A stretch of DNA of 64,000 bases, from contig JAIOYW010000001.1 of assembly GCA_021740915.1 (NCBI GenBank), positions 186,001-250,000 on the forward strand, given 5' to 3'. The number at the start of each line of letters is the position of its first letter. Positions within the stretch are counted from its first letter, which is position 1. The position numbers were made by a program, and so were the translations under genes. The DNA comes from Ignavibacteriales bacterium. GTDB lineage: Bacteria; Bacteroidota; Ignavibacteria; Ignavibacteriales; Melioribacteraceae. Shown in pieces: positions 1-64,000 of this stretch. Below the pieces are notes generated by a model. It ran no database searches. It worked only from the letters and a program-made list of their open reading frames with translations, and had not been told where the DNA came from.

Positions 1-1
1 A

Positions 2-529
2 CCCGAAGGCAAAATTAAATCCAACCTTAATTCTTTATCCGTTCTTTTATTGAACCAGAGTTATGAACCTCTTTCTATTTGTGGTGTTAAAAAAGCTTTG
101 ATTCTAATCATCCTGGGAAAGGCGGAGTTGATCTCAACGGTTGAGAACCGTATTTTACAATCAGTAAATCTAATATATCCCTGGCCGAGTGTCATAAGAT
201 TAAAAAAGTTCATTCACGTCCCATATAACAGGATTATCCTTACCAGAAAAAATATTATTAAAAGGGATGGCCACAGATGTGCTTACTGTAAAAGGGCTGA
301 TATTTCTCTCACAATTGATCACATACAGCCTAAATCAAGAGGCGGCTCAGATTCTTGGGAAAATCTTGTTGCATGCTGCATACATTGCAATAACAGAAAA
401 GGAAACAGGACTCCGGAAGAAGCAGGAATGAGATTACTGATAAAACCATATCAACCGGATCATATTATGTTGCTCATCAATAATTCGGAAAAGATATATG
501 ATTCCTGGAAACCCTTTCTTTTTCAATAA
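2..529 (+). CDS. HNH endonuclease, 5' end beyond the window
   Basis: A zinc-supported HNH nuclease of the McrA-like group that nicks or cuts DNA; the biological substrate is unknown. Counting from the TTG at 50, the motif has C77-x2-C80, the D90-H91 pair (H91 the likely general base), N105 and C110-x2-C113, followed by N-R-K. The frame stays open upstream of 50 to the window edge, and the upstream codons read ...SVLLLNQSYEPL. That continues the conserved N-terminus of this family, so the TTG is probably internal and the true start lies at or before base 1. The protein stands alone, with no methyltransferase or intein next to it, and trpS follows after about 70 bases. Family assignment is firm; role is not. 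Confidence 0.8.
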   Translation, partial: PEGKIKSNLNSLSVLLLNQSYEPLSICGVKKALILIILGKAELISTVENRILQSVNLIYPWPSVIRLKKFIHVPYNRIILTRKNIIKRDGHRCAYCKRADISLTIDHIQPKSRGGSDSWENLVACCIHCNNRKGNRTPEEAGMRLLIKPYQPDHIMLLINNSEKIYDSWKPFLFQ

Positions 530-599
530 GTTCAGACCCTTTCTCTGAATAACATATCCATTTTTATTATCTTTATTGTTTAGATTTTTTAGGAATGTT

Positions 600-1580
600 A
601 TGCCTCAGAAAAGAATACTCAGCGGGATGCGCCCAACCGGAAAACTTCATATCGGCCATTATGTTGGTGCCCTTGAAAACTGGATTGAACTTCAGCATAA
701 ATATCAAAGCTTTCATCTGATCGCTGACTATCATGTCCTGACCACCAAGACTGACACTTCTTCAATTTATGAAGATTCTATTGAGATGCTGCTTGATTGG
801 CTTGCTGCGGGTCTTGATCCGGCAATCACCCCGATGTTCCGACAATCTCAGGTTAAAGAGCATACAGAATTATTTATGATTTTCTCAATGCTGATTTCAA
901 GCGCGCGGCTTGAGCGAAATCCAACTCTGAAAGAACAGGTCAGAGACCTTAATATCGAAAATGTAATTTATGGGCATCTAGGATACCCGGTACTCCAAAC
1001 AGCCGATATCCTGCTTTATAAAGGAGAGGCTGTCCCTGTTGGAGAGGATCAGGTTCCGCATGTTGAAATCTCGAGGGAAATTGCACGCAGGTTTAATAAC
1101 GTATGGGGAGAGGTTTTTCCGGAGCCGGAACCATTATTGACCCGATTTTCTCGTTTACCCGGACTTGACGGGCAGGCGAAAATGAGTAAATCCCTAAATA
1201 ATACAATATTGCTCTCAGAAAAAGCCGAAGATGTTTCATCAAAATTGCGTAAAGCTGTTACAGATCCGCAAAAAGTGAGAAGAAATGATCCGGGGCGTCC
1301 TGAAGTATGTCTGGTATATACTTATCATCAAAAATTCAACGCTGGAGCAACAGAAGAAATTGCAAGTGGGTGCCGTTCTGGTTCTCTTGGTTGTGTTGAC
1401 TGTAAAAACCGATGTGCTTCCTCGTTAAACGAATTTCTTGAACCATTCCGAGAGAGACGCTGTAAATATGAGAATGATATGAATTTAGTTAAAGATATTC
1501 TGCATGATGGAGAACAAAAGGCTTTGCAGGTTGCAAAAGATACAATGAATGAAGTGCACAAGGCAATGAATTTAGGCTGA
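600..1580 (+). CDS. trpS: Tryptophanyl-tRNA synthetase, Fe-S cluster type
   Basis: Class I synthetase that charges tRNA-Trp in the cytoplasm. The HIGH signature is at residues 17-20 and KMSKS at 194-198. The start is placed at the ATG at 600 (326 residues) because AGGA lies just upstream and the protein begins a few residues before the conserved SGMRPTGKLHIGH block; a TTG at 576 would add a non-conserved tail. Cysteines 237, 258, 265 and 268 form C-x20-C-x6-C-x2-C, with another at 272. This closely resembles the C-x22-C-x6-C-x2-C [4Fe-4S] motif known from Thermotoga maritima TrpRS, so an Fe-S cluster near the anticodon-binding domain is likely. The stop overlaps the scpA start by one base. 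Confidence 0.95.
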   Translation: MPQKRILSGMRPTGKLHIGHYVGALENWIELQHKYQSFHLIADYHVLTTKTDTSSIYEDSIEMLLDWLAAGLDPAITPMFRQSQVKEHTELFMIFSMLISSARLERNPTLKEQVRDLNIENVIYGHLGYPVLQTADILLYKGEAVPVGEDQVPHVEISREIARRFNNVWGEVFPEPEPLLTRFSRLPGLDGQAKMSKSLNNTILLSEKAEDVSSKLRKAVTDPQKVRRNDPGRPEVCLVYTYHQKFNAGATEEIASGCRSGSLGCVDCKNRCASSLNEFLEPFRERRCKYENDMNLVKDILHDGEQKALQVAKDTMNEVHKAMNLG

Positions 1581-2305
1581 TGAGTTTCTACAAGATCCAA
1601 CTTGATGGTTTCGAGGGTCCATTAGATCTTCTCTTATTTTTTATCAAAAGAGATGAACTGGATATTTATGATATTCCAATCTCAAAAATAACCGGAGATT
1701 TTATGGAATATCTTGAGATTATTAAAGATCTGGACCTTGAAATTGCCGGCGAGTTCATTCTGATGGCAGCAACTCTGATGCAAATTAAAGTTAAAATGCT
1801 TCTTCCAAAAGAATTAGACGATAAGGGAGAGGAGATTGATCCCCGGATGGATCTTGTAAATGCATTACTTGAATATAAAAGATACAAAGAGATGGCTGAA
1901 GAATTTATGATTTTTGAAAACAGTCAGCAGAATAAAGCTTTCAGAGGTTACTTTAAGTCAGACCTGAAAGAACATAAAGATGAACTGGGAATTATTCTGA
2001 AAAATATTACGATATATGATCTGATGCTTGCATTCAAAAAAGCGCTCGAAAATATTCCCAAAGAGACTTTCCATGAAGTCAGGAAGATTAATGTTACAAT
2101 TGATCAGCAGATAGCTTATATCAGCTCAAGGGTTAGACAGGGCAAAAGACTTAGATTTTTAGAGCTTGTTACTGAAATGAAAGATAAAATCAGAATTATT
2201 GTTACATTTATTGCAATGCTTGAAATGATTCGATCCGGAATGATAGGTTTAAGGGAAACAGAGACATTTAATGATTTTGAGATTTTCGGAGTTGAGAATG
2301 GATAA
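1580..2305 (+). CDS. scpA: Segregation and condensation protein A
   Basis: Kleisin subunit of the bacterial SMC condensin, which bridges SMC heads and helps compact and segregate the chromosome. The 241 residues open with the family hallmark QLDGFEGPLDLLL and continue with a helical N-domain (residues 1-85) and a C-terminal winged-helix region ending in ETFNDFEIFG. Length is normal. The ATG overlaps the trpS stop in TGATG, and the 3' end overlaps scpB by eight bases, so the two subunits are translationally coupled. No smc gene is in the window. Confidence 0.95.
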   Translation: MSFYKIQLDGFEGPLDLLLFFIKRDELDIYDIPISKITGDFMEYLEIIKDLDLEIAGEFILMAATLMQIKVKMLLPKELDDKGEEIDPRMDLVNALLEYKRYKEMAEEFMIFENSQQNKAFRGYFKSDLKEHKDELGIILKNITIYDLMLAFKKALENIPKETFHEVRKINVTIDQQIAYISSRVRQGKRLRFLELVTEMKDKIRIIVTFIAMLEMIRSGMIGLRETETFNDFEIFGVENG

Positions 2306-2945
2306 CACTTATAGATCTGTCATAGAATCTCTGATCTTTGCTTCAGAAGAACCATTGCCTTTGTCCACTATTATTAAAGCTATCAAAGAAGTGGATGGAT
2401 CAGATATTCAAATTAATCCAGAAGATGTTGAATATTCTGTTGAGCATTCGAATCGTTTGTTTGAAGAAAACGACCATGCATTTCGAATTATTAAGATTGC
2501 AAATGGCTATGTTTTTGCTACCAAAACAGAATTCGCGAATTATCTCGGCTATCTTTCGGCAGAGAAGAATAAAAGACGATTGAGTCAGGCTGCATTAGAA
2601 ACTTTGGCAATTATTGCTTACAAACAGCCTATAACCAAGCCCGAAATTGAATCCATCAGAGGTGTTAACTCAGATTATATGATCAACACGCTTCTCGAAA
2701 AAAAATTAATCGTTATTAAGGGTAGATCAGAATCAATCGGCAGACCTTTGCTTTATGTAACAACCGATGAGTTTCTCAAATATTTTGGACTTAATAATCT
2801 TACTGATTTACCAAAGCCGCGCGAAATTGATGAGATTATGAAGGATACTGATTTCCTTGAACAGAAACGGAAAATTATGCTGAATGCCATAGAAGAGGAA
2901 ATTGAAAAAGAAACACAAGGAGATGATGAAAATGAGACTGAATAA
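2298..2945 (+). CDS. scpB: Segregation and condensation protein B
   Basis: Winged-helix partner of ScpA in the SMC complex; it dimerises and binds the kleisin. I start it at the ATG at 2298 (215 residues), which gives the conserved MDNTYRSVIESLIFASEEPL opening; an earlier in-frame ATG at 2271 only adds residues overlapping the scpA end. The block around LSQAALETLAIIAYKQPIT followed by IESIRGVNSDYMI is characteristic of ScpB. The tail is acidic. It overlaps scpA by eight bases and the downstream pseudouridine synthase by 14. Confidence 0.93.
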   Translation: MDNTYRSVIESLIFASEEPLPLSTIIKAIKEVDGSDIQINPEDVEYSVEHSNRLFEENDHAFRIIKIANGYVFATKTEFANYLGYLSAEKNKRRLSQAALETLAIIAYKQPITKPEIESIRGVNSDYMINTLLEKKLIVIKGRSESIGRPLLYVTTDEFLKYFGLNNLTDLPKPREIDEIMKDTDFLEQKRKIMLNAIEEEIEKETQGDDENETE

Positions 2946-3639
2946 GTATATTGCTGACTCGGGAATTACTTCCAGAAGGAAAGCTGAACAACTGATAACA
3001 GAAGGAAGGATAAGTATTAATGGTCAAATAGTTACTAACCTTGCTGTTGATATTGATCCGGCCAGGGATTCTGTGGAGTACGATGGAGAAAAAATACGAT
3101 TAAAGAAAAAATTGTATTTTCTTTTGAATAAACCCAAAGGATATATTACCAGTACCTCTGATGAAAAGAACAGAAGGACTGTGATCGAACTGATTAACAC
3201 AAGAGAAAAAATATTTCCTGTCGGAAGGCTTGATTACAATACAACCGGTGTTCTATTACTTTCTAATGATGGCGATTTTTCAAATTTACTTCTTCATCCA
3301 AAAAAAAATATCAAGAGGATATACAAAGCCATTCTGGACCATGATATTTCAGATGAACATATTGCCACATTCCGGAAAGGAATTTTCATCGACAACCGGA
3401 GAAGCGTTTTTACAGATATCAATGTGTCACCAAAAAATAAAAAGGCGGTCACAGTAACAGTCGTTGAGGGAAGAAACCATTTCGTAAAGAATATGTTCAG
3501 TGCTCTGGGTTATACAGTTATTCAGCTAGAACGAATATCGTTTGCCGGATTTACATGCGAGGATTTGCAGCAAGGTCAATATAGAAAACTTGATGAACGG
3601 GAAGTTCAAAATTTTTTATTGAATAATGCCAAGATATAG
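2932..3639 (+). CDS. rluB: RluB/RsuA-family rRNA pseudouridine synthase
   Basis: Converts a uridine in rRNA to pseudouridine. An N-terminal S4 RNA-binding domain (about residues 1-60, MRLNKYIADSGITSRRKAE) precedes the catalytic domain with GRLDYNTTG, in which Asp101 is the catalytic aspartate. Start at ATG 2932 (235 residues), which has AAGGAGA upstream at about 2917-2923. The standard scpA-scpB-rluB gene order found across bacteria supports the RluB name, but RsuA, RluE and RluF share the fold, so the exact target nucleotide is inferred. It overlaps dacB by 14 bases. Confidence 0.9.
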   Translation: MRLNKYIADSGITSRRKAEQLITEGRISINGQIVTNLAVDIDPARDSVEYDGEKIRLKKKLYFLLNKPKGYITSTSDEKNRRTVIELINTREKIFPVGRLDYNTTGVLLLSNDGDFSNLLLHPKKNIKRIYKAILDHDISDEHIATFRKGIFIDNRRSVFTDINVSPKNKKAVTVTVVEGRNHFVKNMFSALGYTVIQLERISFAGFTCEDLQQGQYRKLDEREVQNFLLNNAKI

Positions 3640-5092
3640 AATAATAGTAATAATTATTGTATTCTGCGGAGTACTATATTCACAGGAGAATTCACCAAAC
3701 AAACTGCTGAATCTGAAAACTGATATCCAGTCGATCCTGGATGACCCTAATTTCAGTCATGCTATTTGGGGTGTTGAAATTCGATCTCTCAAAACCGGTG
3801 AAACATTATTTAAAATCAATTCAGATAAACTATTCATCCCTGCTTCAAATCAGAAATTGTTTATTACCTCATCGGCCTTACTTTTATTAGGATCGCAGTA
3901 TAAATACCATACCAATTTTTATGTGAACGGACAGATAGTGAACGGAGTACTATATGGTGACCTTCTGATACAGGGAAGTGGTGATCCGACAGTTGAAATT
4001 GATGAAAAATCGGGTAAATCCGTATTCAAAAATTGGGCAGATTCTCTTAAGCAGAAAGGTATTAAAAAGATTACCGGAAACCTAATTGGAGATGATGGTG
4101 CTTTTGAAGAACCTACTTTAGGCGAAGGTTGGCAATGGGATTTGAATAATTACTGGTTCGCTGCTCCATTTGGAGCATTAAGTTTCAACCAAAACTCTGA
4201 AAAAGTTATTCTTGAATATACAGTCGAAAGCCTTCCGGTAAAACTTATCTACGATGCAACCACATCGCCGAATACTTTTGTAAATAAAGTACGCTCCTTA
4301 CCGAATTTATCACGATCTTCGATTGAGTACAGCAAAGATCCTTGCAGCAATATTGTAACTTTATTTGGCGGTTTCCCTAAGAAAGATTCTCCATTCGAAG
4401 TGAGAATAGCCATTGACAATCCAACTGACTATTTTCTCTCAAATTTGAAATATTACCTAAAACAGAATGGCATTGATATAAGTGGTGATATTGTCGATGC
4501 ATCCTTCCAGGTTACGGATACGGATTATAAAGAAATGAAACTGTTATTTATCCATAAAAGTCCGGAATTGAAAGAAATAGTCACAAAAATTAACAAATTA
4601 AGCAACAACTTTTATGCGGAGCAGTTATTCCGGACCCTCGGATTTGAATTTTATGGATTTGGGTCCGCAGAAAATGGGGTTAAAGCGATTAAAGATTTAC
4701 TTAAAACAATGGGAATTAATCCCGAGAATTTGTCTCTTGTGGATGGATCGGGTATTTCCAGGCTCAACCTTGTTACACCGAAACAGATTGTAAATCTGTT
4801 AAGTTATATGTATGTTAGCGGAGAATTTGATTCATTCTTTGAATCTCTGCCTATTGCGGGTACTGATGGAACACTTTCAGATCGTATGCGAAAAACTTCG
4901 GCCGAAGGAAATGTCAGAGGTAAGACAGGATTTATGGAAAATGTCATGGCACTTTCTGGCTATCTGAAAACTGCCGAAGGTGAACCAGTAGCTTATTCAA
5001 TCATGATCAATAATTACAGAGTTCCGTCATCACTGGCTATATATACACAAAACCTGATATGCCAGAGAATTACAAATTTTTCAAGAAAATAA
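3626..5092 (+). CDS. dacB: D-alanyl-D-alanine carboxypeptidase/endopeptidase (PBP4, S13)
   Basis: Periplasmic class C penicillin-binding protein that trims or cleaves peptidoglycan stem peptides. A signal peptide covers about residues 1-19 (hydrophobic stretch followed by LYSQ). All three active-site motifs are present: S74-N-Q-K77 (nucleophile and general base), S326-N-N328 and K433-T-G435. The long insertion between the first two motifs is typical of PBP4 (488 residues). The gene starts inside the end of the pseudouridine synthase gene and is followed by lysS after 19 bases, with a TAGGAG ribosome-binding site for lysS. Confidence 0.93.
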   Translation: MPRYRIIVIIIVFCGVLYSQENSPNKLLNLKTDIQSILDDPNFSHAIWGVEIRSLKTGETLFKINSDKLFIPASNQKLFITSSALLLLGSQYKYHTNFYVNGQIVNGVLYGDLLIQGSGDPTVEIDEKSGKSVFKNWADSLKQKGIKKITGNLIGDDGAFEEPTLGEGWQWDLNNYWFAAPFGALSFNQNSEKVILEYTVESLPVKLIYDATTSPNTFVNKVRSLPNLSRSSIEYSKDPCSNIVTLFGGFPKKDSPFEVRIAIDNPTDYFLSNLKYYLKQNGIDISGDIVDASFQVTDTDYKEMKLLFIHKSPELKEIVTKINKLSNNFYAEQLFRTLGFEFYGFGSAENGVKAIKDLLKTMGINPENLSLVDGSGISRLNLVTPKQIVNLLSYMYVSGEFDSFFESLPIAGTDGTLSDRMRKTSAEGNVRGKTGFMENVMALSGYLKTAEGEPVAYSIMINNYRVPSSLAIYTQNLICQRITNFSRK

Positions 5093-5111
5093 TTTAGGAG
5101 TCCTCATTCCG

Positions 5112-6617
5112 ATGGAAAACCAGCCTGTTACAGATTTAAATGAACTGATGAAGAGACGATTGGAAGAACTTCATGAACTTAAAAGCAGAAACGTTGAAAC
5201 TTTTGCCTACGATTATCCTGTGACTGACTATTCTTCCGATATCCTTTTGAATTATGAAAAATTTGAAGGAAAAACAGTAAATATTGCAGGCCGAATTATG
5301 GCAATCAGACGGATGGGAAAAGCATCTTTTTCTCATCTTCTCGATAACAAAGGGAAAATTCAGGTTTATCTCCGGAAGGATGATATTGGTGAAGATAATT
5401 ATGCCGTATTTAAATTATTGGATATCGGTGATATTATTGGTATAAGTGGATACGTTTTCACAACTAAAACTGGCGAGATATCAGTCCATGCATCCGGATT
5501 TAAATTGTTGACTAAATCAATGAGGCCCATTCCCATCGCAAAAGAAACAATTGATGAGAATGGAAATAAAGTTGTTTATGATCAGTTTTCCGACAAGGAG
5601 CTTCGTTATAGACAAAGGTATCTCGACCTGATTGTAAATCCGGATGTAAAAGATGTTTTTGTGAAAAGATCGAAGATAATCAGAGAGATAAGGAATTTTC
5701 TGGACAATAAAGGATATATTGAAGTTCAGACACCCGTGCTCCAGACACTTTATGGGGGAGCATCGGCACGTCCATTCATAACCCATCATAATGCACTGGA
5801 CATGAAGCTATTCTTGAGAATTGCTGAAGAATTGTATCTGAAAAGGCTAATTGTTGGCGGCTTTGAAGGCGTTTATGAACTTGGAACTGTTTTCAGAAAT
5901 GAGGGAATAGATCGGACACACAATCCTGAATTTTCTATGCTCGAACTTTACGTGGCTTATAAAGATTACGAATGGATGATGGATTTTGTGGAAGTAATGA
6001 TTAGGGAAGTTGTACAGAATGCTCTGGGGACAACCGTTGTCAATGTTGATGGTAAAACTCTGGACTTTGGCAAAAAATGGAAAAGAATTTCTTATGCCGG
6101 AGAGATAAAAAATAATTGCGGTATTGATATTTTCTCTGAATCGTTAGAAAACATGAAGAGTTTTCTTAAATCTTCAGGAGTTGAGATTGCACATCTGAAA
6201 ACTAAAGGTCAGATTATTGACGAATTATTTGAAACTGTTGTGCAGGACAAATTAATTGAACCGACTTTTTGTGTTGATTATCCGCTTGAAATATCACCTC
6301 TGGCAAAAAGACACAGATCACAGGAGGGGCTCGTTGAAAGATTTGAGGGGTTTATTCTGGGACGCGAAATTTGCAATGCTTTTAGCGAGTTAAATGATCC
6401 AATTGACCAAAAAGAGCGCTTTATTGAGCAGAAAAAGAATTTTGAACTTGGTGATGACGAAGCTCAGCAGATGGATGAGGATTTTATTAAATCTCTGGAA
6501 TACGGTATGCCTCCGACTGCCGGGCTTGGAGTTGGAATTGACAGGCTTATAATGATACTCACTAACCAACCTTCTATTAAAGATGTAATTTTATTTCCTC
6601 ATATGCGGAATAAATAA
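5112..6617 (+). CDS. lysS: Lysyl-tRNA synthetase, class II
   Basis: Charges tRNA-Lys. The 501-residue protein has an OB-fold anticodon-binding domain (about 55-150), then the class IIb catalytic core. Motif 2 is visible as FRNEGIDRTHNPEF, and motif 3 as GLGVGIDRLIMILT near the C-terminus. Length and motif order are standard for bacterial LysRS. Start ATG at 5112 with TAGGAG at about 5095-5100. It is followed seven bases later by the DUF2279 gene. Confidence 0.96.
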   Translation: MENQPVTDLNELMKRRLEELHELKSRNVETFAYDYPVTDYSSDILLNYEKFEGKTVNIAGRIMAIRRMGKASFSHLLDNKGKIQVYLRKDDIGEDNYAVFKLLDIGDIIGISGYVFTTKTGEISVHASGFKLLTKSMRPIPIAKETIDENGNKVVYDQFSDKELRYRQRYLDLIVNPDVKDVFVKRSKIIREIRNFLDNKGYIEVQTPVLQTLYGGASARPFITHHNALDMKLFLRIAEELYLKRLIVGGFEGVYELGTVFRNEGIDRTHNPEFSMLELYVAYKDYEWMMDFVEVMIREVVQNALGTTVVNVDGKTLDFGKKWKRISYAGEIKNNCGIDIFSESLENMKSFLKSSGVEIAHLKTKGQIIDELFETVVQDKLIEPTFCVDYPLEISPLAKRHRSQEGLVERFEGFILGREICNAFSELNDPIDQKERFIEQKKNFELGDDEAQQMDEDFIKSLEYGMPPTAGLGVGIDRLIMILTNQPSIKDVILFPHMRNK

Positions 6618-6624
6618 TTTAAAA

Positions 6625-7566
6625 ATGAAAGCAATATTTTCAATCCTATTATTTCTTCTGTTGACGAAATTCCAGATATTTGCCAAAGTTGTCTCAGATA
6701 GTAGCGAGGTATTTCCCAATACGATTGACAGACCTTATCCCGGGAAATTTCTCTCCGAAATAAATTATCCCGAAAAATATAACCCCCTCGAAAAAGAAAT
6801 AAATTACAAAAATCTGGCAATTACTTCAGGTCTTGTGGGAGGAACAATAATCGGGATTCATATATATCAGGCAAATGCCTGGTGGCAGGACCAAAGCAAT
6901 GTTTTTAAGATTAAAAACGACTGGAACTATGCTTTATGGATTGATAAAACCGGACATTTTTTCGGGACAAATCTGACAGCTCATTTTTTAACCGCCTTTC
7001 TCGAATCTTCTGACCTTGATCAGGAAGATGCCTATCTATATGGCGCTATTTCGGCCTTTTGTTTTGAAATGTATATTGAAATTGAGGATGGATTTGGTCC
7101 ATATTGGGGTTTCAGTCCTGGTGATGCTTTAAGCGATTTTTTAGGAGCTTCTTTCTACTTATCCCAATATTATTTCCCTTATATGCGAAATTTTCAGCCC
7201 AAAGTTAGTTATTATCCATCCGAAAAATTCAGGCAGGGATTGCATAAAGGCAACAATATCATTGATGACTATGAAGGTCAGAAATACTGGATGGGAATGC
7301 GGATGAAAAACATTCTGCCGAAAAATCTATCAGAGTATTGGCCATCGATACTTATGCTATCAGTCGGAATGGGTGTAAGTAATCTGAACGGCTCTGGCGG
7401 CGGCATCAGGAATATTTATATAGGACTTGATATTGATACGGAACAATTACCATTCCTGCATGGACAATTTGGTAATTTTATTAAGAATACACTTAATTAT
7501 ATCCATTTCCCGATGCCTGGAATACGAATTTCACCGACGGCTGCATTTTTTGGTTTAGTTTATTAG
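6625..7566 (+). CDS. DUF2279 family envelope protein
   Basis: A secreted 313-residue protein with an N-terminal signal peptide (residues 1-20). The DUF2279 signature is visible: a WIDKTGHFF segment, then EIEDGFGPYWGFSPGD, then a conserved SYYPSE. It resembles the YfiM-type family found widely in Bacteroidota, which may adopt a membrane-associated or beta-rich fold; its function is unknown. It lies between lysS and a glycosyltransferase plus Wzi-like gene, consistent with an envelope role but not proving one. Confidence 0.75.
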   Translation: MKAIFSILLFLLLTKFQIFAKVVSDSSEVFPNTIDRPYPGKFLSEINYPEKYNPLEKEINYKNLAITSGLVGGTIIGIHIYQANAWWQDQSNVFKIKNDWNYALWIDKTGHFFGTNLTAHFLTAFLESSDLDQEDAYLYGAISAFCFEMYIEIEDGFGPYWGFSPGDALSDFLGASFYLSQYYFPYMRNFQPKVSYYPSEKFRQGLHKGNNIIDDYEGQKYWMGMRMKNILPKNLSEYWPSILMLSVGMGVSNLNGSGGGIRNIYIGLDIDTEQLPFLHGQFGNFIKNTLNYIHFPMPGIRISPTAAFFGLVY

Positions 7567-7573
7567 GCACGTC

Positions 7574-8299
7574 TTGGATTTCAGTATTATTATCCCTACG
7601 CTTAATGAAGAAAAACTTTTGCCCGGACTTCTCGAGTCAATTAATTCTCCGGAACTCAGGAAACTCTATTCGTACGAGATTATTATTTCCGATGGCGGAA
7701 GTACTGATGGTACGATTGAGAAAGCTCTCATCCATGCTGATAAAATCACGGTACATAACCAGGAGCAGCCTCAGAATATTGCTGCCGGCAGAAACAAAGG
7801 TGCGGAGGGCGCAATTGGTGATATTCTTGTTTTTCTGAACGCTGATGTCAGGTTGGATGATCCCGAAATTTCGATGCAGGAAATTATGGTGTTTAAAAAA
7901 GAAAAGAATTATGATGCGGCTACTTGTTATGTCAAAATATTCCCTGAAGAAAGAATATTCTCCGACAAAATATTCCTCGGATTTTATAATTATTATTTTC
8001 ATCTTTTAAATATCATTGGCGTTGGAATGGGAAGAGGGGAGTATCAAATCATCCGGAAAAGCGTTTTCGAGAGAGTTAGAGGATATAACGAGTCCCTGCC
8101 CGCAGGTGAAGATTTTGATCTCTTTAAACGGATAAGAAAACACGGAAAGATAAAGAATCTGAAAGCTACAATGGTTTACGAGGCACCAAGAAGATTCAGG
8201 AAATACGGGCATCTGAAAATATTGCTCACATGGTTTGTTAATAGTGCCTCTGTTATATTTTTCAAAAAATCATTCTCTGATAAATGGGAAAGAACCTGA
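7574..8299 (+). CDS. Family 2 glycosyltransferase
   Basis: A GT-A fold glycosyltransferase (241 residues) starting FSIIIPTLNEEKLLPGLLES. It has the nucleotide-binding ISDGGSTDGT block and a metal-binding region at NADVRL in place of a strict DxD. No transmembrane anchor is evident, apart from a hydrophobic C-terminal segment that may touch the membrane. The only sensible start is TTG at 7574, eight bases after the DUF2279 stop. Donor and acceptor sugars cannot be read from sequence. It is translationally linked to the Wzi-like protein downstream, which suggests surface polysaccharide or glycolipid assembly. Confidence 0.85.
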   Translation: MDFSIIIPTLNEEKLLPGLLESINSPELRKLYSYEIIISDGGSTDGTIEKALIHADKITVHNQEQPQNIAAGRNKGAEGAIGDILVFLNADVRLDDPEISMQEIMVFKKEKNYDAATCYVKIFPEERIFSDKIFLGFYNYYFHLLNIIGVGMGRGEYQIIRKSVFERVRGYNESLPAGEDFDLFKRIRKHGKIKNLKATMVYEAPRRFRKYGHLKILLTWFVNSASVIFFKKSFSDKWERT

Positions 8300-8301
8300 T
8301 T

Positions 8302-9954
8302 ATGAAAAAAATACTGATTTTACTCATCGTTTTAGCCGGAATCTCATTCGGTCAGGCGGGCTATGTTGAATATGACCATAACATATATAATTTCCTCCAA
8401 AGGATGCAGATCACTGGAATCATAACCAATTATGATGAATTTGAAATTCCTAAAGCAACCCCACAAGTAATTGAATTTTTAAGAGAAATAGAGCAAAAAC
8501 AGGATATTATAAGTGACATTGATCGTCAGCGGCTTGACGATTTTCTTAGAGAATTTCAATTCGAAAATAAAACTGATATCGATAATTACCATTCACTTTT
8601 TCCGGAGTTTTCATTAGCAAAGCATTTTGATGAAAAGGAAAAAGCGCTTTTTATCTCTGCTGATTCTAATAATTTCTTTCTTAAAGTAAACTTTAGAGCG
8701 ACGATTGAAAATCATTTCAACCATAATTTATTAAGTCGTGATGCAGCAATGATTTTTTATGGCGGATCTATTAGTGGAAGAATCCAAAATAATATTGGTT
8801 TCTATATCTATTCTACGAATGGAACATTTGTCGGTAATCGAAGCCTTGTTTCTGAACAACCACGAATAAAGTATAATTATAAATTCAACGAGAGTCCTGG
8901 ACAGTCTGCAAATTCGGATTATTTTGATGAAACAGAGGGATTCCTAAGTTATAATACGAAACATATTGATTTGAAAATCGGAAGAGATCGGAAATTGCTT
9001 GGCTATGGTAAGATAAAAAATGTACTGAGCGAAATTGCGCCGCCGATGGATTATCTCAGTTTTAGCATTAAGTATGGAATATTTTCATTCGACTATACCC
9101 ATGGGAAACTACTCGGAAATTTGACTATTTCGAGTGATTCAGTGATCGGATCAATAAAATCGGTGGGTGAAAAGTATTTTGTTCATCATAGGTTCAGGTT
9201 TGATTTATCTAAAAAATTCTCATTAGGTTTTGGTGAAAATCTCATTTATTCCAGAAGATCAATGGATTTGGCTTACCTCAACCCGTTAAATTATTTTAAG
9301 AGTATTGAACATTTTAATCAGGATCGGGATAATTCTCAGATTTTCCTTGATTTCACTTACAAGCCTGTTGACGGGTTTCTTATTTTTTTGGCTTTCCATC
9401 TTGATGACATCAATTTCTCCGAGATTGGAAAAGGGTGGCATGGGAACCAGACTGCCTATAACTTATTACTCAGTTCAACTTTAATTGAGCCTTTTGACTT
9501 ATCATTTCAATTTCTGCTCATCGAGCCATATTTTTACACGCACCGTATTCAGGAAAATAATTTTACAAACCTCAATCATCCGCTTGTCGGAAATCTGCAG
9601 CCTAATTCACTTAATTTTTATTTTTTTACAGAAGCATGGTTAAGTTACAAACTAATGCTCGGTTTTTCAGCAGGATATTCAATTCACGGTACAAATGTTT
9701 ATGATCCTTCCGGTAAATTACTTATAAATAATGGTGGTAGCGTTATTGATTCACGCAGGAATACTCTGGATGCTCTGCAGGTTTTCTTTCTTGATGGACC
9801 ACAGGAAATAAAAAAAGAGATTAGTTTTCAATATAAGTACGAAATAATTTCAGGAATTTTTATGATTGGAGACATCGTTTATCTTAATAAAATTATGGAT
9901 CAGGAAAAATCTACATCTGTTAATGTTATGAACAGGTTGTTAATAACATTATAA
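8302..9954 (+). CDS. Wzi-like capsule-assembly outer-membrane protein (probable)
   Basis: A secreted protein of 550 residues from ATG 8302. This start places the signal peptide (MKKILILLIVLAGISFGQ) at the N-terminus; an in-frame ATG at 8284 lies inside the glycosyltransferase gene. After a helical N-terminal region (to about residue 110) come many alternating amphipathic strands, as in an 18-strand barrel. The block with FGENLIYSRRSMDLAYLNPLNYF resembles the conserved centre of Wzi-type proteins, which bind capsular polysaccharide at the cell surface. The pairing with a glycosyltransferase fits. A generic outer-membrane barrel is the alternative. Confidence 0.6.
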   Translation: MKKILILLIVLAGISFGQAGYVEYDHNIYNFLQRMQITGIITNYDEFEIPKATPQVIEFLREIEQKQDIISDIDRQRLDDFLREFQFENKTDIDNYHSLFPEFSLAKHFDEKEKALFISADSNNFFLKVNFRATIENHFNHNLLSRDAAMIFYGGSISGRIQNNIGFYIYSTNGTFVGNRSLVSEQPRIKYNYKFNESPGQSANSDYFDETEGFLSYNTKHIDLKIGRDRKLLGYGKIKNVLSEIAPPMDYLSFSIKYGIFSFDYTHGKLLGNLTISSDSVIGSIKSVGEKYFVHHRFRFDLSKKFSLGFGENLIYSRRSMDLAYLNPLNYFKSIEHFNQDRDNSQIFLDFTYKPVDGFLIFLAFHLDDINFSEIGKGWHGNQTAYNLLLSSTLIEPFDLSFQFLLIEPYFYTHRIQENNFTNLNHPLVGNLQPNSLNFYFFTEAWLSYKLMLGFSAGYSIHGTNVYDPSGKLLINNGGSVIDSRRNTLDALQVFFLDGPQEIKKEISFQYKYEIISGIFMIGDIVYLNKIMDQEKSTSVNVMNRLLITL

Positions 9955-10017
9955 TTCTGTTAAGTGAAAAATTGAAACAAAGTATTAAATATCAGGTATA
10001 ATTTCTGAAAGGTTAAT

Positions 10018-10584
10018 ATGGATTTAATAAATTTTACGAACCTGAAAGAAAAAGTATTTCATTATAAGAATATGACACCGAATATCGATCCTTCGGTATT
10101 CCTTGCGCCTGGTTCTAAGATTATCGGCAATGTGACGATTGGAGAATTTTCAAGTGTATGGTATAACACCGTAATTCGGGGAGATGTTCATTATATCAAA
10201 ATTGGTAACAAAACAAATATTCAGGACAATTCTATGCTCCATGTTACCAATGGGAAATATCCACTTAATATAGGGAATGAAGTAACTATTGGACACAGTG
10301 TTAATTTACACGGCTGTACACTGAATGATCGGTGCTTTGTCGGAATTGGAGCCATAATTCTTGATGGCGCCGTTATTGAGCCGGAAGCTATGGTGGCAGC
10401 CGGAGCGGTTGTTCCCCCAGGTGTGCGTGTGCCGAGCGGTTTTCTATTCGGAGGCGTACCGGCAAAACAACTCAGGAAACTGACTGCTTTTGAATTAAAT
10501 GATTTCATTGCTTCTGCTGAAAGGTACGTCCAGTATTCTGTTGACACATATACGACATTTATTTCGTCAGGGATAAAATACTAA
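10018..10584 (+). CDS. Gamma-class carbonic anhydrase-like hexapeptide-repeat protein
   Basis: A left-handed beta-helix protein (188 residues) of the CaiE/PaaY/YrdA gamma-carbonic-anhydrase family. Hexapeptide repeats run from about residue 25 to 150. The three metal-binding histidines can be placed in GDVHYIKIG, DNSMLHVT and IGHSVNLHGCT. Members either hydrate CO2 or act as acyltransferase-like proteins, so the actual activity is uncertain. Ribosome-binding site GAAAGG precedes ATG 10018. ybeY follows after eight bases. Confidence 0.85.
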   Translation: MDLINFTNLKEKVFHYKNMTPNIDPSVFLAPGSKIIGNVTIGEFSSVWYNTVIRGDVHYIKIGNKTNIQDNSMLHVTNGKYPLNIGNEVTIGHSVNLHGCTLNDRCFVGIGAIILDGAVIEPEAMVAAGAVVPPGVRVPSGFLFGGVPAKQLRKLTAFELNDFIASAERYVQYSVDTYTTFISSGIKY

Positions 10585-10592
10585 GGTATAAA

Positions 10593-11030
10593 ATGGCGAC
10601 AAAATTGACCATAATAAATACTTCTTCCAAAAAAATTAATAAAAGAGGAGTGCGGGAACTCGTAAAAAAGCTTTCTGAACATTTTTCTTTTTCTGTATTT
10701 TCCCTCGAGATTTATTTTGTTTCATCTTCAGATATATCTGAAATAAATAAAAACTATCTGAATCATGAGGGAACTACCGATGTGATCACATTTGACTACT
10801 CGGAAGTAAAGCAAAGAATCGATTCAGAGATATACATTTCAGTGCAGGATGCAGAAGAAAATGCGAAAATTTACAGTGTATCCCTCGAATTGGAATTAAA
10901 AAGATTGATTATCCACGGAGTTTTACATATTTTGGGCTATGACGACAAAGACTCATCAAAGAAGTTAATAATGAAATCTATTGAAGATGAACTTACCAAT
11001 AATATTATTCTGGAGAAAAATATAATTTAA
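10593..11030 (+). CDS. ybeY: Endoribonuclease YbeY (rRNA maturation factor)
   Basis: Metal-dependent RNase used in 16S rRNA 3' processing and ribosome quality control (145 residues). The signature reads HGVLHILGYDDKD: two histidines spaced H-x3-H are kept, but the third position of the canonical H-x3-H-x5-H is Asp. From general knowledge, Bacteroidota YbeY proteins often have an aspartate or lysine-aspartate here, so this is more likely lineage variation than loss of activity. The conserved TTDVITFDY segment is also present. It lies two bases upstream of the smg-like gene. Confidence 0.9.
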   Translation: MATKLTIINTSSKKINKRGVRELVKKLSEHFSFSVFSLEIYFVSSSDISEINKNYLNHEGTTDVITFDYSEVKQRIDSEIYISVQDAEENAKIYSVSLELELKRLIIHGVLHILGYDDKDSSKKLIMKSIEDELTNNIILEKNII

Positions 11031-11031
11031 G

Positions 11032-11493
11032 ATGACTCCATCAAAAATTATTGAAGTACTCGCAAAAATACTTGACTATTTGAATAAAAATTATACTTTG
11101 GATGAAGTGAATTCCAAATTAATACGTAATAAACGATTCGACAGTTTTACATTAAGTACGGCATACAGCCTTATTTTTGATAAGGTGCTAAGTAAAAGGC
11201 TGAACAATTTTTATTATGATAATAAACCCGGTGAAAAATTCCGGATTTTTACTGAAGAAGAAAAGAATTTTATTGGGGAAGAAAATCTGAATTATATAAT
11301 GTATCTTGCGAATGTAGGATTATTGGATATTTCTACTCTCGAAATGATTTTGGAACAATTGATGCTTTTCCCGGCCGATAAAATTACAAAGAACGACATA
11401 AACTGGCTTATTTATATATCACTGATTGAATTTAATTCAGATATTCTTCCAGGCAGCCGATTACTGCTTGGCTCTCATGATACAATAAATTAG
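11032..11493 (+). CDS. smg: Smg/DUF494 family protein
   Basis: A mostly helical 153-residue protein. The C-terminal half (FRIFTEEEKNFIG ... GLLDISTLEMILEQLMLF ... DINWLIYISLIEF) follows the Smg/DUF494 pattern, in which an S/T-R-x-F/Y-x-x-E segment precedes a 'GIL ... E ... I-x-x-L' helix and a final K/N-W hydrophobic helix. In Proteobacteria smg sits near dprA and topA; no molecular function is established. Here it lies directly before a Xer recombinase gene, a neighbourhood that makes the Smg call more credible. Confidence 0.6.
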   Translation: MTPSKIIEVLAKILDYLNKNYTLDEVNSKLIRNKRFDSFTLSTAYSLIFDKVLSKRLNNFYYDNKPGEKFRIFTEEEKNFIGEENLNYIMYLANVGLLDISTLEMILEQLMLFPADKITKNDINWLIYISLIEFNSDILPGSRLLLGSHDTIN

Positions 11494-11499
11494 GTAAAT

Positions 11500-12393
11500 A
11501 TGGATGATATTTTCAGGGAACAGATAACTGGTTATCGTTCCGAAATGGAGGGTATCAGAGGCGTATCTTCCAATACAGTAAAATCCTATTTGACTGATAT
11601 AAAACAGTTCGCGGAATTTCTTAAGACTAATTCCATTTCATCATTTTATTCAGTAAATGAAAGGATAATAAGGACTTATCTTTCTTTTCTTAATGATAAT
11701 GATCTGGAAAAAGCTACGATAGGAAGAAAGTTATCCTCCCTCCGGAGTTTTTATGATTATTTACTTCGCACCCAAAATAATGCAGGTAATGTTCTAAAAC
11801 ATATTAAAAATCCAAAAGTATCACGGAAACTGCCGGAGATTATTCCGGACAATACATTTGTCGTTTTATTGGACAGCATTAAAAAAAATGAATCACCTCC
11901 GGATGCTTTAATATTTAGTGCTATACTGGAACTTCTTTATGGTTGCGCCTTGCGTGTGTCGGAAGTATGCTCACTAAAGTTGAGCGATGTTAGCCTCGAC
12001 GCTAAATCACTCAGAGTTCTCGGCAAGGGATCGAAATATAGGATTGTTCCTCTTGGGAGTAAATCTGTTCTGACAATTAAACAATACATGACGTGGAGGA
12101 TTTCGAGATCAGAATTTGATAATCTTTTGCTCACATCGAAGAGAAAACCGGTTTATGAAAGATTTGTTTACAGAATTGTTAATAAATATCTGAAGGAGGT
12201 TGCCAGCTTGGAAAGAAACAGCCCTCATATATTGAGGCACAGCGCTGCTACTCATATGATGAATAATGGCGCTGATCTCATGGCAGTTAAGGAAATACTT
12301 GGTCATGAGAATCTATCTACAACTCAGATTTACACACATGTTAGTATTGAAAGGCTTAAAAAAGCCTACAAATCAGCTCATCCAAAATCTTAA
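11500..12393 (+). CDS. xerD: XerC/XerD-type tyrosine recombinase
   Basis: A 297-residue site-specific recombinase, presumably for chromosome dimer resolution at dif. An N-terminal SAM-like core-binding domain (1-90) is followed by the catalytic domain with Arg152 (ALRVSEV), a Lys in the beta-hairpin LGKGSKYR, His243-x2-Arg246 (HILRHSAATHM), His269 (LGHENLS) and nucleophile Tyr278 (QIYTHVS). All catalytic residues are intact and no integron or phage genes are nearby, so a housekeeping Xer is more likely than a mobile integrase. XerC versus XerD cannot be settled here. Confidence 0.88.
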   Translation: MDDIFREQITGYRSEMEGIRGVSSNTVKSYLTDIKQFAEFLKTNSISSFYSVNERIIRTYLSFLNDNDLEKATIGRKLSSLRSFYDYLLRTQNNAGNVLKHIKNPKVSRKLPEIIPDNTFVVLLDSIKKNESPPDALIFSAILELLYGCALRVSEVCSLKLSDVSLDAKSLRVLGKGSKYRIVPLGSKSVLTIKQYMTWRISRSEFDNLLLTSKRKPVYERFVYRIVNKYLKEVASLERNSPHILRHSAATHMMNNGADLMAVKEILGHENLSTTQIYTHVSIERLKKAYKSAHPKS

Positions 12394-12402
12394 GGAGTTC
12401 TT

Positions 12403-12705
12403 ATGAACATCAACATAACATCTCGTAAGTTCCGTGCAAAAGACATTTTGAAAGATTATATCACTCAGGAAGTTAAAGGTTTAAACCGGTATAATGATCA
12501 GGTCATGGATGTTAATGTGATATTAAGTTTCACACACATGAAAGACAGCATAAAAACTTGTGAGATGGTAGTACATATTCCTGGCAAAATTATTACAGTC
12601 ACAGCGGAATCAGAAGAATTTGAGAAATCCATTCATCAATGTATTGAAAAGGTCATCCGACAGTTGACTAAAGAAAAAACTAAGAAACTAAATAAGATTA
12701 GATGA
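12403..12705 (+). CDS. hpf: Ribosome hibernation-promoting factor, short form (HPF/RaiA)
   Basis: Binds the 30S decoding centre and silences ribosomes in slow growth. The 100 residues carry the beta-alpha-beta-beta-beta-alpha fold pattern (MNINITSRKFRAKDILKDYI ... IHQCIEKVIRQLTKEK). It lacks the C-terminal dimerisation domain of long HPF. An AAGGAG ribosome-binding site precedes ATG 12403, and the stop overlaps the hprK start by four bases (ATGA), so HPF and HPr kinase are co-translated. Confidence 0.88.
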   Translation: MNINITSRKFRAKDILKDYITQEVKGLNRYNDQVMDVNVILSFTHMKDSIKTCEMVVHIPGKIITVTAESEEFEKSIHQCIEKVIRQLTKEKTKKLNKIR

Positions 12706-13715
12706 TCGATCTCAGTAAAAATATAATCTCAAGAAAAAAAAACATAAATGTTGATTTTTTCTATCAACATGTTAAAGACCGCTTTAAAGTCAGACTTCAT
12801 TCTTCAACAATTGGTTTTGACAGAGAGATAGTTGATCACAATTTACACAGACCCGGTCTTGCATTGGCCGGGTTTGTGGAGTTATTCACTTCAAAAAGGA
12901 TACAGATTTTCGGGAATACAGAGATGGAATACCTGAAAATTTTAAGTCCTGAGGGAAGATATAAAGCCCTCGACAACATTTTCAGATGCGATATTCCATG
13001 TCTGATCGTAACAAACGGAACAGAACCACCGGCAGAAATGTCTGAATTGGCTGAAAAATATAAAATTGCGATTTTTATTTCTGAATACAATACAACTAAA
13101 AGTGTCTATCTAATAAGTGATTTTCTTGACGACCAATTTGCACCGACATTATCGCTTCACGGATCTTTTGTAGATGTATATGGAGTTGGAATGGTGTTTA
13201 TGGGCAATTCAGGTATAGGAAAAAGTGAAGTTGCTCTGGATTTGGTTGAAAGAGGTCATCGTCTCGTTGCAGATGATGTAGTTATCTTCACAAAAAAGGG
13301 GGAAGGAATCCTTATCGGCTCCGGCACCGATACTGTGCAGCATCTTATGGAGATCAGGGGAATAGGTTTTATTGATGTCCGGGGAATGTTCGGTATCAGA
13401 GCTATAAGATTTCAAAAAAGACTTGAAATCATTATTGAGTTGGAAGTTTGGGACGATTCAACTCATTATACAAGAACTGGGCTTGATGAAACTTTTTTAA
13501 ACATTATGGATGTTGATATACAGTATGTCAAACTTCCGATTGTTCCCGGAAAAAATATTACAGTCATCGCGGAAGTGATAGCTCTGAATTATTTACTGAA
13601 ACACTATGGTCATGACGCCACAAAAATTTTACAGGAAAGGATGTCTCACAAAATGAAAACGCAAAAAACTGGGATTGACCGTGTGATTGATTATTTTGAG
13701 CACGATTTTGAATAA
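12702..13715 (+). CDS. hprK: HPr kinase/phosphorylase
   Basis: Bifunctional Ser kinase/phosphorylase classically acting on HPr in carbon regulation (337 residues). The N-terminal HprK_N domain is followed by the kinase domain, with P-loop GNSGIGKS at residues 168-175, the catalytic-acid region VADDVV, and the family signature EIRGIGFIDVRGMFG. No PTS gene is in the window; many Bacteroidota and Chlorobi encode HprK with few or no PTS transporters, so its substrate may be an HPr used only for regulation. A putative Bacteroidota-type promoter separates it from the next gene. Confidence 0.94.
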   Translation: MIDLSKNIISRKKNINVDFFYQHVKDRFKVRLHSSTIGFDREIVDHNLHRPGLALAGFVELFTSKRIQIFGNTEMEYLKILSPEGRYKALDNIFRCDIPCLIVTNGTEPPAEMSELAEKYKIAIFISEYNTTKSVYLISDFLDDQFAPTLSLHGSFVDVYGVGMVFMGNSGIGKSEVALDLVERGHRLVADDVVIFTKKGEGILIGSGTDTVQHLMEIRGIGFIDVRGMFGIRAIRFQKRLEIIIELEVWDDSTHYTRTGLDETFLNIMDVDIQYVKLPIVPGKNITVIAEVIALNYLLKHYGHDATKILQERMSHKMKTQKTGIDRVIDYFEHDFE

Positions 13716-13719
13716 TAAA

Positions 13720-13751
13720 TTTGTTTTTTATTGCCGAGAATGTTATATTCG
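13720..13751 (+). promoter_or_regulatory. Putative Bacteroidota-type promoter of the M23 peptidase gene
   Basis: TTTG at 13720-13723 and TATATTCG at 13744-13751 are separated by 20 bases, matching the -33 TTTG / -7 TAnnTTTG arrangement known for Bacteroidota sigma-A promoters except for one C. Transcription would start close to 13757, leaving only about ten bases before the ATG at 13767. Read by eye and not tested. Confidence 0.4.
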
Positions 13752-13766
13752 CCGTCAAGTTAATAT

Positions 13767-14693
13767 ATGAAAAACTTTTACTACTTTTCAAAGAATAAGC
13801 TTAAGTTCATAGAAATCTCGAATTTCTACAGGAAATTCTTGTTTCTTATCGGATTTTTCTCCATTTTATTTACCTTTTTCATCTTCGGGGCATATTTTTT
13901 TATTAATGATATTGTTAACCCGGATGTTAAAGTTAAAGAACTTGAGAGAAAAAACAGAGAACTTAAATCATTGTTTTCTGATTTATATGACAGATATGAG
14001 AATCTTGATAATGATCTGTTAGAACTTCAGAAAAAGAACGACGATCTGCGGCTTGCTACAAACCTCAAACCACTTTCTGAAGAGGATCGTGAGGTGGGCA
14101 CAGGTGGAAATATTTTCCCCAAAATTGACATTAAAGATATGGATGATTTTAATGACGTTGTATCTGTTCTTAAAAAATACGTCAATAATATTTCATCCAA
14201 ACTGGAATTTGAATCAAATAATTACAAAGAGATTCAACAAAAAATAAAAACTAACGAGCAATTATTTTCAGCTATACCTGCAATAATTCCTACATTTGGC
14301 TCGGTTGGTGATGATTTTGGACTAAGGATGCACCCCATATTAAAAATTCGCCGGATGCATGAAGGACTTGATATCGTTACTGATACCGGCACACCTGTTT
14401 ATGCTCCAGGTGGAGGAAATGTTAGTTTTACCGGAAACAGAGGAGGTTACGGAATCACTCTGGAAGTTTCCCACGGATTTGGATATAAAACCCTTTATGG
14501 ACACCTTTCAAGAATTGTGGTCAGGCCCGGACAGAAAATTAATCGGGGAGATCTAATTGCTTACACCGGTAATTCCGGAAAACTGACTACGGGACCGCAT
14601 TTGCACTATGAAATTCGTCATAATGGCATTCCGTTAAATCCGAAGAATTTTATTTACGACAACATCAATTTATTTGAATTAGTATCAAAGTAA
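13767..14693 (+). CDS. M23-family membrane-anchored murein peptidase
   Basis: A LytM-type metallopeptidase or regulator of peptidoglycan cleavage (308 residues). The cytoplasmic start is followed by one membrane helix (about 22-50), a coiled coil (about 58-98), a linker, and a periplasmic M23 domain from about residue 180. The zinc ligands are visible: H-x3-D in MHEGLDIV and HxH in GPHLHYEI, plus YGHLS. It should therefore be an active endopeptidase rather than an EnvC/NlpD-like degenerate form. It stands behind its own promoter, and a DUF2795 gene follows after 18 bases. Confidence 0.9.
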   Translation: MKNFYYFSKNKLKFIEISNFYRKFLFLIGFFSILFTFFIFGAYFFINDIVNPDVKVKELERKNRELKSLFSDLYDRYENLDNDLLELQKKNDDLRLATNLKPLSEEDREVGTGGNIFPKIDIKDMDDFNDVVSVLKKYVNNISSKLEFESNNYKEIQQKIKTNEQLFSAIPAIIPTFGSVGDDFGLRMHPILKIRRMHEGLDIVTDTGTPVYAPGGGNVSFTGNRGGYGITLEVSHGFGYKTLYGHLSRIVVRPGQKINRGDLIAYTGNSGKLTTGPHLHYEIRHNGIPLNPKNFIYDNINLFELVSK

Positions 14694-14711
14694 TTTCCCG
14701 GAGTTCATTTT

Positions 14712-14942
14712 ATGATTTGGACTGTTGAATTAGCCTCTTATCTTGATGACGCTCCATGGCCGGCTACGCGAGACGAATTAATCGATTATGCCGAGCGCAT
14801 AGGTGCGCCCCTCGAAGTGGTTGAAAATCTTCAGGAACTTGAAGACTCAGATGAAGAATATGAAACTATTGAAGACATTTGGCCTGATTACCCCAGTGAT
14901 GAGGACTTTTTCTATAATGATGACGAATATTCACAAAATTAA
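14712..14942 (+). CDS. DUF2795 family small acidic protein
   Basis: A 76-residue acidic protein. The pattern LASYLDDAPWPATRDELIDYAERIGAPLEVVENLQEL matches DUF2795, a small helical domain found in many bacteria with no established function. The C-terminal 25 residues are strongly acidic (D/E runs with aromatic residues) and probably disordered. It has its own ATG after GGAG (14701-14704) and lies between the M23 peptidase and holB. Confidence 0.75.
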   Translation: MIWTVELASYLDDAPWPATRDELIDYAERIGAPLEVVENLQELEDSDEEYETIEDIWPDYPSDEDFFYNDDEYSQN

Positions 14943-14953
14943 TAGCATCTGAA

Positions 14954-16063
14954 TTGACCGATAAATTAAATAGGGGAGTCTATGGGCAAAAAAGAATCAT
15001 GGACTCTCTATTTAAAATATATAAATCTAAAAATATACCTCATGCTTTCATTTTTTCCGGGAAAAAGGGATTAGGAAAGTTTTATACTGCGATTAATTTC
15101 CTCCAGCTTATTAATTCCCATCTTCCAACCACCATATTAGACCAAATTTCCAAATTACGAGAGCCATACGTAAAGCTATTATTTCCCTTGCCAAAGGGTC
15201 GGTCAGAAACGACGGATGATAATCCTTTTGATAAACTTGAAAAGGAAACTGTCAGATTAATACAGGATGAAATAGCGAAAAAAAGTGCGAACCCGTTCTA
15301 CGAAATCCAGATAGAAAAGGCAAATTCAATAAAAATAAGTTCGGTCAGGGATGTAATCAGAACACTTTCTTTGTCCTTTGACGAAGCTGAATATCGCTCA
15401 GTCATTATTATGTTGCCTGAGAAGATGAGCAGTGAAGCTCAAAACGCACTTTTAAAAACTTTGGAAGAACCACCGGAAAAAGTTGTGTTCTTTTTACTAA
15501 GTGAAAACATTAATGGGGTATTACCAACAATTGTTTCCCGATGTTGGAAATATAATTTCGATGACTTGAATAATAATGAGATATCAGCGATTCTAACCGA
15601 TTATTTCCCGGAATATTCGGGAAGTGAATTAATTGAAAGAATAGGCGAATGCAGCTCAGTTCAAGAAGCGATTGAGTTTATTAATTCTGATCTTTCAAAT
15701 GAGAACAGACTTGTAATTGAGTTTCTCAGACATGCGATTGCGGGAAATTATTATACGTCATCTGAGGTTGTAAAAATTCTGACTGAAAAAGATGATAAAA
15801 CCGTTATTACGAGATTTTTAGTAAAAATCTATCAATGGTTCTCAGATTCAATTAAAGAACGGAACAATTTTGATAGGCTTTATGACACTGATAATTATGA
15901 AAGTATCGCCAAATTCAATGCAAGATTTCCTGATGCAGACATAGAATACTTACTTTCAAAAATTGATTATTTACTTCAATTGATTGATTCGACCAATGTT
16001 GCCTTGAATATAATTCTGATGAATGTTATATTTGAGGTTAACAATGTCGCATTAAAGGAATGA
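14954..16063 (+). CDS. holB: DNA polymerase III delta prime subunit-like clamp-loader ATPase
   Basis: Clamp-loader subunit (369 residues, TTG start at 14954). The AAA+ fold is recognisable: opening VYGQKRIMDSL, a degenerate P-loop SGKKGLGKF where the final Ser/Thr is replaced by Phe, the MSSEAQNALLKTLEEPPE block, and the SRC sensor motif in VSRCWKY. The broken P-loop and the lack of a clear zinc finger fit delta prime, which does not hydrolyse ATP, rather than gamma/tau. Its position directly upstream of ricT matches the common holB-ricT (yaaT) arrangement. Confidence 0.85.
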   Translation: MTDKLNRGVYGQKRIMDSLFKIYKSKNIPHAFIFSGKKGLGKFYTAINFLQLINSHLPTTILDQISKLREPYVKLLFPLPKGRSETTDDNPFDKLEKETVRLIQDEIAKKSANPFYEIQIEKANSIKISSVRDVIRTLSLSFDEAEYRSVIIMLPEKMSSEAQNALLKTLEEPPEKVVFFLLSENINGVLPTIVSRCWKYNFDDLNNNEISAILTDYFPEYSGSELIERIGECSSVQEAIEFINSDLSNENRLVIEFLRHAIAGNYYTSSEVVKILTEKDDKTVITRFLVKIYQWFSDSIKERNNFDRLYDTDNYESIAKFNARFPDADIEYLLSKIDYLLQLIDSTNVALNIILMNVIFEVNNVALKE

Positions 16064-16064
16064 T

Positions 16065-16907
16065 ATGATAAAACAGGACCTTTCATTTCTAAAAGGTAGT
16101 GTCGAAATAGGAAATGAAAACATTAATAGTATCTGTAGTTATTATAAAATTCTTTCTGAAAAACTTGAAAGTGATATTATCCCCGAAGACCTTAAATATC
16201 AGCTCAACATTCTAGAAAATCAAGACAAGATTGTCGATGAAACAGTGAGTAAGACAGCCAAATTCTTGGAAATAGAATGTGACGGGCTGATTCACGTACC
16301 TTTTTGTAAGATTCCCGATGAGGCAGAGATAGAGATTTATCCCGGGGATGTCATACTGATCAGTAATGAAGATTCGGTCGAAATTGCAAAAGTAAAAGAC
16401 CTCGGGGAGGTTGTTTGCCTAAAAGTTGCAAAAATAATCCGTGATTGTGAGCATTTTCCAGTCTTTATTAGAAAATTGAATATGGATGATGAACACCGAT
16501 TTTCACAGAATAAAGTGATAGAAAAGAAAGCTGTCCCATTTTTTAAGGAACTTGTTGAAAATCTACAACTCAGCATGAAACTTGTTTCAATCCATTACCA
16601 GTTCGATCGTAAAAAAATGTTTTTTTTCTATACGTCTGATGGGCGCGTTGATTTCCGTGAATTAGCGAAACTACTTGCAGCCGAATTCCGTACAAGGATA
16701 GAACTCAGACAGATTGGAATGAGAGATGAAGCAAAAAAAATTGGCGGTTTGGGTAGCTGTGGAAGGGAATATTGCTGCGTAGCTTTTATAAATAACTTTA
16801 AGAATCTCGGTATTTCGGTTCAAAATGAAACCGGGAATACCAATAATATTTCCAAAAGTTGTGGACCATGCGGCAAACTGAAGTGTTGTTTCCATTTTGA
16901 AAACTAA
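16065..16907 (+). CDS. ricT: RicT/YaaT-like PSP1-domain iron-sulfur protein
   Basis: A 280-residue PSP1-domain protein. The C-terminal part has the diagnostic cysteines GGLGSCGREYCC ... SCGPCGKLKCC, which in Bacillus RicT help hold a [4Fe-4S] cluster in the RicA-RicF-RicT complex that controls mRNA maturation. RicA (YmcA) and RicF (YlbF) are not in the window, so the same role here is inferred. The N-terminal 85 residues are not conserved in an obvious way. It begins two bases after holB. Confidence 0.85.
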   Translation: MIKQDLSFLKGSVEIGNENINSICSYYKILSEKLESDIIPEDLKYQLNILENQDKIVDETVSKTAKFLEIECDGLIHVPFCKIPDEAEIEIYPGDVILISNEDSVEIAKVKDLGEVVCLKVAKIIRDCEHFPVFIRKLNMDDEHRFSQNKVIEKKAVPFFKELVENLQLSMKLVSIHYQFDRKKMFFFYTSDGRVDFRELAKLLAAEFRTRIELRQIGMRDEAKKIGGLGSCGREYCCVAFINNFKNLGISVQNETGNTNNISKSCGPCGKLKCCFHFEN

Positions 16908-16927
16908 TAATTTTTTATGGATAAAAA

Positions 16928-18106
16928 ATGAATAAAGTTGTTATTGTTGATGCGAAGAGAACATCAATTGGCTCATTTTTAGGCTCACTTTCCTCATTTA
17001 CTGCTCCGCAGTTAGGGAAAATCGTGATAGAAAATCTCTTGCAGTCAAATAATCTTGATCCCGAAATCATAGATGAAGTAATTCTCGGCAATGTCTTAAG
17101 CGCCGGAATTGGCCAGGCGCCCGCAAGACAAGCAGCCCTTTATGCAGGTTTGCCTAATAAAGTTGAATGTCTTACAATTAATAAAATGTGCGGTAGCGGG
17201 TTGAAAGCACTTATGCTGGCACAACAATCGATTGCATTGGGCGATGCCGACATAATCATCGCAGGGGGCATCGAAAGCATGAGTAATGCTCCTTATATTA
17301 TTCCTAAAGCCAGAAATGGCTACAGAATGGGACATGGTGCTATTCTCGATTCTATGATCAATGATGGATTATGGGATATTTATAATAATATTCATATGGG
17401 TAATTGTGCCGAATCATGTGCAAGAGAGTATCAATTTAAAAGAGAAGAACTTGATGCCTTTGCTGTTGAATCCTACAATCGAACCCTCAATGCTCAGCAA
17501 AAAGGAATCTTTAAAGATGAAATAGTTCCTATAGAAATCATTTCTAAAAAGGATCGTGTTGTTGTGGATTCAGATGAAGAGCCTGGTAAGGTGAAATTTG
17601 ATAAAATTCCTTTGCTCAAACCTGCATTTGAAAAAGATGGTGTGATTACAGCAGCGAATGCTTCCAAAATCAATGACGGAGCCTCAGCTATTTTGATAAT
17701 GTCAGAGAAAACAGCAAAACGATTAAACCTGGTTCCAATGGCTGAGATAGTATCTCAGGCTTCTTTCGCAAAAGCGCCAGTGGATTTTGCGACAGCACCT
17801 ATTGATGCAATTGCGAAAGTAATTAATAAATCCGGAATAAAGTTGAACCAAATTGAGCTTTTTGAGATAAACGAAGCTTTTGCTGTTGTAACTTTGGCTG
17901 CTCAAAAAAAATTGAACCTCGACCCTGAAAAAGTAAATGTAAACGGTGGTGCAATTGCACTCGGGCATCCAATAGGCGCAAGCGGCGCCAGAATTCTTAC
18001 AACCCTGATCCATGAAATGCGCAGAAGAAACGCGGTTTACGGTCTTGCAACACTTTGTATCGGAGGCGGCGAAGCTTCAGCTGTCATAATTAAAAATTAT
18101 AATTGA
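16928..18106 (+). CDS. atoB: Acetyl-CoA C-acetyltransferase (thiolase)
   Basis: Condenses two acetyl-CoA to acetoacetyl-CoA or does the reverse (392 residues). The catalytic residues are Cys88 in KMCGSGLKA, a His near 347 in [12 protein letters not shown], and a second Cys near 377 in TLCIGGGEA. Length and motifs fit the biosynthetic/AtoB-type tetramers. It is followed at once by a 3-hydroxyacyl-CoA dehydrogenase, so the pair covers the first two steps of C4-CoA formation or the last two of breakdown. Confidence 0.92.
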
Positions 18107-18123
18107 TCATTGGGAGATATTTG

Positions 18124-18975
18124 ATGACAATCAGGAAAGTGGCCGTTATTGGTGCCGGCACAATGGGAAATGGCATTGCCCATATATTCGGACAGAATAA
18201 TTATAGTGTGCAGTTGGTTGACCTAAGCGACGAGATACTCAGTACTGCCAGGAATACAATTTCAAAAAATCTTGAAAGGCAGGTCAAAAAGAATTTGATC
18301 ACTCCCGAAACTGCTGAAGCCACTTTAGGAAATATTATCACAGTTCCTGGAATAGATAATATTGATAAAGAGAATGATTTAATTATTGAAGCTGTAGTTG
18401 AAAAAATTGATGTTAAAAGAAACATTTTTAATATTTTATCTAATATAATTAAACCAGATTCTATCTTTGCATCTAATACATCTTCAATTTCAATCACTGA
18501 ATTGGCAGGGAAAACCAGACCAGATAAATTCATTGGTATGCACTTTATGAATCCTGTTCCTGTCATGAAACTTGTTGAAATAATTCGAGGTTACTCCACA
18601 AGTAATGAAACCTATGAGCTTATTAAGCAAACCTCAGAAACGATTGGAAAAACTCCTGTCGAAGTTTATGACTATCCGGGTTTTATTTCTAATAGAATAT
18701 TGATGCCGATGATTAATGAAGCAATATTTTCTCTTTATGAACACGTTGCAACCAAAGAAGCCATTGACGAAGTCATGAAACTCGGCATGAATCATCCAAT
18801 GGGTCCATTAACACTGGCTGATTTTATTGGATTGGATGTTTGTCTCGATATTATGAACGTTTTGTATCATGGATTTAACGATTCGAAATATCGTCCATGC
18901 CCATTACTAAAGAAAATGGTTGACGCGGGTAAATTAGGAAGAAAGTCAGGAGAAGGCTTTTATCAATATCGTTAA
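18124..18975 (+). CDS. hbd: 3-hydroxybutyryl-CoA dehydrogenase
   Basis: NAD(P)-dependent dehydrogenase for 3-hydroxyacyl-CoA (283 residues from ATG 18124, chosen for the GGGAG ribosome-binding site at about 18112-18116 and the Rossmann motif VIGAGTMGNGIA at the very N-terminus). The catalytic His and Asn are in GMHFMNPVPVMKL and GFISNRILMP, and the C-terminal helical domain has NHPMGPLTLADFIGLD. It is about the size of single-domain clostridial Hbd rather than fused FadB. Together with the thiolase upstream it suggests butyryl-type CoA metabolism, but no crotonase is present here. Confidence 0.92.
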   Translation: MTIRKVAVIGAGTMGNGIAHIFGQNNYSVQLVDLSDEILSTARNTISKNLERQVKKNLITPETAEATLGNIITVPGIDNIDKENDLIIEAVVEKIDVKRNIFNILSNIIKPDSIFASNTSSISITELAGKTRPDKFIGMHFMNPVPVMKLVEIIRGYSTSNETYELIKQTSETIGKTPVEVYDYPGFISNRILMPMINEAIFSLYEHVATKEAIDEVMKLGMNHPMGPLTLADFIGLDVCLDIMNVLYHGFNDSKYRPCPLLKKMVDAGKLGRKSGEGFYQYR

Positions 18976-21068
18976 TGAATAGATTCTCATTACTGCGTTT
19001 AAGGCGTTACAGCCAGACATATTTATCAAGATTTCAGAAGAAGATACTATCTCTATCTATGCCCGAGTATTCAATCTTTGTCGGGTATGGAATTATCACC
19101 GGGGTTTTAACCGGTTTCGCCGCAGTTGTTTTTCATAAATCAATTGATTTTTTCAATAAAATATTTTTCCAGCAAACCGCTGAAGGGCTATTTTTTTTAG
19201 GAGCTGGAGCAGTAATAGTTTTACCTGCACTTGGGATGTTAATTCAGAGCATAATGATTTCACTTGCTCCCGAAACAGCTAAAAAGAGGGGAGTCGGCGA
19301 AGTAATAAAATCTGTTGCGTTCCGTGGTGGTTTTATCCCTTTCCGGACAACGCTTTTTCACTTTTTTGCCCCTGTGATAAGTATTGGTTCCGGGCTTACT
19401 GTTGGTCCCGAGGGTCCAGCGGCACAATTGGGCGGAGGAGTTGCAAGCAAATTTGCAAATCTTATAGGACTCTCTGATTCGCGAAGGAGAATGTTCACTG
19501 CCGCGGGAGCTGGAGCCGCAATTGCTGCAATCTTTAATACGCCTTTGGGAGGGATTTTTTTCGCGCTTGAAGTCATACTATTAAATGATTTCCAATCCCC
19601 AACCTTTTCGTCTCTCATCCTCGCTTCCGTAACTGCAAGTTCAATTTCACGTGTATTTTTAGGAAATGAGCCCGTATTTGTTTTTAATCTGGCTAAGGAG
19701 ATCGGCTATTCACAACTCTATCTTTTTATATTACTTGGAGTTGGTGGCGGTATCATCTCAATTCTTTTTATCAAGTATTCGAGTTTCATTCATAAAAAGA
19801 TGAAATCAATTATTCCTGTTGTCGCACCCAGATGGATTGTAATGTTAATAGTAGGACTGATTGTCGGAATATGCGGATATTTTTACAGTGAAATTTTTGG
19901 TGTTGGTTATAATGCAATCAATAGAATTTTAGCTCAAAGTATTCCGGTCAAAGTTATTTTAATTCTTCTGATCATGAAGTTTTTCCTAGTACCCCTCGTG
20001 CTGAATTCGGGGGGGTTCGGTGGTACTTTTGCACCATCATTGTTTATTGGAGCTTGTTATGGTTCGTTATTTGTATTCGGATCAACTCAGATATTTGGGC
20101 TAAATTTGGATATTACTGCATTTATTCTTGTTGCAATGGGCGCTCTGCTAGGGGGGATAAATTCTATTCCAATTTCAGCCATTCTCATATTATTTGAGAT
20201 GACTCAGAATTACTCAATTATTCTTCCACTCATGCTTGGAGTTGTGATTAGCACAACAATCGTTCAACTCGTACTCAAAGGCTCTGTTCACGTAAAACAC
20301 CTTCAGCAGGAGGGCTATAATATTTCTTCCGGAAGAGAGACACATATTCTCAGATCACTGTCTGTTGAAGATGTCATGAAAAAGGAGCCTCTTTTAATTC
20401 CCGAGGAATTGCGGCTGTCAAGTCTGGTTTCGCTAATAATGGAATCACCCAGTAGTACATTTTATACAATTAATTCAGATGGAAAATTGACAGGAGTGAT
20501 AACTGCCAATGAGATAAGACCAATCATCCCGGAATATGACAGTATTCGTGATATGATCGTAGCCCGTGATATTTCCGTCCCAAATTTCACAACGGTTGAT
20601 CCCAAAGTGGACCTGGATTACGTCATGAAAATATTCGGGCGTGAAAATTTCGATGAATTACCGGTTGTTGCTGAAATTGACGGTCAGATCATCGGGACGA
20701 TATCAAGGCATGATATAATTAGTGCTTATAATAAGGAAAGCCTTAAATATAATATTACTGATGGTCTGACTAAAGAACTAAAATCTTTGGATTCTCAAAC
20801 CATTTCTAAAATAGCGGATGGTTATTCAATAATCGAGAAGGAAATATCATCTGAATTAGTCGGTAAAACACTATCACAGATTCGACTCAGAAATAACTTT
20901 AATGTAGAAGTATTGATGATAAAAACACCTAAAGATTCGTTAATTCAGGATACAAGCACGGAAGAAGTCATTATGCCCGATCCTAATTATAAATTACATA
21001 ATGGTGATAAATTAGTCATTTTCGGAAATGATGAGAAAATCGAAATTGTTCGGAAGCTAAATTGGTAG
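18975..21068 (+). CDS. ClC-family chloride channel/transporter with CBS pair and TrkA_C domain
   Basis: A 697-residue inner-membrane protein. The ClC core (about 30-440) has GPEGP with the gating glutamate, FALEV with a second, proton-relay-like glutamate, and GTFAPSL for the anion site. The first selectivity segment reads RGVGEVI rather than GSGIPEV. Two CBS domains follow (about 450-590), then a C-terminal TrkA_C/RCK_C-like domain (about 610-697, ending NGDKLVIFGND). CBS domains commonly bind adenine nucleotides and TrkA_C-type domains can bind c-di-AMP, so ligand regulation is plausible. The start overlaps the hbd stop by one base. Confidence 0.85.
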   Translation: MNRFSLLRLRRYSQTYLSRFQKKILSLSMPEYSIFVGYGIITGVLTGFAAVVFHKSIDFFNKIFFQQTAEGLFFLGAGAVIVLPALGMLIQSIMISLAPETAKKRGVGEVIKSVAFRGGFIPFRTTLFHFFAPVISIGSGLTVGPEGPAAQLGGGVASKFANLIGLSDSRRRMFTAAGAGAAIAAIFNTPLGGIFFALEVILLNDFQSPTFSSLILASVTASSISRVFLGNEPVFVFNLAKEIGYSQLYLFILLGVGGGIISILFIKYSSFIHKKMKSIIPVVAPRWIVMLIVGLIVGICGYFYSEIFGVGYNAINRILAQSIPVKVILILLIMKFFLVPLVLNSGGFGGTFAPSLFIGACYGSLFVFGSTQIFGLNLDITAFILVAMGALLGGINSIPISAILILFEMTQNYSIILPLMLGVVISTTIVQLVLKGSVHVKHLQQEGYNISSGRETHILRSLSVEDVMKKEPLLIPEELRLSSLVSLIMESPSSTFYTINSDGKLTGVITANEIRPIIPEYDSIRDMIVARDISVPNFTTVDPKVDLDYVMKIFGRENFDELPVVAEIDGQIIGTISRHDIISAYNKESLKYNITDGLTKELKSLDSQTISKIADGYSIIEKEISSELVGKTLSQIRLRNNFNVEVLMIKTPKDSLIQDTSTEEVIMPDPNYKLHNGDKLVIFGNDEKIEIVRKLNW

Positions 21069-21081
21069 TTTTTATTATAAC

Positions 21082-21124
21082 AATATTTGTCCGATAATGT
21101 ATATTATGTAAACTAACAAATATT
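21082..21124. terminator. Possible bidirectional terminator between converging genes
   Basis: The short gap between two convergent genes holds an inverted repeat, AATATTTGT at 21082-21090 and ACAAATATT at 21116-21124, with a smaller ATAAT/ATTAT repeat inside. The stem is entirely AT-rich, so it is a weak candidate. Confidence 0.25.
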
Positions 21125-21330
21125 TATACCTCGCCTCTTAATTTAAAGTAAACAAAAATAACAATAATTAAAAGTACTATATAATAAATAAGATTAAGAT
21201 TGCGACGTTTAGTTTTAATTCTCTGCGTGAATCTCAATCTTTTTCTTATTTTTTCTTTGTTATCATTTTCGGGTTTATAATACCTGGGCTGATAATCAAA
21301 TATTCTGTGAGAAGGTTTCTTTATTAACAT
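21124..21330 (-). CDS. Small basic single-span membrane protein
   Basis: A 68-residue protein. A basic N-terminal part has an FDYQPRYYKPE segment that I recognise as recurring in small Bacteroidota/Chlorobi proteins of unknown function; a single C-terminal membrane helix (about 48-63) follows. The start codon directly abuts the lipid kinase stop, so it looks like the last gene of the purF-ftsY-lipid kinase operon. No function can be assigned. Confidence 0.6.
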   Translation of the reverse strand: MLIKKPSHRIFDYQPRYYKPENDNKEKIRKRLRFTQRIKTKRRNLNLIYYIVLLIIVIFVYFKLRGEV

Positions 21331-22245
21331 CTATCTCATCTCCACGACAGACAGTGAATTATGTTCCACGAATGCAGTAACTTTTACAACTTCTTTTTCG
21401 ATTGGTTCGCCATCCAGGTGCACAGGCATAGGAATATCCAAAGTCATTTCGAAGTTCTGGAATTTATAGAAATTCGCTTCCTTAATTCCTTTCAATTTAT
21501 TAATAAGCGCCAATGGTAATTTCTGAATTAATTTCAATTTAGAAATAGGTGATATCGTTGTAATATCACCATATCCATCATTATAAATTGCATCCGGATT
21601 CAGGTAAAAGCCACCACCGGTTGTAATACAATTCCCAATCGAGACTAAAATTGCATCTGAAATATATTCCTGACCATCAAATAATATATTATATTTGAAG
21701 GATTTTAGTTTCTTTAATGCCTTGAAAACAGCAATTACGTAGGTTATCACTCCTGGTAATGCTTTTTTCGAGGCATTCAAATGCGCAACATAAGCATCAA
21801 AGCCAATCCCAATGACATTTGCAATTGATCTCTGAATAGATTCGCCTTTTTTATTCGTAATAATTGTTTTGATGGAATCAACAGACTTAATTGTATAATC
21901 GAACTTTTCTAAACGTGAGATAATATGTCTGAAATTTTTTGATTTTATAAAATTTGATGCAAAATCATTTCCTGAGCCAGCTGGAATTGGAAGAAATTTT
22001 GGTTTGCTTCCATTATTCAGAATACCATTTATAGCTTCATTTATAGTTCCATCGCCACCAACAGAAATAATAAAATCAAATCGAGCTGCATTTTCTGAGG
22101 TGAATTCCATGATATGACCGGATTTTTTTGAGATCAGGAATTCGAGATTCCCATCCCGGAACATTACAGTCTTTTTTAACAGATCTATAATTGCTTTGCT
22201 ATGATTTTTGCCAGCGGCCGGGTTAATTAATGCTAAGTATTTCAT
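21331..22245 (-). CDS. Diacylglycerol kinase-like lipid kinase (YegS/BmrU family)
   Basis: Cytoplasmic or membrane-associated lipid kinase (304 residues). The N-terminal domain opens LALINPAAGKNHSK and holds the nucleotide motif VGGDGTINEAINGI; the C-terminal beta-sandwich domain includes a GGGFYLNPDA segment and ends VPVHLDGEPI-like. Substrate could be diacylglycerol or another lipid alcohol. It is downstream of ftsY and pgsA, which fits a membrane-lipid gene group. Confidence 0.85.
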   Translation of the reverse strand: MKYLALINPAAGKNHSKAIIDLLKKTVMFRDGNLEFLISKKSGHIMEFTSENAARFDFIISVGGDGTINEAINGILNNGSKPKFLPIPAGSGNDFASNFIKSKNFRHIISRLEKFDYTIKSVDSIKTIITNKKGESIQRSIANVIGIGFDAYVAHLNASKKALPGVITYVIAVFKALKKLKSFKYNILFDGQEYISDAILVSIGNCITTGGGFYLNPDAIYNDGYGDITTISPISKLKLIQKLPLALINKLKGIKEANFYKFQNFEMTLDIPMPVHLDGEPIEKEVVKVTAFVEHNSLSVVEMR

Positions 22246-22289
22246 TAGATAAGATTCTTTTACTTATTAATTAATAATGCTTTACCTCA

Positions 22290-23231
22290 TTACACCTTAA
22301 ATAATGCTTCAATATATAAATCTGGTTCAAATGTCTGAAGATCATCAATAGATTCACCCACACCAATATACCTGATTGGAATATTCAATTCAGAACAAAT
22401 CTGGAATAAGGAACCACCTTTTGAAGTACCATCAAGTTTTGTTATGATCAAGCCAGTGAGACCCGAATATTTCTTAAATTCACGGGCCTGAACAATAGCA
22501 TTTTGTCCTGCATTTCCATCAACAACTAACCAAACTTCATGAGGAGCCCCAGGAATTACTTTTGACAAAACCCGCCTTATTTTTTCCAATTCAACCATTA
22601 AATTGGATTTGGTGTGCAATCTTCCGGCAGTATCAATTATTACAATATCGGAAGCATTTTTTTTTGCCATGGTTAAAGTTTCGAAAGCAATTGACGACGG
22701 GTCTTCTCCATGCGAACTCGAAACTATTGGAACATCCGCCCTTTGAGCCCAAATTTCCAATTGATCATTAGCTGCCGCTCTGAAAGTATCTGCAGCCCCA
22801 ATGATTACTTTGTTGCCATAATTCTTAAACTGATAAGCAAGTTTCCCGATTGTTGTGGTCTTCCCGGCTCCATTTACGCCAACAATTAAAATTACGTAGG
22901 GTTTATTTTTTACTGCGTTTTGATCTAAATCAAGATCCTGCGAATAACTAGTAAGTCTCTGATGAAGTTCCGTTTTTAATACATTAAAAACATTCACTTT
23001 TGATCTGTCAGTTTCGTTTTTTAATAATTTCCTTGTCTTTTCAATTATATCAAGTGAAATATCAACACCTATATCAGCTGAAATAAGTTTCTCTTCAAGT
23101 TCATCCAGTGTCAGATCATCTATCTGGGCTTTGCCGGTTATCGTTTCATTAATACTTGTGAAAATTTTGGATCTCGTTTTTTCCAGTCCGCTTTTCAGTT
23201 TGTCGAAATTAATATTCTTAAGAATTTTCAT
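22290..23231 (-). CDS. ftsY: Signal recognition particle receptor FtsY
   Basis: SRP receptor GTPase that delivers ribosome-nascent chain complexes to the inner membrane. The 313-residue NG domain has all G motifs: GVNGAGKTTTIGKLA, DTFRAAANDQLE, DTAGRLHTKSNL and TKLDGTSKGG. It lacks the long acidic A domain of E. coli FtsY, as in many non-proteobacterial forms. It overlaps the end of pgsA by 14 bases. Confidence 0.95.
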   Translation of the reverse strand: MKILKNINFDKLKSGLEKTRSKIFTSINETITGKAQIDDLTLDELEEKLISADIGVDISLDIIEKTRKLLKNETDRSKVNVFNVLKTELHQRLTSYSQDLDLDQNAVKNKPYVILIVGVNGAGKTTTIGKLAYQFKNYGNKVIIGAADTFRAAANDQLEIWAQRADVPIVSSSHGEDPSSIAFETLTMAKKNASDIVIIDTAGRLHTKSNLMVELEKIRRVLSKVIPGAPHEVWLVVDGNAGQNAIVQAREFKKYSGLTGLIITKLDGTSKGGSLFQICSELNIPIRYIGVGESIDDLQTFEPDLYIEALFKV

Positions 23232-23799
23232 GTGTGTACCATTTTATCGATTCTTTGGCTCTAATATAATACCCAGCTATTGAAGCAATGCTTAGCGAAA
23301 CAGTAATAATGATAAATGAATTATCTAACCAGGTTAACGACTTGACATCTAAAGCGAGAGCTATCATATAACACCCTAAGGTGAATGCTGTTATTTTCCC
23401 AAGTCTGTTTGAAGGAAGGACTTTTCCAATTTTCCTCGTGACATACATACCACCTGCGAAAATCGATAAATCCCGAATAAGAAGCAGTGCGAGATAATAT
23501 AAACTGATAAGATCATACAGGTAAAATTGTATTATAATCGCAGTCAAAGCTATTTTATCTGCCAGAGGATCAATGATCTTCCCCAGCTCAGTAATCTGAT
23601 TGAGTTTTCTTGCAAGCCAACCGTCGAGTAAATCGGTGACTGCTGCAAGAACCATTAATACAACTGTATAATACCTGAATATATCATTCCCCTTTCCGGC
23701 AAATTCATCTATCATAAGCCAAAACGGAATTGCCATAAATAAGCGTAAAAAACTCAGCATATTGGAAGCAGTAAATAATTTATCAATTTTATATCTCAT
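23218..23799 (-). CDS. pgsA: CDP-alcohol phosphatidyltransferase (PgsA-like)
   Basis: Integral membrane enzyme (193 residues, about five or six helices) that transfers a phosphatidyl group from CDP-diacylglycerol, most likely to glycerol-3-phosphate. The family motif D-x2-D-G-x2-A-R-x8-G-x3-D-x3-D is complete in DLLDGWLARKLNQITELGKI followed by IDPLADK. Start overlaps the stop of the upstream protease gene by four bases, and the end overlaps ftsY. Confidence 0.88.
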   Translation of the reverse strand: MRYKIDKLFTASNMLSFLRLFMAIPFWLMIDEFAGKGNDIFRYYTVVLMVLAAVTDLLDGWLARKLNQITELGKIIDPLADKIALTAIIIQFYLYDLISLYYLALLLIRDLSIFAGGMYVTRKIGKVLPSNRLGKITAFTLGCYMIALALDVKSLTWLDNSFIIITVSLSIASIAGYYIRAKESIKWYTHENS

Positions 23800-26700
23800 T
23801 GAATCACCGCAAATTTTCCGATTTTTTCTTCAACAACATTACCGTTTTCGTCAATTGATTTTATTAAATAAAAATAGATGCCAGAGCTAACCGGCTTACC
23901 GGTTTTGTCTTTTAAGTCCCACTCAACACCGCCGTTGCCATCTGTCTCTTCTATCTCATTTATTTTATTTCCATTTAATGAGAAGATGTAAATATTGGCT
24001 TTCTGTGTGAGATTTGCAAACATAAGTTTGTCATTTAAAAACTTATTCTTTCTGTATGGATTTGGATATACAAAAACGTCTGAAAGGTCATGAGCAAAGT
24101 TGGAGATTATCATTTTACTTCCTGAGCCCTCAGTTAAGGTCACACCATCACGGCTTACTAACCCTTTAACATGTAGTTGATATTCAATTCCGGAATTCCG
24201 AATCCTATTTGAAAATGTTATAATAACTGCCGAAGAATCTGACGGGTCAAGAATTGCTCCTTCAATCGGGTTAGATGGTGAAACCTGGTAATTTGCAGGA
24301 TTCCCAATATTCGAAGGAGCCACAATCCTGTTAAAAGTCAGTTTTATCCTGTATTCATCCCTCACAGTCAAATTTGTAATATAGAACAAATCCTCATTTT
24401 CAACAATTTCTATTGTAAAAGTGACTGTGTCCGGGGGTATCGGTGATCTGTAAAAATCCCTGAGTCCGCTGATAATAATCTCATGATCACCAGGAACTAA
24501 AGGATCATTAAAAGATAGCAGGTAACTATTTTCAGAAAAAGAGGTTACAGAATTTGGAGTGCCAAGATTTTTAATAAAAAATGAACCCAGATTTTCAATA
24601 GTATTATTAACTTTTTCCGATGATTTGACAATCAGGTTTCTGTTACCCGGAACTAGAACTGATTCTATTTTACCAGGAGTGTGATTAAAAATTTTAACTG
24701 GCTCACTCATTAAAGAGTACTCTTCTGATGCTGCGTCATAAGCTAAAACTTTATAGTAATAATACTTCCCGGAACTCACTTCGGAAGAATCAAGGAATTG
24801 ATTTGAATTTGTTGAGTCAATCAGTAAATAATCTGTCCCCTCAACTTTCCTGTAAATAAAATAAGTATCTCCGCTGACAGTCCATTGGAGTGAATTAGTC
24901 CCGACTTTTTCCGCATAACAATCAAGGAGTAATGGTTTCGGTATTTTCTTAGTGCCACCGAATTGAATTAGTTGAACTGAATTTCTTCCTGGAAAACCAA
25001 TCTCAGGAAGCGAGTCGGAATCTATATCCCCCACAAAAATGTTTTCAGAATTAATACCCTCGGCATAAAATACGACATCACTTTTATTTTTCTGATTATT
25101 AAAATCACGAATATATACATATGGAAATGTAAAAAGAATCAATTCTTGTTTACCATCATTATTCAAATCCATAACCCGGATACTGCTATTAATATCTGCA
25201 AATCCATTATCGAATTCAACAGAAGGGTCTAACACAAAACCGTAGTCTAAATCATTGGTTTTATTTGCTGATAATGTAGTAACATAATAAATATAAAACG
25301 GCGCTATATCAACATCGGGAAATGACTGCAGCAACACGGCGATATCGGTTAGTCCATTTCCATCAAAATCTCCGAGTGAAATATTATTTCTCTTGCCCCA
25401 AAAATACGTGGTTATTGAAGCATCAGGAACAAGTTTACCAGCTGAATTAAACTCGTATAAAATGATGTCTCCGTCATTATCGAGCAATGTAAACTCAATT
25501 TTTCCATCATTATCAGCATCCCCTATTACACCATTATTCAGTCCAAATGAATTTCCAAAAAGAACTTCAGATGTAAAATTATCGAGAATAGACTGTTCTC
25601 GAATCTTATATGAATTATCCAGTTCTAAATGGAATATTTGTTCTGAGTTCTTAATCCCGACAATATCAAGAAATCCGTCAGAATCAAAATCACCGGAAGT
25701 AACAGGCCACATAGATCCTGAAGAATCACCAAAAACTGTTTGATACGAACCAGATTCAGTCCTAATATCGAGATACATGTCCCGGACAAAATTACTTAGT
25801 ATTTCCGGCTTCCCATCATTATTAATATCTGTAACACTTTTTGGTCTGCGTTCATAAAGAGAATCCTTCACAAAAAGGCTATCCGAATCAAACTCGTAAA
25901 TTTTACAGAATCTTGAATTTGAATCCTCATTTATCAAAAGAGAATTATTACCACTGTCGAGAAACTGGTCCGGGAATATTCTACCGGCAGGTAAACTAAA
26001 TTTTTCCACAGAGTTAAAAACTATATTAAAATTTTCATCAGTTTTTATCCTGAACGGCTCCCCCTCATCCCAAAATGAAGTAACTAAACCAGACAGGTTT
26101 TCTACTTCGAAATAAATTTCATACATCTGATCGCTTCGGATCAGATCTTTAGGTATAAAACCATAATGAAAATTTTTTACAAATCTGTTATTAGTTGATA
26201 ATCCATCCAGAGTAATAAATTCGTAATCTTCAGTACTCCCCTGCTTTCGGTAAAACATTTTCGAAACGCATTTATCATCCGTGGCTAAGGAGGCAAAAAT
26301 TGTCGGTTTTTCTCCGAATAATGCTGGGCCGAAAATAACCGGTTGCAATACTGGAGGAGTTCTATCAATATAAAAATTAATTCGTTCCTCCATACTTCTT
26401 CCATTACTTTGAAGTAATATCAGCCTTAAAGTCGCGACAGTATCGGGCAATCCTGAAAAATTAAGCGTAGCAAGTTTCTGGTTGAAAACCTGATAATTTC
26501 CATCGGAGAAAATGTTTTGCCAGTTTTCGGGATTATACCCAAGACCCCAATCAAGTGAGTAACTTATAAAATAAGGTGAAAGAACAGTAGCGCTGATGTT
26601 GATTGTGTCAGAAGCTGTTGAAAAATCCTGTCTTGGATAAGAAAAAGCGAAGATACTTTCAGTGCCGATTTTCAGAGCCTTGCCTGCATCAAGACGTCCT

Positions 26701-27971
26701 GCCCCACTCCTAATATCCCATCCTGGTTCGGCAATATCGGTCGAAGTGGATTTGAGGATACTTTTAATTTCAGATGGTAAATAGTTATTCTTTGATAAAA
26801 GTAATGCTGCAACACCAGCAGCGTAGGGAGCAGAGAAAGAAGTACCGCTGACACTGGTATATTCATAGCCGGGAGCAAGTGTGGTAATAAATTGTCCGGG
26901 AGCAACGAGATCAATTGTAGACCCTTTATTGGAAAATCCTGCGACGACATCTTGTTCGGTCGATGCTCCCAATGAAATTACTTCAGGATAAGCTGAAGGA
27001 TAATGAGGTAATTTACTGTTAGTGTTTCCGGCACTACCGACAAGAACCACGCCTTTGGAATAAGCATAACGAATCACGTCCCGGAGTACAAAAGAAAAAG
27101 AATTATCACCGAAACTCATATTAATAACTTTTGCTCCGTTATTTACAGCATACAAGATCGCACTTGCTGCATCCTCTTCTTCACCATACCCGCCAGGATC
27201 AAAAGATCTCAGATTCATTATCCTAATATTTTTAACAACACCCGAAATACCCATTCCATTATTTGAGATTGCCCCAATCACACCTGCAACGTTCGTCCCA
27301 TGCCCATTGTCGTCAAAAGGATCGTTATCCCAGGTCAGATAATCTCCCCCGGTGGAATCAAATGGAAATCCTTTTCGATCTGTGAAATCCCACCCGATAA
27401 CGTCATCAATAAATCCGTTATTATCATTATCAAGTCCGTCAATATCTTCAGCATCCAGAAAACCATTGCCATTAAGATCCTCAGCCAGATTAATAAATAA
27501 GTTTTCATTCAAATCAGGATGATAATAGTCAATTCCTGTATCGATCACAGCAACAATTATTGAATCAGAACCGACTGAAACATCCCAGGCGTCTTTGATG
27601 TTAATCTTGGTAAGCCCCCATTGTGTTGATACAAGACTGTCATTGGAAAGAATATCTGTTCTCAATAGTCCGGATTTTTGAATATACTCAAGACCTAATT
27701 CTTTTAGGAACACAGAATCTATTTCTGAATCCAACTCAATAAAGAATATTTTCTGAATTTCCGGATCATCAGTATAATTTAATCCGGCAAATGAAGTCAC
27801 CTTTGATTCATAAGGCTTTTCTGAAAATATTTCTGCAATCTTCGAATTAATCTTTGATATCCCTTCCTCCTTCGATACTTCATAAGAAAATTTAATAAAG
27901 TATTTTTCCTGTGCATAAGAATTCAAAGAAATAATCAGGAGGGAAATAAACCAAAAATTGATATTAGTCAT
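23796..27971 (-). CDS. Type IX-secreted subtilisin-family protease with FG-GAP-like repeats
   Basis: A 1391-residue secreted S8 serine protease. Signal peptide 1-20; prodomain-like region to about 130; catalytic domain about 131-430 with Asp144 (AVIDTGID), His224 (DNGHGTNVAG), oxyanion Asn316 and Ser378 (SGTSFSAP). Between Asp and His is an acidic calcium-binding-like insert of DxNGNGxxD type. The middle holds five or six DxDxDGxxD repeats typical of FG-GAP/VCBS propellers, then fibronectin-like and Ig-like stretches. The last 85 residues match the type A sorting domain of type IX secretion (VYPNPY ... SGIYFYLI ... KIGKFAVIQ). It overlaps purF by eight bases and pgsA by four. Confidence 0.92.
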   Translation of the reverse strand: MTNINFWFISLLIISLNSYAQEKYFIKFSYEVSKEEGISKINSKIAEIFSEKPYESKVTSFAGLNYTDDPEIQKIFFIELDSEIDSVFLKELGLEYIQKSGLLRTDILSNDSLVSTQWGLTKINIKDAWDVSVGSDSIIVAVIDTGIDYYHPDLNENLFINLAEDLNGNGFLDAEDIDGLDNDNNGFIDDVIGWDFTDRKGFPFDSTGGDYLTWDNDPFDDNGHGTNVAGVIGAISNNGMGISGVVKNIRIMNLRSFDPGGYGEEEDAASAILYAVNNGAKVINMSFGDNSFSFVLRDVIRYAYSKGVVLVGSAGNTNSKLPHYPSAYPEVISLGASTEQDVVAGFSNKGSTIDLVAPGQFITTLAPGYEYTSVSGTSFSAPYAAGVAALLLSKNNYLPSEIKSILKSTSTDIAEPGWDIRSGAGRLDAGKALKIGTESIFAFSYPRQDFSTASDTINISATVLSPYFISYSLDWGLGYNPENWQNIFSDGNYQVFNQKLATLNFSGLPDTVATLRLILLQSNGRSMEERINFYIDRTPPVLQPVIFGPALFGEKPTIFASLATDDKCVSKMFYRKQGSTEDYEFITLDGLSTNNRFVKNFHYGFIPKDLIRSDQMYEIYFEVENLSGLVTSFWDEGEPFRIKTDENFNIVFNSVEKFSLPAGRIFPDQFLDSGNNSLLINEDSNSRFCKIYEFDSDSLFVKDSLYERRPKSVTDINNDGKPEILSNFVRDMYLDIRTESGSYQTVFGDSSGSMWPVTSGDFDSDGFLDIVGIKNSEQIFHLELDNSYKIREQSILDNFTSEVLFGNSFGLNNGVIGDADNDGKIEFTLLDNDGDIILYEFNSAGKLVPDASITTYFWGKRNNISLGDFDGNGLTDIAVLLQSFPDVDIAPFYIYYVTTLSANKTNDLDYGFVLDPSVEFDNGFADINSSIRVMDLNNDGKQELILFTFPYVYIRDFNNQKNKSDVVFYAEGINSENIFVGDIDSDSLPEIGFPGRNSVQLIQFGGTKKIPKPLLLDCYAEKVGTNSLQWTVSGDTYFIYRKVEGTDYLLIDSTNSNQFLDSSEVSSGKYYYYKVLAYDAASEEYSLMSEPVKIFNHTPGKIESVLVPGNRNLIVKSSEKVNNTIENLGSFFIKNLGTPNSVTSFSENSYLLSFNDPLVPGDHEIIISGLRDFYRSPIPPDTVTFTIEIVENEDLFYITNLTVRDEYRIKLTFNRIVAPSNIGNPANYQVSPSNPIEGAILDPSDSSAVIITFSNRIRNSGIEYQLHVKGLVSRDGVTLTEGSGSKMIISNFAHDLSDVFVYPNPYRKNKFLNDKLMFANLTQKANIYIFSLNGNKINEIEETDGNGGVEWDLKDKTGKPVSSGIYFYLIKSIDENGNVVEEKIGKFAVIQ

Positions 27972-29439
27972 TAGCTACTTTCACGAAATTTGTGTTAACG
28001 GGGACTGGGTAATTTCCGGTAAAACATGCGGTACAGAATTCTTCTCTTTGATGATCTATCATAGCCTCAAGCAACTCGTCATTAGTTAAATAAGCAAGGC
28101 TATTTACACCAAGATACTGTCTGATTTCTTCAATATTACTGTTGAATTTATTTGCAATTAATTCATCGCTTGATGGAAAATCCATACCATAAAAACATGG
28201 ATGAGTAATCGGAGGTGAAGATATCCTGATATGAATTTCTTTGGGATTTGCTTCTTTGATAAGATTCACCAACTGTCTCGAGGTCGTACCCCGTACTATA
28301 CTGTCATCAATCAACACAACTGTTTTTCCTTCCAGAACACCCTTAACGGTATTGAATTTTATTTTAACTCCAATTTCTCTTTCAGATTGACCGGGAAGAA
28401 TAAATGTCCTCCCAATATAGTGAGATCTGATTAAACCGATTTCCAACTTGGAATTTATTCCGTTTTTTTCCAATTCGCCCTGATAACCGATAGCAGCGGT
28501 ATTTGAACTATCAGGCACACTTATGACAATTACCTTCTCACCATCTTTATCACGAACGGGATGGTTTCTTGCTAAAACTTTTCCGAGCTTTCTCCGGAGT
28601 TTATCGACACTTGTTCCGAAAATTTTACTATCCGGTCTGGAAAAGTATATGTATTCAAATATACAATGCTTGGGTGTTTCTTTTTGGTCAAAAATTTGGT
28701 AGGATTTCACCTTTCCCGTTTCAATGACACTCTTATCAATAACTACCATTTCCCCGGGCTCAATGTCCCTGATATACTCTGCAGAAATAATATCGAGTGC
28801 ACATGTTTCAGAAGTAATAATATAAGAATCGTTCAATTTTCCGAGGCAAAGCGGTCTGAATCCATGTCTGTCTCTGGCACCGATTATCATTCCATCCATC
28901 ATTATCAGAAAACTAAAAGCTCCCTGAACAATATTCAGCGCTTCTTTTACCTGTTCAACCTGGTCATTTAATTTACTTTTAGCAATAAGGTGCAGTAGTA
29001 TTTCGGTATCACTCGATGTCTGAAAAATTGAACCTGCTTCAATAAGTTCAGTTCGGAGTTGACTCGCATTTGTTAAATTACCGTTATGGGCAATTGCAAG
29101 ATTTCCAAGCCTGTAATTAACTGCAAATGGCTGAATATTTTTAATGGAATCAGAAGCTCCGGTTGTAGAATAGCGGTTGTGCCCAATCCCATAATCGCCG
29201 CTCAACTTGTCCCGGAAGATTTTTTTATTGGCAAATACTTCAGAGACGAGTCCAAAACCCTTATGAATATTAAAGATTGGTTTTTTACCAAGGCACGAGG
29301 AGATAATACCTGAGGCTTCCTGACCACGGTGTTGAAGGGCGTGCAAACCATAATATATATTTAAAGAGGCATCGTCTGAGCCGTAAAAACCAAAAATTCC
29401 GCAATTACATGTCGGTTTATCTAAGACAATCCTAATCAT
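27964..29439 (-). CDS. purF: Amidophosphoribosyltransferase, Fe-S type
   Basis: First committed step of purine synthesis: glutamine plus PRPP to phosphoribosylamine (491 residues). The class II glutaminase nucleophile is Cys13 (CNCGIFGFYG), so a 12-residue propeptide must be removed. The PRPP motif is VVLIDDSIVRGTTS. Four cysteines in KHCIFEY, HPCFYG and EFCTACFTG match the four [4Fe-4S] ligands of the Bacillus-type enzyme, which is oxygen-sensitive. The start codon is only 43 bases from the tRNA-Pro 3' end, with a terminator between; ribosome-binding site AGGGAA. Confidence 0.95.
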   Translation of the reverse strand: MIRIVLDKPTCNCGIFGFYGSDDASLNIYYGLHALQHRGQEASGIISSCLGKKPIFNIHKGFGLVSEVFANKKIFRDKLSGDYGIGHNRYSTTGASDSIKNIQPFAVNYRLGNLAIAHNGNLTNASQLRTELIEAGSIFQTSSDTEILLHLIAKSKLNDQVEQVKEALNIVQGAFSFLIMMDGMIIGARDRHGFRPLCLGKLNDSYIITSETCALDIISAEYIRDIEPGEMVVIDKSVIETGKVKSYQIFDQKETPKHCIFEYIYFSRPDSKIFGTSVDKLRRKLGKVLARNHPVRDKDGEKVIVISVPDSSNTAAIGYQGELEKNGINSKLEIGLIRSHYIGRTFILPGQSEREIGVKIKFNTVKGVLEGKTVVLIDDSIVRGTTSRQLVNLIKEANPKEIHIRISSPPITHPCFYGMDFPSSDELIANKFNSNIEEIRQYLGVNSLAYLTNDELLEAMIDHQREEFCTACFTGNYPVPVNTNFVKVAND

Positions 29440-29450
29440 AAGTTTTCCCT

Positions 29451-29480
29451 AAAAAAAAAGGAACATAAATATGTCCCTTT
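29451..29480 (-). terminator. Rho-independent terminator after tRNA-Pro
   Basis: On the minus strand GGGACAT, a four-base loop ATTT, and ATGTTCC form a 7-pair stem (one G-U pair in RNA) followed by nine T. It begins a few bases after the tRNA 3' end and ends about 12 bases before the purF start codon, so it terminates the merR-tRNA transcript and also sits in the purF leader. Confidence 0.7.
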
Positions 29481-29482
29481 TG

Positions 29483-29556
29483 TCGGAACGGCGGGATTTG
29501 AACCCGCGACCACCTGAACCCCATTCAGGTACGCTACCGGGCTGCGCCACGTTCCG
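29483..29556 (-). tRNA. tRNA-Pro (anticodon GGG)
   Basis: A complete 74-base cloverleaf. Acceptor arms CGGAACG/CGTTCCG, T arm GCGGG-TTCAAAT-CCCGC, anticodon stem CCTGA/TCAGG, loop ATGGGGT giving anticodon GGG, discriminator A. CCA is not encoded. It lies six bases after the merR-family gene stop and is followed by a terminator. GGG reads CCC and CCU codons; another tRNA-Pro elsewhere must read CCA/CCG. Confidence 0.95.
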
Positions 29557-29562
29557 AATTTG

Positions 29563-29964
29563 CTATAATTTGCCTTTCAAATCTAATAAAAATTTCTTTA
29601 TTTCCTCAAGGTCTTTAAGAATGGACACTTCAGGCGGAATATTTTCTACCGGTGCCGGAGGAATTACTTCCACAATATTCTCAGCCTGAAATAAATCTCC
29701 AATCTGCTCGATTTCTTCCAGATTTTCAAGTAAGATTTTTTTTGCACCCTCTATCGTGTATTTTTCATCTCTGAGGAGTTTTTTTATTTTAATGATCAGT
29801 TTAATTTCTTTATTCGTATAGATCCTGTTTCCCGCGCGGTTCTTACTTGGTTTCAACTGATCAAATTCATTCTCCCAGTATCTGAGGATATACTGCTCCA
29901 ACCCGGTGATTTTACTTACTTCACTAATTGAGTAGTAAAGTTTTTTCAATCCAAAATCTTTCAT
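29563..29964 (-). CDS. MerR-family transcriptional regulator
   Basis: A 133-residue regulator with a MerR winged-helix DNA-binding domain (about 8-80: LYYSISEVSKITGLEQYILRYWE, then GNRIYTNKEI). The rest is a coiled-coil-like helix and an acidic, proline-containing tail. It lacks a cysteine-based effector site, so it is not a metal or redox sensor, and it resembles the short HspR/MlrA-like 'chaperone-type' MerR proteins common in Bacteroidota. A 14-base palindrome lies in its likely promoter. It is transcribed into tRNA-Pro. Confidence 0.85.
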   Translation of the reverse strand: MKDFGLKKLYYSISEVSKITGLEQYILRYWENEFDQLKPSKNRAGNRIYTNKEIKLIIKIKKLLRDEKYTIEGAKKILLENLEEIEQIGDLFQAENIVEVIPPAPVENIPPEVSILKDLEEIKKFLLDLKGKL

Positions 29965-29990
29965 ATAATTTCTTTTTTCTTGAAAAATAA

Positions 29991-30019
29991 CTAAATATAG
30001 TTATAGTTGCAACTATCAA
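29991..30019 (-). promoter_or_regulatory. Putative merR promoter with palindromic operator
   Basis: On the minus strand a TTG (30019-30017) and TATATTTAG (29999-29991) are 17 bases apart, and the spacer holds the perfect 14-base palindrome ATAGTTGCAACTAT at 30003-30016. MerR-family operators typically lie between the two promoter elements, so autoregulation is a reasonable guess. No binding data. Confidence 0.4.
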
Positions 30020-30076
30020 TCGTTATATTATAATTTTCTATAGATAATATTCATAAAATATTATCAAACAGCAAGT

Positions 30077-30526
30077 TCAAGTTATTGCACTCATCGTTTT
30101 TCTTATTACCAGGGTTTTTATGGAGTATATAGCCGCCAGATAAGATGTTTCCCGCAAACCTGTTATTACTCCATCACATACACTGCCTGTAATGGATTTT
30201 TCTCTAAAGGATTCTCTGGAATATATATTCGAGAGGTGTACCTCAATTTTAGGAATTTTTATTATTTCAAGAGCATCTCTTATAGCAACTGATGTATGAG
30301 AATACCCCGCTGGATTTATTACTATTGCATCATACTGTTGTGGACTTGTCTGAATTCTGTCTATTATTTCGCCTTCAATATTGGATTGAAAAAATCCAAA
30401 ATGGATTTCCACAAATGTTGTTTCAATAATGTGATTGATTTTTTCCAAAGTCAAATCACCATACTGATTCTTGTCCCGCTTTCCAAGGAGATTTAGATTA
30501 GGCCCGTTAATAATAAGGATATTCAT
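30077..30526 (-). CDS. aroQ: 3-dehydroquinate dehydratase, type II
   Basis: Third step of the shikimate pathway (149 residues, dodecameric family). Opening INGPNLNLLGKRD, catalytic Tyr in NQYGDLTL, catalytic-loop Arg and FRE in SRESFREKS, His in EVHLSNIY and INPAGYSHTSVA are all in place. Start at ATG 30526 overlaps the upstream small gene by four bases. Confidence 0.95.
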   Translation of the reverse strand: MNILIINGPNLNLLGKRDKNQYGDLTLEKINHIIETTFVEIHFGFFQSNIEGEIIDRIQTSPQQYDAIVINPAGYSHTSVAIRDALEIIKIPKIEVHLSNIYSRESFREKSITGSVCDGVITGLRETSYLAAIYSIKTLVIRKTMSAIT

Positions 30527-30795
30527 AAACTCTCCGACAGTTCTTCAATGATTTCCCGCATTCTTGGAGTCAGATATATATCATCAATACCCAGTTCGTA
30601 TAAAGCAGCAGCGAGTGTTACAACTTTGCGGTGAACATTCGATAATTTATTAAGTACAATAACCTTATTTTCTTTTATGATACAATAGCCACCCTTAAAA
30701 TCGCCTCTTTCAAATCTTACCTTTGCACCCATCTGTGCTGCAAGCGCTTTCAAATCTTCAAGAACCTGCTCAAATTCTTTTTGTTTTATCTTCAT
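30523..30795 (-). CDS. Conserved small protein upstream of aroQ, function unknown
   Basis: A 90-residue protein from ATG 30795 (MKIKQKEFEQ...). An earlier in-frame start at 30849 would add a tail reaching toward the divergent ppx gene. The core RFERGDFKGGYCIIKENKVIVLNK followed by VATLAAAL-like and IYLTPRMREIIEE helices looks like a compact globular alpha/beta domain. I believe it is conserved in Chlorobi-like genomes but cannot name a family. It overlaps aroQ by four bases, so it is co-translated with it. Confidence 0.65.
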   Translation of the reverse strand: MKIKQKEFEQVLEDLKALAAQMGAKVRFERGDFKGGYCIIKENKVIVLNKLSNVHRKVVTLAAALYELGIDDIYLTPRMREIIEELSESL

Positions 30796-30864
30796 CTTTA
30801 TTCTAAGTATTTTAGCAAAAAGTATTTCGAAATTTAAACTTATAACCAATCAATTAAAAATATT

Positions 30865-31788
30865 ATGAAATATGCTTCTATTGACATAGGAACAAATACT
30901 GTCCTCCTTTTGATCGCAGATATTGATCCGGAATCTGGTGAACTGTTATCTGAGCAGAATTATTACAGGATGCCGCGTCTTGGATACCAATTGACTAAGA
31001 CCGGTTTCATTTCAGAAGAGAAAATTGAATCACTAATCAAAATCCTTCTTGAATACAACAATATTGCTAAGATGGAAGGTGTACAGCTAATTCTGACTTC
31101 AGCTACCTATGCATTCCGGATGGCTTCAAATAGAGCGGAAATCGTAAAAAAAGTTTTTGAAAGAACTGGAATAATTATTGAGATTATTTCCGGTGATAAA
31201 GAGGCTGAACTTTCATTCCTCGGTGCAATTGGAACAAATTCGACTTCCATGAATGCTGTAATTGATATTGGTGGTGGAAGCACTGAGATCATTATTGGCA
31301 CAAATACTTTGAAAAATTTTTCCCAAAGTTTCAATTTTGGAGTTGTCAATTTTTCCGATAGGTTCTCCGACAACAATTTAATCTCAGGAATAAATATTTT
31401 TGAGCTGGAAAGGACTGTTCGAAAAGAATTGTCAGAAATTCCAGGCGGTTATAATAATCTTCGGTTAATTTCGTTGGCCGGCACACCTACAACGCTTTCA
31501 GCAATTGCTCAAAACATGAAGAAATATTTTGAAAATAAAATTGAGGGATCGGTTCTGACCCTGCAGAATATTAAAGAGATTATTGGTGTATTGAAACTAA
31601 TGAAACCTTCGGAAATCGGCCTTACATTTGGCGAAGTTGTTCAAGGGCGAGAAGATGTTATCATGACGGGATCAATTATACTGATGGCAATATTGGAGAA
31701 ATTGAATGCGGATATGACATATATAAGTTCGAAGGGACTACGATACGGTATGATATATGATCATATCAAAAGGGATATAAACCAATAA
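30865..31788 (+). CDS. Ppx/GppA phosphatase family protein
   Basis: A short (307 residue) exopolyphosphatase/guanosine pentaphosphatase-like protein of the ASKHA ATPase fold. The phosphate-binding motifs are SIDIGTNTVLLLIAD at the N-terminus and VIDIGGGSTEII in the middle, then SLAGTPTTLSA and GREDVI. It lacks the C-terminal HD-like domain of long Ppx, as many Bacteroidota members do. It acts on polyphosphate or (p)ppGpp; which cannot be told. Its 3' end overlaps the convergent YIP1-like gene by 23 bases. Confidence 0.85.
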   Translation: MKYASIDIGTNTVLLLIADIDPESGELLSEQNYYRMPRLGYQLTKTGFISEEKIESLIKILLEYNNIAKMEGVQLILTSATYAFRMASNRAEIVKKVFERTGIIIEIISGDKEAELSFLGAIGTNSTSMNAVIDIGGGSTEIIIGTNTLKNFSQSFNFGVVNFSDRFSDNNLISGINIFELERTVRKELSEIPGGYNNLRLISLAGTPTTLSAIAQNMKKYFENKIEGSVLTLQNIKEIIGVLKLMKPSEIGLTFGEVVQGREDVIMTGSIILMAILEKLNADMTYISSKGLRYGMIYDHIKRDINQ

Positions 31789-32479
31789 AAAAGAGAGGTG
31801 CCCAGAGTAGAATATGAAATAATAAGGATGAAATTAGGGGAATCATTTTTGTCGAGGTAAATTTGGATAATCCAATGTATGTAAGAATGAATGAAAAAAA
31901 CAAACCAAAAAATTCAATAATGAGCAGAAGATATGTGAAATGAGGTTGAATAACTACCGGGTCAGGATTTAGTAAGAACCAAAAAGATCCAAATACTGCA
32001 TATTGTATCGGAGCAAAGACAACCAGTAAAATTGCGTATGGGAGCATGGAGTAAATTAAAATCGCATAAATACTTTTAAATTTTAATTTGGTGCCGTACT
32101 GCATAAGAGAAGTATGGATAATGAAAGAAAATACTAAAAGGTAGACAACCAGCCATACAGTGGCAACAAGAAAATTCGAGAAAAAATATTGCTCAGGCTG
32201 TGAAGTACTGTGCAAATGATGTTCCAATTTCAGACTGTTTAGGAAAAACTTAAACATTACAAGAAAAGTCAGTAATATTATAAAATTTTTCTTCTCAGAT
32301 TGGATGATCCTCTGGAAAGCTTTTCCTGGTGATTCAATAAGATGCCAGACGATCGACCAGAGATCAATATTTGGTATTTTTTCCCTTATATAATGTCCAC
32401 AGGAGACGCATCTTAGATCCTCAATGTGATTAATTGCATTACAGTTAGAACATAGGATTTTCCGGTTATCAACTTTCAT
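31766..32479 (-). CDS. YIP1-family membrane protein with N-terminal zinc ribbon
   Basis: A 237-residue integral membrane protein. The N-terminus has two CxxC pairs (ILCSNCNAI ... LRCVSCGHY), a zinc-ribbon typical of cytoplasmic adaptor tails, followed by five or so hydrophobic helices of the YIP1 type (PYAILLVVFAPIQY). Function unknown. It directly abuts the DUF5683 gene, and its 3' end overlaps the convergent ppx-family gene. Confidence 0.7.
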   Translation of the reverse strand: MKVDNRKILCSNCNAINHIEDLRCVSCGHYIREKIPNIDLWSIVWHLIESPGKAFQRIIQSEKKNFIILLTFLVMFKFFLNSLKLEHHLHSTSQPEQYFFSNFLVATVWLVVYLLVFSFIIHTSLMQYGTKLKFKSIYAILIYSMLPYAILLVVFAPIQYAVFGSFWFLLNPDPVVIQPHFTYLLLIIEFFGLFFSFILTYIGLSKFTSTKMIPLISSLLFHILLWAPLFFIGLYPF

Positions 32480-33033
32480 TATAATGGAATCCTGAAGTTA
32501 AGATTGTAAACTAATTCGGAATTTGAATCTTCACTAATATCGAAATCGAACATGTGAGCATCAACGTAACTGTCAACAATTGTAAGGAAATACGTGAGAC
32601 CAAGATATATCGCAAAAGTATTTCTTTGATCTTTATAAAACTCTCTTATTCGTAAATATCGGTCATTTCCCTGCGGAGAGATACTAAGACTCGCATTATA
32701 AAGATCCCTGTATTCAATGTACAAATTATTCTGATCAATCCAATTATATAAAAACCAGCCAAAAAATCCCCAGACCACCGGAATTTTCCAATACGATTCA
32801 TTATAATACTGACCCCAACCAGGGAAAACAGCACTCCGGACCATCGCTCCAGTTGATGATTTTTTCATCACAAAAACATCTTGATCCGTTTTTACCTGAG
32901 TATTGGATGAATCAGTAATTTGCTGCGCAGAGATTGTAGTAATGGAGACCAACAGAATACAAAGCACTAAATACTTTTTACTGAGCAGTTTTGCCGACCA
33001 TGGAAAATAGGTCAAAGAGTCGCTCCAATTCAT
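32479..33033 (-). CDS. DUF5683 domain-containing envelope protein
   Basis: The recognisable part is SAVFPGWGQYYNESYWKIPVVWG followed by hydrophobic segments and ANNNNN-like loops, matching DUF5683, common in Bacteroidota. A signal-peptide-like segment (KKYLVLCILLVSITTISAQQ) precedes it. The start is uncertain: ATG 33033 gives a long n-region that overlaps the parB end by 56 bases, whereas a CTG at 32988 or GTG near 32967 would give a normal signal peptide. The open frame further upstream is the parB shadow. Function unknown; perhaps an accessory of envelope assembly. Confidence 0.65.
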   Translation of the reverse strand: MNWSDSLTYFPWSAKLLSKKYLVLCILLVSITTISAQQITDSSNTQVKTDQDVFVMKKSSTGAMVRSAVFPGWGQYYNESYWKIPVVWGFFGWFLYNWIDQNNLYIEYRDLYNASLSISPQGNDRYLRIREFYKDQRNTFAIYLGLTYFLTIVDSYVDAHMFDFDISEDSNSELVYNLNFRIPL

Positions 33034-33928
33034 CATTTGAGTAATATTCAAAAACAACCTCTCCGGAACCATCCTTCCGCTGATTAAAAACCACTTTTGT
33101 TCCAAAAATAACCCTGAGTTTATCTTCCAGATCCGATTGAGATAAATTCTGAATATTTTTAGACGGCTGATTGTCCGGTTGGTTTTTTTTATTCTTTTGT
33201 TCAACGAAGTTTTTTACTAATCTTTCCGTCTTCCGGACAGATAACTGATCTTTGATTATTTTACCAAGGATATCTAACTGAGATTTTTTATCAGGTAAAC
33301 TAAGCAGCGCCCGGGCATGTCCCTGAGATATTTCCTCAGATATAAGCCGTTTTTTCACTTCTTCTTCAAGTTTAAGAAGCCTTATAGTATTTGTAATTGT
33401 CGAACGATCTTTCCCGACTTTGTTTGCTACTTCCTCCTGACTAAGGTTACACTCTTCAATTAGACGTTGGTATGCAATTCCGATTTCAATTGGATTAAGT
33501 TTTTCCCTCTGAATGTTTTCAATCAATGCCAAAGCGAGCATAGCCTCTTTGGTATCAACTTTTATGATATAAGCTGGAATCTCGGTATAACCCAGCTCAA
33601 GACAGGCTCTAAGTCTTCTTTCCCCTGAAATCAACTCATACATCGAATTATCAGAGGTTCTTCTGATGGTGATTGGCTGAATCAGACCATTAGCTGCAAT
33701 CGATTCTTTGAGTTCTTCTAAAGCTTTTGGTGAAAATTCGGTACGGGGCTGATAAGGATTCGGTAAAATCTTTGAAGTTGGTATTTTTGCAAGAAAATTC
33801 TCACTAACACCATCATCTTGTTTCATCTGACTGGCGGGAACGGTAATTGGCTGAGAAATATCATCCCGTGTCTGCGGATTTATAAGGGCGTCTAATCCCC
33901 TGCCTAATGCTGGTTTAATTTTGCTCAT
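32978..33928 (-). CDS. parB: ParB/Spo0J chromosome-partitioning protein
   Basis: CTP-dependent DNA clamp that loads on parS and spreads (316 residues). The N-terminal part has the CTPase domain, with the GERRLRA motif (SGERRLRACLELG) and ENIQREKLNPIE; the helix-turn-helix around SQEEVANKVGKDRSTITN binds parS; the C-terminus is the dimer domain. It overlaps parA by 14 bases. I did not see a parS-like TGTTTCACGTGAAACA sequence in the window by eye. Confidence 0.95.
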   Translation of the reverse strand: MSKIKPALGRGLDALINPQTRDDISQPITVPASQMKQDDGVSENFLAKIPTSKILPNPYQPRTEFSPKALEELKESIAANGLIQPITIRRTSDNSMYELISGERRLRACLELGYTEIPAYIIKVDTKEAMLALALIENIQREKLNPIEIGIAYQRLIEECNLSQEEVANKVGKDRSTITNTIRLLKLEEEVKKRLISEEISQGHARALLSLPDKKSQLDILGKIIKDQLSVRKTERLVKNFVEQKNKKNQPDNQPSKNIQNLSQSDLEDKLRVIFGTKVVFNQRKDGSGEVVFEYYSNDELERLFDLFSMVGKTAQ

Positions 33929-34703
33929 TTGTAATGTTTATTTTTGGACTGTTTCGTTCAAGGAATTCGTTCGCGAGAGCAATATAATTCTCAGCTCCGG
34001 TTGATAATGCATCGTACATAATAACCGGCTTCGCATGACTTGGAGATTCAGAAATTCTGACATTCCTTTGGATTATGGTTTTGTATACTTTTTCGCCAAA
34101 ATAGTTTGAAACTTCCTCTAATACCTGCTGCGATAAACGAAGTCTTCTGTCAAACATAGTAAGCAGAACACCTTCAATAGATAAGTCCGGATTAAGTTTT
34201 TTCTGAACCAGGTGTATTGTATTAAGCAACTGCCCAAGTCCTTCCAATGCAAAATACTCGGATTGAACTGGAATGAGCACTGAATCTGCAGCAGTAAGAG
34301 CATTCAATGTAAGTAAACCAAGCGATGGAGGGCAATCAATAAAAATATAGTCATACCCTATGTTTTCAGATCTCAGCTTTTGACGCAATTTGTTTTCTCT
34401 GTTAGGGAGATCGACAAGTTCTACTTCGGCACCTACAAGATTGATATTCGATGGTACCAGGTCAAAATAATCGAAATCTGTTTTTCTGACGACATCTGTT
34501 AATTCTAATCTTTCAATTAATAAATCATAAACAGAAATATCACTTTTGAAGATGCCTATCCCAGAAGATGAATTAGCCTGAGGATCAATATCTACGAGTA
34601 AAACCTTGTGCTCCGTAGCTGCAATAGACGCAGATAGATTAATTGCGGTTGTGGTCTTACCAACACCGCCTTTTTGGTTCGCAATAGCAACAATTTTGGT
34701 CAT
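33915..34703 (-). CDS. parA: ParA/Soj chromosome-partitioning ATPase
   Basis: Deviant Walker ATPase driving chromosome segregation (262 residues). The motif KGGVGKTTTAINLSA is at residues 11-25, with a second IDPQANSSSG and the ParA signature DCPPSLGLLTLNAL. Full-length and chromosomal in type (no N-terminal helix-turn-helix as in plasmid type Ia). It is followed by parB and by the DUF5683 gene on the same strand. Confidence 0.95.
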   Translation of the reverse strand: MTKIVAIANQKGGVGKTTTAINLSASIAATEHKVLLVDIDPQANSSSGIGIFKSDISVYDLLIERLELTDVVRKTDFDYFDLVPSNINLVGAEVELVDLPNRENKLRQKLRSENIGYDYIFIDCPPSLGLLTLNALTAADSVLIPVQSEYFALEGLGQLLNTIHLVQKKLNPDLSIEGVLLTMFDRRLRLSQQVLEEVSNYFGEKVYKTIIQRNVRISESPSHAKPVIMYDALSTGAENYIALANEFLERNSPKINITNEQN

Positions 34704-34707
34704 ATTA

Positions 34708-35388
34708 TTATTTTAATTCTATCTCCTCTCCGAATTGGAGAATCTTAACCTTAGTATTTTTGTGAGTAACCTTCTGTCTGAATTCTTCCGGATTTACAGC
34801 GATAATTGGAAAAGTATTGTAATGAATTGGAATTGCAATTCCAGGATTTACCAATTCAACAGCTTTAACTGCATCGTCAATACCCATCGTAAAATTATCA
34901 CCAATCGGTAAAAGCATATAATCAATCCTTGTCATCTCACCGATAAGTTTCATATCGTAAAACAATCCAGTGTCTCCGGTATGATACAGATTGACTCCGT
35001 CTGCTGATACAATAACACCAGATGGTTCACCTGCATAAGTATTATCCGGGGTCATTGAACCATGATGGGCTATCGTGAATTTAACCCTTCCAAAATCAAA
35101 ATTATGAGCGCCACCTATATGCATATTGTGTGCCCGATAACCCTTTGAACTAACATAATCTGCCAATTCATTGACACATATAAAAAGCGGATCGTACTTG
35201 TCAGCAATTGCGAAAGAATCACCAATATGATCACCATGTCCATGGGTAAGTATGATGAAGTCGGCCCGAACATCTTTAGCTTTGACGGGAGAAGTTGGAT
35301 TTCCGTCAAGAAAAGGATCGATTAGAATGATTTTTCCGTCAGCTGTTGTTAGTTGAACCGCTGAATGAGAAAAATACCGAAGTCTCAT
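34708..35388 (-). CDS. UPF0173 metallo-beta-lactamase-fold hydrolase
   Basis: A 226-residue metal-dependent hydrolase of the YtkL/UPF0173 group. The metal motif THGHGDHIGD, a second His in IAHHGS, an Asp in YHTGDTGLF and a His in IPIHYNTFP are present. Substrate unknown. It lies four bases upstream of parA and is likely its operon partner. Confidence 0.85.
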   Translation of the reverse strand: MRLRYFSHSAVQLTTADGKIILIDPFLDGNPTSPVKAKDVRADFIILTHGHGDHIGDSFAIADKYDPLFICVNELADYVSSKGYRAHNMHIGGAHNFDFGRVKFTIAHHGSMTPDNTYAGEPSGVIVSADGVNLYHTGDTGLFYDMKLIGEMTRIDYMLLPIGDNFTMGIDDAVKAVELVNPGIAIPIHYNTFPIIAVNPEEFRQKVTHKNTKVKILQFGEEIELK

Positions 35389-35516
35389 AAAATATTACCT
35401 ATTTTGTGAAATATAAATTTAAACATTTTCATAACAATAGAATGAAAATCTAAACATTTTACTCATAAAACTTATTACACTACCTACATGCAAAATCAAT
35501 TCATAATCACCTATTT

Positions 35517-36203
35517 CTACAATTTTTTTACCAGCGCAGAAATAAAACTCATTATAGCTTGAGAATTATTCATTTTGCTGTCATCTTCACCGTATAATGT
35601 TGGTATTGAGATTTCATCAATTGCTAAGCCGGCCTTCACAGCCCTGATCAAGAACTCGGTTTCAAATCCCCATCCATCAGATAAATCGTAAAAAATATCT
35701 TTAAAATCAACACGTAAACATCTGAAGCCGCATTGACTGTCATGAAATCGCTTAAAAGTACGAAATGAGACTATATAAGACGTGAGAGTATTACTGATAA
35801 TTCTATGCAGAGGCATTATACCGATCGTCTTATTTCGAACACCCAATATCAGTCCCGTATTTTTATTAGATTCAATATAATTAATAAATTTTTCAATTGA
35901 GGAAGGTAAGTGCTGATAATCTGCATCCATAATAACAATATTGCTGCATCTTGAACTATCTATATATTTCAGACCTGTCTTTATTGCTGCTCCTTTACCC
36001 CGATTTTTTGCATGCTCTAAAAGAATCACATCATCAATTTTATGTACCTCAGATGCAGAATTATCAGTTGAACCATCATCGATCGCAATTATGTAAGGAT
36101 AGGTTGCAGCTAATTCGGTAAGCAGATTAAAAATGTGCTTTTCTTCATTGTAAAAGGGTACTAGGATACAGATATCAGAATTATTTTTTTGAGAAGGCTT
36201 CAA
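35517..36203 (-). CDS. Family 2 glycosyltransferase (polyprenyl-phosphate sugar synthase-like)
   Basis: A 228-residue GT2 enzyme (VPFYNEEKHIFNLL, IDDGSTDNSA, DADYQHLP as the DxD, QCGFRCLRVD). The DGS-T, short length and QCGFR-type motif fit DPM1-like dolichyl/undecaprenyl phosphate mannose or glucose synthases, but the sugar is not readable. It overlaps the cdaA end by 23 bases, so it is the third gene of a folP-cdaA-glycosyltransferase operon. Confidence 0.85.
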   Translation of the reverse strand: MKPSQKNNSDICILVPFYNEEKHIFNLLTELAATYPYIIAIDDGSTDNSASEVHKIDDVILLEHAKNRGKGAAIKTGLKYIDSSRCSNIVIMDADYQHLPSSIEKFINYIESNKNTGLILGVRNKTIGIMPLHRIISNTLTSYIVSFRTFKRFHDSQCGFRCLRVDFKDIFYDLSDGWGFETEFLIRAVKAGLAIDEISIPTLYGEDDSKMNNSQAIMSFISALVKKL

Positions 36204-36996
36204 AAATCGACCTGATTTTTTTGTCCTTTGAGGGTTTCAGGCTTTGAAACAGAGTGTTTCTAAATGACTCCCTTGAAAGTCCCCGTTTTAATTGCCCATT
36301 CTCAGAAATGGAGATGCTCCCGGTTTCCTCAGAAACGATTATTGAAATCACATCGGCTTGTTCAGAAATTCCAACCCCTGCCCTGTGCCGCATTCCAAGT
36401 GGATAACCATCAATTGAATTAGCCTGTGTAAGCGGCAAAGTACATCTTGCGGCTTCGATCATATCATTTTTAACCACAACAGCCCCATCATGCAAAGGTG
36501 AACGGGGATAAAAAATTGACCTTAAAAGATTCTTAGTCAGTTTTGCATTGATTTGCTCTCCGGTTTCAAACACACCTCTGATGCCGGATGACTTTATTAT
36601 CACAATCAAAGCTCCGTGCTGTTGCTGAGATAATTCAAAAGCTGTTTCGGTCAATATATCGATGGCACTTTTTTCTTCTGTTTTTATAAACATTGTAAAA
36701 AACGGTGTCCGACCAAGGAGAACGAGTAATCTTCGGATTTCAGGCTGAAATAAAATAATAAATGCAATGACCCAAATATCAGATACTAATTTCAGCAGCC
36801 ACCCTAAAGCCCTTAGGTTTGCAGCTTGTGCAAGAAACGAAAGCAGCACCACAACCATTAATCCAATGAATATCTGTGCGGCAATAGTTCCCCTAAGAAG
36901 GGTGTATAACTTATAGATCACCAGCGTTACAAGAACAATATCCAAAAAATCCAGAAATGAGAATGAAATAAATCCTATACGAAAAATCTCAAACAT
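36181..36996 (-). CDS. cdaA: Diadenylate cyclase CdaA
   Basis: Membrane diadenylate cyclase making c-di-AMP from two ATP (271 residues). Three N-terminal membrane helices (about 1-90) lead to a DAC domain with the catalytic DGA (LHDGAVVV) and RHR (MRHRAGVGISEQ) motifs. Overlaps folP by eight bases; in many genomes folP precedes cdaA, so the neighbourhood is standard. c-di-AMP in Bacteroidota and Chlorobi controls potassium and osmotic balance; the ClC-CBS-TrkA_C protein at 18975-21068 is a possible target. Confidence 0.93.
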   Translation of the reverse strand: MFEIFRIGFISFSFLDFLDIVLVTLVIYKLYTLLRGTIAAQIFIGLMVVVLLSFLAQAANLRALGWLLKLVSDIWVIAFIILFQPEIRRLLVLLGRTPFFTMFIKTEEKSAIDILTETAFELSQQQHGALIVIIKSSGIRGVFETGEQINAKLTKNLLRSIFYPRSPLHDGAVVVKNDMIEAARCTLPLTQANSIDGYPLGMRHRAGVGISEQADVISIIVSEETGSISISENGQLKRGLSRESFRNTLFQSLKPSKDKKIRSIFEAFSKK

Positions 36997-37849
36997 CTGA
37001 GTTTTTCCCAGAGGTTTGATAAATCATTTCCAGAACTTTTATTGAATCCTTCAACTTTTTAACATTATGTGTTCTAATAATGGAAGCACCATTTGTAATT
37101 GCGAATAATTCCAAAGCAAGACTTGGATAATCGCGATCTGCAATTCCCGCCTCAGTTACTTTGCCAATGAAAGACTTTCTTGAAACACCAACTAATAATG
37201 GTGTATCAAACTGATTAAATTCGTTCAATGATCTCAGAATTGTATAATTATCGGATACTCTTTTACCAAATCCAAACCCAGGATCAATTATCACTTTACT
37301 TATTCCTTTTTCCTTAAGTAAGGATATTTTCTCATGGAAATATGAATTAATCTCACCCATGACGTCATCATAATGCGGATTCTGCTGCATGTTCCCTGGA
37401 TTTCCCTTAATGTGCATCAAAATATAAGTAATGTTGTATAAGCTTACAACCTCCAATATGGAGGGATCGAGGCTCGCACCACTGATATCATTCACAATAT
37501 CCACGCCAGCTTTGATAGCTTCTTCTGCAACGGATGCTTTATATGTGTCGATGCTAATTTTGATATTCGGTAGTTCTTCCCTTACTGCTTTTATTACTGG
37601 TATAGTTCTTATTATTTCTTCATCATAGGCGATTCTTTCTGACCCGGGTCTGGTCGATTCTCCACCGATATCTATAATGTCAGCACCATCCAATGCCAAT
37701 TTTTTTGCCTGTTCAACTGCTGCCTCAGTACTTAAAAATAGACCTCCATCTGAGAAGGAGTCGGGCGTGACATTTAATATACCCATCAATAAAGGTAATT
37801 CTGTAAATTGCCGATGGAAAAGAGATGAGAGTTTCTCAGGATTGATCAT
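36989..37849 (-). CDS. folP: Dihydropteroate synthase
   Basis: Makes dihydropteroate from p-aminobenzoate and the pterin pyrophosphate, in folate synthesis (286 residues). Family motifs MGILNVTPDSFSDGG and DIIDIGGESTRPGS are intact, with downstream IDTYKASVAEEAI and IIDPGFGFGK. Start at ATG 37849. The upstream 124 bases, to the nagA end, are AT-rich and presumably hold its promoter; I could not pick out a clear one. Confidence 0.95.
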   Translation of the reverse strand: MINPEKLSSLFHRQFTELPLLMGILNVTPDSFSDGGLFLSTEAAVEQAKKLALDGADIIDIGGESTRPGSERIAYDEEIIRTIPVIKAVREELPNIKISIDTYKASVAEEAIKAGVDIVNDISGASLDPSILEVVSLYNITYILMHIKGNPGNMQQNPHYDDVMGEINSYFHEKISLLKEKGISKVIIDPGFGFGKRVSDNYTILRSLNEFNQFDTPLLVGVSRKSFIGKVTEAGIADRDYPSLALELFAITNGASIIRTHNVKKLKDSIKVLEMIYQTSGKNSDV

Positions 37850-37973
37850 GATAAAATAAATATGAGCTATATTCTGTTAAGTTATTGTTATTATATTTAT
37901 TGGTGAACATCACTTATGTATTTTTTTTAATATTTTTTTACATTAATTGCATCTGATATTGATACCAATCCAG

Positions 37974-39140
37974 TCAGAATCTTTCTGATCTATACTTGAT
38001 CCTTCCATCTATTATAGTCATGACCACGTCAAAATTATTATTCATAACAACCAAATCCGCAACTTTACCGGCAGCAATGATTCCTCGTCCGGATCCGATA
38101 ACTTTTGCTCCGTTTAAGGTAGCCATCCTTACAGCATCTGTAAGTGAGACAGAAGTAGTTTCCAATAAATTTTTAATAGCCTTATTAAGGGTTAAAGTAC
38201 TACCAGCAATTGTACCATCTTCCATCACAGCTTTATTACCTTTTACAACAACTTTCTGATCAGAAAACTGTGATTCTTCCCCCTCATGTAAACCCCCTAC
38301 CCTTATAGAATCAGTGATGAGAACGATTCCTTTCGCTGTTTTGAACTTGATAAGCATTTCCATAACAGCAGGATGAACATGATAAGTGTCTGCAATGAGT
38401 TCAATTTTTAATTCATCTCTCAGCAGTGCAGCAGTAACTACACTTGGAGTGCGATGATGTAGCGGTTTCATTGCATTAAACATATGGGTAATGTGAGTGG
38501 CGCCATAATCAATTGCCTGATCAATTTGCTCGTAGCTTGCTGTTGAGTGACCGATTGACGAAACGACTCCCCTGAAGGCAGCCTCTCTTATAACATCCAA
38601 AGCACCAGGCAATTCCGGCGCTATTGTCATAATTTTCAGGTATCCGCGTGATGCTTCATACATTTCGAGAAAGGAATCAATAGACGGTTCCCAAAGATAT
38701 TCTTTGTTCATCGCGCCTTTTAATTCTGGATTAAGATACGGTCCCTCCATATGAATACCACGAATATTCAATTCGGGATTATTTTCTATATATCCAGCAA
38801 GTCTTCTAAAATCTTGAAGGAGTCTTTCTTTAGGCTTTGCATGAAGGCTTGCCATAACGGATGTAGAACCATGACTTAAAAAATATTTTGCGATTTTATC
38901 AATACTTTGGTCATTTTCATCAGAGAAGCCATATCCACCGGCACCACCATGAACCAGAAGATCAACAAAACCAGGGACTATTAAATGACCTTTGGCATTA
39001 ATTACTTCAAGGCCAGTCCGAATATTTATTGTTTCGGCACTGCCAACCTCATGAATCTTGTCATTAGAAATCGTGATTGCACCATTTTCAATCACTCTGA
39101 AAGGCGTGACTATTTTGCCTGCAACTAATGCTATTCCCAT
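37974..39140 (-). CDS. nagA: N-acetylglucosamine-6-phosphate deacetylase
   Basis: Deacetylates GlcNAc-6-P in amino-sugar recycling and chitin or wall use (388 residues). Amidohydrolase fold: IVPGFVDLLVHGGAGGY, metal region MEGPYLNPE, THMFNAMKPLHHR with conserved His, and the Asp in VLITDSIRVGG. The next step enzyme, nagB, is on the opposite strand 3.3 kb away. It begins two bases after rpe. Confidence 0.93.
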   Translation of the reverse strand: MGIALVAGKIVTPFRVIENGAITISNDKIHEVGSAETINIRTGLEVINAKGHLIVPGFVDLLVHGGAGGYGFSDENDQSIDKIAKYFLSHGSTSVMASLHAKPKERLLQDFRRLAGYIENNPELNIRGIHMEGPYLNPELKGAMNKEYLWEPSIDSFLEMYEASRGYLKIMTIAPELPGALDVIREAAFRGVVSSIGHSTASYEQIDQAIDYGATHITHMFNAMKPLHHRTPSVVTAALLRDELKIELIADTYHVHPAVMEMLIKFKTAKGIVLITDSIRVGGLHEGEESQFSDQKVVVKGNKAVMEDGTIAGSTLTLNKAIKNLLETTSVSLTDAVRMATLNGAKVIGSGRGIIAAGKVADLVVMNNNFDVVMTIIDGRIKYRSERF

Positions 39141-39142
39141 AA

Positions 39143-39805
39143 TTATTCCAGTGCAATAAGGTTTTTTAATTCAACCACTGATGCGGTTATATCATCTGAT
39201 CTGAATACAGATGAACCAGCGACAAAAATATCAGCTCCGGAATCAGAAATCTTTCTGATATTCCCCTTCTCAATACCTCCATCAACCTCAATAAGGAAAT
39301 TAAAGTTGTTTTTAGTCCTTATTTTTTTCAGTACTGCGATTTTACTCATAGCGGATTCAATGAATTTTTGCCCTCCGAATCCAGGATTAACGGTCATTAC
39401 AAGCACCAGATCAACATACTCCAGAATATTTTCAAGAGTGTTACAGGGTGTAGCCGGATTAATAACCACACCTGCTTTTGCACCTGAATCTTTAATTTTA
39501 GAGATAAGTCTGTGAAGATGATGGTTGCCTTCCTGATGAACTGAGATGAAATTTGAGCCAGCCTTAACAAAATCGGAGATATAAAGTTCAGGGTTCTCGA
39601 TCATTAGATGAGTATCAACCGGGAGACTTGTCAAAGATTTAACAGTTTGAACAATCAGAGGACCAAAAGTAATATTCGGTACAAAATGACCATCCATTAT
39701 GTCGCAATGGATAAAATCAGCGCCGCCCATTTCAACCAGACGTATTTGCTGACTTAAATTTCTGAAGTCAGCTGAGAGAATCGAAGGAGCAATGTATTTC
39801 CGCAT
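39143..39805 (-). CDS. rpe: Ribulose-phosphate 3-epimerase
   Basis: TIM-barrel enzyme of the pentose phosphate and related pathways (220 residues). Opening IAPSILSADFRNLSQQI, metal residues in HCDIMDGHFVPNITFG and DTHLMIENPE, and EVDGGIEKGNI. Preceded by the PASTA protein with which it overlaps by one base, an order (PASTA-type gene, rpe) that echoes the PASTA kinase-rsgA-rpe cluster of Firmicutes. Confidence 0.96.
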   Translation of the reverse strand: MRKYIAPSILSADFRNLSQQIRLVEMGGADFIHCDIMDGHFVPNITFGPLIVQTVKSLTSLPVDTHLMIENPELYISDFVKAGSNFISVHQEGNHHLHRLISKIKDSGAKAGVVINPATPCNTLENILEYVDLVLVMTVNPGFGGQKFIESAMSKIAVLKKIRTKNNFNFLIEVDGGIEKGNIRKISDSGADIFVAGSSVFRSDDITASVVELKNLIALE

Positions 39806-40563
39806 TAATTTCCACCAAAATTCGTGACGCTTTCCCGGGAGATAAATACATCCACACTGTCTCCAAGGCTGACAAGTTTATCTCTGCTGGGATACTGATC
39901 AACAACTGTATTCGGAAGTAGTGACGACGAGGGCACATAATTAATTTTTCCCAGTTCGAGGGAATATTTTTTTAAAATCTTTTCAGCCTGTGATAATGAT
40001 TCGCCAATAATTCCGGGAACTCTAATTTTTCCAATTTGCGGTCCGAAACTTATCTTAAGATCAATAGAATCTTTAAGATTTGTCCTCAATGACTTGACAT
40101 GTACCTGTTCAATAACAGAATTTGGAGGCAACTCTGATGGAACTTCCAAAATATTTCTTATAACAAGCCCGACTCGCTCTAAAGTTAACTTCGCATCTCT
40201 CAAAGTTTTGCCAGTAACATTTGGAATTTTCAGTACTGGTTCACCACCAGAATAAAACAAATAGACATTTCTCCGGGTTTTTACTTTAGTTCCTGGACGG
40301 GGTTTTTGCAAAAATATTTTGTCCTTTGGGACTTTAGCTACATATTTGGGCCCTTCAAGGACTGGAATCAGATCAAGTTCTTCAAGTATTTTAATCGCAG
40401 AGTTCTTGTCCTTACCACTCAGATCAGGTAAAATTACTTCCTCACTCGATACTATCAGCGGCATAATGATTATATCAGTCGCAAGGAAAAGAATAACAAA
40501 ACTAGCAGCAGATATTGCAAAATACTTAATTAATCTGCCCCATTTCTTGGTTTGTTTTTGCAT
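39805..40563 (-). CDS. Membrane-anchored PASTA-domain protein without kinase
   Basis: A 252-residue protein from ATG 40563 (MQKQTKKWGRLIKYF); an upstream in-frame start at 40773 would only read through the divergent promoter region. It has one N-terminal membrane helix (about 11-33) and three extracytoplasmic PASTA repeats (beginning EEVILPDLSGKDKNSA, PVLKIPNVTGKTLRDA and GKIRVPGIIGESLSQA). PASTA domains bind peptidoglycan fragments or beta-lactams. There is no kinase domain, so it may be a scaffold or sensor partner. It is the first gene of the PASTA-rpe-nagA operon. Confidence 0.85.
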   Translation of the reverse strand: MQKQTKKWGRLIKYFAISAASFVILFLATDIIIMPLIVSSEEVILPDLSGKDKNSAIKILEELDLIPVLEGPKYVAKVPKDKIFLQKPRPGTKVKTRRNVYLFYSGGEPVLKIPNVTGKTLRDAKLTLERVGLVIRNILEVPSELPPNSVIEQVHVKSLRTNLKDSIDLKISFGPQIGKIRVPGIIGESLSQAEKILKKYSLELGKINYVPSSSLLPNTVVDQYPSRDKLVSLGDSVDVFISRESVTNFGGN

Positions 40564-40758
40564 CTTCAGTAAATTTGTTTGTAATTGTAAATATACAAAT
40601 TGGCCTTGTCTCAGAAAAATAATATCAAAATCATTATTATCAGAAATAATCAAAATGATAGCTTTTTTGACAAAGGTTAGTGTATTTCTTAGTATTTTAC
40701 AAGATATTAATTTTTTTTCAAAATTCAATTCTTTTTGATAATTAAACCCGGAGAAAAT
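40564..40758. promoter_or_regulatory. Divergent intergenic region between PASTA and POT genes
   Basis: 195 AT-rich bases between two diverging genes, so both promoters should be here. An AATTTGT/ACAAATT inverted repeat (arms of seven, 16 apart, about 40572-40601) lies just upstream of the PASTA start, and a TATATTTA element occurs on the minus strand nearby. No convincing complete promoter pair was found. CGGAGA just before 40759 is the POT ribosome-binding site. Confidence 0.35.
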
Positions 40759-42417
40759 ATGTTTAAAAACCATCCCAAAGGATTACCGGTATTATTCTTC
40801 ACTGAAATGTGGGAAAGATTTGGTTTCTATCTGATGCTCGGAATTTTCACACTTTATATGATAGACCCAGCAAAAAACGGTGGAATGGGGTACAGCGATT
40901 TTAAAGCCGCTGATATATATGGTACTTATATAGCTCTTGTTTATCTCACACCATTTCTCGGTGGTCTGCTGGCAGACCGTATTCTTGGATATAGAAAAGC
41001 AATATTAATTGGCGGCATTCTTATGGGAACAGGCTATATCGGATTGGCGGTTCCTGGTGATGCAATGTTCTTCCTATCACTTTTGTTAATAATTATTGGT
41101 AATGGTTTTTTTAAACCAAATATCTCAACGCTGGTAGGTAATCTTTATAACAACGATAAATTCAAAGTATATAAGGATTCCGGTTTTAATATTTTTTATA
41201 TGGGAATTAATATCGGCGCATTTCTTTGTAATTTTATCGCAGCATACCTTCGGAATAGTTTTGGATGGGGTTATGCGTTTGCGGCGGCAGGACTTGGGAT
41301 GTTTGTGGGGTTGATATGGTTCTTCGTCGGGCAAAAGCATGTTGTTGAAGCCGATGTCATTAAGCCGGCAGCTCCCGAAGATATGCCTCTATCAAAAGTA
41401 TTTACAACAATTTTTATTCCATTGCTTGCATTTGGTGCATTGGGATGGTTTTTACCATTACTTCTTATCGGTTCTCCTCTTCTGGGATCACAATCTACTG
41501 ATGCCTTTCTATTTGCCTCGCTGCCGATAATTTACTTTTTTGCGTCTTTGTGGCTTAAAGCCAGTAAAGAAGATAAGGCGCCTATCGGTGCATTGCTCTC
41601 AGTATTTAGTGTAGTTATTATTTTCTGGAGCATCTTTCATCAAAATGGTTCGGCTTTAACAATTTGGGCTGAAAGGTACACTGACCGAGAGATTCCTGCA
41701 ATCGTAGAACCCGTTGCAAAAACTTTCGGTTTCACTCAGGAAATTGATACTACCAGAAGCAATTACCCAATACTTGATTCTCATGGTGTACCCGAAACCG
41801 ATGAAAATGGAAAAGTTATATATCAATACGGTCCACACCCTTACTTGACAAATCTTGATGAACAGAGACATCCCGAAGGAGATCAAAAATTAAAATTACT
41901 TTCCACTGAGATTTTTCAGTCAGTGAACCCATTTTTCGTAGTGTTCCTCACTCCAGTGGTTGTCGGATTCTTCGGCTTTCTTAGGAAACGGGGTAAAGAG
42001 CCATCGACTCCGGGGAAAATCGGACTGGGCATGCTGATCACAGCTATTTCCACAACTGTTATGATGTTAGCCGTGGTTGCATCCGGTAATGGGATGGAAA
42101 AAAGTTCCGCTCTGTGGCTCATAAGTTCTTATGGAGTGATCACAATAGGTGAACTGTTCCTTAGCCCGATGGGACTTGCCCTCGTTTCTAAACTTAGCCC
42201 GCCAAGGCTAACAGCTTTGATGATGGGCGGCTGGTTTCTTGCAACATCTCTTGGCAATAAACTCTCAGGAGTGCTTTCCGGGCTATGGGGAAGTTTTGAG
42301 AATAAAATATACTTCTTTACGATTAATTTTATCGGAGCAGCTTTCGGAGCATTTTTGATTTTCCTTCTATTAAAATGGCTTAAAGCGGTTGTGAAAGAGC
42401 ATACTGGGCACCACTAA
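40759..42417 (+). CDS. POT/PTR2-family proton-coupled oligopeptide transporter
   Basis: A 552-residue inner-membrane symporter for di- and tripeptides, starting at ATG 40759 behind CGGAGA. The POT signature ExxERFxYY is seen in FTEMWERFGFYLM; the major-facilitator fold has about 12-14 helices, with a long loop at about residues 315-385 carrying many charged residues. Substrate is inferred from family. It is next to nagB and the alternative glmU gene, which might hint at wall-peptide uptake for recycling. Confidence 0.9.
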   Translation: MFKNHPKGLPVLFFTEMWERFGFYLMLGIFTLYMIDPAKNGGMGYSDFKAADIYGTYIALVYLTPFLGGLLADRILGYRKAILIGGILMGTGYIGLAVPGDAMFFLSLLLIIIGNGFFKPNISTLVGNLYNNDKFKVYKDSGFNIFYMGINIGAFLCNFIAAYLRNSFGWGYAFAAAGLGMFVGLIWFFVGQKHVVEADVIKPAAPEDMPLSKVFTTIFIPLLAFGALGWFLPLLLIGSPLLGSQSTDAFLFASLPIIYFFASLWLKASKEDKAPIGALLSVFSVVIIFWSIFHQNGSALTIWAERYTDREIPAIVEPVAKTFGFTQEIDTTRSNYPILDSHGVPETDENGKVIYQYGPHPYLTNLDEQRHPEGDQKLKLLSTEIFQSVNPFFVVFLTPVVVGFFGFLRKRGKEPSTPGKIGLGMLITAISTTVMMLAVVASGNGMEKSSALWLISSYGVITIGELFLSPMGLALVSKLSPPRLTALMMGGWFLATSLGNKLSGVLSGLWGSFENKIYFFTINFIGAAFGAFLIFLLLKWLKAVVKEHTGHH

Positions 42418-42442
42418 ATAAATCACAAAAAAAGGGGTTTTT

Positions 42443-43210
42443 ATGCTTGTTATCGTTAAGGATTCATATGAAGAACTAAGCCGTGAAGCGGCGGAAATTG
42501 TTTCGAACAGGCTTCGCAAAAAGCCTAATCTTGTTCTTGGATTAGCAACAGGAAGTTCTCCAATTGGTTTGTACACTGAATTAATTCGGATGCATCGGGA
42601 TGAAGGACTCGATTTTTCAAAAGTCACTTCCTTTAATTTAGATGAATATGTGGGATTACCTTCCACACATGATCAAAGTTATCATTATTTCATGAGAAAG
42701 CACTTTTTTGATCATGTCAATGTACAGCCACGATTTATCCATATTCCAAACGGTATGTCCAAAGATGTGAACGCCTTCTGTGATTGGTATGAAGATCAAA
42801 TTCTTACTTTCGGCGGAATAGATTTACAGGTACTTGGCGTAGGATCAAACGGTCACATAGCTTTTAATGAGCCCGGTTCTTCTCTCGGATCAAGGACACG
42901 TATAAAAACCCTGACGTTCAAGACCCGGGATGCCAATTCCCGGTTTTTCGAAAAAATGGAAGAGGTCCCAAAATACGCCATAACAATGGGTGTTGGAACA
43001 ATTATGGATGCGAAAGAAATATTGCTCGTTGCTAATGGGAAAGGAAAAGCTGATGCCATTAAGGCAGCTGTTGAAGGCCCCCTTACTGCCATGTGTCCGG
43101 CTTCCATAATTCAGATGCATAAATCTGCAATATTGGTAGTAGATAAGGAAGCAGCCTCCAAACTCGAAGGTGAATATGTAGATTCATGGAAAACAGTAAT
43201 CTTTGATTAA
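42443..43210 (+). CDS. nagB: Glucosamine-6-phosphate deaminase
   Basis: Converts glucosamine-6-P to fructose-6-P and ammonia (255 residues). Conserved parts: LGLATGSSPIGLY, FNLDEYVGL with the catalytic Asp, GVGSNGHIAFNEPGSSL with the His-Glu pair, and TMGVGTIM. It is a close relative of E. coli NagB, and together with nagA (minus strand, 37974-39140) it completes the GlcNAc-6-P route. RBS-like AAAGGGG before ATG 42443. Confidence 0.95.
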   Translation: MLVIVKDSYEELSREAAEIVSNRLRKKPNLVLGLATGSSPIGLYTELIRMHRDEGLDFSKVTSFNLDEYVGLPSTHDQSYHYFMRKHFFDHVNVQPRFIHIPNGMSKDVNAFCDWYEDQILTFGGIDLQVLGVGSNGHIAFNEPGSSLGSRTRIKTLTFKTRDANSRFFEKMEEVPKYAITMGVGTIMDAKEILLVANGKGKADAIKAAVEGPLTAMCPASIIQMHKSAILVVDKEAASKLEGEYVDSWKTVIFD

Positions 43211-43222
43211 CCGGGAATAAAA

Positions 43223-44485
43223 ATGGTTGAATCGATTTGTATTTTTGAAGGTCTTTATTATAACCGATTATTGCCATTGGTTTATTTAAGGCCAGTTTAT
43301 GATCTGCGTTGCGGCATTCTCACTTTACGAACAAAAATAGAGAAGGCTTACCCCGGAATTCCGGTCTCATTGCATTGTCGTAATTATATGGCGGACTATG
43401 TTAAACTCAGACATCCGACTTATAGCGTAAACGAAATCAACGGTAACAGTTGTTTATTCGTTAATGGAAGAGTCATCGCAGGCACCGATTTTGCGGAAAA
43501 AGTGCCTCCTGAAGGCGGTGACACACTCTATGTAAACGGCGATACCGTTATTGCGGCAAGAGTTTCCGGACAAAAACTCCGGGAAATTAAAAAGATGATG
43601 GTAGATATTCTTACGGTAGGTGACTTTACCGGATTGATTACGCAAGAGATAGATGTCAAAGTTATTAGCTACCCTTGGGATCTGGTTCAAAATAATGAAA
43701 GTGAACTAAGGACAGATTTCAAAACACTTATTAATACAACTCCATCAGCAAAAGCCAACAAGGTTTATGATGGTGCATATTTATTGAACAGAGAGAATAT
43801 TTATATTGGGGAAAATACAGTTGTTTATCCGACTGCCGTGTTGGATGCTGAAGAAGGGCCAATATTTATTGGTAAAAACGCAAAAATATTTCCGAATGTT
43901 ACTATTATCGGACCTGCCTTTATTGGGGATGAATCACAAATCAAGATCGGCGCAAAACTCTATCATGGAAGTAACATTGGAAGAGTTTGCAAAGTCGGCG
44001 GCGAGGTTGAAAATTCTGTGATCCACTCATTTTCAAACAAACAGCATGATGGCTTCCTTGGAAATTCTTATATCGGCTCGTGGGCTAACCTGGGAGCAGG
44101 CACAAATAACAGTGATCTGAAGAATAATTATGGAAGCATTAAAGTTACAATCAACAATGAAGTTGTTGATTCAGGTTCTCAATTTGTTGGTTTGACATTA
44201 GGCGACCATTCAAAATCTGCAATCTCGACCACCTTCAATACTGGTTCGGTTATTGGGGTATGCTGCAACGTTTATGGGGCTGGTTTTCCTCCGAAATATA
44301 TTCCATCTTTTGCGTGGGGCGGAGCCGATGCGTTGACTACTTATGACCTGGAAAGGAGCCTGGAAGTTGCTGAACGGGTTATGGAAAGACGACATATTCA
44401 ACTTACCCCTGCTGATAAAAAAATGTTCAGAAAAGTCTTCGACTTGACAAGAGATGAAAGAAGGAAAAGAGGAATGCCAAATTAA
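43223..44485 (+). CDS. Alternative bacterial GlmU-like protein (Bacteroidota type)
   Basis: A 420-residue protein with a short, atypical N-terminal sugar-nucleotidyl part (about 1-190, LPLVYLRPVYDLRCGILTLRTKIEK) and a C-terminal left-handed beta-helix acetyltransferase (about 200-370: IGENTVVYPTAVLD ... SWANLGAGTNNSDLKNNYG). This architecture is the 'alternative GlmU' of Bacteroidota, thought to make UDP-GlcNAc. The classical nucleotidyl motif LAAGxGTRM is absent, so the uridylyltransferase activity cannot be confirmed from sequence. A strong terminator overlaps its stop. Confidence 0.8.
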   Translation: MVESICIFEGLYYNRLLPLVYLRPVYDLRCGILTLRTKIEKAYPGIPVSLHCRNYMADYVKLRHPTYSVNEINGNSCLFVNGRVIAGTDFAEKVPPEGGDTLYVNGDTVIAARVSGQKLREIKKMMVDILTVGDFTGLITQEIDVKVISYPWDLVQNNESELRTDFKTLINTTPSAKANKVYDGAYLLNRENIYIGENTVVYPTAVLDAEEGPIFIGKNAKIFPNVTIIGPAFIGDESQIKIGAKLYHGSNIGRVCKVGGEVENSVIHSFSNKQHDGFLGNSYIGSWANLGAGTNNSDLKNNYGSIKVTINNEVVDSGSQFVGLTLGDHSKSAISTTFNTGSVIGVCCNVYGAGFPPKYIPSFAWGGADALTTYDLERSLEVAERVMERRHIQLTPADKKMFRKVFDLTRDERRKRGMPN

Positions 44486-44499
44486 TTGGCATTCCCCTT
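44471..44499 (+). terminator. Rho-independent terminator overlapping the glmU-like stop
   Basis: GGAATGCCAA (44471-44480), loop ATTAA, TTGGCATTCC (44486-44495) is a perfect 10-base stem followed by CCTTTTATT. The stop codon TAA is at 44483-44485 in the loop. The T tract is short after CC, so it may be partial. rqcH starts at 44509, only about 14 bases later. Confidence 0.65.
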
Positions 44500-44508
44500 T
44501 TATTATCA

Positions 44509-46125
44509 ATGTATTCAAATTATTATTACCTTACCCGGGCAGTTCTTGAGTTAAATTCAGTAATTTCCGGGAAATTACTTACTTCTGTTTTTACGCAGGA
44601 AAAAGATATTTTAACTCTGATGTTCAGGGAAGGCGATAGTGAATTAGCTTTACAATTATGTACTTCCGCAAATGATGCCTATATAGATATTCGCAATAAT
44701 TATAAGCGATCCAGGAGAAATTTTCTTCTCTTTTTTGAAGATATTTATGGATCGAAATGCACTGCAGTAAAAATAGCTGAATTCGAAAGGATTATCCAAT
44801 TTGAATTTAGTTCGAAGAAATCATTATATTTTGTAATTCGTGGACCAAATTCCAATGTCTATTTTGATGCATCGGACACATCCTTAAAAGAATTTAAAAA
44901 AGTAAAAAATCCACTCTCAATCGATAATATTTCCGTGCTCTCTTTCTCCCGCAGTCTGGTTCCACCAGCCCCTGTTAACAACCTCATTACTGATTCCGGA
45001 ATCAGTGAAATAAAAAAATATTATCCCTGGATATCGAAAGAGATATATTTGGAAGTCATGACCAGAAATGAATCATTTGATTTTAATGTTCTTATAACAG
45101 TTATTAATGAAATCGTGACCCGCGATATTATCGTTGGGCATAATATATTAAATAAATTTTTGTTTCTTCCCGCCAGTTTTCATCATCAGCAGATGGATAA
45201 GAGTTATCTGTTCGATAGTTATTTTTCTGCGCTGAGATATTACAAGAAAAACCGAATAATCTCTGGTAATGTTACTGAGGTAAAAAACCGACTCCTGACA
45301 GTTTTAAAAAATGAACTTGAAATTACTGCCAGGAGATTAAATGATTTGAATTTGCGTTTACAATCCGGGAATCGCGAGGAATATTACTATAATGTCGGAC
45401 AGATACTTTTAAACAATATCAATACCCTTAAAAAAGGAATGTCCTTAGTTTTATTAGTAAATATTTCAGGTGAGACACAGAATATCGATATGGACCCATT
45501 GTTATCACCTTCCCAGAACATCGATAAATATTTTAAGAAATCATCCTCCGAAAGAATCAATTACAAGAAATCAATTGAATTATGGGAACATTACAAGAAT
45601 AGATTTAGTAAATTACAAGGATTAATTGAAGAAATATCTCAAATTAATTCTCTGGAATTATTAAAAAATTACAATCAATACTTAAAGATGTCTCCCGAAA
45701 CGAATAAAATAGATGTTGATCAGAGTTCAAAGTTCAGAAAATTCATCATATTTAACAAGTGGCAAGTTTTTGTAGGTAAGGATAATGAAAATAATGATCT
45801 TCTTACTACAAGATTTGCCAAACAAAATGATTTCTGGTTTCATGCTCGAAGCGTTCCTGGATCACATGTTGTTCTCAGAATTGACAACAATAAAGAAAGT
45901 GTTCCCAAAAACGTTCTTGAAAAAGCTGCTGCTTTAGCTGCTTTTTATTCTAAAGCTAAAACATCAAAACTTGCTCCCGTTACTTATACACGTGCAAAAT
46001 ACGTCTATAAAAAAAAGGGACTTGCTGCGGGTCAGGTTCTTGTCACAAAAGAAGATGTTCTTCTTGTAAAACCTGAAATTCCATCTGAATGTGTTCCTTT
46101 TGACCAGAATATTTCAATTATATGA
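44509..46125 (+). CDS. rqcH: RqcH/NFACT ribosome quality-control protein
   Basis: Homologue of Bacillus RqcH, which adds C-terminal alanine tails to stalled chains on 50S subunits (538 residues). The N-terminal NFACT-N domain, a central coiled-coil/helical part (about 270-410) and the C-terminal NFACT-R domain (FNKWQVFVGKDNENNDLLTTRFAKQNDFWFHAR ... YTRAKYVYKKKGLAAGQV) are all there. A Glu-Arg pair in EFERIIQF seems to stand where Bacillus has the functionally important Asp-Arg. Older annotations call it fibronectin-binding protein. Confidence 0.85.
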   Translation: MYSNYYYLTRAVLELNSVISGKLLTSVFTQEKDILTLMFREGDSELALQLCTSANDAYIDIRNNYKRSRRNFLLFFEDIYGSKCTAVKIAEFERIIQFEFSSKKSLYFVIRGPNSNVYFDASDTSLKEFKKVKNPLSIDNISVLSFSRSLVPPAPVNNLITDSGISEIKKYYPWISKEIYLEVMTRNESFDFNVLITVINEIVTRDIIVGHNILNKFLFLPASFHHQQMDKSYLFDSYFSALRYYKKNRIISGNVTEVKNRLLTVLKNELEITARRLNDLNLRLQSGNREEYYYNVGQILLNNINTLKKGMSLVLLVNISGETQNIDMDPLLSPSQNIDKYFKKSSSERINYKKSIELWEHYKNRFSKLQGLIEEISQINSLELLKNYNQYLKMSPETNKIDVDQSSKFRKFIIFNKWQVFVGKDNENNDLLTTRFAKQNDFWFHARSVPGSHVVLRIDNNKESVPKNVLEKAAALAAFYSKAKTSKLAPVTYTRAKYVYKKKGLAAGQVLVTKEDVLLVKPEIPSECVPFDQNISII

Positions 46126-46619
46126 AGTTTAAAGAATTAGATCTGATGTATATTGTTAAATTAATTTTCCTAAGTGCATTTTTAGGATTAATTATAAATG
46201 TTTTCAGTCAGAAAACTATCCCATTTATTCGATCGGAAAACCCATTGAGAAACATCTCGATTGAAGAGATTATCCTCACCGATTCTGAAATCGATTCGAA
46301 ACTTTTTACGATCAATTTAAGTACTGCTAAAGAACTATTTGAATCAAAAAGGGCGATTTTTATTGATGCAAGGGATTCATGGGATTATTCGGACGGGAAA
46401 ATTCCGGGTGCAATAAATATTCCTGAATATAAATTTGATTATGAAATGGTAGAACTACTCAATAAAAATGCAATTTATGCAGTTTATTGTGGCGGGACAG
46501 ATTGCGATATAAGTAAACGCCTCGCGGAAAAGTTACAAAAAGCTGGGTTTAAAAATGTCCTTGTTTTCTCTGGGGGCTGGGAAGAATGGGTGTCAAGTGG
46601 TTATGAAATCGATAAATAA
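46122..46619 (+). CDS. Rhodanese-domain membrane-anchored protein
   Basis: A 165-residue protein. An N-terminal membrane anchor (about 11-30) precedes a rhodanese domain (about 70-160), with the active-site loop AVYCGGTDCDIS that includes a catalytic-type Cys. Substrate unknown: persulfide or thiosulfate sulfur transfer, presumably outside the membrane. It overlaps rqcH by four bases (ATGA) and the MauE-like gene by 17, so the three are co-translated. Confidence 0.85.
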   Translation: MKFKELDLMYIVKLIFLSAFLGLIINVFSQKTIPFIRSENPLRNISIEEIILTDSEIDSKLFTINLSTAKELFESKRAIFIDARDSWDYSDGKIPGAINIPEYKFDYEMVELLNKNAIYAVYCGGTDCDISKRLAEKLQKAGFKNVLVFSGGWEEWVSSGYEIDK

Positions 46620-47055
46620 GATACTTAGATTAAATCACCTTAATAAAATCTTTTTTGCCCTCCTCTCGACTGCATTAGGCGGACTCTTTGTTTTTTCAGG
46701 ATACCAAAAGATTATCGACCCGGTTGCTTTTTCCGATTCGGTTGCAAACTTCAGAATTCTCCCAACGTTTCTGGTTAATATTTTTGCGATAATTCTATCC
46801 TGGCTCGAATTTCTTTTGGGCATCTTTTTATTAATGAATATAAATCGCAAAGAAAACCTTTTCCTTATTCTGATACTGATGTTAGGTTTCACCCTTGCAA
46901 TTATTACTGCAATATTAAGAGGACTGAATATAAATTGCGGATGTTTCGGGGAAACATCTACTGCTGCTGATTCCTTAAAAATATTGGAAAACTTGTTCAT
47001 AATTATGGCAGTTTTTATAACATATTTATATTATTCTAAAAATCCCGTAAAATAA
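46603..47055 (+). CDS. MauE/DoxX-like membrane protein
   Basis: A 150-residue, four-helix membrane protein starting at ATG 46603 (MKSINKILRLN); the earlier ATG at 46555 sits within the rhodanese gene. The FVFSGYQKIIDP segment and the NINCGCFG motif fit the MauE/DoxX methylamine-utilisation-like family, in which the cysteines near the membrane are thought to help disulfide or thiol transfer. The rhodanese-MauE pair recurs in Bacteroidota, suggesting an extracytoplasmic sulfur or redox role. Confidence 0.75.
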   Translation: MKSINKILRLNHLNKIFFALLSTALGGLFVFSGYQKIIDPVAFSDSVANFRILPTFLVNIFAIILSWLEFLLGIFLLMNINRKENLFLILILMLGFTLAIITAILRGLNINCGCFGETSTAADSLKILENLFIIMAVFITYLYYSKNPVK

Positions 47056-47062
47056 TTCAAAG

Positions 47063-48076
47063 ATGATTCAATCAGAAAAAAAGATCACGAAAATTTTAAT
47101 TATTAAATTGAGGGGAATAGGCGATGTCGTTCAAAGCACTCTGATTTTGGATAGCCTGGTCAGCTCCTTCCCGGGATCTGAAATTGATTATCTGACTGAC
47201 TACCCTTCGGTCGATTTTCTCTCAAAGATTCCTATTGTTAATAGTGTTCTTATATTTCCGCGAAAAGAGCTTTTAAAACGCGTGAAGCTGTTTTATAAAA
47301 TATTTCGAGGACGATACGATCTGGTTATTGATCTGTTTTCAAATCCCGCAAGTGCTCAGGCAACATTTTTTAGCCGCGCAAAATACAGACTGGGGTTTCC
47401 TTATCGGGGAAGAAAATATGCATATAATATCTATGGACCTGAAAACAGAGCTGAATTTCATACTGTTGATTTAAATATTGAACTTATTAAAAAGATTGTA
47501 CATTTTACGCCTACTTCCAGATTTTATTTCGGCTTAACAGAAAGAGATCGTTCGGAAGCGAAGATTTTTTTTAATAACAATTTCCAGAAAACAGATAAAA
47601 TAATTGGGATTTGTCCATCCGGAGGATGGGCATCTAAAAGATGCGACCCGATTAAATTTGCTGAGATAAGTGATTTTCTCATCAGCGAATACTCCGTAAA
47701 AGTAATCATAATTTGGGGCCCTGAAGATAAAACTGATGCCTTGGAGATAACAGAGAAAAGTGGAATGAATTTGGTGCTGGCGCCTCCAACTTCAATCAGT
47801 TCGATGGGTGCATACCTTGAGAATTGTAATATGGTTATTGCGAATGATAGCGGGCCTATGCATATTGCCGTTGCAGTTGGGACTCCGGTTCTTGCTCTCT
47901 TCGGCCCAACCAATCCTAAATTTCATGGTCCTTATGGCGAAAAGCACGCATTTATTCAGTTATCCGACCTGGAATGTATTAATTGTAATTTGTTAAATTG
48001 CCCTTTGGCTCACGAATGTTTTAATAATATTCCGGTTGAAAAGATTAAACCTTTTGTGGATAATTACTTAAAATAA
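47063..48076 (+). CDS. Glycosyltransferase family 9 (heptosyltransferase-like), first of three
   Basis: A 337-residue GT-B fold enzyme of the ADP-heptose:LPS heptosyltransferase type (ILIIKLRGIGDVVQSTLILDSL, GICPSGGWASKRC, IANDSGPMHIAVAVGTPVLALFGPTNP). The C-terminal cysteine cluster LECINCNLLNCPLAHEC is often seen in such environmental family 9 proteins. Donor sugar and acceptor are unknown. First of three adjacent family 9 genes, so part of an outer-surface glycan locus. Confidence 0.88.
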   Translation: MIQSEKKITKILIIKLRGIGDVVQSTLILDSLVSSFPGSEIDYLTDYPSVDFLSKIPIVNSVLIFPRKELLKRVKLFYKIFRGRYDLVIDLFSNPASAQATFFSRAKYRLGFPYRGRKYAYNIYGPENRAEFHTVDLNIELIKKIVHFTPTSRFYFGLTERDRSEAKIFFNNNFQKTDKIIGICPSGGWASKRCDPIKFAEISDFLISEYSVKVIIIWGPEDKTDALEITEKSGMNLVLAPPTSISSMGAYLENCNMVIANDSGPMHIAVAVGTPVLALFGPTNPKFHGPYGEKHAFIQLSDLECINCNLLNCPLAHECFNNIPVEKIKPFVDNYLK

Positions 48077-48119
48077 AAGTGTTTAAATAGTTGTTTACAA
48101 TTATCTTAAGAGTTGATTT

Positions 48120-49154
48120 TTGAAGTCTGTAATAGTATTTATTCTTAAATTATTTTTTGGCTATAATAATAAAACATTTACCAGAAGTAAGAATGGAAAA
48201 CGTATTTTATTAGTTAGACTCAATCGAATCGGAGATGCATTGGTTTGTACTCCAATCATAAAAGCCTTGTTGGATAATAATTTTCAGGTAGATATCATAG
48301 CTGACAAAAAAAATTATTTCATATTTAAGAATTTCTCAGGTATCTCGGAAATCTTTGTTTTTACACACAGATTTAATAGCCTCCTGGATATTATTAAAGC
48401 AACAAATCAAAAACGATTTGATTATATTGTTGACCTCCACGATGATTTGTCAACGACGGTCAGTTTAATAATTGCTTTCTCAAATGCACAGCAGAAATTC
48501 GGACTATCAAAGAAGACAGCCAGCCTTTATTCTAAAACAATTGATCGACCGGATGCCCGGTCAAATCACGTTATTGAACGAATAAGTCAATTATTAAAAT
48601 TATTTAATCTGAATCCAGCGATCGCACAGAAACGTGTATTTTTACCAATTGATAATCGTTCATCGAATATTATTAATAATTTATTGAATGATCACTTCCC
48701 AGGCCATCTACCATTATTAGGCATAAACATCTCAGCGGGCAGCCCTGCCCGTTTCTGGGGCGTGGAAAAATATATAGAACTCCTTGAGTCAATCCCCTCC
48801 CACAGCTTAAACATTATCATACTTTCTTCGCCTGGAGATAAAGAATTAGCTAAACGAATTAGCTCTGGAAAATATCCGACTTTTTCAACCGAAGATTTCA
48901 CTGAATTCGCGGCGATTATTTCAAGATTAAATCTGCTTTTCACCCCTGATACATCTGTCGTTCACCTTGCTTCTGCATATAATATCCCTATGTTTGGAAT
49001 ATATGTTAAATTTAACACTGATGAAATAATTTGGTATCCTTATGATACAGATTATGAGGCAATCATAACAGAGGAGCCAAATTTCATTAATCTTGAAGTG
49101 CAATTGGTAATTAATAAATTAAAAATATTTTTGGGAAATTATGTCAAATATTAA
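48120..49154 (+). CDS. Glycosyltransferase family 9, second of three
   Basis: A 344-residue GT-B enzyme (KRILLVRLNRIGDALVCTPIIKAL, INISAGSPARFWGVEKY, FTPDTSVVHLASAYNIPMFGIY). TTG start at 48120. The donor motif is complete but the C-terminal cysteine cluster of its neighbours is missing. No membrane anchor. The last 14 bases overlap the third family 9 gene. Confidence 0.86.
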   Translation: MKSVIVFILKLFFGYNNKTFTRSKNGKRILLVRLNRIGDALVCTPIIKALLDNNFQVDIIADKKNYFIFKNFSGISEIFVFTHRFNSLLDIIKATNQKRFDYIVDLHDDLSTTVSLIIAFSNAQQKFGLSKKTASLYSKTIDRPDARSNHVIERISQLLKLFNLNPAIAQKRVFLPIDNRSSNIINNLLNDHFPGHLPLLGINISAGSPARFWGVEKYIELLESIPSHSLNIIILSSPGDKELAKRISSGKYPTFSTEDFTEFAAIISRLNLLFTPDTSVVHLASAYNIPMFGIYVKFNTDEIIWYPYDTDYEAIITEEPNFINLEVQLVINKLKIFLGNYVKY

Positions 49155-50265
49155 TAAAGCCCCTGGCTGTAAAAAATTTACCGGATATAAGCCCTGTTAC
49201 CCGGATCATAATTGTTATGGTAATGGATGTAAGGAAAATAATCCTGCACCGATTAAAATTCTAATAATAAACCTTGATGCTATGGGTGACGTAATAATGA
49301 CAACTGCACGTCTTGAAAGCCTTAAAATGAAATTCCCTGACAGTGCAATTTACTGGGTTACAATGAAGATTTCTGCACCCCTGCTTCAGAACAATCCATA
49401 TCTTGATAAAGTATTTATCTATGATTTTGAAACAATAAGCATTCTTGGCCAGATTGAATTTGATTATGTTATGAATGCCGATAAGTCTCAAAAAGCATGT
49501 GCACTCACAAATATCATCAATGCCAAAAATAAACTTGGATTTGGACTTGATTCAAACGGCAAAATTGCACCTATGAATGATGGTGCACTATATAATTATA
49601 ATCTTGGAATGGATGATCATCTAAAATTCAGAGTCAATCAGAAAACAAAGCAGGAGTATCTGGCAGAGACTTTTGAACTTCCTTTAACAAGAGATGAATA
49701 TGTGCTGAATCTGGAACCTGGTGAGATTGAATATATTGAAAAATATAAAACTGAAAAGGGTATTTCACCTGAGGATAAAATAATTGGGTTTAATACGGGT
49801 TGCTCAAATCTTTATCCTAATAAAAAAATGACAATTGAACAACATATCTATCTAATAGATAAGCTACTTTCAAAAGGTCGTTATAAAATTATCTTATTGG
49901 GTGGTCCCGAGGATAAGGAGAGGAATGATAATATTTATTCTCGTTTTCCAGGAAAGATCATCAATACACCTACAAATGACGGAATAAGAAGAGGTGCTTG
50001 TTATGCTTCCATACCCGACGTTGTTGTAACCGGAGATTCATTTGGAATGCATCTTTCGATTGGACTAAAGAAATATATTATTGCCTGGTTCGGATTAAGC
50101 TGCTGGACAGAAATCGATCTTTATGATCGTGGAGTAAAACTATTTCCTCAGGATTTGTTCTGCTCACCCTGCTGGAAAAAATCCTGTCCGTATAATCTTG
50201 AATGTGTAAAAGGTATAGATCTCGATCGGATAATAGCTGAATGTGAAAAATATTTCGTAAACTGA
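49141..50265 (+). CDS. Glycosyltransferase family 9, third of three, with cysteine-rich N-terminus
   Basis: A 374-residue GT-B enzyme (ILIINLDAMGDVIMTTARLES, IIGFNTGCSNLYPNKKM, VVTGDSFGMHLSIGLKKYIIAWFG). It has an extra N-terminal Cys cluster (GCKKFTGYKPCYPDHNCYGNGCKE) and a C-terminal one (LFCSPCWKKSCPYNLEC). Similar N-terminal clusters occur in some family 9 proteins and may bind a metal or Fe-S cluster. Substrates unknown. Confidence 0.86.
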   Translation: MSNINKAPGCKKFTGYKPCYPDHNCYGNGCKENNPAPIKILIINLDAMGDVIMTTARLESLKMKFPDSAIYWVTMKISAPLLQNNPYLDKVFIYDFETISILGQIEFDYVMNADKSQKACALTNIINAKNKLGFGLDSNGKIAPMNDGALYNYNLGMDDHLKFRVNQKTKQEYLAETFELPLTRDEYVLNLEPGEIEYIEKYKTEKGISPEDKIIGFNTGCSNLYPNKKMTIEQHIYLIDKLLSKGRYKIILLGGPEDKERNDNIYSRFPGKIINTPTNDGIRRGACYASIPDVVVTGDSFGMHLSIGLKKYIIAWFGLSCWTEIDLYDRGVKLFPQDLFCSPCWKKSCPYNLECVKGIDLDRIIAECEKYFVN

Positions 50266-50266
50266 T

Positions 50267-51166
50267 ATGATTTCACCCGAATTCCATTCTGTTTTTTCTG
50301 GTTTTTCAAATTTGCCGCTTATTCTTGATGGTGCAGTTGGTTCCTGGTTAGAGGAAAAATCAAGTATATCGGAGGCACATACATGGAGCAGTCACTTTAA
50401 TATTTCAAATCCGGATCTGGTGTTTGATCTTCACAAATTATATATTGATGCCGGCGCAGATATAATAACTACTAACACATTCAGAACAAATCCTTCTGCC
50501 TCAGAAATTTTTGGGCAGAACAATTGGAAAATATCATTAAAATCTGCAGTTAAATTAGCAAAACAAGCTGTTGGCGAAAATAATGTTTTGATTGCCGGTT
50601 CGAATCCTCCAGCGGAGGACTGTTATCAGGCAAATAGAACAATAAGCACAAAACAGTTAGAACGAAATCACTTTGACCACATTAATAATTTACTTTCTGA
50701 AGGTTGTGACTTCATTCTTAATGAAACCCAAAGTCATCTTGATGAAATATTATTAATATGTAAATACTGCACAAATAATAATATCAAATATGCTTTGAGT
50801 ATTTACTGTACAAGTGATTTAAATATCCTAAGTGGTGAAAAAGTAATAGAAATAATTTCACTTTTGAAGGATTATTCCCCTTCTGCAGTACTCTTTAATT
50901 GCATAAATTTAAATACATATAGACTTATCAGACAAGTTCTGCCTTCGGATTTCTACCATGGGTTTTATCCAAATTTAGGTTTATCGGATATCGGAACGAA
51001 TAGTATTAAATCTATCCTCTCACCAATAGCATTTACGGAAGAAATGTTAAAATTTATTAACCCAAAGATACTTATCGTTGGCGCATGCTGCGGATCCTCT
51101 CCTGAGCACATAAAAGAATTGAGTAAAAACACATATGAATTATTTGGAACTAAAGTCACCGGCTAA
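50267..51166 (+). CDS. Homocysteine S-methyltransferase family protein
   Basis: A 299-residue TIM-barrel methyltransferase-like protein (LPLILDGAVGSWLEE, IITTNTFRTNPSA, LNETQSHLDEI, VGACCGSSPEHIKEL). Zinc ligands should be the Cys in the FNC segment (around residue 209) and the pair in GACCGSS. It is a stand-alone domain, like MmuM or the N-terminal part of MetH, so the methyl donor (S-methylmethionine or a corrinoid/folate protein) is not known. It overlaps ispE by 32 bases. Confidence 0.85.
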   Translation: MISPEFHSVFSGFSNLPLILDGAVGSWLEEKSSISEAHTWSSHFNISNPDLVFDLHKLYIDAGADIITTNTFRTNPSASEIFGQNNWKISLKSAVKLAKQAVGENNVLIAGSNPPAEDCYQANRTISTKQLERNHFDHINNLLSEGCDFILNETQSHLDEILLICKYCTNNNIKYALSIYCTSDLNILSGEKVIEIISLLKDYSPSAVLFNCINLNTYRLIRQVLPSDFYHGFYPNLGLSDIGTNSIKSILSPIAFTEEMLKFINPKILIVGACCGSSPEHIKELSKNTYELFGTKVTG

Positions 51167-51992
51167 AATTAATATTGGATTACGGATTACGCAAAGAAGA
51201 CCAGACGGATTTCATAACATTGAAACAATGTTTTATCCAGTACATACTTATTATGACCAAATGAGCTTCTCCAAAAATGAGACATTTTCTTTTTTTTGTG
51301 ATAATGATTTAACAGTAGATATTGAAGATAATCTTGTTGTGCGAGCGTTGCGAAAAATTGAGAGTTATATTAGACGAAATCTACAAGTGGCAATTCGACT
51401 TAAAAAATTTATTCCTGCAGGTGGAGGATTAGGTGGAGGAAGTTCCAATGCAGCAGCTACGTTATTAGCGCTTAATGAAATGTTCGAATTGCAAATTCCG
51501 TTTACAGATCTCAGAAGAATTGCGCTGGAACTGGGCTCAGATGTACCATTTTTTTTGCGACCGAAGCCATGTTTTGCCTCAGGCAGAGGTGAAGTGCTTG
51601 AATACTTAGATGATTTTTTTCTTTATAAATATATAGTTATCATCACTCCGAAAATTCATATATCTACCGCAAAAGCTTTTCAAAAGTATTCTCTTTTACG
51701 AAAGGAAGAAAAGATAGCTGATTTCATTTTTCAACATAAAGAATTTGAACCAAAGAATTACCATCTTTTCAGAAATGTATTCGAAGAAGTGATAACCAAA
51801 GATAATCCTGCAATCGATGAAGCACTTATTTATTTACGTGAATCTGGAGCAGAATACGTTTCATTATCCGGATCGGGTTCATCAGTTTTCGGATTATTTG
51901 AGAAATCGCCGGTGATTGATAAGTTATCGAAAATATTAAGAAATTCAATCATTCATTTTTCAGCACCCGAGGAGGAAAAGCTGTATTATTAG
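51135..51992 (+). CDS. ispE: 4-diphosphocytidyl-2-C-methyl-D-erythritol kinase
   Basis: GHMP kinase of the non-mevalonate isoprenoid pathway (285 residues). Opening SPAKINIGLRITQRRPDGFH, ATP motif PAGGGLGGGSSNAAATLLALN, and C-terminal LSGSGSSVFGLF. The start at ATG 51135 sits inside the end of the preceding gene, and the 3' end overlaps the convergent histidine kinase by four bases. Confidence 0.94.
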   Translation: MNYLELKSPAKINIGLRITQRRPDGFHNIETMFYPVHTYYDQMSFSKNETFSFFCDNDLTVDIEDNLVVRALRKIESYIRRNLQVAIRLKKFIPAGGGLGGGSSNAAATLLALNEMFELQIPFTDLRRIALELGSDVPFFLRPKPCFASGRGEVLEYLDDFFLYKYIVIITPKIHISTAKAFQKYSLLRKEEKIADFIFQHKEFEPKNYHLFRNVFEEVITKDNPAIDEALIYLRESGAEYVSLSGSGSSVFGLFEKSPVIDKLSKILRNSIIHFSAPEEEKLYY

Positions 51993-53377
51993 GTTTTTAC
52001 CTGATAGTCATAGGGCAATGAGATTATCACCTTTGTTCCGGTCTCACTATTATCCTGCTCTGTCCTGCTTTCAATCGCAATCTCTCCCTGAAACCTGATA
52101 ATTATTTCTTTTACAAGTGAGAGTCCCATCCCACTCCCCTCCGCCCCGCTTCTACGAATATTTGTTGCACGATAAAACTGATTAAAAACTTTATCGATAT
52201 CCTGCCGAGGAATACCAATTCCAGTATCTATTATTTGAATTTCACAATAATTATTTCTATCATTGAGTAATACCTCAACATTTCCGTTTTGTTTATTATA
52301 TTTTATTGAGTTATTCAGAATATTTGAAAATGCCAGATTGAAAAGTACTGTATCACCCTTGATAAGCCTGTTTTTCTTTCTGAAATCATTAAATTTTATG
52401 GTGATATTACGCTTTCTGGCATTTTCTGTTTGCTGCTCAATCAATCGGGTTAGTACTTCAATAAGATCAATCTCTTCAGCACTTGAAATATTTAGTAATT
52501 TTACCTGAGATATGCGTAAAATATTATTGATCATTTGTATAGATTCATCTGTCCGCAGTCTGGCTCTCTCCAATTTTTCAGATATTTGGTCTGGAACCGG
52601 GCCCAGATATTTATAAAGTATTAACTCTATTATCGATTGAACGGCAGAAATTGGTGTTTTAATTTCATGAACCACACCCATTATATATTTTTGCTTCATA
52701 GTTTCTAAAGATTCGATCTTATCAAGAGATTCCCTCAATTCTTGTTCCCGGAGATATAAAGACCGGGCAATATTATTTGCCAGAATTACTCCGACAATAA
52801 TCATTGCACTGAATGCAAGTATGAAGAAAAGTACATAATTATCTGTAGGATGAGGCGGCAAGATGGAGTATAAGCCAGTGATAAAATGCGAAGAGATCGT
52901 TGAATTGTGCTGCAATATTATCAAAGTGGAATATGCAATTATTGTAATTGTGGCAATTGTGTAAATAACATAGCCGGGTAAAATCATACTACCAATAATT
53001 ATTTGAAATATATAGAAGATAAATAAGGGACTGTGTATTGTTCCGGTATAATAAATTAAAAGGGTGAGTGAAGACAGATCGAAAACTGACTGTAAAATTG
53101 AAACATGGATCACATTAAAGTTCAGCGATGAAAATGTAGCATAACGCCTGATTATTATTAAAAATATATTATAACAAAAGATCAGACCGGTTATGATTAG
53201 AAAAGCATATAACTGTTTAGGTGAGAAATTAAGTTTAAATACATATTCGCCGAAAGTTATAAGAAGCAGAAGAAATAAAATGAATATAAAACGTAGTTTA
53301 ATAAACCAGAGATTTCTCTCCCTTATTCCTTTCCAAAATTCATCATATCTTTGTGCCCATTCGGGAACAAGGCTCAT
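51989..53377 (-). CDS. Orphan sensor histidine kinase
   Basis: A 462-residue membrane sensor kinase. Several N-terminal membrane helices (about 30-200) hold the sensing part, then a coiled coil, the DHp domain with His237 (GVVHEIKTPIS), and the ATP-binding domain with N box (FSNILNNSIKYNK), G1 (IIDTGIGIP), F box and G2 (GSGMGLSLVKEI). There is no response regulator nearby. It is downstream of the lipoprotein and duplicated membrane proteins, on the same strand, with about 94 bases between. Confidence 0.9.
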   Translation of the reverse strand: MSLVPEWAQRYDEFWKGIRERNLWFIKLRFIFILFLLLLITFGEYVFKLNFSPKQLYAFLIITGLIFCYNIFLIIIRRYATFSSLNFNVIHVSILQSVFDLSSLTLLIYYTGTIHSPLFIFYIFQIIIGSMILPGYVIYTIATITIIAYSTLIILQHNSTISSHFITGLYSILPPHPTDNYVLFFILAFSAMIIVGVILANNIARSLYLREQELRESLDKIESLETMKQKYIMGVVHEIKTPISAVQSIIELILYKYLGPVPDQISEKLERARLRTDESIQMINNILRISQVKLLNISSAEEIDLIEVLTRLIEQQTENARKRNITIKFNDFRKKNRLIKGDTVLFNLAFSNILNNSIKYNKQNGNVEVLLNDRNNYCEIQIIDTGIGIPRQDIDKVFNQFYRATNIRRSGAEGSGMGLSLVKEIIIRFQGEIAIESRTEQDNSETGTKVIISLPYDYQVKT

Positions 53378-53471
53378 TCCTAACCATAGAAAATTTATGG
53401 AGTATTTTAATAATAAATATCGAGAATAGCAATTTTACAAGAGTTTATTTTCTTAAACTGAGTCATTAATA

Positions 53472-54317
53472 CTATTGAATATAAATGAACCCTGGTTTTG
53501 AAGGATTAAGGTTAATTATTTCACCTGAAGAGTTCGTTGCGAGAATGTATAAATACCCTAATCGAACAAGGCCCTTCTCATTAGCAGTGAAAATGATATC
53601 AATAAGATTTCCGCTTCCAAAGAATGGCGCTGAATTCTCTAAGGAAATGTATTTCGCTGGGTACATTTTCAAATCATTTCCAGCATCTTCTCTTATTACT
53701 ACTGTCGTATCATTGATGGTGAAATTAAGGGGGTTTCCTGAAATACTAAAAAGTTGGTCGGAGACAGTCAAGGTATCAATGCTTACTTTCGAATCATAGT
53801 AAAATAACATCTCTAAATGTTTAATATTATTAACCTGGTCGGCATTAATGCTTACTGTATCTGATGCGCCTGATTTAACTAATGAATTCGATGGATAAAA
53901 AACGAAGGCTGGACCTTTAATTGCATCAATAAAAAAGTTTCGGCGGAGTGGGTCGCTTACAAATTCATCAATCCTTCCCCTCACACTAAAAAGATATTGA
54001 CCATCGTCCATATTATTAAGAGTGATAGTATTTACCGGTTCATATTCAGACCAATCAATAAGATTTGTGACATTTTTATCCGCATCCCAAAAGTATAAAC
54101 TATAGCTAAAATCAACATCGTCCTGATTTGCTTTCCATGAAAAAGATATTTTATCAGTTGATAATGTATCATTCTCGACAGGGCCAAAAGTAAAATCAAT
54201 AAAAGGCAAAGGCGATTGTACAATATTATCACCACAATATGAAAAAACAATAATACCAAGGATAATAGTCAATAATTTGCTAATTCTTTTAATATGTTTT
54301 GAAATAGAGTGTCTCAC
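53472..54317 (-). CDS. Lipoprotein with cohesin-like domain
   Basis: A 281-residue secreted protein. A signal peptide ending in an imperfect lipobox (VFSYC, then GD) suggests membrane anchoring through Cys28. A first beta domain (about 40-130) looks fibronectin-III-like (FSWKANQDDVDFSYSLYFWD). The second (about 140-281) resembles a cohesin fold: VSINADQVNNIKHLEMLFYYDSKV, then GSGNLIDIIFTANEKGLVRL. Cohesins bind dockerins, but this is a single-domain, non-cellulosomal context. It is downstream of the duplicated pair. Confidence 0.55.
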   Translation of the reverse strand: MRHSISKHIKRISKLLTIILGIIVFSYCGDNIVQSPLPFIDFTFGPVENDTLSTDKISFSWKANQDDVDFSYSLYFWDADKNVTNLIDWSEYEPVNTITLNNMDDGQYLFSVRGRIDEFVSDPLRRNFFIDAIKGPAFVFYPSNSLVKSGASDTVSINADQVNNIKHLEMLFYYDSKVSIDTLTVSDQLFSISGNPLNFTINDTTVVIREDAGNDLKMYPAKYISLENSAPFFGSGNLIDIIFTANEKGLVRLGYLYILATNSSGEIINLNPSKPGFIYIQ

Positions 54318-54324
54318 ATATTTC

Positions 54325-55716
54325 CTAATAATTTATCCTGATCAGAGGAGAAAATGTTACATAATTTTCCCACCGGTAAAATGGCACTCCATTTGTGGTC
54401 CATTTAATAGCTTTATAAAATCTAATATCAAATCCAAAAGTATTATTAAGCAAAAACCGGTATTTCATTCCAAGGTAGCTGTAGGCATCATTAAAATTGT
54501 AATTAAACTGAAGTCCAATATTATGAACAAACCATCCAGAATATTTATTAATACTGGCATCAATTTTTATATTTGTTTTTATAGAACCAGAGCTAACCGT
54601 TGTCTTAAGATCTTTTTCTCCGGGGACTAAATAATAATCATTAAGATCATGAATATTTACTCCCAGTCCGGCATCCAACAAACCCAGATTCAAAACCTCA
54701 GTTAGATCGGTGTAAGTAGCAGAGAAGCCAAAATAATTTCGGATAGAATAAAATTTTGTCAGATAATCGATTCCATAATCATTACGGGAAAATTTTGAAG
54801 GTGTGAAATATCCATCAAGAGTAATATCTATTTTCCCAAGTTCAGGCATAAAATATTTTAGTGGTCTTCCACCAACAGAGATATAAACACTGCTCCCGGA
54901 TCGGTACAGTCTATGTCCATAAATATCTTGGTTGAAACTGAATTCCGGCTGTCGAACGCCGAATCCCAGTGCGATCATTCCTCGATATGAACTGTAAGGG
55001 CGACTATTAACAATTGAGTCAACATACTGAATACCAATCCCCGCAAAATAGTCAGGGCTGTACCATCCGGGATAAATGCTCTCATTGTTGCCCCATTTGC
55101 CCTTTAGGGAAAAAAGATATTTTTTCCTTGAAGTAGTATTTAAAGTATATACTAGAAATTCCGGGTCGAACAGAGACATATAAATATCGAAATTATAACC
55201 AGAATAAGAATAACTTTCCTCTTTGGTGATATCGATATTTGAATACCCTTTTTTTTGCAGATTATTATAAAGGTCATTTCCCAATATTTCTTTTATAACT
55301 AAGTGATCCTCAGTAACATCAAAGAAATAATTCCGTTTCGTAGTATCAAGAGAATAAACCTGCTCAGTGAAAAATCTTAGTTGTTCAATTTCAGAATCAT
55401 AATATCGCTGTCTGAACTCAACAAATATTTTCCCATCGTATATTTCCTTGGCTCGTGCATTAATCTCACCAGCATCAGCATTTTTACCGTCAATTCGCAA
55501 AGCGCGATTAATAATAAATTTATTAAATATTTGCCTGACGATTAAAGGATCGTTTAATATCCAACTATGCTTAAGATCATTAAATGCAGTTGTGTTATAT
55601 TCCAATGATTTATAGACGGAAACAGCACGTTCATGTTCTTGTCCAAAGGTAAATGAAGAAACCAGAACTAAGATGAAGAGAAAAGTTAAATAGCGGGTTT
55701 TAATCCTCATACTCAA
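54325..55716 (-). CDS. Secreted outer-membrane protein B' (second copy of B)
   Basis: A 463-residue secreted protein with a signal peptide (to about residue 25). Its N-terminal half has a helical segment (SLEYNTTAFNDLKHSWILNDPLIVRQIFNKF) that matches protein B (57341-58726) nearly residue for residue; the C-terminal half has many amphipathic strands and ends in a final aromatic, VTFSPLIRINY, as expected for an outer-membrane barrel. A four-base overlap links it to A'. I cannot name a family. Confidence 0.6.
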   Translation of the reverse strand: MSMRIKTRYLTFLFILVLVSSFTFGQEHERAVSVYKSLEYNTTAFNDLKHSWILNDPLIVRQIFNKFIINRALRIDGKNADAGEINARAKEIYDGKIFVEFRQRYYDSEIEQLRFFTEQVYSLDTTKRNYFFDVTEDHLVIKEILGNDLYNNLQKKGYSNIDITKEESYSYSGYNFDIYMSLFDPEFLVYTLNTTSRKKYLFSLKGKWGNNESIYPGWYSPDYFAGIGIQYVDSIVNSRPYSSYRGMIALGFGVRQPEFSFNQDIYGHRLYRSGSSVYISVGGRPLKYFMPELGKIDITLDGYFTPSKFSRNDYGIDYLTKFYSIRNYFGFSATYTDLTEVLNLGLLDAGLGVNIHDLNDYYLVPGEKDLKTTVSSGSIKTNIKIDASINKYSGWFVHNIGLQFNYNFNDAYSYLGMKYRFLLNNTFGFDIRFYKAIKWTTNGVPFYRWENYVTFSPLIRINY

Positions 55717-57230
55717 AACCCATACCTGTATATGAATCCCAAATAAGTACTACTTTTATTTTCCCATTCACGGGTTCCTCTATATAAGGGTGAGGATAGA
55801 ATATGTGTCTCGAATCTCACAATATGTAAACTATCAAATTCAAGAAGTTTTAGCCATAACTTCGCTCGGATAACACTATCGTACATTCTAAGATTAGCAT
55901 GAAAGAGTTCTGTCTCTTTGCCCTTAATCTTTGGAATAAAATTTAAATGGAAACCAATGAGCGGGTTAATAGAGTTAAAAACCTCTGAGGTTTTCGGAGA
56001 AGCGCCCCCAATATAATCAGCTCTGATAACATTGTATGATCCTGCACCAATGTCAAACCTAAGGCGTACGGTTCCTTCCTGATTTGTTTGCCAGTAATAA
56101 GATATTGTTGTCATCCACTGAGAATTTGTAAAATATGCATGACTACGGCCGGGGCCTGTATTAAATCGATAATATGGATTATTTATTTCTGAACTGCCGG
56201 TTGAATAATCAATATTTATGAAGGGAGACTCATATATTCTTGATGTGCTAAGCGATAAATCAACGCCGGGCTGCACGTTTAGTTTCGGAATTTCAGTAAC
56301 CATAAAAGGTAGGTTAGTTGCTAAATTAACAGTATTAATTTTAAACCTGGCTAAAACTTTTATATCAAAAGAAATACTATTTTCAGGCCCTTGTGAGCCG
56401 GTTAAAAACGTCAGGCTCCTGACGCCGCCTTTCATGATCATCCCCTGCCATGGCAAAAGATTCAATAAATCATGTTCAAATGAGAGCTCAGCTCCAAGTG
56501 TTGTAAAATCAAAATTCATTTCAGGGTGGAAAAAAGTAGCTTTATAAAAAGAACCTTCTATTTTCATATTCCCGCCAGCGGACGATTCTCGTCTTGACCG
56601 CCTGCCGCCGGCAGAGGCGGTAGTAGTTTTCGGATATGAGTGCGATGAATTTATTCCTTGATAATTCAAAAAGTCTGAATTATCTCTTGAAAAGACAGCC
56701 CCTCTCATAATAAAACTTTCATCAATAGGAATAGTCAATTTAGATTCCGGCTCAGTTTCTTGGGATAATTTTTCAACTAAATTAGTAATCTTATTGTATA
56801 AATTCTTATCTGTAAAATAAAGATTATTGAAATCCTGAAACTTTATAACAGCGTTTATCTCAGTTTTTGTTTCACCTTCCTGGACAGAGATATCGCCAAA
56901 TAATCTCCCCTCCGATGCGGCAGTAGAAGTCAATTCTTCCCTAAGCTCAAGCATAATTAATGTGTCTATCTCAGGTGAACTTTTGGAGTAAAGGAATTTA
57001 TAAATCACATTTTCGTCTATTCTAAAATTGAAAAGGTTTCCATTCTTTAGCGGAATACTTCTCAAATCATTTAATAAACTTTCGGTAGGAGTGAATTGAA
57101 CAGAATGTATATCGAGATACCCTTCATCTAATCGTATTTTTTTATCGATACGTTTGTAAATCTCATTTAGATTCTGAGAAAAACAAATAGAATTCAATAG
57201 AATAAATAATAATGGGAATAAAATACGCAT
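55713..57230 (-). CDS. Secreted outer-membrane protein A' (second copy of A)
   Basis: A 505-residue secreted protein, paralogous to A (58734-60260). Signal peptide 1-18; N-terminal domain to about 190 (FRIDENVIYKFLY); conserved SRDNSDFLNY; a basic linker (GGRRSRRESSAGG) that includes a GC-rich palindrome at the DNA level; then a long beta-rich region (NLLPWQGMIMKGGVRSLTFL ...) that ends FIYRYGF with a terminal Phe, as in many outer-membrane barrels. A' starts just after a terminator-like hairpin. Confidence 0.6.
   Translation of the reverse strand: MRILFPLLFILLNSICFSQNLNEIYKRIDKKIRLDEGYLDIHSVQFTPTESLLNDLRSIPLKNGNLFNFRIDENVIYKFLYSKSSPEIDTLIMLELREELTSTAASEGRLFGDISVQEGETKTEINAVIKFQDFNNLYFTDKNLYNKITNLVEKLSQETEPESKLTIPIDESFIMRGAVFSRDNSDFLNYQGINSSHSYPKTTTASAGGRRSRRESSAGGNMKIEGSFYKATFFHPEMNFDFTTLGAELSFEHDLLNLLPWQGMIMKGGVRSLTFLTGSQGPENSISFDIKVLARFKINTVNLATNLPFMVTEIPKLNVQPGVDLSLSTSRIYESPFINIDYSTGSSEINNPYYRFNTGPGRSHAYFTNSQWMTTISYYWQTNQEGTVRLRFDIGAGSYNVIRADYIGGASPKTSEVFNSINPLIGFHLNFIPKIKGKETELFHANLRMYDSVIRAKLWLKLLEFDSLHIVRFETHILSSPLYRGTREWENKSSTYLGFIYRYGF
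56598..56620. repeat. GC-rich imperfect palindrome inside the A' gene
   Basis: Inside an otherwise AT-rich gene, 23 bases of almost only G and C form a hairpin: CCGCC pairs with GGCGG, and TGCC with GGCA, with a two-base bulge and a three-base loop. It is in frame and encodes part of the low-complexity linker (ASAGGRR). It could be a REP-like or RPE-like mobile palindrome, but only one copy was seen in this window. Confidence 0.5.
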
Positions 57231-57249
57231 TTATAGTTCTGGGATCGCC

Positions 57250-57290
57250 TTATTAAAAGCGGATAGATCCGGTCAATCTATCCGCATTAT
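57250..57290 (-). terminator. Terminator-like hairpin between B and A'
   Basis: GCGGATAGAT (57259-57268), loop CCGGTCA, ATCTATCCGC (57276-57285): a perfect 10-base stem, followed on the minus strand by TTTTAATAA. It separates the A-B from the A'-B' unit. Confidence 0.6.
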
Positions 57291-57340
57291 TAAACTCTAC
57301 AACTCTAAGAATTGAGTCTTAATTTTTATTGATTCGCCAA

Positions 57341-58726
57341 TTAATAATTGATTCGAAGTACTGGTGAAAATACTATATAACTTGAAGCACGGTAACGCTC
57401 AGATGTCGGAACACCTAAACCGTTAAACACTTTTAGATGCAATCCTAAATTATTACTAAGCATTACTTTGGAATCAATTCCATAATAACCGTAACCACCA
57501 ACCAGATTGTAGCCGGCAATAATTTTAATCAGATGTTGAATCAGACCACCTTCGTTTTCAATTATAGATTCAAGATACAAATAATGCTGGAATCTGTCGA
57601 AAGTACTTTGTGGTTTCGTATCTACTAATGCTCCGGCAACAGGATCAATCATAAAACTATATTTATCATGAGTTACAAATCCACCACCTATTCCATAATC
57701 CCCAAAGTCAGAAAGATTGTATAGTTTTCTTTTAACCCAGGAGAATGAGAAATAATTTTTTATCGAGGCAAATTCAACTTGACGCCTCAAACCAAAATCT
57801 TTGTACTTATAGTCTCCATAAGTAAACATTGCATCAATATTCAAATACACTTTATCAAAGTAGTCCCAGATGTATTTAGCAAAATCGCCTGAGAAGGTAA
57901 AATAAGCGGCATCTCCGGATTTGAATACTGGTTTTTTAGACAGACCAGATGTGAACATTTTACCGCCGTCAGTCACCATTCCCAAACCAATGCGGTAGGT
58001 GTAATCTGCTGGATCTTCAGTTAAAGCTGAATAATATGTTATTGATGAACCAAGCGTATAATCCGAAGAATACCACCCTGGCATAAATATTTCGTCATGT
58101 CCCCATTTACCAAATAGGTGCCACAAATATTTATTGCGCTGGCCGGATGTTGTTGACCAGACCAGAACATGTGGATCTAAAAGGTCGATATTGACATCCA
58201 TGAAATATCCATATTTCGTATCAAAGACATCTTTCGTCAATGAACTATAAAAATATGTCTGTTCCTGAAGCTTATCATAAAGCCTTATGCCAATGATATC
58301 CTTTAAATAGAATCCATCAACAACCGGGTCAAATAATGGAGTTGGATTAATATTTTGCATTTCTGTGTTTGCAACAAACGCAAAATACTCAAATTCGTCA
58401 TCGTAGTACCTTCTCCGAAGATCAACGACTACATCTCCTTCTAAGATTGCCTTGGCTTTCTCTTCAAGTACTGCTTTAGAAGCGGGCATACCGTTAATTC
58501 TTAGTGCATTTTTAACTGTGAAACGGTTAAATAATTCGCGGATAAAACCGGGATCATTGATGAACCATTTACTCTTCAGATCTTCAAATGCTATTGTATT
58601 GTATTCCAGGTTAGAATAGATTTTATCCAACTCTGAGAAAACTTCCGGACTTGCATCCTGACTGTAAATCTGAGTGACAGTAAAAATTAAAGCGAAATAA
58701 AGTAATATTATTTTTTTCATTGTCAT
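57341..58726 (-). CDS. Secreted outer-membrane protein B
   Basis: A 461-residue protein with a signal peptide (MTMKKIILLYFALIFTVTQIYS). Residues 25-110 form a helical domain (NLEYNTIAFEDLKSKWFINDP ... VVDLRRRYYDDEFEYFAFV) shared with B'. From about residue 140 to the end it is strand-rich, ending YIVFSPVLRINY with a terminal aromatic, so an outer-membrane barrel is likely. Stop to next gene: 110 bases with a terminator. No GldN/PorN signature seen. Unknown family. Confidence 0.6.
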   Translation of the reverse strand: MTMKKIILLYFALIFTVTQIYSQDASPEVFSELDKIYSNLEYNTIAFEDLKSKWFINDPGFIRELFNRFTVKNALRINGMPASKAVLEEKAKAILEGDVVVDLRRRYYDDEFEYFAFVANTEMQNINPTPLFDPVVDGFYLKDIIGIRLYDKLQEQTYFYSSLTKDVFDTKYGYFMDVNIDLLDPHVLVWSTTSGQRNKYLWHLFGKWGHDEIFMPGWYSSDYTLGSSITYYSALTEDPADYTYRIGLGMVTDGGKMFTSGLSKKPVFKSGDAAYFTFSGDFAKYIWDYFDKVYLNIDAMFTYGDYKYKDFGLRRQVEFASIKNYFSFSWVKRKLYNLSDFGDYGIGGGFVTHDKYSFMIDPVAGALVDTKPQSTFDRFQHYLYLESIIENEGGLIQHLIKIIAGYNLVGGYGYYGIDSKVMLSNNLGLHLKVFNGLGVPTSERYRASSYIVFSPVLRINY

Positions 58727-58733
58727 TTTCGTT

Positions 58734-60260
58734 TTAATTATTTAAACCATATCTATATCTAAGCTGAACCATTGCGCCGCCATCAGTTTCCCATTCATAA
58801 GCTTTTCTGAACATGGCTCCTGCCTGATAGATTGCTTCAAGTCTGAATGTATGGAATGGAGCGATTTTGAAAATCGCAAGCCAGGTGTTTATTCTTGCTC
58901 TGCCATCAAAAACACGCAATGTACCCCCGAGAATTGGATTGTCTTTTGGAACCCATGTAAAATTCAATGCAACCATCGGTTGAAATTTTGCATGTACTTC
59001 TTTACTGCTCGTCAGGCTGCCGGAATTACTGTAAGTGCCTTTTGTGACACTATAATAACCACCACCAACATCCATACGGAAACGCGAAGTCATTTTATCA
59101 GATGTGTTCCAATAAAATGAATAAGACATCATTGCCTGAGCGTGAGAAAAATAAGCTACCTTTTGGTTATTCCTGGTTACAATGATATCTGGTGATTTCT
59201 GACCGCCCTGGCTTGCAGAGAAGTATAAATTGATGAAGGGCAGCCCCATCAATCTGGTAAAATTGAATTCAGCTAAAAATGATGGTTTGAAATTCATCAC
59301 AGGAGTATCGCCAAGAATCCAGGGCTGATTATCGTAAACTGCAGTAGTCCCGATTGGGAATCGTGCTCCAAATCTTGCATTTAAGAAAGTTGATTCAGTT
59401 ACTTTATCTTTGGGAGATAGTAAAAACAACATTCTGATGGCTGCAGCAACAGTATTTGATTCCCATGGTAAAAGATGAAGAACCGGCTCCTCAAAATTCA
59501 ATTCGACGCTTGCACCACCATCTTCAAGAATAGCGTTCATTGCCTCATGAGAAAACATTATCTTCGAAGCACTTGCATCAATCTTAAAAGTAGTTTTGCC
59601 GGCAGCTGCATCCGCGGCACCTCGTCTAGATCCTCTTCCCTGTTTTTCAGTTTGATCAGAAAACCAGGTCAGATCATAAACTTTAACGTGATTAAAATAA
59701 TCGGCGTTATCTCTGGAGGAAATACCAAGACTCATGTGAATTTCTTCATCAGGATTAATCCTTAATAAAGATTCCGGTGGTGTTTCTTCATTCTCCCGAA
59801 GATATTTGTCGATATATTGTTTCAGAGCTGCATATTGCGGAGCATCATTCATTTTAAGTTTGTACATATCCGTGAATGTTAAAACCCTGAGAGTATCATC
59901 AGAAGGAGCCGAAAGAGCACCAAACAGACCCTCAGTTGCAGCAGCAGCCCTTGTAATCTGATCGAGATAGAGGACATAAACGGAATCTATGCCAATACCT
60001 TCTTTCAGAAATACAACTCGATAGCTGACATTCTCATCGAAGAGCATTGTAAAGGGCTCTTCCTTTGTCACTCTTGGGACAGATTTCAAAGACTCGCTTG
60101 TTTTCTCTGGCTCTGGTTGAAACGTCAAAGCGTGAAGATTTAAGTAGTCTTTATCTTTACGTAGTTTGAGATCAATCTTACTCAGATATTCATCCAGTTT
60201 CTGAGCATTTGTTGATAGGATCCCGAAGAATAACGACAATAGAATTATTTTTCTGATCAT
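58734..60260 (-). CDS. Secreted outer-membrane protein A
   Basis: A 508-residue protein with a signal peptide (about 1-19). An N-terminal domain up to about 200 (YLSKIDLKLRKDKDYLNLHALTF ... SRDNADYFNHV) is followed by a basic/Ala-rich linker (GRGSRRGAADAAAG) and a beta-rich segment with HLLPWESN, FNFTRLMGLPFINLYF and a C-terminal VQLRYRYGLNN. It is clearly homologous to A', and the domain order is the same. Its position just after the 360-residue secreted protein and before B suggests a role in one complex. Confidence 0.6.
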   Translation of the reverse strand: MIRKIILLSLFFGILSTNAQKLDEYLSKIDLKLRKDKDYLNLHALTFQPEPEKTSESLKSVPRVTKEEPFTMLFDENVSYRVVFLKEGIGIDSVYVLYLDQITRAAAATEGLFGALSAPSDDTLRVLTFTDMYKLKMNDAPQYAALKQYIDKYLRENEETPPESLLRINPDEEIHMSLGISSRDNADYFNHVKVYDLTWFSDQTEKQGRGSRRGAADAAAGKTTFKIDASASKIMFSHEAMNAILEDGGASVELNFEEPVLHLLPWESNTVAAAIRMLFLLSPKDKVTESTFLNARFGARFPIGTTAVYDNQPWILGDTPVMNFKPSFLAEFNFTRLMGLPFINLYFSASQGGQKSPDIIVTRNNQKVAYFSHAQAMMSYSFYWNTSDKMTSRFRMDVGGGYYSVTKGTYSNSGSLTSSKEVHAKFQPMVALNFTWVPKDNPILGGTLRVFDGRARINTWLAIFKIAPFHTFRLEAIYQAGAMFRKAYEWETDGGAMVQLRYRYGLNN

Positions 60261-60287
60261 TGCCTTACACTTTATTTGTTAAAACTT

Positions 60288-61370
60288 TTATTTTACAATA
60301 GTTGCTGAATATTTGCGTTCAACGTTACGTTCATACTGTGTGTTAAAACGAAAAGTCAAAGTAACTGGTGCATCATCACAAAATTCCATCGCATCTAAAT
60401 ATGATTGATTTAGATCAAGAATAACATAACCAAAATTACCCTGAGAAGTCGTTGTCCCGCCCCTAGAGGTCAGAAATTCCGCAGGGTTGCATTCAACACG
60501 CAAACTTGTGATTTTGGGTGCAATTACAACAAGATTACCATCGCTGGAAAGTCCTGTATAAACATATAGAAATCTAAGCAAATTTTCATTTAGAGGACTA
60601 ATAAACAGTTCTTTCTTTTCTCTTTTACCGTCTTCAGGAAACCAATTAACGTACTCATCGAGATTTGGCTTACTGACAGAGAACTCCCAGATTGAGGTTT
60701 TTACTTCGTCGGGTTTGTCAATCATTTTATAATCAAAAGGTTCGCCGTTATATTTTCCTATGATTTTAAAAGTACGTCCGACATATGTATCATTTTTTAG
60801 AACATCATCAAGTGATATTACCGATCCGGTTCCAGAAGCTATTTCACCGCCTGATGCATCTTCAATTGAATATGAATAGCCTGAGATATTTGAAAATTCA
60901 ACAGTTGCAAAACTGAATGTAACCTTTTCAGTAGGGTAATATCTTGGTTGAATATTCAACTTTGAAGCAATAGTCGGATAGTTCACTTCAACTGCGTAAA
61001 CCGCTGTTGCATTACCCCTGCCTTTCTCATCGGTGTAATTAATTTCTATTTTAACGAAATAATTGCCAGTTTTTTCAATAACATCTTCAACCTGGTAGCG
61101 AACCATCACACCACGCTCGCCAGCTTTGATAGTTTTTGGTTCCTGAATCGCGGTTTCAATATCTTTGATGAAGCCCTGATTCTCATCAAGAAGCGAGGAC
61201 TTAAAAGTAATATCTTTTATATTTGTAAGAACAATCTGCTTATCGCCGGGGACCTTAAATTTTTCATATACGACAGTGTTAACTGTGTCAACCACCCTCC
61301 CTTGCCCTTGAATTAAAGTGGTCACTAAAAGAAATAATCCGAACGATAAAAATCCTGCAAATTTCTTCAT
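60288..61370 (-). CDS. Secreted beta-rich protein, possible GldM C-terminal half
   Basis: A 360-residue protein with a signal peptide (MKKFAGFLSFGLFLLVTTLIQGQG). The rest looks like three or four all-beta domains (strand patterns at about 60-125, 130-210, 215-260, 265-360), without membrane helices. In GldM/PorM the periplasmic part is four domains (D1-D4); the 200-residue upstream protein plus this one would give about the same total. Residue-level homology to GldM was not seen, so this is a topology-based inference. GGAG precedes ATG 61370. Confidence 0.55.
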   Translation of the reverse strand: MKKFAGFLSFGLFLLVTTLIQGQGRVVDTVNTVVYEKFKVPGDKQIVLTNIKDITFKSSLLDENQGFIKDIETAIQEPKTIKAGERGVMVRYQVEDVIEKTGNYFVKIEINYTDEKGRGNATAVYAVEVNYPTIASKLNIQPRYYPTEKVTFSFATVEFSNISGYSYSIEDASGGEIASGTGSVISLDDVLKNDTYVGRTFKIIGKYNGEPFDYKMIDKPDEVKTSIWEFSVSKPNLDEYVNWFPEDGKREKKELFISPLNENLLRFLYVYTGLSSDGNLVVIAPKITSLRVECNPAEFLTSRGGTTTSQGNFGYVILDLNQSYLDAMEFCDDAPVTLTFRFNTQYERNVERKYSATIVK

Positions 61371-61393
61371 AAGAACTCCAAATATTTAATAAA

Positions 61394-61418
61394 TTTCGGG
61401 AGGATAAACCTCCCGAAA
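61394..61418 (-). terminator. Strong hairpin between the two GldM-like genes
   Basis: TTTCGGGAGG (61394-61403), loop ATAAA, CCTCCCGAAA (61409-61418) forms a perfect 10-base stem. On the minus strand the following bases are TTTATTAAATATTTGG, so the U tract is weak. It lies directly before the ribosome-binding site of the 360-residue gene and may attenuate or stabilise the transcript rather than simply end it. Confidence 0.5.
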
Positions 61419-61488
61419 GTTTGAATATTAATGATGCAATATAATATAAATACTAAATAATCGCATCAGTCTGCGACATACATCACAA

Positions 61489-62091
61489 TTAGAAGGAAAT
61501 TTCCGACTGCATTGTTTGTACACCACCACCAACTTTAACAGAAACTAAAAATTTCTCTTTTTCACTAACTGCCTTTTGCTGCTCCCCTATCTCTTCTTTA
61601 AGCATGTGAAGCAATTCTGTGGTAAGATATGTGGGAAGTTGTCTATCGACCTGGCAGTAAGCTACAAAGGAGTAATCTCCTCCTGACTTAAACTGACCAA
61701 GGAAGATAGCATTACCCTGACCCTTCTGAATTTTGAAATCATTTGTACCAGATGAAAGACTTATTCCACCCTGTGGCCATCCGGCAGGTCTATTTCTTGA
61801 TGATGGGGCTATATCAATAAAATACTCAACAAAATCAGCTTCTTCACTAGATGAAAGTCCCACTGGTGTCATAATGATTTTGTGGGGCTCTTTCGACCCG
61901 ATATTATAAGTTGACTCACTTTGGGGAATTTGCAGAAATACGGGTTGTTTGTAGTTCTGAGCTAACTGAACAATCATTTTGTCCCGGATCTCGTGCTCTT
62001 TCTCCTCAAGTTCATCTCTCTCCGTAATTACTATAAGAAGTTCTACTATCAGAACCACGTATAGTATGAAGTAGACCATACTTTTCTTCAT
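61489..62091 (-). CDS. GldM/PorM N-terminal-like membrane protein
   Basis: A 200-residue protein with one N-terminal membrane helix (about residues 5-23, with a buried Glu17), then a charged helix (ERDELEEKEHEIRDKM), a beta-rich domain (about 50-150), a helix (LPTYLTTELLHMLKEEIGEQQKAV) and a last strand region. This topology (short cytoplasmic tail, one helix, periplasmic domain) matches the GldM/PorM N-terminal part, which wraps its helix in the GldL helical bundle. Lys2 and Lys3 could stand in for GldM Arg9. It lies 24 bases after the GldL-like gene. Confidence 0.55.
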   Translation of the reverse strand: MKKSMVYFILYVVLIVELLIVITERDELEEKEHEIRDKMIVQLAQNYKQPVFLQIPQSESTYNIGSKEPHKIIMTPVGLSSSEEADFVEYFIDIAPSSRNRPAGWPQGGISLSSGTNDFKIQKGQGNAIFLGQFKSGGDYSFVAYCQVDRQLPTYLTTELLHMLKEEIGEQQKAVSEKEKFLVSVKVGGGVQTMQSEISF

Positions 62092-62115
62092 TGCACGTTC
62101 CTCTTAAATTTCTGT

Positions 62116-62661
62116 TCAGTGTTTTAACGAATCTTTTAGACTATTTAATGCATCCAGATTTTTCTTCTGTATTTCTGTAATTTTTAATGATATTTTCTCA
62201 TACCTGTCGAGATATCCCTCGATCATTTTTAATTCTTCATCGGTGATAGTCTTGAGAACGTTCACTGTGTCTTTAACTTCCTGTGGAGAAACACCAATGG
62301 CTTTTTTCATCGGAACAGGTTCTGGCTCAGCATCTTTTGGTGCACCATGACCATGATCATCCTCAGGGGTAAAGAATGTTACTGTCGCCATTAGAAGCAA
62401 TAATAAGAACTCAAGAATTAATGCACCTAAGACCCACTGAACAGCTAATTTTCCATTGTCCAGCAAATAGGGATCGATGACAGGAATGCCCTGAACAGCG
62501 GCTCCAAGTCCCCTAAGACCGACTATTATAATGAGTAAAGCTGCTCCGACGTAAACCAAACCCATTACGTTGTTGGCAAAACGCGGAATAAATGTGTAAA
62601 CCATAAAACGACCAAAAGCAGTTTTCGGCGTATTGGCGCCTGAAGACTTTTGACTTGACAC
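62116..62661 (-). CDS. GldL/PorL-like inner-membrane motor protein
   Basis: A 181-residue protein (GTG start, GGAGG ribosome-binding site eight bases upstream). Two membrane helices (about 33-56 and 72-97) are joined by a short periplasmic loop; Glu84 lies in the middle of the second (GALILEFLLLLLM). GldL of Flavobacterium has two helices, with Glu49 in the second as the proton-carrying residue. The arrangement of helices, the glutamate, a following acidic FTPEDDHGH and a C-terminal cytoplasmic coiled-coil helix (about 128-181) all match. The overall sequence is divergent, so this is a motif-level call. Confidence 0.6.
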   Translation of the reverse strand: MSSQKSSGANTPKTAFGRFMVYTFIPRFANNVMGLVYVGAALLIIIVGLRGLGAAVQGIPVIDPYLLDNGKLAVQWVLGALILEFLLLLLMATVTFFTPEDDHGHGAPKDAEPEPVPMKKAIGVSPQEVKDTVNVLKTITDEELKMIEGYLDRYEKISLKITEIQKKNLDALNSLKDSLKH

Positions 62662-62863
62662 GGAATACCTCCAGTTTTATTAAATGATAATTAATTAAAA
62701 TTCTTGATGCTTTTAATTATAGTTATTATTTTGGTAAAAATAAATATTTGTTTGATTTTTTATTAGCTATTTTTGAAAAAAAATAAATCATACAAACTGT
62801 CTTATTTAATATAAGCGATTTTACAATATTTTTACCATTAAATTTGTATAATTCTGTCAATCT
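62662..62863. other. AT-rich leader upstream of the GldL-like gene
   Basis: About 200 bases, nearly all A and T, between the edge gene and the GldL-like gene. The promoter of the motor operon should lie here. I saw no clear -33/-7 pair, hairpin or conserved box. It ends with CTGGAGG, the ribosome-binding site for the GTG start. Confidence 0.4.
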
Positions 62864-63973
62864 TCAATCTTTTTGCGCATCGTTTTCTTCGAACCAGTCA
62901 AAAAATTCCATTAGGGCTTCTCTTCTTTCTGGTGAAACATAGTAAAAATTGATTCCCCTGGAATTAATTTCGTAGAATTCCTGGTCGAGAGTCTTTAAAA
63001 TTATTTCCTTTATTTTTCGAATGCGTCTCAAAGGTTCAATTTTCATATCTGTATATATAACTCTTGCCAGATTTCTTGCATTGTTCAATAGATAAAATCC
63101 TGCTAATTTCACCTGTGCAATTCTAACGCCGATAAGTGAAATTTCTTTCTTATGAGTCTCATCACTCTCGACATTTTCTATTGGCTCATCAAGGTTCAAA
63201 AATGCGTGTAACAGCGGAATTAGATTAACAACATTACGGCTAAATGCGATTTCATTTATCTGGCAGAGGTCATGAGCCGCAGTTTCAAGAATAAAGAAAA
63301 CATTATTTTTATTTGCTTCCTGCCCATAATACTTAAAATATTCGGAAATTTTTTCAACTTCGTATGGATTACTTTCTAAAAGTCCTTCTGCAACAATTCT
63401 GTAATGTTCCAGAGTGTTAAATGCAGAGCGAGGAGAACGATCCGAGATGGCAATCCTCAGATATGTGTTGAAATATTGGAAAATGACCTGGAGAACACCT
63501 GTATCGTTATATTTGATAGCTTCAAAAGCAATTAATTCTGTATTGAGTAATACCCCTCCGGCTGCATCCCGAAGTTGTACATGAGATTTTTGAAGCACTA
63601 ATTCATAAAGTCTGAATATTTTTCGTTCGAGCAGAATTTTTCGTTGTTCAATATTATTCATCACGTAAGTTGAATAACTTGAAAAATCCGGATCCATAAA
63701 TTCAGTGCCTGTCCTCTCAAACCATGCAGGGGGAAGATTTTTTTTAACCCCAAGATAAAGAACAGAAATTTCTCGAAGTGTATTCAAACATAACAGAATC
63801 ACAGCTCTATCACCCTGATATATTGAATTCAGCGCAATATCGCCAATAAAGTTTATATCCTCTTTTACATTTTCAATCAGATTAACAGAATAATTAATTT
63901 TATTACGGCTAAGCTTATTGAATACTTTAAAAATCTCAATCTCTATATTTTTAAGAAAAACTGTTGGCTGCAT
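62864..63973 (-). CDS. Unknown helical protein at the window edge (N-terminus possibly incomplete)
   Basis: At least 369 residues. The frame remains open upstream of ATG 63973 to the window end, so the start may be further out. The sequence is mostly alpha-helical. A patch at about 175-215 (AISDRSPRSAFNTLEHYRIVAEGLL) faintly recalls the 'ALSPGINDPFTA' region of DUF2254 membrane proteins, but this is a weak resemblance. If it has membrane helices, they would be in the missing N-terminal part. Transcribed toward the motor genes. Confidence 0.5.
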   Translation of the reverse strand: MQPTVFLKNIEIEIFKVFNKLSRNKINYSVNLIENVKEDINFIGDIALNSIYQGDRAVILLCLNTLREISVLYLGVKKNLPPAWFERTGTEFMDPDFSSYSTYVMNNIEQRKILLERKIFRLYELVLQKSHVQLRDAAGGVLLNTELIAFEAIKYNDTGVLQVIFQYFNTYLRIAISDRSPRSAFNTLEHYRIVAEGLLESNPYEVEKISEYFKYYGQEANKNNVFFILETAAHDLCQINEIAFSRNVVNLIPLLHAFLNLDEPIENVESDETHKKEISLIGVRIAQVKLAGFYLLNNARNLARVIYTDMKIEPLRRIRKIKEIILKTLDQEFYEINSRGINFYYVSPERREALMEFFDWFEENDAQKD

Positions 63974-64000
63974 AAAATTGAAAACGTAAATAAAATGCGG

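Follow-up and report, generated by a model that had tools for sequence, protein, structure and literature searches.

Gliding Bacteroidota use a GldLM motor and a moving track, and the barrel SprF anchors the adhesin SprB and links it to that track, according to PMC12635249. The same paper reports a disulfide link between SprF and GldK and lists SprB as a type B substrate. In GldL of F. johnsoniae, the glutamate E49 is strictly conserved and required for motor function, as stated in PMC8986121. M. roseus is described as flagellated in PMC3534657 and PMC9318685. The literature on Ignavibacteria gliding and type IX secretion that our search reached, which left most subscription papers outside, does not describe the cluster presented here and holds no report of gliding in the Ignavibacteria. 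Nor was a motility or secretion phenotype tied to the system found.

The locus lies in the window, i.e., the whole stretch of 64,000 nucleotides of Ignavibacteriales DNA that was analysed, and gene maps of related loci show the conserved order X-L-M-C-A-B-A'-B'-(giant)-D (Table 1). We read it as a motor locus of the GldL family that has diverged and has new partners in the outer membrane; we infer its function, and it points to an overlooked surface machine.

Table 1. Features of the cluster in the window, in order of transcription
Feature	Position	Strand	Remarks
X, DUF2254 membrane protein	62864-64000 (start at 64453, beyond the window)	-	529 aa in total; PF10011 8.5e-14, 51.6 bits against a cut-off of 28.8
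L, GldL-family inner-membrane protein	62116-62661	-	Two TM segments (by eye) and a cytoplasmic tail; homology to GldL via subfamily A9
M, single N-terminal TM and periplasmic domain	61489-62091	-	GldM-like in position and layout only
Terminator-like hairpin, M/C gap	61394-61418	-	Consensus match only
C, signal-peptide-like start, conserved neighbour of M	60288-61370	-	Alignment and gene maps
A, outer-membrane beta-barrel protein	58734-60260	-	508 aa; AlphaFold2 model, paralogue alignment
B, outer-membrane beta-barrel protein	57341-58726	-	461 aa; AlphaFold2 model
Terminator-like hairpin, B/A' gap	57259-57285	-	11 pairs, then TTTT; intrinsic-terminator consensus match only
A', paralogue of A	55713-57230	-	505 aa; 30% identity to A; A' clade support 99/99
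B', paralogue of B	54325-55716	-	463 aa; 31% identity to B; B' clade support 100/99
D, final gene of the cluster, probable lipoprotein (by eye)	53472-54317	-	Homologues in relatives

An earlier note on this DNA had described an A-B-A'-B' duplication on one strand, each protein with a signal peptide, and the comparison of the four proteins agrees with it. BLASTP aligned A with A' over 498 columns (E 3e-70) and B with B' over 461 columns (E 2e-71), at the identities given in Table 1. Global alignment scores were 36 SD (A/A') and 34 SD (B/B') over shuffles (n=200), while the cross pairs A/B, A/B', A'/B and A'/B' were just 0.8–4.6 SD above 200 shuffles. A/A' and B/B' are thus genuine paralogues, arranged as A-B-A'-B'. 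Read from the sequence, each of the four proteins has an N-terminus like a signal peptide, and their C-terminal ends are YRYGLNN in A, YRYGF in A' and RINY in both B and B'. The spacing is 7 nt from A to B, a 4-nt overlap between A' and B', and 110 nt from B to A', where the second hairpin of Table 1 lies. Scans with Pfam, NCBIfam and PHROGs gave no useful family for any of the four, and PorP/SprF or PorV models from Pfam and NCBIfam had zero matches to them at E up to 1.

The genes upstream of A had been called motor-like, and this holds for L. The standard GldL model TIGR03513 does not match L at E up to 1. Canonical GldL is over the TIGR03513 cut-off in 0/58 relatives and is present in 28 of 118 genomes sampled across the phylum. 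Comparing the profiles of L and canonical GldL directly also fails (probability 7.5; reversed control 23.3), and when only the hairpin was compared, 3/60 shuffles reached the score. The two families are bridged by a subfamily, A9, of proteins of ≈270 aa, eight of which were fetched and aligned. By hhalign, A9 matches window-type L with a probability of 98.3 (E 2e-14) and canonical GldL with a probability of 88.2 (E 2.9e-6), both being single-pair E-values, and the controls gave 4.4 for reversed A9 against GldL and 0.4 for A9 against reversed L. The A9/GldL score of 48.8 was reached by 0/60 block-shuffled profiles (best 23.8). Using A9 in hmmsearch, 6 of 18 GldL sequences were found at E 10 or better, with a best value of 1.9e-7 in this set of 18 sequences. 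On this profile evidence L is a remote GldL homologue, connected through the intermediate family A9. The TM2 glutamate E84 of L, which is present in 32/32 L proteins, aligns with the TM2 glutamate E49 of GldL, and R50 is found in 31/32.

The L profile matched 51 of 395 genomes from the phylum, all in the class of the window. In most of the matching genomes outside the window's order the profile hits two to five times, with some of the hits being fragments of a single gene. A9 matches occur in 18/58 relatives and consist of 17 L genes already found by the L search and one further frame in G036; the A9 search found no second GldL-type gene in the window's own genome. A protein of ≈500 aa beside the A9 family had no match to GldM, M or C. 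Among the 58 relatives, L was counted in 22 at E up to 0.01, and two of these with internal stops (G032 and G041; E 0.003 and 0.009) were dropped, leaving clear matches in 20/58. SprA is found in 57/58, and the idea that L drives type IX secretion throughout the order was therefore rejected. The window's own genome has SprA and at least 150 sorting-domain matches.

M has conserved Y7, F8, Y11, E17, E24, R25 and D26 in 32/32 proteins and shows no sequence match to GldM, either with family models or in hhalign profile comparison. Direct hhalign comparisons of M, C, A and B with GldL, GldM, GldN and GldK were negative, and the C, A+A' and B+B' profiles gave no match to GldK or GldN, so that L is the sole tie of the cluster to GldLM. 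A GldN-like start in B was considered and rejected, since hhalign aligned 21 signal-peptide columns at a probability of 6.1. When PDB sequences were searched with profiles of L, M, C, A+A' and B+B', nothing meaningful turned up; the best match, 9l08_A with L (E 0.00065), had no stretch that passed by itself.

X lies upstream of L in 22/23 tandem loci (missing in L098) and in 0/4 single-pair loci (L097, L108, L119 and L121; Fisher p 0.0003), counted by hand and, for the tandem loci, where ≈1.6 kb or more lies upstream. This count left out L116 (little upstream sequence), L104 and L126 (truncated, X present), the divergent single-pair locus L048, which has X, and L130, which lacks it. At the other end, D directly follows B' in the window, L095 and L129, and its homologues (26–30% identity) directly follow the giant gene in L240, L242 and L243, three of the four loci with a complete giant. 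The D of the window has no Pfam match. One of its relatives has a Y_Y_Y domain over the cut-off and three have a Cohesin match under the cut-off, which suggests that D may contain FN3-like and cohesin-like parts. In the MAG S143_55 the motor genes are directly followed by A'-B'-giant, without X (L130), while A-B is on another contig without motor genes (L118); A-B is thus not always the neighbour pair of the motor.

The aromatic C-termini had earlier been taken to suggest beta-barrels, and structure prediction backs this. AlphaFold2 models built from 53 (A) and 51 (B) sequences had mean pLDDT values of 85.5 and 84.5, respectively. The A model has a barrel at about residues 188–508 plus an N-terminal domain, which presumably is periplasmic, and the B model has a barrel at about residues 170–461 plus an N-terminal alpha/beta domain. 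A and B are therefore beta-barrels with a closed fold as far as these confident models go, and A' and B' would be so by homology. Both barrels look FadL-like in VIA-align, where FadL/TodX-type proteins come out on top for A (Z 14.7, 238 aligned, rmsd 4.0) and for B (Z 13.3, 213 or 231 aligned, rmsd 4.1–4.3). Identity to the fold matches is 4–13% in the rows shown, and the N-terminal ≈150 residues of A and B fall outside the range aligned to FadL-type barrels. As such folds are widely common to barrels, this is a likeness of fold and not of function. The fold matches of A also include 8gl6_F, a chain of a type IX complex (Z 12.2, 229 aligned). Cysteine beyond residue 25 is absent in 60/65 A-type and 52/62 B-type proteins, and a disulfide of the SprF-GldK type is for this reason unlikely here.

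A giant repeat gene on the same strand lies directly 3' of B' in 15 of the 27 assessable A'-B' loci, in both families, and is absent in the other 12, the window's own included. It is found beside the single A-B pair in 0/4 loci (Fisher p 0.10, not significant), so the association of the giant gene with A'-B' is suggestive only. This count left out loci that end at or near the last B or have a partial distal pair (L101, L104, L108, L111, L114, L117, L125, L126 and L044) and the divergent or fragmentary loci L128, L133, L136 and L048, which likewise lack a giant. For the window's own locus the sequence of the window was used. L122 and L131 belong to one MAG, and the single-pair L118 belongs to the one that also contains L130. 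The four complete giants are 4635, 4833, 5237 and 5413 aa long, and all have a C-terminal type IX sorting domain over the TIGR04183 cut-off. The giant of L131 has one too, and so has a type IX protein of 2578 aa that carries a few such repeats and is encoded on another contig of the window's own genome. The repeats show matches to Kre9/KNH-like Ig domains. Such domains occur widely across the order (46/58 genomes) and therefore are no marker of the system on their own. From its size and repeats the giant may be an adhesin.

We put at about even chances that the locus is the core of an Ignavibacteria trans-envelope motor, in which A-B is the basic pair and A'-B' is specialised for a giant adhesin. 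L, together with M by its position, would be the inner-membrane motor, driven by protons and of the GldL/GldM type; M and the exported C would carry the motion across the periplasm, and the N-terminal domains of A and B would take it up at the outer membrane. A single duplication of the A-B unit preceded the split between the Melioribacteraceae-type and Ignavibacteriaceae-type lineages. The original A-B would have stayed the basic motor-coupled pair, since single-copy loci have A-B, while A'-B' would have become the specialised pair that holds or moves a giant adhesin which the type IX system exports. The lineage of the window would have lost the giant gene at this place (loss is preferred here to later gain) and kept A'-B' and D. 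The motor activity, the coupling of M and C to A and B, and the handling of the giant by A'-B' are conditional parts of this model.

It is possible, but unlikely, that the cluster is instead a module energising secretion, where L-M powers type IX export, either in general or of one giant, and A-B and A'-B' are PorV/SprF-like carrier barrels without surface movement. The FadL-like barrel of A with the type IX chain 8gl6_F among its matches, the type A sorting domains of the giants, and the combination of widespread SprA with no canonical GldL over cut-off among the relatives all speak for such a module. L is far less widespread than SprA, however, which argues against a general type IX motor, and neither A nor B matches a PorV or PorP/SprF family model. 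Less likely still is a role of A-B and A'-B' as energised barrels for uptake or envelope maintenance, with Ton/Tol-like use of the motor and one ligand for each pair, in which case the giant would be coincidental. FadL/TodX uptake channels being the best alignments for both A and B, and the lack of an adjacent giant at many A'-B' loci including that of the window, would be in line with this. Each barrel nevertheless carries the N-terminal domain of ≈150 residues outside the aligned range, the motor is of the GldL type, and a similar giant is found at the same place in both families.

The remaining question is the origin of the second pair. In total 37 loci were found, assigned to Melioribacteraceae, Melioribacter, Ignavibacteriaceae, Ignavibacteriales, Ignavibacteria/Ignavibacteriae, Chlorobiota and one Bacteroidetes MAG. 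Of the 58 genomes from the window's family and order (the window's own included), 19 have B, and two B genes ≈3 kb apart are seen in genomes of both families, f1 and f3. Trees were made from 65 A-type and 62 B-type rows. All A' sequences fall in a single branch of 29 rows and the distal B' sequences in a single branch of 27 rows, with the supports given in Table 1. The proximal A branch has 33 rows (support 83/88), and a single clade of the proximal B rows was not rejected in the B tree (p-AU 0.453). L128, which has a long branch, differs in position between the two trees. As A' and B' each form one well-supported clade, the A-B duplication predates the split between the two families, and the simplest reading is a single duplication of the whole A-B unit before that split followed by joint descent. 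This agrees with the earlier note, which had called the duplication old and retained; the A-B-A'-B' block is present in two of the order's families, and the alternative named there, that the copies come from separate lineages by transfer, is not the pattern seen. Patristic distances over 22 two-copy loci gave r 0.80 for both A against A' and B against B', and 0/999 permutations were as high. Four genomes (G007, G010, G026 and G038) have a single B match and an L of normal length, and because their genes group with the proximal A and B they most likely lost A'-B'. Horizontal transfer of A' and B' from a sister system is very improbable: the system is patchy, which transfer of the whole cluster could explain, and the A/A' root depends on two long outgroup rows, but order and adjacency are fixed across both families, the distance matrices agree, and A'-B' without A-B is seen, among these loci, solely on contig fragments or in S143_55, where A-B is on another contig.

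Three lines of evidence bear on whether the two pairs are specialised, namely that X tracks the tandem, that the giant lies beside A'-B', and the relative rates of the copies. The A'/A distance ratio was 0.68–1.16 for six pairs with the giant and 1.27–1.8 for four pairs without it (U test p 0.0095), these pairs having been picked after the trees were seen, and with L120/L045 dropped owing to the branch common to L116/L120. For B'/B the ratios were 0.50–0.95 with and 0.73–1.54 without the giant (p 0.11). Means over all pairs, which are not independent, were 0.89 with, 1.23 without and 1.04 mixed for A, and 0.87, 1.27 and 1.10 for B. The faster A' relative to A where no giant is adjacent fits with A'-B' carrying the giant.

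The idea of two non-redundant complexes with different cargo is supported only indirectly, by the distribution of the giant and of X and by the rates, and partner-specific co-evolution is not clean, as the A'/B distances correlate with r 0.885 and the A'/B' distances with r 0.89 (22 loci). This near-equal fit of A' to B and to B' also counts against the model of A'-B' as the adhesin-specialised pair, as do the giant missing at nearly half of the A'-B' loci and the arrangement in S143_55.

More tentatively, and with some doubt, the locus might represent a second branch of GldLM-type machines that is organised independently: an Ignavibacteria surface motor whose barrel pairs, duplicated once, perform the tasks that elsewhere fall to SprF and the GldK/GldN/GldJ track, and whose second pair is devoted to carrying an adhesin of ≈5,000 residues. 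If so, a gliding-type system would exist in bacteria for which we found no report of gliding. If the trans-envelope motor model is true, GldL-type motors extend to a clade where the standard model misses them, and there is an outer-membrane output alternative to the GldK/GldN/SprF route. The duplication would also give a natural comparison between a barrel pair that has its adhesin and the same pair lacking it, and how the type IX genomes of the order run without a recognisable canonical GldL would become testable.

Compared with the GldLM motor of gliding and type IX secretion, the cluster shares an L with a GldL-type TM hairpin and an invariant TM2 glutamate, followed by a one-TM protein. 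It differs in that M, at 200 aa, is far shorter than GldM (509–590 aa in the 18 fetched), that C is a separate exported neighbour, that C, A and B match no GldK or GldN, and that TIGR03513 misses L. Like the SprB/SprF system of F. johnsoniae, it has a type IX-exported giant surface protein beside barrel genes and a motor, yet A and B match no SprF/PorP model, and the four linked giants tested have type A sorting domains, whereas SprB is described as a type B substrate. FadL/TodX barrels give the best alignment of the barrel domains of A and B, but differ in their low sequence identity to these, in the lack of any Pfam or NCBIfam match for A and B, and in the extra N-terminal domain that sets both proteins apart.

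The type IX marker SprA scored above its cut-off in 57 of the 58 genomes of the order (G000-G057, the present genome included), whereas canonical GldL (TIGR03513) exceeded its cut-off in none of the 58. GldL-family paralogues also occur in other orders of the class, with several copies per genome (L203, L205, L208, L210, L211 and other loci); by length they group around 270, 340 and 450 aa. At L203 and at L208, a gene encoding roughly 1900 aa adjoins the form of ≈450 aa.

In the metagenome-assembled genome S143_55 (loci L130 and L118) the motor genes are followed by the paralogous barrel pair A'-B' and the giant repeat gene, and the pair A-B lies on a separate contig without motor genes. The present genome encodes a type IX protein of 2578 aa (L190:3059-10795), the start of which has a cohesin-like appearance by eye.

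Several further features were found around and inside the cluster. We take the three glycosyltransferase-like ORFs to resemble LPS heptosyltransferases, and the ORF downstream of D is presumably sensor histidine kinase-like.

Features in and around the cluster (window coordinates)
Feature	Position	Strand	Location
Glycosyltransferase-like ORFs, three consecutive	47063-50265		
Sensor histidine kinase-like ORF	51989-53377	same as D	downstream of D (probable lipoprotein gene)
Terminator-like hairpin	61394-61418		between M (GldM-like in position and layout) and C (putatively exported neighbour), within the presumed operon
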